A stretch of DNA of 28,721 bases, taken from assembly GCA_003118195.1 (NCBI GenBank), contig BEXV01004113.1:2243-30963 (forward strand), read 5' to 3'. Below the pieces are notes generated by a model. That model saw only the letters and a list, made by a program, of their open reading frames with translations, made no database searches and had not been told where the DNA came from. A program made the translations under genes and the position numbers. The stretch is from Hemicentrotus pulcherrimus. Its lineage: Eukaryota; Echinodermata; Echinoidea; Camarodonta; Strongylocentrotidae. This document shows positions 1-28,721 of the stretch, one piece after another. Every line of letters starts with the position of its first letter. The first letter of the stretch is position 1.

Positions 1-301
1 CCCCCCCCCCCCACTTATTCAGCGGCCGGCTGAGTCGTTGCGAAAACTTGGGCCTGATTGTAAAACTTCCCCCGTGAAAAAATTCTCTGTACGCCGCTGA
101 TTACAGACAGCATTATCTATCAATAATGAAGACAAATTCAAAGACTTTCTTTGAAAATGTATAATGCAGATGCTTTTTCATTTTTGTCTCACAAGTGTGC
201 CTTGAGCATTTGGCTTGAAGTGAACTTGGCGTCTTACAAATCTCACATATTACTATTGTTATTATTATGTACATTATTTTTGCGCTCATTTGGTGACACA
301 G
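1..301 (+). other. Intron sequence of the RWDD3 homologue
   Basis: It begins with a run of 12 C. No exon can be supported here; the splice acceptor at 300-301 implies that this is intron. Confidence 0.5.
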
Positions 302-465
302 GAGGGCTTACCGTTTCTCTACTGCGACTGGATCACATGCGAGCTAAGGCACGCTACGTCAAGACAATAACAAGCTGGTGTGCAGAGCTTGGCATCATGG
401 GAAGGATTTTCTTTGTTGAGAAGCTCATTTTAATTCTTCTTGAAGGTCATCAGGACAATGTCAAG
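302..465 (+). CDS. RWDD3: RWDD3 homologue, internal exon with the LDHMRAK motif
   Basis: The acceptor is the AG at 300-301 (gtgacacag) and the donor is the GT at 466-467 (gtcagt). The exon enters at phase 1 and leaves at phase 0. It encodes LDHMRAK, a central tryptophan (TSWCAEL) and [13 protein letters not shown], in the same order as in vertebrate RWDD3. The open frame continues upstream of the acceptor to 151, but that part is low-complexity leucine and looks intronic. Confidence 0.85.
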
Positions 466-3400
466 GTCAGTCTTATGATCATAATAATAATAACCATTAC
501 AATAAAAATATGATATGTAATGATAATATTATTGATGATAATAATAATAATGATGATGATGATAACAACGACAACAACAACAACAATAATATATAAGGGC
601 TTGATAGTTACTAGCAGAGGGGGTGGGGGGGGGCGGGGGGTTACGTCCTCACTTTAAGTTATGCGATGGCCCTCAAGGTTACGCCAGCTTGTACACTTGA
701 GTTAAAATGACTGCTTGCATGACTCATAGTGTAAAACTTTGAATACTCTTTGTTTAATTCCTGTGAACCCTAGTCGTTGTTCGTGGATCGTGGATGACAG
801 CTCTGAGGTTTTAAAGTTTAAAGGTCCTATGTCCCATTTGCAGGCCAACGAAATGGAAAGGTTAAATTCGAACGGCATTTGAAAGAATAATTTAGAACTT
901 TCCTCAAAAAGAAAGGGCTTGAAAATGGTTTTGAGCAAGAAAATGACTGATTTTCAGCCCCTTTTACCGAATTGTAGTACGTTTTGTGCTGCACAAAGAT
1001 TCAATCAGTTTAATTTTGGCCATTACAAGTTGTGGATTATTGATGTAGACAAATGCTCATGTACCTGTTACGGCTCATTTTATGTATGTTATTACTAAAG
1101 AAAAAAAAAATGTTAGTCAGTCACTCGATAGTGTTTGACAGTGAAGTCTAGAAAGTTAACAGGTTTGCTTGCATAATTTAAATACTCGGACATTGCTTAT
1201 CTTTGAATTTCACTGATAGGACATACTGTACATGACATATATACATAATTCCTGCAAAGTTTTACAGAATTTGATGTTAGCTGCAAAATTAACTGCAAAA
1301 GGGACATAATATTTTTTGAGACCCTGTCGGAAGTGAAAAATTAAATGGATGAGATATATATCAAAGGAAAGCTTACAAGCTATTGATTACAATAATACCA
1401 ATTGTATGCTACAATAGTGCCTATCAGACAAGTTACATCTTTGAAAATCCAGATTTTTAACCTAAAATCTAGCTATCGAATTGATGACGTCTTCATATGT
1501 GGAGTACGCAAATTTACAATTAATTCAGCACGGCTCATTGCATCAGCTATATAAGCAAGCCGATCGGGTGCACATATTATGTCGTCACTGTAACTGCGGC
1601 AAATTTGACCCATGTTGACCTGTAATTTGGAGAGGTGCTGAAAATACGGTTTTAATTCGCTTTTGTGCAATATTGAAAGGGAAAATATTTTGACCTCCTT
1701 TATATTGTATTCTATTCATTCAGCTTTCCATTAATAAACAGTTGTATTTTCATCAGATAGAGTCTTTAAAGATAACGTTGAGTTCTAGTCATGTGATTGC
1801 ATTGCAAAAGAAACGGTGTGGAATCTATCAGAAAAGGTTGATCATCTAGTATATAAGTATTTGTGTGTATTGCAAGGTTCTGGAATCATCAAAATGATAA
1901 GAAATTTGTCCAAATCTTGGCAAAGTTACAACTTACAAGCACTGTACACAGAATGATGTATATGGGACTACACGAGCACATGGCGAAAAAAAACCTACCC
2001 CCGAATTTTACGATGTTTATGTCATATTTAGAATATGAAGGCATTTGAAGAGCCATGCTTTTCAAGGAACATCTTTAATCTGATGTTCTTCCACCCTTGC
2101 ATAATAACAATGATAACGCTCACAAATTAGTTGTTACTGTACCTCTTCCCAGAACTCAACCTTATCTTTAAAACTGTCACTCCTGTGTGTAAATAGCTAG
2201 TAGGGGCATCACCAATAAATTGAAATTCAGAATTTTGCAGAACCTCGCGTATATTTCTGTGTAGGAAAACTGAAGAGGGGCTGTCGGTATCAGTTTGCAT
2301 TTTTTTCAAAAAAAGTCTCTAATTTTGCAGCTCTCACTTCATTATGATTCATTTTCCATTTTGTTAAAAGTGTTTCTTACTCTATCTCTGTTTTTTCTGT
2401 TTTTGCTTTTTGGTAGGACTTTATTCTTCGACTGAAAACTCAGAAGGTAGATGTGGATTCTAATGGCAAGGGTTGCAAGGAGAAAATGATGAGCGTTTTA
2501 AGTGAAAGGCCAGCCGATGAAGAAAAAAGCAGGTTTGTGTAGATTTTAATTTAATAAAAATTTGTTTAAACCAGTTGTACCCCAGTCAGAGAGCCAAACT
2601 TTCTCCAAATTGATTAAAAACTTAGTGAATATTGGCTATTCGGGATGGTGTATTGTTTGTTTTTTTCTGTTGATGTACATGTACATATGTTGTATCATAT
2701 TTCAAATACTAAGAATCTTTCTCTACGATTGGTCAAAAGTAAATCACGTGATGAAATATAGTTCTCCCATCATTGATGGGAGAAAAAAGTTTGTTACACA
2801 GTGTAGATATTATATTCAGTGAAACTGCGTTGCACTTAGTAGATAGTAGTACTATCTACACAGTGAAATGCACTTTAATTGTTTACGTTGCGTATTGCTC
2901 TCTTCTTTAAGCGCTTTTAGTATTAGTACGCAAACTTTGGTCGAGCGCGAACTATGGTCACACCACCATACTGCATGCACTGAATGTATCGTACACCGTT
3001 TGCTAACTGTTAATTGATAACTTGTTGCTCTAAAATGATGGAAGAAGTGAAATATTTCTGATGTGGAATATGAAGCAAAATAAGCAAATAATCACCTTTT
3101 GGTTTCAGGCGATGGCAAACTATCACTACCACGGCGATCTGAATGTACACGCTATTTTTCCTCAGCCTCGCTTCGGAAAGATAGCTACATCTAGATTGCC
3201 TCGGAAGTGATAGTTTGTCCAATCACCTTTACCAATGGTAATTATTTGATTACTTAGTAGCAATGTTGTTTTCTCTGCTTTATTTATTTGATAAAGGAAA
3301 TAGTTTGGTCATTACATTAATGTTGTTATTTGTTCTGTTTTGAAAAACTACCTGGTTAGTGTTTATTCGTTCTCTAAAATAAATGTTGGATGATTCATCG

Positions 3401-3982
3401 TGCAGTAAATAGCAATTACAATGTTAACAAACTATAGCTTTTTGGAAGGCAGGTTTACTAAGAAATGCTAACAAATACATGTACATACATACAGTACCTA
3501 TGGGGAACTAGTATTTAATTTTTTTTTTTTATTATTGTTGTAACCAATGTACTCACATTTATTGGGACATTACTCAAATACTGTGCGCTTTTCATTTTGT
3601 AATAATCTTCTCAAAGTCTATTGGCTATTCAGAACCTTTTTAAAATTCTTTTAGAATCTTAATTACCATTAAAGACATAATAACCCCAGAATCAACATTG
3701 TGTGTTTCTGTTTAGAGCTAGATAGAAAGGAATTAACCAAAGGCTCCAGAAAGACAGTATGGGCTATCGAGTTTGAGTTACTGCTCATCTGTATCCAAGA
3801 TATATTTTTTGTTGTAACCAAGTGTACATTTTCATGTCCACAGGTTTTCATCCTTTGAAGTGGCTGAGCTAGGGAGCATCCAATCATTGAAAAAGACTTT
3901 TGATACTGTGAATCTAAAAGAGCTTTTTGAAGAACATATACAACCATTGTGTAGACATCCAATACAAGGTTCCATCAGATGA
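302..3982 (+). CDS. RWDD3: RWDD3 (RSUME) homologue, C-terminal three coding exons (5' part outside window)
   Basis: The exons are 302-465, 2417-2532 and 3844-3982, joined by GT-AG introns with compatible phases and ending at a TGA at 3980-3982. Together they encode about 139 residues. They carry the marks of the RWDD3 C-terminal half: LDHMRAK near the start, then KVDVDS and CKEKM in the middle exon, then FEVAELGS and a helical end with [12 protein letters not shown]3 is known to bind the SUMO-conjugating enzyme UBC9 and to enhance SUMO conjugation of targets such as HIF-1alpha and I-kappa-B. The N-terminal RWD domain is not in this window, and the piece seen is the region after it. The likeness to the vertebrate protein is clear in all three exons, so the identity is fairly sure. 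The stop codon falls at the edge of a tandem repeat that fills the presumed 3' UTR. Confidence 0.88.
478..592. repeat. AT-rich trinucleotide microsatellites
   Basis: Compound runs of ATA/ATG/GAT and AAC trinucleotides lie just inside the RWDD3 intron, next to the donor at 466. Confidence 0.8.
617..641 (+). other. G-rich tract with quadruplex potential
   Basis: Several runs of five to eight G separated by single bases lie within about 25 bp, inside the RWDD3 intron. Four or more such runs fit the usual G-quadruplex pattern. Confidence 0.5.
2417..2532 (+). CDS. RWDD3: RWDD3 homologue, penultimate exon
   Basis: The exon follows a T-rich tract and the acceptor ttggtag, and ends at AG|GTTTGT. 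It encodes [15 protein letters not shown] followed by an acidic, basic tail (DEEKSR). It enters at phase 0 and leaves at phase 2, which fits the exon starting at 3844. Confidence 0.87.
2763..2859. repeat. Two 21-nt odd palindromes in the last RWDD3 intron
   Basis: Palindrome one is 2763-2783 (arms TCTCCCATCA/TGATGGGAGA, one central T). Palindrome two is 2839-2859 (arms GTAGATAGTA/TACTATCTAC, one central G). Both have perfect 10-bp arms around one base. They are probably parts of an old miniature transposon, since an imperfect inverted repeat follows at about 3110-3220. Confidence 0.55.
3105..3225. repeat. Imperfect inverted repeat in the last RWDD3 intron
   Basis: The left part (around CAAACTATCACTACC) and the right part (around GGAAGTGATAGTTTG) are reverse complements with some mismatches over roughly 40 bp. 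It lies just downstream of the two short palindromes, which suggests one decayed palindromic element covering about 2700-3230. Confidence 0.45.
3844..3982 (+). CDS. RWDD3: RWDD3 homologue, terminal coding exon
   Basis: The acceptor is tgtccacag. The exon completes a phase-2 arginine codon, then encodes [11 protein letters not shown], a helix with [13 protein letters not shown], and a short tail before TGA. The last codons (ATC AGA TGA) sit in sequence that recurs in the tandem repeat just downstream, so the last few residues may have been altered by the repeat. Confidence 0.85.
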
Positions 3983-4428
3983 CAAGGTCATTCACAAGGA
4001 CGCATGGAGTAGATGCACCACCAAAGGTTCAATGTGATGACGAGGTTATTCCCAAGGATACCGTCCATTTCCAGGTGATGTGTCCCACTCTGATTTTTGG
4101 CAGATGACAGGGACATTCACAAGGACGCATGTTTAGCTATGGAGTAGATGCACCACCAAAGGTTCAAAGCAGTGATGAGGTCATTCACAAGGTCACCATC
4201 GATTTCCAGGTGATGTGTCCCACTCTGATTTCCAGCAGATGACAAGGTCATTCACAAGAATGTATGTTTAGCTACTGAGTAGATGCACCGTCAAAGGTTC
4301 CAAGAGGTGACAATGTCATTTACAAGGATACCGCCAATTTCCCAGGTGCTGTGTCCCACTATGATTTCCAGCAGATGACAGGGTCATTCACAAGAAGAGA
4401 TGGTTAGCTACTGAGTAGATGCACCACA
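3976..4428 (+). repeat. Tandem repeat, about 135-bp unit, 3.4 copies, starting at the RWDD3 stop codon
   Basis: Units start with CAGATGACA at 3976, 4101, 4236 and 4372, giving spacings of 125, 135 and 136 bp. Each carries a block for 'cattcacaag', 'gagtagatgcacc', 'aaaggttc' and 'gtgtcccact'. The first copy lacks about 11 bp. The RWDD3 TGA is inside the first CAGATGACA, so the array fills the presumed 3' UTR. Confidence 0.88.
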
Positions 4429-4523
4429 AAAAAATGTTACCCTGTTTTTAAAGGAGGTTTTGAGTAATTTTATAGTATTGCTTTGTGAATGTTACTAGCT
4501 TATTGATCATATTGTAAACGGTG

Positions 4524-4978
4524 ATCTATGTACTTGATCAGAGTACTTGATTTGAAAGTCGCAAACTTCAACAAAAGTTGACTGAGGTTATAAACAATTT
4601 CTAGTCTTTTTAATTTGTGAGAGTATTTAAAAAGCAGTCCTTTCCATCCATTGCTAGTTAGCAGTCCTTTCCATCCATTGCTAGTTAGCAGCCCTTCCAT
4701 ATCAAATTTAATTAGGGAATGCTGCACTTTTTTAATTAGCGGCATGTTTACCGGTACTCAAATTTCACTTTATCTATGTACCTGATCAGAGTACTTGATT
4801 TGAAAGTCGCAAACTTCAACAAAAGTTGACTGAGGTTAACAATTTCTAGTCTTTTTAATTTGTGAGAGTATTTAAAAAGCAGTCCTTTCCATCCAATTGA
4901 TAGTTAGCAGCCCTTCCATATCAAATTTAATTTGGGAATGCTGCACTTTTTAATTACCGGCATGTTTACTCAAATGTC
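4524..4978 (+). repeat. Tandem duplication with a 248-bp unit
   Basis: The segment starting ATCTATGTAC at 4524 recurs at 4772 with few changes (shared blocks include 'gtcgcaaacttcaac' and 'gggaatgctgcac'). The first copy also holds an internal doubling of about 27 bp (cagtcctttccatcc twice, near 4635-4690), which the second copy lacks. No coding sense. Confidence 0.88.
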
Positions 4979-5009
4979 ATTCATCAAATTTGTGTTAATC
5001 TTTCATCTC

Positions 5010-5245
5010 AGTTGGGGTGTTGCACTGTACAGTGGTCCATTCACTTGACTCTAAATCTAAGGGTTGAGGTTTGAATCTTTCACCAGCACCAACGTCCTTT
5101 GGAAAGACATTAATCCACGTTTGCCACTTTCCACCCAGGTGTAAATTGGAACCTGGCAATGGCTCGGTAAGGACAATTGCAAGGGTCCCCAGGAAGCACA
5201 ACATTGAAGCAGATGAGGGTTCTCTAGGTAAACAATATTATTATT
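5010..5245 (+). repeat. tRNA-derived SINE (first)
   Basis: A tRNA-like head is followed by a body and an AT-rich tail. The internal RNA polymerase III B box is seen as GGTTTGAATC near 5070, and an A-box-like part precedes it near 5033. The head resembles tRNA-derived SINEs of many invertebrates. It has no coding capacity. Confidence 0.6.
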
Positions 5246-5246
5246 C

Positions 5247-5570
5247 AAACATTTTTGTGGCTTACACCCAGTAAATAAGATCGATTGATTGATCTGTATG
5301 ATTGAAAAAACAAGTCAGAAAAAATCTTAGAACCAGCGGGACTTGAACCTGCCAACTACTGCTTGACGGGCAGCGACTCTACCACCAGGCCATCACTGGT
5401 CCATGGCACAGTCACAATGAACTAGAAACAAATAACCAAGCTCTCCTAATTCATTCTAACTCATTAATATTCATTCAAGTCCCGCTGGTTCCAAGATTTT
5501 TTCTGACTTGTTTTTCAATACAGATCGATCAATCAATCTTATTTACTGGGTGTAAGCCACTGAAATGTTT
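5247..5570. repeat. Head-to-head SINE pair forming a long palindrome
   Basis: The left arm (about 5247-5351) and the right arm (about 5473-5570) are near-perfect reverse complements of about 90-100 bp. They share tails with ATTGATTGAT, the block GGTGTAAGCC and a poly-T tract. The spacer is about 120 bp. The left copy, read on the - strand, has a full tRNA-like head; the right copy starts in the T arm and so is 5'-truncated. Confidence 0.8.
5331..5400 (-). tRNA. tRNA-like SINE head (anticodon GTC, Asp-like), probably not a functional tRNA
   Basis: Read on the - strand, the ends pair as a perfect 7-bp acceptor stem (ACCAGTG with CGCTGGT). There is a D-arm-like segment with TGGTGGTAGAG, an anticodon stem with loop CCGTCAA (anticodon GTC), and a T loop TTCAAGT. 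Base 33 is C, not the near-universal T, and the sequence continues directly into a SINE body. It therefore looks like the promoter head of a SINE and not a working tRNA gene. Confidence 0.55.
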
Positions 5571-5698
5571 AGATAATTGAAATTTCTCCCAGGAAGCATT
5601 ACATTTATAAATATTATTATTGTTGTTAAGATTAATATATTTGTGTATATTTATTAAAATATGAAGAAAAACAGTTCAAAGACTTCAACACCAGCTTT

Positions 5699-5717
5699 TG
5701 TGTGTGTGTGTGTGTGT
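5699..5717. repeat. (TG)n microsatellite
   Basis: An uninterrupted TG run. The surrounding 5580-6085 is AT-rich, with no gene or other element recognised. Confidence 0.8.
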
Positions 5718-6087
5718 CACAGTTTAATTTTAACATTTGTATCATACATATATTGGCAGCTTTGAGGGGCATAGTTAGACTATTACCCAGGGTGATCTCA
5801 AAATTGTACTGTGCCCCAAGAAGAAGTATAGGGTAAAGTGCGCTCTCAAGATCACAGAGGAGTTATAGTTTTAACCATGACCCAAAAATTAAGCAGTCAA
5901 TATTTGTTTTATATACCGCATACCAAGTGCCAATTGGTAAAAAGAAATATTTTAACAAAATATGCCATCAAAGTGAATTTACTTTTAGAGTCGTAGGTAA
6001 TTTACACATCTCACTGCACATTTCCATTTAACTTCATGCACTATTGGCAAGTAGAAATATGCTGCATGCATATTTCTACATATATAC

Positions 6088-6136
6088 AGGAACTCAGTGT
6101 TATATTAGGAGCCAGAGCATATAACACTGAGTTCCT
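6088..6136. repeat. Perfect 18-bp stem hairpin
   Basis: Arms 6088-6105 and 6119-6136 are exact reverse complements (18 bp, starting AGGAACTCAGTG) around a 13-nt loop. It may be a small palindromic element or a transcript hairpin. No gene adjoins it. Confidence 0.7.
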
Positions 6137-6429
6137 ATGGGACATATATTTATTCAGATGGTCATATCTCAGCCAATACTTAAGATATTCAATGGATTTT
6201 CGACAGTTGGACATAATTTTGTATGCTCTTTTGGAAAATGAAGACAAAATCGAGAAATTCTAAAAATAGAGTTTTATGACGTCACGGCTTATGTACTCTA
6301 TACTACTCAGCAATCAGTAGCGACTTTCATGTCTGCATTTTTGAACAATCACACGCCGGGAATTCTCATATGTTGTATATAAATAAGAGTGTAAATATAT
6401 ATTTTATGAGTATTGTGGGTCTATGTTTT

Positions 6430-6810
6430 TTGTTTTTTGTTGTAGGAATATGAGAAGGAGAGCGGTAGCACATTTCCCTTTCAAGTAGAAATTCTTTCTC
6501 AAAACGGAACTAGATGTGTAGAGAGGACGGAAAAAGAGAACAAGAAAGAAGGTAAGAAAAGAGAAAGGAGCTAGGTTGAGGAAAGAGAGAGGGAGGCGGA
6601 ACGGGGCTGGGAAGAGAGGGGGAGATAGAGAGAGGCGGGGGTAGACAGAAGAGAAAGAAAGCGAATGTTCAGAAAGAGACTTGCGGTAGAAAAAAAAAAT
6701 AACGAGGAGCGTAAGAAGGAAAATTGAGACAGACAGAGACAGAGATACAGTAAACGGAAAACAAGTGGATGAGAAGAAAGAGGGAATGTGCCAGGAAAGA
6801 CCGAAAACAT
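6430..6810 (+). repeat. Purine-rich tract of about 380 bp
   Basis: The + strand is strongly biased to A and G (gaaag, gagaga, gggag runs) for about 380 bp. The open frames read on the - strand here are serine/leucine/phenylalanine-rich by-products of this bias, not genes. Confidence 0.75.
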
Positions 6811-6899
6811 TGCCGTGGTAGTAAATCGTTTTGCGAACTCGGGTTTTGAACGTCAAGGATAGTATACCAATGCTCATTAACATGTCTAACGCTAACAAT

Positions 6900-6976
6900 T
6901 TTCCGGGGGGAGGGGGGTATTGTCCCGCTGGTGAATTGGCTGGGGGTGATTGCCCAGGGGGTAATTGTCCGAGAAC
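6900..6976 (+). repeat. Short G-rich repeat units
   Basis: Three diverged copies of a unit like GGGGGTAATTGTCC lie side by side. They may be remnants of a dispersed element. Confidence 0.5.
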
Positions 6977-7013
6977 CCTATAAAACGATTTATAAATGGA
7001 AATTGTAATGAAT

Positions 7014-7270
7014 AAGTCACGGCAGTGTTGATCATATGGTTTATGGTTTGTGGTTCAAGTCCTGCGCGAAACTGATGTACTTCGCAAGATATAATCTGCA
7101 TTTGCGGCACTCCACCCAGTAAATGGGTACATGGCAGGAATTAACTCATTAAAGTGCTAGAACACAACAATGGCTGCCAGGCTTAGGTCGCCAGGAGTGT
7201 CAAATCTGACAAACATTAGCGCTATAGAAGAACTTATTATTATATATTGTTATTGTTGTTATTATTATGA
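7014..7270 (+). repeat. tRNA-derived SINE (second)
   Basis: A B box, GGTTCAAGTCC, lies at 7052-7062 in a tRNA-like head. The body carries CACTCCACCCAGTAAATG and ends in AGCGCTATAGAAG and an ATT-repeat tail, as is common in invertebrate SINEs. Confidence 0.65.
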
Positions 7271-7444
7271 TTATTCTAAAATGAGGAAAAGAGAAGACAT
7301 ATGTATATGTTATAAAAAATCTATATTCATCAATAATTTTGAAGAATAATAAATAGGTACACAATTATACACATTATTTGTTTTGACATCTCATATAGAT
7401 GCATACATGTAAACAAAAATCCACGTCACAAACTTCACATACAA

Positions 7445-8255
7445 ATTGCAGTAAATAACACTCCTCGCCATACGTGTCTTTAATATGAAAAATAAGTATT
7501 TATAAATAATAAATAAATAGCATTTATTTAAAAAAAATGGCATCTGTAAATATTAACAATCAATATCTGAGATGAACAATACATTGCATCAATAAATGAA
7601 ATAGCAGTGAATAAGATACATTTTTAGATGGAAATATAGATTTAAATATTATAGATACAATCGTAATTGGCATCATCATCCATAAACATGTTATGGAAAT
7701 AGTACAACATGTAATTATTGCAGGAAATAACACTCCTCGCCATACGTGTCTTTAATATGAAAAATAAGTATTTATAAACAATAAATAAATAGCATTTATT
7801 TAAAAAAATGACATCTGTAAATATTAACAATCAATATCTGAGATGTACAATACATTGCATCAATAAATGAAATGGCAGTGAATAAGATACATTTTTCGAT
7901 GGGAATGTAGATTTAAATATTATAGATACAATCGTAATTGACATCATCATCCATAAACATGTTATGGAAATAATACAACATGTAATTATTGCAGGAAATA
8001 ACACTCCTCGCCATACGTGTCTTTAATATGAAAAATAAGTATTTATAAATAATAAATAAATAGCATTTATTTTAAAAAATGACATCTGTAAACATTAACA
8101 ATAAATATCTGAGATGTACAATACATTGCATCAATAAATGAAATGGCAGTGAATAAGATACATTTTTCGATGGAAATGTAGATTTAGATATTATAGATAC
8201 AATCGTAATTGACATCATCATCCATAAACATGTTATGGAAATAGTACAACATGAC
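7445..8255 (+). repeat. Tandem array, 271-bp unit, three copies
   Basis: ATTGCAG(G/T)AAATAACACTCC recurs at 7445, 7717 and 7988, giving spacings of 272 and 271 bp. Copies are highly alike, so the array is young. It is AT-rich and has no sustained open frame; the short frames shared between copies come from the repetition. Confidence 0.93.
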
Positions 8256-9776
8256 ATTATGGCACATGAATAATTCTCTACCACAAATGTAAGAAATGTA
8301 AAATTATGTATGATAATACTTTCTTTGACAAGAAAGGCAGGAAAATGAAACATTTTTCTGAAGCGTTAAAAGTCTACAAAATCCTGAACAAGCATAACCA
8401 AATAAATAGATATACACCTGTATATGAAATAGAAGAAACATCTCTCATAAACTATGTTTGTCAAATCAAAGCTACAACACCCCCTCCCCTTTGTAATATT
8501 TTGTTTCAGTTGAAATTGCCGACTGCATGCTAATTAGTTAGAATTGCAATTAAGTTACTTTGTTGGTTCTTCATAAACACACAAGCTTTAAATGATTTCT
8601 AGTTCAACTTTCCAATTGCAAAGACAAGTATAATACTTCAATTCTTTCTGATTAATTCTTGCTTAGCAAACTGCCCCTACAGCTGTATTTTCCTTCCGAA
8701 ATATGTATTTGTGTTTAATCAGACCGAACAATTCCATATGAAAGAAATCTTGTTTGAATTGTACTGTGGGTTTCGGGCTCGAGTGGTTTCAGGGTTAGTG
8801 ACAAAGTGTATTGCTTCCGGTTGGGGCTTTACGATTACTTCCTTCCTCCGGAAAGTCGGTTTGAAAGTTTTTAAGCTAAATTCTGTTTTTTGTTTTGTTT
8901 TGTTCTCATTTGGTTGTCAGGACAGATTATTTAGGACTACAAATCGTTCCGTTACCCCCAAACTCCCAAACCCCCACAATCGGATTAGTTTTTTGCTTCA
9001 GTATGGCACTCATCAATTACGTTAAATCTACATCGGGCTTATGCAAATAATTGCAAGAGGAGAAGATGAGGAGGAGGAGGAGTAGGAGGAGGGGGCTGAT
9101 GCCTCTTATCTGAATATGAATCATTCTGTTGTTATTTACCTAGTGATTAAAGCAAAGAAATATATAGATAATAAACTCGGTATGTTTATATTTCCCAGAA
9201 GTGTTTACGGCCTAACGCACTTCCATCCACATATCTGTCTAGACTATTTCTATCTTTCAATTCATTGAAAAGAAACTGTTTTTTAGATACTATGATGAAT
9301 TGGTTCAAAATGAGTGTTAAACACTCGAGGCAAATATATTGTACAATAAAGATTGATATTGACTTTGAAAAAGAAATAAATGTACACTGCATTTGGAACA
9401 CACAAAGTACGAATACTCAAGTGCAAGCCCAGCTCTAAGGTCTAAAAGGAAGCAGGAAAATGAGAGACAATTACAGAATGTCCAGAATTTGAGAGAAATC
9501 TTTAAAAAAAAAAAAAAGGCATCCCGATTCATTAATTTTGGAAAATACTTGTATCGTTTTGTGTGGAAGCTAACAGGAAAATTGTTTGACACCACATCGC
9601 TGCGACATGACCGACTCAGCTAAATTACAGTATCCATACCTGTAGTGATTATACCTTTTGAAGATTCATAACTTTGATATCTTATTATTTCTTCAAAACG
9701 TTAGCAAAGGTTGCTTTTCTCATTTTCTACTTTTTTTTAGAGCAATTATCTATTAATGTTGGATTTTCCGTAGATG
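8256..9776. other. No gene recognised; simple repeats only
   Basis: The region between the 271-bp array and the cytokine stop codon. An ATG frame on + at 8306-8533 (75 codons, lysine-rich start) cannot be linked to any family. A GGA-rich run at 9055-9097 is a simple repeat. The last part (below 9776) should hold the 3' UTR of the - strand cytokine gene, but no clear AATAAA signal on that strand was found. Confidence 0.5.
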
Positions 9777-9950
9777 CTATGAGCAAATGGATGTAGCTAT
9801 TCTGTCAACACTGTCAGTGGTGACAACAAAAGATTGAAGCCAAACCATCGACTCTTTGATGTTGTTTAGGACGGAACAGCCCCTCCCATTTTGATCGGAT
9901 CCTTGTTCGTATGTAACCGTTACCATGGCTCCAGAGGCAGGAAGATTACA
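9777..9950 (-). CDS. LIF-like cytokine exon 5 (helix D and stop)
   Basis: It follows the acceptor TTTTCTTGGTTACAG, phase 0, and encodes 57 residues and TAG at 9779-9777. It starts with Cys154-Asn-Leu-Pro, then MVTVTYEQGS, Gly-Cys178 and helix D (SVLNNIKESMVWLQSFV), with Cys209 next to the C-terminus. The VTY...GC.VL layout before helix D is the part closest to LIF. Confidence 0.78.
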   Translation of the reverse strand, partial: CNLPASGAMVTVTYEQGSDQNGRGCSVLNNIKESMVWLQSFVVTTDSVDRIATSICS

Positions 9951-12900
9951 CTGTAACCAAGAAAACCGTGAAAATGTTACTACAAATAAAGAGTCAGAAA
10001 TAGCACATGTACTAGTCGAGCCTGACTCTCATTATCTAAAACCTAAAATAAGTTAAATAAGGATGGGTTTCCAATCCCTATAAATAAGATTTGTGTATAA
10101 TATTGCAGTCCAAACAATCAGACTGGTTGCTATAATTCAAACGTTATAATTTGTGATTTTGCGAAAGGAGGTTTTTGATATCTCTATTCTTAGATCTGTA
10201 GGTAGCATATTCCCAAATTACTCCCAAGAAACGAAACAGAACATTTCCTTGTTCTGTTTTGAATAAAGGAAGACGAAATTTTCATGTTGCATCATACTGC
10301 AATAATGTTTTAAGGAATGAGGTAATCGTTCATTTATGAAATCAAACACAAAAGTACATATAGATAATTTGTGTAATTTGAAAACATTTAGCAATTGGGG
10401 GTCATGAAACGGTGCAATAGTATGGGTACGATGTGGCTTGAAAGTTGTAGCAATTGCAGCAATCTCTTGAGTATAAGATATACATATAAGATTTATATAT
10501 TAAGTTCTACCCCAAACCTCGATGCCATATGTAATATATGGCTGCCTTAGAGCCTTATACAACAGTATCAATATATATTTAGGTACATAGTGCCCTAATT
10601 TAAAGAGGATACCGAACTTTCTCCATATACAGTAATTAACAGATTTGTAATGTGAATTCCATGTTAAATGTCTGTCACTGCTAATGCCAGCAAATGTCGC
10701 TTCCTGTACTTGTTATCCATTATTAGTTGAATTGTAACTCACCTCGCAAGAGCTTAGTGTTGAATGAACTTTGTGTGACATCTGACTGAATCTGCTTTCT
10801 AGTGTAGTGTAGTTTTGCCTTCTGACTTCTTCCAAATTAGAACTGCTTTTAACAAGGCGCAGGACCGATTGATAGTATTGTATATGAACTAAAGTTTTAT
10901 TCAACTTATCAAGGGAGCTCACCTATGAAGAGGATCACACAAAAATAAGACAATTAGAAACAATAGTTAACCACCAAAGACCATTCGGAAAGTAATACTT
11001 TTCTATTCCTATTAAGGCTGGAAGATTAAGTTCTTAATTAGTAGGTTCATAGTACGGGCAAGCTTTCTCCAAGTTGCATGAAGGGGTATATTAAAACCAA
11101 GTAACAAAACGTAGAATATCACCCCTCATCCATAATAGAACACGAACCTCTGGCGAAATGAGTAGGAATTCTTATTACAAATAAATGCAAAGATGTATAC
11201 AAAATTGTTTAGCCGTTTTTTTTTTCATATCTGAATTGCGTAAAAAGAACGAATGAGCCTGTTTGCATTGAAAGTGAAGTTTTTTAAAAATTGCGTTTCC
11301 CTCCAGCTTAGGGGTGCCAAGGAGTCACATGAATAACCTTTAAAAAAAGTATAGTGTAACAAATAATATGACACTTTTCTGTACTTTTGTCGGAAAAAAC
11401 AGTAATCCAACACAATGTCGTCTCTTTTTGTGTTGGAGAAAAGCAAAAAAGCGGTTTTTAGGCCAGTCTCGCAAGCCTTCCCTCAATCAATATATACCTG
11501 TTTGTAGATACAATTTGCGCATGCGCGGATTGATCCGCGCATGCGCAGATAATGGACACTTGTATAAAATTGTAAAACCCACTGAGACTAATACTGGATA
11601 CATGCTCATGAAATGTATGTAATCATTATTCATGCATGCACCTGTACATGTGATGCATTCTGTTGAACACAGGTGGGACTGATCCTTTCCAGATGGCAAA
11701 CAAAGAATCACCTCCATGACTTTAGCTATGATTATTCCAAAAGGCACAAAGTGGGATGTATCTATGTTTAAAAGATCTGTGGATATTTGGGGTCATCTGT
11801 TCCAAGTGTTAACTACGAACTGGTCTATATTGTGGTTAGACGGCTTCGGGATACGCGGCAAATGAAAATACTAATCGTTAGCTTTATTCTGGTATTGTGC
11901 TTGTTTCTATTAGTTTAACTTAAAACCAGCACCTTAAGTTGGTGGCCGCACATGACGACACACCTCCAGTTTAAACACCGTTACGGCGTCTTTTCGAGGA
12001 ATACTACCAAGTACCAAGGTTGTACATTGTAAACAGTTTTCGGAATGACCCATTGACATAATGGAACTCCCTGCCTGATGAAGCCAGTGGCTCGATGGCA
12101 CTCAACACTGTGTAGGAGTTAGTTTGTGGTAAACTTCTTTAAAGGTACAAATCCAAGCAAACGTTTCCATATGTTTCTTATTTACAATGAAAACGCTTGC
12201 GGCCTTTGTTTCGATCAGCGAACTTCTAATAAAAATAGAACATCAAGAGGTGTGATTGAACTACTCCTTTTTTTTTCTTGGGGNGGGGTGGGTTTAAATC
12301 AATTTCAGATTTGGTTATCTTTCAACATTTTTAAAATAGACACTTACCGAGTCACTTGCACTTATGGCTGGTAGTACGAATGGCGTTGGGGAAATGCCAT
12401 AGTCTGAAATAAGACTACTACCTACAGAACAAGTCCAGTTACTCTGTGTAAAAAGAAACACAACAAAATATGATCTCAACATTCAAAATTCAAAATTCAT
12501 TGTCAGTATTAAATCAAGAAATGTTACATTCCATTGGTGTTATACATGCAATGTTAACATAGGTGTAAACATAATATCGTTAAATTTAAAACATATATTT
12601 CTTATTACCTATTTGGCGTCCCCAATGCTATATAGGTAGGGGAAAAGCGAACTATTATTGTGACACTCGGGTCTCTCCTCCCGGAATAACTGATTGGGGT
12701 TGTGCATGTGCATCTATTAAAACGGGGCCTCCATTTAACGTTCTATCCGAGGGACTAATTCTATTTCACTGTATATGAATCAGGGTAAAGACACATTAAA
12801 ACACAACGCATGCGACAGGCCTCACCACGCTTGCTATATTGAACACGTAAAGGCTTGATTGATTTATTCATTTATTTCTAAGCTGTCTTTCTATTTGAGG

Positions 12901-15900
12901 CAACCATTTTGTAAATATATTTCGCCCCTTTTAGTTCGTTCAACAGTATTAATAATATTAACAATACTAAAGATAAGAAGAGGTAGAAGAAGAAGAATTA
13001 CCAAAAGAATATTAGTCAAGCCGATGATATTTTGTACATCACGACTTAACTCGTAGGCCACTGGAGGGGGGCAAGCCTGTGACGACGCACTGAGTAGTTT
13101 TCTTGTTGGATGACATGATACTTTGATTCCCATGGCAACTAGGATCATTACCAGCAAATTAAGGATGCCTAAAACAGAAGGGGGAAAATATAATGGTATC
13201 ATAAAATGTATCAACGAGGGATGAAAACATCTCTAAGAAAACGGCATAGATGGAAACCCCTATTAAAAAAAAAGAAGTATTTATTGCTCTTAATTTGATT
13301 GTCCTCGGTAACAATGAATTTTCTTAAAAGGATTACCAAGGATTTCGAAAAAAATCAACCTAACCCTATTCCCCAACCTACGTTGGGTAAGAACAACAAT
13401 TGGAATTGACTGTAAGGAATGAATACTACGTTTATTAAATTCAAATTTTATAATAAAACTAACTAAATGATAAAGCACTTACATGTTATATTGGAACATA
13501 TTCATGTCATGGGATATTCAAAAGGATATTGATGTTGTCCTTGATTCATTTCTAGACAGTTTTTTAGATAATAATTTTAAGTTTATTGCTTCAGATCAGA
13601 GTACATAAAAGAGCAGTTGGTGAAGAACATTTACATCAATGTAAATAAAAACATAGTAATGAGTGGTACGTTATACAATTTAGCGTATAGACAAATTGCG
13701 AACATACCAGTGATAATCATATTACATTTTGTTTTGTTGGCCATATCATCAAATGTTTCAGCATTTTTCCTTGTCTTGTTGCATTATCCCTTTCCACTTG
13801 TTTCTAAATAAATAGTTTTCACCTTAATTTGTCTTCAATTATTTTCTATGCATTTATTTCGAAAGGGTTTACTATACATTACACAAGTGTTAATTATTTT
13901 GTTACTAATCTCGACTCTAAAAGATATGTCTGAGAGTGAAAATGGAAAACTAGATATTTTAATTTTACGGAGCCAATCACTGATACCTTTCCAGAATTTG
14001 TTTTAGAACAGGAAACGTATAGAACAAATACATTTACGTTTGCATACTTGTTTGACAAAAAAATGCATATTAGTGTACTTTTATACCAATACGGTACACA
14101 TTTTTATTAGCAGAAATCCTTCGATACAGGAATTTGAGCTAAAATGTTCTTAATCTTGACTGGTGGCTTTGTGTAACAATGCCACTTTTTGTAGAGCAGT
14201 GAATCCCTTGAAATATTTTTTTAAAACCAAATTTCTGCATGCTCATAAACAAGAAATTCCATTTAATGGCATCGAACGCCTTTTCGAAATCAATGGATAA
14301 AGCTAAGACGTTCAAACAATTTTGCCTTCAATGATGTATCATATCTCTGTATGTATGTATGTATTTACCAATATATCGACTTAAAAAAAAAAACAGTTTG
14401 GTCTCCATCTATAAATAATCGAAGAACCCTTTTTAGTCCGCTGTCTAGTCCGTGTTTAGGAGTGGTCGATCGCCATTTGTTTAACTCGAGGTATTTTTAT
14501 CTTCGGGGGAGAAGTGTATCCACTCTCTTACTATTTGTTTAACTCGAGGTATTTTTGTCTTCGGGGGAGAAGTGTATCCACTCTCTTACTCATCGACAAG
14601 CGGATTTTCCTTGTTGATAGCACGAGTTGAACAGTCTACAAAGAATCTTTTTCTAATAATTTATATCAACTGAAAATTCTTTGCAGAAATTAGCAAGTAG
14701 CCCATCTGTGCCAGGTGTGTTATCTAATGTTAAATCTTTGACTGCTTTATATCATTATTTTTCAGTTATGAACCCTTCGCAAAGAAAAGCAGATTCATTG
14801 TCTAATGGTGCCATTCCAGCACATTTAATAAATCAAGTCTTATCGTTTTCATATAGTTTCTAAAAAAACAAGTTTTCCTGATGCACGATTTAAGATGGTT
14901 CAACTATGAATGTGGCATCTTCTTCGACCTTCTGATTGTGTTTATTCTCGTAAATTTGTTTTTCTCAATTCAAAAAGTACCTCGAGTTCTTTTGCCCTTC
15001 AGCAATCCATGTGGCACGATTTTTAATCATAATTCCTCGAACAAAATCTTCTTGCATTTGGCATAGTTTTCTTTGATTACGTAACATCAAATCATTTACG
15101 AAGTTATCATTTGGATCTATATCAAAAGCATAGCGTAGCTTCTTAATGTTTTTTCTCCAAGGAATGTATTTTTATTATTTATTTATTTCTTAGCCTAGAG
15201 GAAATGAAAATGCATTTCTGATTTATTCTGTATTCAACAAACTCCCATAAAGTACATGTATTCATAGTTCAATAACTTTAAAACAAATTAAATTCCTTAT
15301 TTCTTCTTTTTCTACTTCATGAAAGAGTAGAGATGTATCTAGCTTACAGAAACCAGGTCCTCTCTTGAAAAAAAATATTTTTCACTACCAAACTTATAGC
15401 AGAGTGGTCACTACGATGACCAAAGTTTATGTTACAATGTTAAACATACTTTCTCAAATTATTCGATATAAGAAAATAGCAAATTCTCATGATTTCTGGC
15501 CACCGTTGGCCGCCATGTAAACTGTAACTTTGATGGGTTTTGTATACGCCAAATGTCAATTAAATCAAAGTCTTTTTGAAACAAATCAATTTCAGATAAT
15601 CATTTTGGATGGTATTGTACATGATTGGGGTATCTGGCAATCTTTGGATCTTGTACTGTATTTAGGTCGCCCCCCCCAAAAAAAAAAATATTAGGCTCTT
15701 CCTCATATTCTATTACAAAATTATGAAATTTCTAAATACATCTTCACTATCTGATCTGTGTTTGGACCATAGACAATTGCAACTGTAAAGGACAAGCAAC
15801 AAAAAACGACCCATATTTGGTCGGTGAGTAGAATGCACCTGTAAAATAAATGTGAATTTGGCTTGATTTATATTCACACTCCGGCACTGTCGGATTTCCC

Positions 15901-16235
15901 GTGAATAAATATGACCTGATTTACCTTTTCCGCTGACCATATCCCCTCAGAGTCTTTACAAATATGTGTTTCTTCAAGCAAACATCATACGGTTGTCTTC
16001 TTAGAAAATCAAAANCCAAGTCCCTTGTGTTTATTAAATAGAGTTTTATCTGAAAAGATTCACTCGTTATAATACTTTCCTTGAATGAAACATTTTCAAA
16101 TACATAATATCTAGTATATACCGGAAATCTTGAAGCGAAATAGTCAAGACAGTTAAACCGAATCACACACTGATGATGGCAATATGCAAATATATAAGAT
16201 TTTTTCAAAATTAACTTACAGTTTACTTGTTGCAT
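9777..16235 (-). CDS. LIF-type long-chain class I cytokine, complete five-exon gene
   Basis: Exons on the - strand are 16235-16220, 13168-13002, 12443-12348, 10922-10743 and 9950-9777; they total 633 nt, a 210-residue precursor. All introns are GT-AG with phases 1-0-0-0, the pattern of growth hormone and IL-6-type cytokine genes. Residues 1-23 or so form a signal peptide (LNLLVMILVAMG core). Helix A is in exon 2, the AB loop in exon 3, helices B and C in exon 4 and helix D in exon 5. Cysteines at 24, 38, 66, 152, 154 and 178 match the six disulfide cysteines of LIF in position; Cys209 is extra. VTY followed by a GC pair before helix D is also LIF-like. Sequons are at 63, 101 and 130. As a secreted ligand it would signal through a gp130/LIFR-like receptor and JAK/STAT (inference). 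It lacks the FxxK receptor motif of LIF. Exon 1 is the least certain part. Confidence 0.78.
10140..10705 (-). mobile_element. LINE reverse-transcriptase C-terminal fragment in cytokine intron 4
   Basis: On the - strand, broken frames read LTWNSHYKS, then KLGHYVPKYILILLYKAL, then YGIEVWGRT, then further to an HTIAPFHDP-like end. This is the C-terminal part of CR1/Jockey-type LINE proteins (LtW..Hi ... lY.al ... YgieVWg). Stops and a frame change show that it is dead. It begins only about 38 bp after the exon 4 donor. Confidence 0.8.
10743..10922 (-). CDS. LIF-like cytokine exon 4 (helices B and C)
   Basis: 180 nt, 60 codons, phase 0 at both ends; acceptor GATCCTCTTCATAG and consensus donor GAG|GTGAGT. 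Two amphipathic helices are seen: LDKLNKTLVHIQYYQSVLRL (B) and TTLESRFSQMSHKVHSTLSS (C), joined by a polar linker with the NYT sequon. It ends with Cys152, which together with Cys154 in the next exon recalls the paired cysteines after helix C of LIF. Confidence 0.8.
11516..11547. promoter_or_regulatory. Perfect 15-bp palindrome with two NRF1-type sites
   Basis: Arms TGCGCATGCGCGGAT and ATCCGCGCATGCGCA flank a 2-bp spacer in intron 3 of the cytokine gene. Each arm contains TGCGCATGCGC, the NRF1 (nuclear respiratory factor 1) consensus. It stands out as a CpG-rich block in AT-rich intron. A regulatory role is inferred, and a cruciform or transposon end is possible. Confidence 0.5.
12348..12443 (-). 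CDS. LIF-like cytokine exon 3 (AB loop)
   Basis: It is exactly 96 nt, 32 codons, open and phase 0 at both ends. The acceptor TTTCTTTTTACACAG and the donor GTAAGTG are both strong. It encodes SNWTCSVGSS, containing a sequon and Cys66 (the match of LIF Cys60), then a proline-rich loop (ISPTPFVLP). It is too short for ORF scans. Confidence 0.75.
13002..13168 (-). CDS. LIF-like cytokine exon 2 (signal peptide core and helix A)
   Basis: The acceptor is TTCTGTTTTAG after a C/T-rich tract; the donor TTG|GTAATT is weak but open and in phase 0. It encodes the rest of the signal peptide, Cys24, a basic linker, Cys38-Pro-Pro-Pro and helix A (AYELSRDVQNIIGLTNILL). In LIF, too, the second exon ends inside helix A. 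The frame stays open past the donor into a leucine-rich stretch, which would be intronic polypyrimidine. Confidence 0.75.
13830..16040 (-). mobile_element. L1/Tx1-type LINE, decayed, in cytokine intron 1
   Basis: Reading the - strand from about 16040: LINTRDL and FLRRQPYDV (start of the endonuclease), GRFLLL and IVYGPNT (15774-15751), a GGDLNT motif (~15664), DLIDIWR...NP, a SDHSA block and a KNRATWIAEGQKNSRYF linker. Then come reverse-transcriptase motifs NTPGTDG (~14710) and SIDFEKAFD (~14290) and a C-terminal FWKGISDWL. Many frameshifts and stops are present, and the catalytic YADD block is missing between 14250 and 14040. Same strand as the cytokine gene. Confidence 0.85.
14475..14590. 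repeat. 58-bp tandem duplication inside the intron 1 LINE
   Basis: The unit starting ATTTGTTTAACTCGAGG at 14475 recurs at 14533 with a single mismatch. It lies in reverse-transcriptase coding and adds to the damage there. Confidence 0.92.
16220..16235 (-). CDS. LIF-like cytokine exon 1 (start codon and first residues)
   Basis: ATG at 16235-16233 encodes MQQVN plus one base, then the donor GTAAGT. Exon 2 can only be read openly if entered at phase 1, and this exon supplies exactly that, giving MQQVNC and then a hydrophobic core. The ATG has A at -3. A very short first exon with a phase-1 intron inside the signal peptide is typical of LIF, oncostatin M and IL-6-type genes. An alternative first exon cannot be excluded because intron 1 is about 3 kb. 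Confidence 0.6.
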
Positions 16236-16352
16236 GTTCCAATCTTTATATTCCAAGCCGCAAACAGACAATTATACTTGCTATTTTCCTGTCGATCTCT
16301 CCTCAAACAGTTCAATATTTAAATATGATCAGCTTTACAGCTAAACAGCTTA

Positions 16353-16441
16353 ATTTATACGTATTTTTAAGAAGGAGCAATGTGAAAAGGGCAAATGAAT
16401 ACACAAATTCCAATTTAGGATTAGTCACTATTTTCAAAGAA
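16353..16441 (-). promoter_or_regulatory. Candidate promoter of the LIF-like gene (TATA box, AP-1-like and STAT-like sites)
   Basis: On the - strand a TATAAAT box (16359-16353) lies about 118 bp before the ATG. Further upstream are TGACTAA (16427-16421, AP-1-like) and TTC(N3)GAA (16433-16441, the STAT consensus, symmetric). The arrangement suits an inducible cytokine promoter, but such short motifs are common by chance. Confidence 0.35.
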
Positions 16442-16668
16442 GGATACAAGAAATATATAACGACTGACTTTTGACATTTAACTTGTGGTTTTTTTTACCT
16501 GTTAGGCCGAGGTATCTAAACAGTTAGTCATACTTATGATGATCAGTATAATATGTGATGTTATGCCATTTAATGGATGTGGCAGAGACAATAGACCTTT
16601 TTCCTCGTAATGTAGCCATATTCGTGAAGTACCTTGATAAAAATATGTAATTTATCTGTTACAAAATA

Positions 16669-16960
16669 TAGGATTTCTCGGTCAATTTCGTAAGATGGTC
16701 ACAAAAATGTTTTTATGTTCATTCACTTTCGCCAGTTGTATCACCGCAGCTGTTATTTTTCGTTCAAATTAGTTTTTTAGCATTTAAACGATCATTCAAA
16801 ACCATTTTATTTTCATTCGAATTAAAACGTGTATCTTTTTCGTAAAATGTTCATTCAATTTAAAGCGAGACGATTCGCTATTACGTAATAGCGTCTTCCG
16901 TGAATTCAAATTCATTCCTTTGCATACAATTTCACACATTTTGCAGACAAATTAAACATG
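16669..16960 (+). mobile_element. Solo end of an inverted-repeat transposon
   Basis: TAGGATTTCTCGGTCAATTT matches, with changes, the terminal repeat of the 23212-24522 element. The following 290 bp carry repeated ATTCAAA/ATTCGAA-type motifs as in that element. No partner end was found nearby. Confidence 0.5.
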
Positions 16961-17208
16961 TAAATCTTACCCAGTATTATCATATATAGAAACCCGCAAG
17001 CTTACTTCCATGCTAAATCAATTTCAAATTGTATGGGTTGGTAAGCAACAAACATGTTATTTGTCCTCACTAGGGGTGTATTATACCCACTAAATCATCA
17101 CTATTTAGTAACTGAACGTTAATGTGTTAGGTAGATATAACCTATCCATATCAATATAGAATTAGCATGAAACTAAGCAAGAGTGTCTTTTGATGAATAT
17201 GCAAGTGG

Positions 17209-17560
17209 TCAGAAATTAATTTTATTCAAAGTAACTTTATCCTCTAAAATGAAATGTTGAACATCTGCAATTAACCTTATGAGTGGGCAATCCCATGATA
17301 AATGTTTTATAGATTCCTCGGAGCTATAACAAAATGAACATAAGTCTGACTGCGAAATATTTAATAATTTAAGATATTTCTTAACGCCAATTATACTATG
17401 TATTATGTTAAACTGAAAATAACGGATCCGTGTAGATAAATATGACCTGACAGGAACTAAGAAAGTTTTATCCCAGTCCATGTTTGGGATATTAATCAGA
17501 GAATCTTCTCAGAAATTGATTCAATGTGTTTTTCCCATGTGAGTTTGTTTTCAATGGCTA
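17209..17560 (-). mobile_element. LINE 3' fragment with zf-RVT domain
   Basis: The - strand frame from 17481 reads MDWDKTFLVPVRSYLSTRIR, an RYFQFNIIHSIIG stretch, then CSFCYSSEESIKHLSWDCP, the Cys-x2-Cys...His-x4-Cys zinc knuckle found after the reverse transcriptase of many animal LINEs. Upstream, GIAIENKLTWEKHIESISEK is also LINE-like. It is a separate insertion from the intron 1 copy. Confidence 0.82.
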
Positions 17561-17564
17561 TTCC

Positions 17565-18420
17565 TACACACATTGCAAATTGTTGTCTATGGGCAGAACA
17601 AATTACAAATAGGACAAGTCATTGGATATAATTATTACAAGTCATCCTTATTTCAAACTTTGTTTCATAAACGTTGACCGAAATAATGTCTAGTCATGTC
17701 TTTGCTTTTGTCCAAAGATTCGTAATGCAGTTAGCTTATTTGCATATTCCCAATTCTTTGTTTCCTTCTTTTTGTCCAGCACCGTATAAGGCTTCCAGCA
17801 TGTTTCGAATACTAATCTCTTTTAATATAAGGGTGATTCAAATAGTTTTCTTAGTAGCTTGGGTGTAGATTGAAATTCCTTATACGGGAGGAACCCTTGT
17901 TAGAATTAATATTGGTCACTTGAAGGTCACTTGGCGTTAACCATGGCGTAGACTTCGATGCTAACCGCGTAACCACGGTGTTATATGAAGTATACTTTGA
18001 TGTAAAGTCGACGTTATTACCATGTGCACTCCAATACCCGAGGTGTCGAGTGTACAATAGTCCGGCCGAACTTCGAAGATTTTCGACCACATTACACGAT
18101 CAAGGAGTTGACTTCGGTGTTCATCACCACTTGAAGTTCTTCAGACTAGATTCCACATTTAAACAGAAATAAGGATGAACTGAAAGAACTTTTGGACTTG
18201 AACTTAAACTAAAGCAGTGAACTGTTATTTACGATGCATATACAAGTTGCTATTGTGATAAACCATTTAGGATAGAAAGCTTGGTAGTTTGAGTTACTGA
18301 GTAGGAGCCCTAATCAAAGACCAACCACCGGTCCGTGACCAAGAAACCTCCCGCGATACCGGGAACGCGAAACCCAGTAGTCATGACAACGACAAGAAAA
18401 TGCACAAAAAACGATCTCGT
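17565..18420. other. No gene recognised
   Basis: Short overlapping frames on both strands at 17674-18172 have no recognisable motif or splice pattern. Confidence 0.4.
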
Positions 18421-18425
18421 CCAAT

Positions 18426-18535
18426 AATTCGTCCTTGTTTTCACGAAGAGTGACGGTAGTGAGGAAAAATCGTAACGCAAAGTGAATGCAATTTTTTTTT
18501 TCACTACCGTCACTTCGTGAAAACAGCGACGAATT
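18426..18535. repeat. Long hairpin with about 42-bp arms
   Basis: The left arm (from AATTCGTCCTTGTTTTCACG) and the right arm (ending AAACAGCGACGAATT) are near-perfect reverse complements around a spacer of about 25 bp. It may be a foldback element. It adjoins the start of the + strand LINE. Confidence 0.8.
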
Positions 18536-18569
18536 CTCGAGTTTGTTTCGTACATAGCTAGGAAATCGG

Positions 18570-20850
18570 TGTTACTACAACGAGGCAAGATGAAAGACAC
18601 TGGCATATCGATCCATGGAGATCTCGCCAAACACAACCAGCGTTTACTTTATGAAACGAGGAAACATAGCAAAGTTCTCAAGACGTGGACCCCAGATGTA
18701 CATGTCTGCACTCCTTCCTGCCACTAGTGGGAAGACAGTGAGTAATGTAATCAGAGACTTTGAGGGCTTAATTAACAACAATTTGATATTTATTTTTCAA
18801 TCAAAAATGAATTTGTTCCGACTCGTTTTAATGGTTAAATATCCATGCAGTAAATGTAATAAAGCAGTAAGGAAAAACCATAAGGCCCTTTTATGTACTT
18901 CTTGTACAAAATGGGCACATATAGTAGGAAGAAATTCCTAAATGCAAATACTATACCCTTTTCTAACTGCACTGATTTTCATCTGATGCATCCGGACGCA
19001 TCCGATGAAACGGCCAGTTAGAAAGCAACAGAGGAGAAAAAGGCGATTAAATAGCCGATGAAAAGAAGAGAAATAGGCGATTAAATTCTCCTGCTCAAGA
19101 GCAGGAGAAATTCTCAATCTATCGGTGTGACACCGATGAAACAGCCAGTTTGAAAGCGTTCGGGAGAAAAGGGCGATTAAAACAGCTATTAAAATGGTCA
19201 AAGGTCGCAGTATACGCGCGCTTTATCGTAACAAGCTGTGTTTGTTGACTTATGGTTGAACATGCTGCATGCTAGCTCTATGGAACGCGGGCTTACGCAA
19301 TAATTCTTCACTTCCGGCAAGTGCTCGCCACAGCGAGTGAATTTCACCGGCAATTAGAAAGCGACAGGGAGAAAACGGCGGTTTCACCTTTGTTTACATA
19401 AGGACAATTCAATCGGTATTTTCATCGGTGTGACTCCGATAGAAGCAGTTTGAAAGCGGTATCAGATGATATGAATGAATCTCTTGAAAATTGGCAATGT
19501 GCTGTTATAGTATGTACTCTGAAACAGTTTCCCTTTTGGGAACGAGAAGATATCTTTCCAGTAGAAACTCGTCTTGGATGTTCTCATCTTCCGAATATTA
19601 CACAAGATTCTACTTCGATTGAAGATAATAGATACAATATATATTGTGATTTTCCAAAGAAAAAGGGCATTAAATTAGCACATCAGAAGTTTAAGAAATA
19701 AATTTACAGATGTAACACAATTTCTTACAATTTCCAAAACATGGTTGAATGAGGACTTTTTTAATCATATAATTCATATCGATGTTTACAGAATTGAAAG
19801 AAATGGCAGGGATGCCATTGGTGGTGGTGGAGTACGAGGTTACTTTAATGAGAAATCTAACTTCTTAATAGCAATAATAATACACAACATTTATTACGCG
19901 CTTATAAATACGGGTGTCTCTAAGCACACTATTGTCTGACTAAACATTATTAACCAAAAGTAATAATAAACACACATTATAAATCTGTTAGTTAAGCAGA
20001 TCTTGAAACAATGAACTCATGAACTCATTTGGCCAGAAATCAAAAGGACAAGTAGTAGTTTGATTTGTGTTGGTATTTATACAGGAAACCTACCTGCCTA
20101 GGTATATTTTTACCACACTTGAAGGGAATATTGAGAAAGTAATATAATTGTCAAATAATATCGTTTTGCTGGGTGATTTCAACTGTAATATGAGAAATGA
20201 TAACACTTTGTCTACACACATTAAGGATATATTTGGTATTTTTCGTCAGCTTAATCAGTTAATAAACGAGCCTACACGAGTTACACCTCATAGTAGTACA
20301 ACCATTGATTCAATACTTACGTCGAACTCTATTGCTTACTTGGAGTCCGGTGCAATGTCCATTGATTTTAGTGACCTCTGTTTGATATTCTAGTACTGAC
20401 CTCGGTTTAATATTCTAGTCGTACAAGGCAAAGACCCAGTGCTTCATTCGAAAATATGTAAATTTAGATCTTTCGGAACTTTAACGAAAGCGAATGTCAA
20501 GAGGACTTGAAAAATCAAAATTGGATTGACTTTAATGAAGAAAATGTTGAAGTTGATAAAATGTGGTCTCATATCAAATTCATGTTCACTATATTCAGTG
20601 ATAAACATGCACCTTTTATTTCTGTCAGAAGAAAACGAAATGGGGTGCCTTGGATTAGAGATGAATAAATTACTTTGGCAATTGACCGTAATTACTATAA
20701 GAAAAGGTATAAAAAGACGAAGTGTAATTGTCGGAGACATTATCGGAAAGAGCAAGTACCAATGCAAATTTTTAATTATGCGCAATGATAACCTCAATAA
20801 AAATATATCATTAGTGGACGTGACATTAGCTTGATGTTGAATGTAGATTC
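18570..20850 (+). mobile_element. CR1/Jockey-type LINE (ORF1 end, PHD finger, endonuclease), split by an insertion
   Basis: In order on +: an ORF1-like C-terminus (KMKDTGISIHGDLAKHNQRL, then LKTWTPD); a PHD-like finger YPCSKCNKAVRKNHKALLC at 18835-18935, broken by a 0.5-kb insert; WQCAVIVCTLKQFPFW at about 19480, the far side of the finger; an endonuclease with TWLNEDF (~19735), GGGGVRGYF, NNIVLLGDFNCNM (20150) and NEPTRVTPHSSTTIDSILT; and then a linker with MWSHIKF...DKHAPF and VPWIRDE. The reverse transcriptase is absent, and several frame changes show decay. Confidence 0.85.
18950..19463 (+). mobile_element. Miniature element inserted in the PHD finger of the LINE
   Basis: About 510 bp with ends CTTTTCTAACTGC (left) and GCAGTTTGAAAGC (right), which are imperfect inverted repeats. 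The motif CAGTT(A/T)GAAAGC also occurs inside, near 19012 and 19144, with a variant near 19350, usually followed by GGAGAAAA.GGCGATT. It separates the first cysteine pairs of the LINE zinc finger from WxCxxC. No transposase. A clean target-site duplication was not seen. Confidence 0.65.
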
Positions 20851-20869
20851 TAGTTATGACGATAATTAC

Positions 20870-20930
20870 AAGACTACTACTACTAATAATGATTATAATA
20901 ATTAATGATAATGATATTATTAACAATTGT
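20870..20930. repeat. AT-rich microsatellite
   Basis: Imperfect ACT/AAT/ATGATA runs just after the LINE linker region, at the likely 3' break of that element. Confidence 0.7.
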
Positions 20931-21191
20931 ATGGTACAAAACATAATTGATACCTGTAAAATCCATCGTCTTTACACACCTTACTTTGTATACATGTATA
21001 TCATTTACGATGCATGACTATATTACATATTTTTGATACTTCTTTTTTTTATTTTCTGTCAATTCAAATTTCTATTTGTTTTTGTATGAATATATGTGTA
21101 TTTGTGTAACCATATGCAAGAAATGTATATTTTTAAATGGACAATAAATAGGAGCCTTATAAAAGAGATGTTTGGCCGTCTGTAAAGGATG

Positions 21192-21830
21192 GCAGTGGTC
21201 GGCGATTGTTTTTTGGGTCATTTTGGTCTTCTCGAAGTTTACGCTGCTGCATCGCAAGTCTTTGCTGACCAAACTGCCGTTGAAAGAATGAGTTGATTCT
21301 ATATACAAGGATATGCGACAGTTCCCAGGCTCATTGGTGACTATTTGTGTATTCATATACCATGTTTAATACCACGAATCCCCATTGTAAAATGGAAAAT
21401 AAATATAAACCTTATTAACCTCATGAACCCTCTGACATTTAACGTCGTTTTCTCTAAACCTAAAAGATAACATCGTTTTTTAGAATACGAAGAATTAAAA
21501 AAAAATGACGATTGCCGTCTAAAAGGGCAGGGTAATTTCAAGGAAATCAAGAATGTTCAAATGCACATACGAAACGGCGCGCTGTTTGACACCAGCGTAC
21601 TTCTTTCCCCCAAATAAATTTACCGACCAAACTGATCGTGGAAAGGTCTTTGTTGATTTTACAAGGGTAGTGGTTCTAAGGCTGATGATTGGCGACCGAA
21701 CGTTCACTGATCTTCAGTGCTTGGCGACTATTTCCGGGCGATAAGCGGTTGGTAAAAAGTGTCGGCAGCCGATCGACAAATGATACACGACCAGTCGCCG
21801 ATTTATCTTCCAACCTTTGCCGACCACTAG
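21192..21830. mobile_element. Possible non-autonomous DNA transposon
   Basis: AGTGGTCGGC at the left (~21193) is the exact reverse complement of GCCGACCACT at the right (~21818). The terminal zones are rich in further GGCGAC/GTCGCC/GTCGGC copies, like subterminal transposase-binding motifs. The interior has no transposase frame. No target duplication was found, so the call is tentative. Confidence 0.4.
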
Positions 21831-22259
21831 CAATGAATCTAACTTTAAAACTTTGACATTTCTATTGTTGCTTCTGTTGATAGTTTATAAATTCAATTTG
21901 TTGATACATATTCACTGTAAGAAAAAAAGGAACACAGAAAACTAGGAATATTAATGGTTTATACTGTTTTCTAATCTACTTAATTCATGAAGAAATAAAC
22001 CGGGTTTTCCTACTGCAGCATCATGGTGAAAATACCAAATGCCAGTCCAAGAGTTATATAAAGTCCATGATACATGGTTAATATGCTACTATCCATTATA
22101 TGGAGAGAAAAGTTCCACCCCGCCATATCACCCCCACCCAGGTTTGATTTTCTAGATTTTCAACAACAAAAATGGTAAATTTTGTAACCGATTATTACAA
22201 AAAGATGCTCACTATAAAAAAAAAACTGTGAGAAATTAGCATGGTTATCATAATTATAA
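21831..22259. other. No gene recognised
   Basis: AT-rich sequence without open frames or repeats of note. Confidence 0.4.
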
Positions 22260-22990
22260 CCGATGATAGTAGCGGGAGATGCGTTTATTCTAGTTGGTTT
22301 ATTAATTAGTGGATGTAATGCATGGGAAGAAAATCAATTAAGAACAGTCGAAACATCGTTGTGTTGTAGGAAAAGCAATGTATCTACATTAAAGTCACCT
22401 ATCAAGTATACTCCCTTATTTTCTTGAGATAGTATATTCAAGGATGTTTCTACACTGTCATACAATGATTCGAGGTAGTTCTTGTATGCTTCATATATCG
22501 CACAGGTCACTATGTTTTTGCCCTTTCGATAAACATTTATTCAATTCCTTCACTGTAAACATCCACTGTTGGTTCACAATTGAATCCGTCATGAATATAT
22601 AAGGCAACCCTATCTCCGCTTTCTGTTGCACGATCTGGTCGGATCATGGTATAATGTTCTAAATTAGATGAGGGAGGGAATTTTATTCAGCCATGTTTCG
22701 GAGAAGGTTATTTTGTTAGGTTATATAAGAAAGTTTCAATTATTTCAATTATTTAGGCTTCTTGCGTTACAGTGTAAAATACTGAATAAGGTTTTCCCAC
22801 AGTGCCTTGTCAATAAACTGCTATACAATATTTTCTGGAGTATAATATTGGCAGTCCTGGTCACTACCATATAGTAGTATATTACTTGGATCAGCGTGCT
22901 CCCTGATAAGGACAGTTTCCTTCGAAACAGGTTTTACAATGACCCTTTGAACGAATTTTAGTTAAATGTATCTTCTTGAGAGTGATAGTA
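22260..22990 (-). mobile_element. LINE endonuclease fragment
   Basis: Reading the - strand from about 22980: YDPGLPILYS-like leader remnants; ILHCNARSLNN (~22785, start of the endonuclease); KITFSETWLNKIPSL (~22710); GDRVALYIHDGF; AIYEAYKNYLESLYDSVETS; GVYLIGDFNVDTLL (~22400); and INKPTRINASPATII (~22280). These are the ordered motifs of a CR1/Jockey-type endonuclease, with stops and frame changes. It is a different copy from the + strand LINE at 18.6-20.8 kb. Confidence 0.85.
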
Positions 22991-23211
22991 TTACATAATA
23001 AGATAAGCTGTGCAGAATGAAGGAGATTTAAAGGTGTAGTGTAGGTACACCGATGAAGATGAAATTAAGATGAAAAATAAAATAGTGAAATTCGAAATGA
23101 ATTTCATATTCCCATTGTATGGAGGTTAAAATATAAATTTATCTCCCCTTCCCGAAACAAAACAATAAATTAAAGATATAAGTCGCCTTAAAATAATGAA
23201 AGTAAATAATA

Positions 23212-24522
23212 TAGGATTTCCCGGCTAAATTCGCGAGTTTGTCATTCAAATTAATTTGTCTTGCGTTCAAATTCGACGGTTTTAGTGCAGTCAGGTATAT
23301 CTCGGGTTTATATTCCCTTTTCTAGTTTTCAAATCGATGGAATTTTCGTTAGAATCTACGTATGTTTCATTACAAGTAATGAACAATGTGCTTCTTTTGC
23401 TATTTGGTCATTCGATTTGGCGCAACACGATTTTCTGACAACGCGACGGTGTACTCTTAGCATTCTAATTCATTTGTAGCATTCAAATTAGCACTTTGTG
23501 CACTTAGATTGATGGTCAATATACATTTCTTGTTTGTTACACACTTTTTATAGCTCATTCTTTTTCTTTCAAGATTGTTTTTTCATGTGTATTTCATTAT
23601 ATTTCATTTTCTTTCATTTATACACTTTTACTTATTAGATTTATCAGATATGCATCAGCATTTAAGTCAGATTGTTAAGAAGAAGAACAAAAAAAAACAA
23701 AAAAACTTGCATCTACGGACCTGATGGGCTCAGTATATTTGTAAATGTTCATGTAAGGAAGTTGTTTGTCTTATGTTTCATCATAAATTTATCATAATTT
23801 CATCATAATTTCTTTATGGAAGAAGGGTACAATATTGTGACTGGGGTAGGGACTTGAGTCAACAATTTGATCATGATTCATTATTTAGCCATGTCTTTAG
23901 CCATCGAACTACTGACGGGCAAGTAAACTATGAAACTCTTTAAGAAAACAGAGGGGTATGCTGGGCATAAGAGACAGTGTGAATTACTTTGGTAAAATTT
24001 CGAGACTGTAGTAAAAAGGGGCGATTGAGGGTACCCCCACCTTTTCCGGGTATGTGAGCATGTCCGTGCAGAAATGCCATATCCCTTGATTTCGCCCCTT
24101 CTTTACTCAATGTCTGACTACACCCATCTGCATTGTCCTGAAAATAAATACATGGAATAACAGCTTAGACCCCAATGGAAAATCTTGCATTTGAAGTGCA
24201 TTATTTAAAAACTGTAAAAGTTTGTTGCAATAATTCCCACTAACATTCCTAACTTGAATACAAATATTACGAATACGAATGACAGGTGTTAATTTGAATA
24301 ATAAAAATTACGCTTCAACAAGTGAATATCAGTTTGAATGCTAGTTGAGCAGTTTCTAAATTTAATGACAGATCTATGAAACCCTTCGACCAAAATCCTA
24401 AACTAAATACAAAAACTGGAAAATTGAATGATAATTGCCATGGCAAAGCCGATCTGCGCTAACTTAAATGCAAAGTAAATGAATTCGAATGACAAACACG
24501 CGAATTTGGCCGGAAAATCCTA
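23212..24522. mobile_element. Non-autonomous inverted-repeat DNA transposon, 1.3 kb
   Basis: The ends carry about 40-bp inverted repeats with few mismatches: TAGGATTTCCCGGCTAAATT at the left and, reversed, TAGGATTTTCCGGCCAAATT at the right, both continuing to TTTGTCATTC. Many ATTCAAA-like motifs follow inside the left end, and TTTGAAT-like motifs mirror them at the right. No transposase frame was seen. A related end lies at 16669. Confidence 0.75.
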
Positions 24523-25237
24523 GACATGATCTACATTAAACGAATTATGAGATGTCGACTAGTGTTTCCTGATGTAAATGTCAGCATAATTGACTAAACA
24601 TCCACATATTATTATGAAGGAACAACAAAAAAGGAGGAGGAAAATAATTTGATTAGTCTGGTTCACACGTTATTCACCACTAACAATTTCATATGACGAG
24701 TTAGTTAAACAGAAATGGCAAAACCGATTACAAACGAGTGACAAACAAGAGCACTGCGTTATTCATTAATCAAGAGTCCATAATTACAGTTCATGGGCTA
24801 TGAACGTCCTGCTTAAATTATCTTACATGTAATAAATCATGTAGGGTAGGTGTAGGGAATTGGAGACCCTTAAGCACATTTGCATAATTTACATAAACAT
24901 GAAAAATGTTACACATACAGAAAGATTTGTATTCTCTTCAGTAACTTCTTTTCTTTATTTGGTAACAAAATTTGAGTCATGATGTATCTGATTAGTAACA
25001 TAATGATTAATGACGTCATCACCAAAAGTCTCTCATTACCTACATGTGTAGGTAATAAGGAACAGTTACAAATCAAAACATTTGAAATACAATTTGAATG
25101 AAAATGGGATTGTAACAGTTAGTTAAAACTCCTTTCGAAAGAGATGTATGCAGCCAAGGAACTTACTGTCATTTTGAAACAATGTTAATCCTAAGAAGGC
25201 CGGGCTATTTTAGGTCTTCCCATAGGAAAGAAATGAG
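24523..25237. other. No gene recognised; 22-bp palindrome
   Basis: The only structure noted is ATTACCTACA/TGTAGGTAAT at 25035-25056 around a 2-bp spacer. Confidence 0.45.
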
Positions 25238-25239
25238 CC

Positions 25240-25515
25240 TGCCGCATACTCCTGCGGCAGACTTGCCGCAGATCTGCCGCAGACCTGCCGCAGACAGTCT
25301 GCTTTTTCACATGCAAATGAGCGCTGCGGCAGACTTGCCGCAGCCCTGCCGCATACTCTTTCAGTACAATGAAAAGTCTGCGGCAGATCTGCGGCAGACT
25401 TGCCGCAGCCCTGCCGCATACTCTTTTAGTACAATGAAAAGTCTGCCGCAGACCTGCCGCATACTCTTTTAATACAATGAAAAGTCTGCGGCAGATCTGC
25501 GGCAGCCCTGCCGCA
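25240..25515. repeat. Array of 17 TGC(C/G)GCA motifs with 11-bp spacing
   Basis: Motif starts are 25240, 25253, 25264, 25275, 25286, 25325, 25336, 25347, 25379, 25390, 25401, 25412, 25444, 25455, 25487, 25498 and 25509. Within clusters the step is 11 bp almost without exception; clusters are set 32-39 bp apart. Three of the gaps hold the same spacer (TACTCTTT.A.TACAATGA). Each motif is symmetric, usually as CTGC(C/G)GCAG. The open frames on both strands are by-products. Confidence 0.92.
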
Positions 25516-25529
25516 TACTGGTCTTCGTA

Positions 25530-26590
25530 GCCTCATATCCATCGGAAATGTATATCGTGACATTGTAGTATCTTTTCTTATCAACAACACGCACCACAGA
25601 ATGTAGGGAAGAAAATTGAAGAAGAAAAAACGTTCAATATACTTTTCAGTCAATATTTATTGGTCCAAATTAATGGATAAAAACAACTTATAGAAACTGT
25701 ATAGAATACAAACATATTTCTCTCATAAAAAATATGGCAAGGTACAAATATCAACTAATGAGTTGCAGCATCAGGTCTCCATCACATTTCAGCTGAGGAA
25801 CAGTAAGGGTAATGATGTACACCATTAACTTCTTCCACATGAAGCCTCCAAATTATTATAAAGCACACTGTTATTTCATCTAAGCTACTTGAACATTTTG
25901 AAACAGTTGAAAATAAATATACTATACAAACTTTGATACTTTAGATCACATATTTCTTGTTAAAATATCAGATTAAACACCTTTTAACCAAACCCTGTTT
26001 AAGAGCAGTTGCACACTGATTTATATAGATTTTTCGTTTAATGATGGCACTAGGTAAGTGTTATTGGCAGGAGTGGTGGTAGACTTACTCAGTATAGAGA
26101 GTATAGCTAGCTGTTGTAGAACATGGATTAATAGGAAGTATTTGTTAGGATGTGAAATAAGCACGCTCTATAAATATATGATGTCAATATCTTTGGCAAG
26201 ACTTGATAACTTAATATACATTAATAACAAATGAGGTGCAGCAAAAATGTCTGATTTAGGGGGCAATAATAGGCTAGATACAATACAAGAAAAACAAAAA
26301 TGCAAGAGTCATGAAAATATCCTGCTAAAGCGTACCACATCACATACCCCCAAAATGGCTGGGCAAAATTTTGTTGGCAGGCAAGAACATTTTTTTAAAT
26401 ATGTGTATATAGTTTTTGTAAAAGACCGCCCCCCCTTAATAAAATAGCTAAAAATATTGATAAAGTAATTCTTCAGGTTACCAGTAATCAGTATACATTT
26501 CTCTGAGATAAAAAGTATGTTTAAATAACAAGTATGGTTGGTTAATTGGTTATCTGAAGGCAGGTCGACATTTGGCACAACAACAAAAAA
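25530..26590. other. No gene recognised
   Basis: AT-rich sequence. Short frames at 26247-26447 (+) and 26309-26716 (-) overlap each other and show no motif. Confidence 0.4.
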
Positions 26591-26594
26591 AACA

Positions 26595-26980
26595 ATGTCC
26601 TGCATTAACTCACATATCAATTCAGCTGCATACATGTATAAAGTACTATGAATTTTGCACATTTTTACTACCCCAAATACTAAGCTATTTCCTGTTTCCT
26701 GATATAATGTTGGCACATAAATATGAACAATTTTTTTTTTTGGCAGAAGTCACACACGAAAACAGAAAAACCATAAAACCCATTATATCTATGGCCAAAG
26801 AAATATCCTGCATAAGCTCACATAACAATTCATTAAAGCTATTTTCTGAAAACTACATAAGTACTATGAATCTTGCACATTTTTATTACCCCAATACCAA
26901 GCTATTTCCTGATATGTTGGCACATAACGATCCTGAGTTGGCATATAATATGAACAATTTTTTTTTGGCAGAAGTCACAC
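26595..26980 (+). repeat. Diverged direct duplication, 210-bp unit
   Basis: TCCTGCATTAACTCACATA at about 26598 recurs as TCCTGCATAAGCTCACATA at about 26808. The blocks CATTTTTA.TACCCCAA, CTATTTCCTG and TTTTGGCAGAAGTCACACA are repeated in the same order. It lies downstream of the - strand BEN-like gene, perhaps in its 3' UTR. Confidence 0.8.
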
Positions 26981-26986
26981 AAAAAT

Positions 26987-27166
26987 GAAACCTATTATCT
27001 ATGTTAGGTACTTAATATAAAAACAACTTACAAAAAAACATCTATATACAAACACACTGAAGTCACACAAACATCTTAACAGAAAAACCATAAAACCTAT
27101 TCTATGTTTGGTACTTAATATAAACAACTTGCAAAAAAAAAAACATCTATATACAAACACACTGAA
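26987..27166 (+). repeat. Direct duplication, about 100-bp unit
   Basis: GGTACTTAATATAA, AACAACTT and ACATCTATATACAAACACAC occur twice in the same order (about 27006-27060 and 27110-27166). It abuts the stop codon of the - strand BEN-like gene at 27181. Confidence 0.82.
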
Positions 27167-27180
27167 AGACACTGCCCAGC

Positions 27181-27290
27181 CTAGATCGTTGCCTCCCTTT
27201 TCTTCACTGTCCTCCGGGCTGTGCACAATTTATTATTTACAGCCCTGGTAAGCTTTTCACCACGAAGGTTAAGCTTGTTGATGGCAAAGA
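27181..27290 (-). CDS. BEN-like gene, terminal exon
   Basis: It follows the acceptor TTTTCTTTATAG, completes the phase-1 codon to Leu, then encodes 35 residues starting FAINKLNLRGEKLTRAV and ending VKKREATI before TAG. The sequence is rich in Lys and Arg. A - strand AATAAA at about 26887-26882 could serve as polyadenylation signal, but this is weak. Confidence 0.65.
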
Positions 27291-28668
27291 CTATAAAGAA
27301 AATGAAAACAAAAATACCAATAAATTATCCACAACCATTATAATTGCTTTGAAACAAAGTTACAGCATTCACTGCATTTTAAACAAGGTGCTTGGCATGT
27401 TAGAAAGAAAACATTGGAGATTTAACACATTCCATCTACTTTTAATCAATTAATATTGAAAAATAAAGATGGAGGTCATGCAGGAAAATAGTTAACCTTG
27501 CCCAGCATAGGATATCGCTCGAACTTAAATTAGATTAGATCCTTTGTTTTGACAAAATTAGCAGGAAAGTTATGTAAACAGGAGGATCAATGACTTTGCA
27601 TTCAGAAGAGGCAGCTATCACAGTTTGTGCTTTGTTTGACAAGCTTTCCAGTGGTCAAGAAAAATACTTTGTGTGGTTCTATGCCTAGGATGAAAGGAAA
27701 GAGAGAATCATGTGTCAATTGAAATGTCCAACAATTGCTCTGGCACCGAATGCTAACGTTGAACCTAACACCAAAACTCTAATCCTTGCTTTGCCCTGAA
27801 CCAACCCAATTAAAACTCTTTCTTTGGAGAGGTACCAATACTGGAGCATATGTCGGATAACCGTCAATTGAAGAAAAAATACAAAAATTCATATACAATA
27901 GATGGAGGTGTCATTATCATTAGAAAAAAATGAGCCATCCATGTAATTAGGCCTTTACAAATACGGTTCCTAACCCAATCTGATTTCACTAATTTCTGTT
28001 AAAACTTCTGAAAAATATATCACATGAGTCAGAGAAGATCAAATACCTTTTCAAACTATAATGAAGTTTCATTAACTAAAGATACTGGGTCAGAGACTAC
28101 TGCAAGGCTGAATTGGGCATAAGTGTACTTGGTAATGTATTGGAAATCATCTTTGAAAATTTCTACCAGAAACCAACATATAATAGCTGAGATATGAATG
28201 AAAATATGAACATTAGAATTAAAAAGAAAGTAATCTTGAATTTTCATGCTTAAGCAGAAAATTATAGATACCAACGCCCGATTTTTTTCTCCAATTTTGT
28301 ATATTGCCGCTTGAGTCATGTGTATAACTGTTTGTAATGTTTTTAGATTATAACATAGGACTTCTGCATTTTGAGTCACGCAATGTTCCCTAGTAGTACA
28401 TTTAACTTGACAATAATTCAGCATTTGAACACTTACGTCTCAATCCCTCCATGATATCAGGGAATCGCTGCTTTAGTGTAGCTGCAGTCACGTCCGCCAG
28501 CTCCATGGGCTGGAAGAAGCCATCCATGATCTTTTTGAATGTGTACGAAGGCTCCTTCCCCCGGCATTTAGATAGTACCTCTCCGAGCCAAGACCTCCGT
28601 ACCGCCAAATTCGAAGACTCTAATCGTTCGTAAAGGTTGGGGGCTTCCTCCCCATCCTTCAAAATAAC
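27181..28668 (-). CDS. BEN-like protein, last two coding exons (5' part outside window)
   Basis: Exons 28668-28437 and 27290-27181 on the - strand join in matching phase (1) through a GT-AG intron of 1146 bp and end at TAG 27183-27181. They encode about 113 residues. The piece runs LYERLESSNLAVRRSWLGEV, then FKKIMDGFFQPMELADVT, then a helix with RFPDIMEGL, and ends in a basic helix (VNNKLCTARRTVKKRE). An F-x2-x-ELA motif after a leucine-type helix, and a final helix with Arg pairs, recall the BEN domain, a DNA- and protein-binding fold of chromatin regulators. The match is by pattern only, so the family is uncertain; that these are real exons is better supported. Confidence 0.6.
27291..28436 (-). 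other. Intron of the BEN-like gene
   Basis: It is bounded by the donor at 28436 and the acceptor at 27291. An open - strand frame at 28056-28424 has no motif and is read as chance. Confidence 0.55.
28437..28668 (-). CDS. BEN-like gene, penultimate exon
   Basis: The acceptor is TGCCTTGTCTTCCAG and the donor is AGAC|GTAAGTG. Phase 0 in, phase 1 out. It is open over all 232 nt and starts VILKDGEEAPN. Confidence 0.75.
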
Positions 28669-28721
28669 CTGGAAGACAAGGCAGTTAAATATTAGGTTAC
28701 ACTTTTAACATTGAGAGGCAA

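Follow-up and report, generated by a model that had tools for sequence, protein, structure and literature searches.

A candidate LIF-like class I helical cytokine gene in the sea urchin Hemicentrotus pulcherrimus

Helical cytokines and their genes

Genes for long-chain class I helical cytokines have a tiny first coding exon, a phase-1 intron in the signal peptide, and phase 0 thereafter. Exon lengths are 13, 146, 87, 180 and 156 nt for EPO, 19, 191, 114, 147 and 168 nt for IL-6, and 10, 161, 120, 165 and 198 nt for GH; LIF has three coding exons (19, 179 and 411 nt), compared with five in the gene described here. Among invertebrates, passages of PMC9010856 place type I helical cytokines in amphioxus, report them as not found in acorn worms or sea squirts, and leave the origin of the superfamily undetermined. 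The amphioxus growth-hormone-like protein treated there, of 208 residues, is likewise an invertebrate type I helical cytokine, from a chordate, and is likened to ours by description alone. The same kind of likeness, by description, applies to the Unpaired proteins of insects (Upd1/2/3), Domeless ligands named in a portion of PMC13203501, of which Upd3 is termed IL6-like in an excerpt of PMC8226699; since insects have these, a JAK-STAT ligand is in itself no novelty among invertebrates. For echinoderms, an IL-6-like molecule was claimed earlier from the sea star Asterias forbesi (Beck and Habicht 1996, as cited in part of PMC8226699), comparable by citation and not by sequence. On the receptor side, sections of PMC13203501 trace IL6R back to molluscs, include an IL6R of Strongylocentrotus purpuratus in a published tree, and confine IL-6-family cytokines to vertebrates; the purple sea urchin is described in an extract of PMC3296744 as being without an apparent cytokine receptor signalling system.

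We analysed a window of 28,721 nt (the whole stretch of DNA under study) from the sea urchin Hemicentrotus pulcherrimus. Four exons and a provisional first exon in it form a gene whose product is likely to be secreted and to be an echinoderm member of the long-chain class I helical cytokines, LIF-like in type. If this is true, a vertebrate-style cytokine gene predates the chordates.

A probable five-exon gene and its purple sea urchin counterpart

On the minus strand of the window, five exons of 16, 167, 96, 180 and 174 nt, in order from exon 1 to exon 5, give 633 nt that encode 210 residues and a stop codon. All four introns are of the GT...AG form, with mutually compatible phases of 1-0-0-0. 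The first-pass annotation had described just such a set of minus-strand exons and a product of this length, and its gene model holds, with exon 1 provisional. The coding part of the provisional exon 1 (16220..16235) would supply MQQVN and 1 nt, as the start of the predicted signal peptide, and ends at a GT donor in phase 1. Exon 2 (13002..13168) carries the remainder of that predicted peptide, C24, C38 and predicted helix A; exon 3 (12348..12443) the AB loop with C66 and the sequon at N63; exon 4 (10743..10922) predicted helices B and C, the sequons at N101 and N130, and C152; and exon 5 (9777..9950) C154, the CD loop with VTVTY...GCSVL, predicted helix D, C178, C209 and the stop codon. A search for a second copy of the gene in the 414-Mb genome from which the window comes found none.

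The protein has a close relative in the purple sea urchin, in line with an earlier suggestion that the window belongs to an invertebrate genome. Uncharacterized S. purpuratus LOC105445198 (P0001) is identical at 188 of 204 positions (92%), without gaps, to residues 7-210, which are those of exons 2-5: 50/55 residues in exon 2, 31/32 in exon 3, 56/60 in exon 4 and 51/57 in exon 5. The joins of exons 2-5 therefore read through without a break in another gene model as well, as judged from that model's protein; the gene probably has five exons, and the purple sea urchin conserves four of these. Two proteome searches, restricted to proteins that share short words, matched only P0001 and P0002, the latter a read-through fragment that was excluded from alignments. 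Among open-licence papers, we found none that names LOC105445198. That the gene is an artefact of modelling, or is decaying, is so improbable as to be nearly negligible: exon 1 is weak and retroelement fragments lie around the gene, but frames and splice sites are intact, and another species matches at 92% identity along 204 residues with no gaps.

The start of the protein is less secure than the rest. Seven phase-1 ATG mini-exons inside 12 kb have a donor that reaches at least 7/9, and exon 1 is just one of these. The NCBI model of the S. purpuratus gene has another start, its differing N-terminus being read from the sequence that directly precedes the exon 2 acceptor. The window also contains an ATG (13202-13200) that shares the frame of exon 2 and would provide an alternative, unspliced start. 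Compared by eye, the window, P0001 and P0002 are in three different frames immediately upstream of the acceptor at 13169 and in one frame downstream of it; acceptor 13169, and hence phase 1, is therefore better supported than exon 1. By hydropathy, with exon 1 uncertain, a hydrophobic stretch spans residues 7-20, and the predicted signal peptide has its hydrophobic core and its end within residues 7-24 (13113..13166, minus strand). Under the -3/-1 rule for signal-peptide cleavage, the peptide would be removed after G19 or C24, and C24 may be lost together with it.

With exon 1 as modelled, this gene plan would resemble that of the vertebrate genes. A tiny, provisional exon 1 is followed by a phase-1 intron inside the predicted signal peptide and by phase 0 thereafter, and exon 4 has the same length, 180 nt, as exon 4 of EPO. 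A portion of PMC5473850 gives human EPO five exons, of which exon 3 (nt 160-246; 87 nt, 29 aa) includes the AB loop, and these limits place both of its junctions in phase 0. In the urchin gene, likewise, exon 3 (96 nt, 32 aa) is given over to the AB loop and is flanked by phase-0 introns, with helix limits taken from a low-confidence model. Unlike the gene plan, the protein sequence shows no similarity to EPO (z -0.5 to -0.3). The intron phases also bear on a class II helical cytokine of the interferon/IL-10 type, which would likewise be secreted, helical and under 200 residues long. Type I IFN genes of teleosts and amphibians have four phase-0 introns, according to part of PMC4929537, whereas the first urchin intron is in phase 1. 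Single-pair global z reached 1.6-2.4 for IFNA2 and 1.1-2.7 for IL10; measured against the LIF set, however, these two gave no signal (0.4 to 1.1), unlike the urchin protein, and we regard a class II cytokine as very unlikely.

Likeness to LIF, cysteines and predicted fold

We compared the urchin protein with a panel of 17 proteins, 14 of them represented by provisional sequences. Against 14 LIFs its mean z was 4.4 in local and 5.9 in global mode, under the values for CNTF, an accepted LIF relative (6.8/8.8); OSM, also used for calibration, gave 18.4/16.8. The other 14 panel proteins lay between -0.7 and 1.5, except for apoE, with a local z of 3.5. The S. purpuratus protein gave 3.5 local and 4.8 global, its local value being equal to that of apoE and no higher. 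LIF ranked first of the 17 in all four scoring settings. Averaged over 15 LIFs, z was 5.4 local and 5.9 global, and this score was reached in 0/300 residue shuffles, in 1/400 block shuffles in each mode, and in 0/106 rotations, the last by a small margin. The likeness exceeds matched nulls and is weaker in several settings: z fell to 2.4/3.1 with cysteines masked, so that cysteines make up about half of the signal; individual LIFs ranged from 0.4 to 5.2; the 1a7m LIF chimera gave only 2.2/3.3; and a PSSM gave 2.8 local and only 1.3 semiglobal. The LIF alignment left out 103 of the 117 LIF-search matches, and row P0072 stood in one version of it and was absent from the next.

The first-pass annotation had looked to LIF/OSM profiles for confirmation, which they did not give. 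Pfam searches at E values up to 10 placed neither the window protein nor P0001 in any family, LIF_OSM (PF01291) included, while human LIF scored 213.5 bits; NCBIfam returned nothing for P0001. A match by hhalign to the LIF alignment had a probability of 5% and fell on the wrong helix, and was rejected as support. Of the LIF type proposed earlier, the likeness beyond chance stands; the profile is unmatched and orthology to LIF is not established.

Six cysteines had been counted at first, at the positions of the three LIF disulfides. The precursor in fact contains eight (6, 24, 38, 66, 152, 154, 178 and 209), C6 and C209 having been overlooked. When aligned without guidance, three of the six LIF cysteines, C40, C153 and C185, are in register with urchin C38, C154 and C178 respectively, whereas C66 and C152 are out of register. 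The three sequons noted earlier are present, at N63, N101 and N130, and the urchin segment VTVTY...GC.VL is similar to V.V.Y...GC.LL in the LIF alignment. Compared with vertebrate LIF, then, the protein is alike in length, in the three registered cysteines and in score, and unlike in profile, in the two cysteines off register and in its extra C209.

Structure prediction gave models of low confidence. AlphaFold2 reached a pLDDT of 40.7 for P0001 as a single sequence, and Foldseek found no match to this model better than E 4.4; with 13 LIF rows pLDDT was 54.9, with helix D below 40. Helices in these models lie at about 40-62, 97-119, 131-155 and 179-208, so that, at this low confidence, exon 2 ends at helix A, exon 3 is the AB loop, exon 4 contains B and C, and exon 5 contains D. 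For the LIF-row model, the Foldseek and VIA lists mix LIF, IL-11 and G-CSF with helical chains that are unrelated, with LemA first by VIA; these fold matches were discounted because the input rows were themselves LIF. A PDB sequence search with the single protein gave one chance match (E 1.3), and a two-row profile none. The four-helix cytokine fold that had been proposed is favoured indirectly, by gene plan and helix order, though no confident fold emerged.

Two other readings turn on this evidence. One is a secreted helical protein specific to the strongylocentrotid lineage and unrelated to cytokines, whose LIF-like look arose by convergence of amphipathic helices and cysteines. The lack of any family match, the return of only P0001 and P0002 from the two word-limited proteome searches, the share of the LIF signal owed to cysteines, and the local z of an unrelated bundle, apoE, fit such a protein. 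We nonetheless consider it unlikely, given intron phases of 1-0-0-0 with junctions aligned to the predicted helices and loop, three cysteines in LIF register, and a global z of 5.9 against at most 1.5 for panel proteins outside the LIF subfamily. The other is a narrower form of the LIF-like cytokine reading, a true LIF/OSM orthologue separated from IL-6, EPO and GH before the chordates. The first rank of LIF, a z close to that of CNTF, the cysteine register and the VTVTY...GC.VL segment speak for it; the unmatched profile and weak hhalign result, the additional C152 and C209, and five coding exons as opposed to three make it doubtful.

Receptor search and possible age of the proposed ligand

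A gp130/LIFR-like partner, which the first-pass annotation had suggested looking for in the same genome, did not appear: a PF09067 profile search of the window's genome found no credible class I receptor. One match (C350) lay just above the cut-off and was rejected: it has five internal stops, and the plus frames of L004 contain no WSxWS motif. Matches below the cut-off also came from 2 of 14 control genomes. A STAT_bind search had no match and was uninformative, since the controls likewise gave none. Because the LIF/OSM profile is unmatched, hhalign gave 5%, and neither a confident structure nor a credible receptor was obtained, we do not file the protein as a LIF/OSM member.

As a LIF-like cytokine, the protein would be glycosylated and secreted, and the four helices of the low-confidence models would pack up-up-down-down, A crossing to B and C to D by long connections. 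C38-C154 may be the counterpart of the LIF disulfide that joins the N-terminus to the end of helix C, and C66-C178 would link the AB loop with helix D. Once secreted, it could pair two gp130/IL6R-like receptor chains, and this pairing would lead to JAK-STAT signalling. It is possible, and we propose it only tentatively, that the deuterostome ancestor had a LIF-type class I helical cytokine, and that echinoids retain it as a five-exon gene with the LIF N-terminus-to-helix-C disulfide. On this view it is the partner that the orphan urchin IL6R has lacked, and gp130-type signalling would have had its ligand arm before the chordates arose. Were a sea urchin ligand to have a vertebrate gene plan, it would supply a candidate partner for that receptor, and the origin of IL6R-type signalling would become testable in a classic laboratory embryo.

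A search of Rfam gave no match. Retroelement fragments surround the cytokine-like gene in the window.

Structure and conservation of the window gene

Splicing of five minus-strand exons (16220–16235, 13002–13168, 12348–12443, 10743–10922 and 9777–9950) gives a 633-nt frame encoding 210 residues and a stop. All four introns have GT...AG borders, with phases 1-0-0-0, donor scores of 7, 6, 7 and 8 out of 9, and acceptor tracts of 14, 11, 10 and 10 pyrimidines per 15. The decisive support for a real gene is external: in a protein search, the uncharacterized Strongylocentrotus purpuratus protein LOC105445198 was identical to the window protein at 188 of 204 residues, with no gaps. Differing residues are scattered across exons 2–5 (5/55, 1/32, 4/60 and 6/57, respectively). 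At gene level, the first-pass annotation is borne out. When the host genome (414 Mb, 4189 contigs) was searched with the S. purpuratus protein, scoring the best candidates for each exon, the four places found were window exons 2–5 themselves; as far as found, the gene is single copy.

The least secure part of the model is exon 1: within 12 kb, seven phase-1 ATG mini-exons, exon 1 among them, have donors scoring 7/9 or better. An in-frame ATG is also present 5′ of exon 2 (13202–13200), and the S. purpuratus NCBI model and P0002, a Logan read-through fragment, both continue directly into sequence 5′ of exon 2. By eye, the window, NCBI and P0002 readings each follow a separate frame of the aligned DNA immediately 5′ of TTTTAG, but share one frame 3′ of it. 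This pattern points to an acceptor at 13169, and hence to a probable phase-1 intron within the signal peptide, regardless of which first exon is correct. The exon 2 frame stays open for 36 codons into intron 2 (12891–13001, minus strand), encoding a hydrophobic stretch and then charged residues, and P0002 likewise reads through (22/28 residues identical). This could reflect an alternative isoform, membrane-anchored or truncated, but simple noncoding conservation is likelier.

Gene plan and assignment

The strongest hint to the kind of protein is the gene plan. Exon 3, flanked by phase-0 introns, corresponds to the stretch separating predicted helix A from predicted helix B; predicted B and C fall in exon 4, and predicted D in exon 5, the helix limits being predictions from a single-sequence model (pLDDT 40.7). 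Coding exons measure 13/146/87/180/156 nt in EPO, 19/191/114/147/168 nt in IL-6 and 10/161/120/165/198 nt in GH, while LIF has two introns and exons of 19/179/411 nt. The introns of all four, including the two of LIF, share the phases of the window gene with its provisional exon 1, and EPO exon 4, at 180 nt, equals window exon 4. The urchin exon 2/3 junction aligns to LIF residue 63; LIF's own junction follows residue 66. As described in an excerpt of PMC5473850, human EPO is a five-exon gene whose third exon (nucleotides 160–246) encodes the AB loop; in the EPO bundle the AB and CD loops are long and the BC loop is short. That exon spans 87 nt and 29 residues, compared with 96 nt and 32 residues for window exon 3. 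In contrast to the 1-0-0-0 pattern, all four introns of type I interferon genes in teleosts and amphibians are phase 0 (excerpt of PMC4929537).

The conserved reading frame and the exon plan are shown; going beyond them, we infer that the product is probably a secreted, LIF-like, long-chain class I helical cytokine, which would act through a gp130/IL6R-like receptor and JAK-STAT.

Resemblance to LIF

Likeness to LIF at the sequence level is real but faint; it escapes profile methods and shows in pairwise tests with nulls. Pfam returned no family at E up to 10, the PDB sequence search gave no match, and hhalign against a LIF alignment gave a probability of 5%, out of register. Because the profile test failed, the gene is not filed in LIF/OSM. 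Orthology to that family is judged rather unlikely. Relative to nulls, similarity to human LIF (letters confirmed) reached z 4.3–5.1 across four scoring settings, ranking first of 17 proteins in each; z was 2.2 and 3.3 against the 1a7m LIF chimera, 0.4 to 5.2 against 14 single LIFs, and 2.8 local and 1.3 semiglobal with a PSSM built from 14 LIFs, and single-pair p-values carry selection, since the first-pass annotation had picked LIF from this same sequence. The mean over 15 LIFs gave z 5.4 local and 5.9 global (0/300 shuffles as high). It was equalled by 1/400 block shuffles in each mode and by 0/106 rotations, the latter by a small margin (best 48.5 vs 50.5 local, 37.1 vs 37.8 global); the reversed sequence scored below it. 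Masking cysteines lowered z to 2.4 local and 3.1 global (9/300 and 2/300 shuffles).

Calibrated against 14 LIFs (local/global), the window protein scored 4.4/5.9, the S. purpuratus protein 3.5/4.8, OSM 18.4/16.8 and CNTF 6.8/8.8; the remaining 14 panel proteins fell between −0.7 and 1.5, except apoE at 3.5 local (0.8 global). With block shuffles and seven LIFs, the window protein scored 4.8/5.9, and local values were 3.0 for apoE, 2.7 for GH and 1.8 for IL-11.

LIF has one disulfide between C40 and C153 and another between C185 and C82, the latter residue lying in the AB loop. The earlier proposal that six cysteines match the LIF disulfides was half right. When the S. purpuratus protein was aligned with 13 LIFs without guidance, C38 and C154 aligned with C40 and C153 in 13/13 and C178 with C185 in 12/13, but C66, within the AB loop, fell outside the C82 column, and C152 was also out of register. 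Compared with LIF, the urchin protein has extra C152, C209 and perhaps C24.

Search for signalling partners, and other features

The search of the host genome yielded no credible receptor. A stretch resembling receptor profile PF09067 (L004, G000:C350:73390–73680; 27.3 bits including neighbours) passes the family cut-off only together with its in-frame neighbours and contains five stops; the WSxWS motif is absent from the plus frames of the locus. It represents chance or a decayed receptor exon. A STAT_bind search of the host genome gave no match, with controls equally silent. S. purpuratus IL6R is included in the tree of a 2026 survey (excerpt of PMC13203501).

Retrotransposon fragments lie at 17209–17508 (minus) and 20148–20393 (plus), with matches to zf-RVT (E 8e-7) and, sub-threshold, endonuclease-RT (E 6e-4). 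By eye, 10218–10499 (minus) in intron 4 resembles them, without a Pfam match, and a 100-residue open frame at 28402–28704 (minus), without Pfam or PDB match, looks exon-like. Tandem arrays occupy 4007–4431 (period 135 bases), 7445–8264 (271 bases), 14475–14590 (58 bases) and 25238–25504 (11–65 bases).
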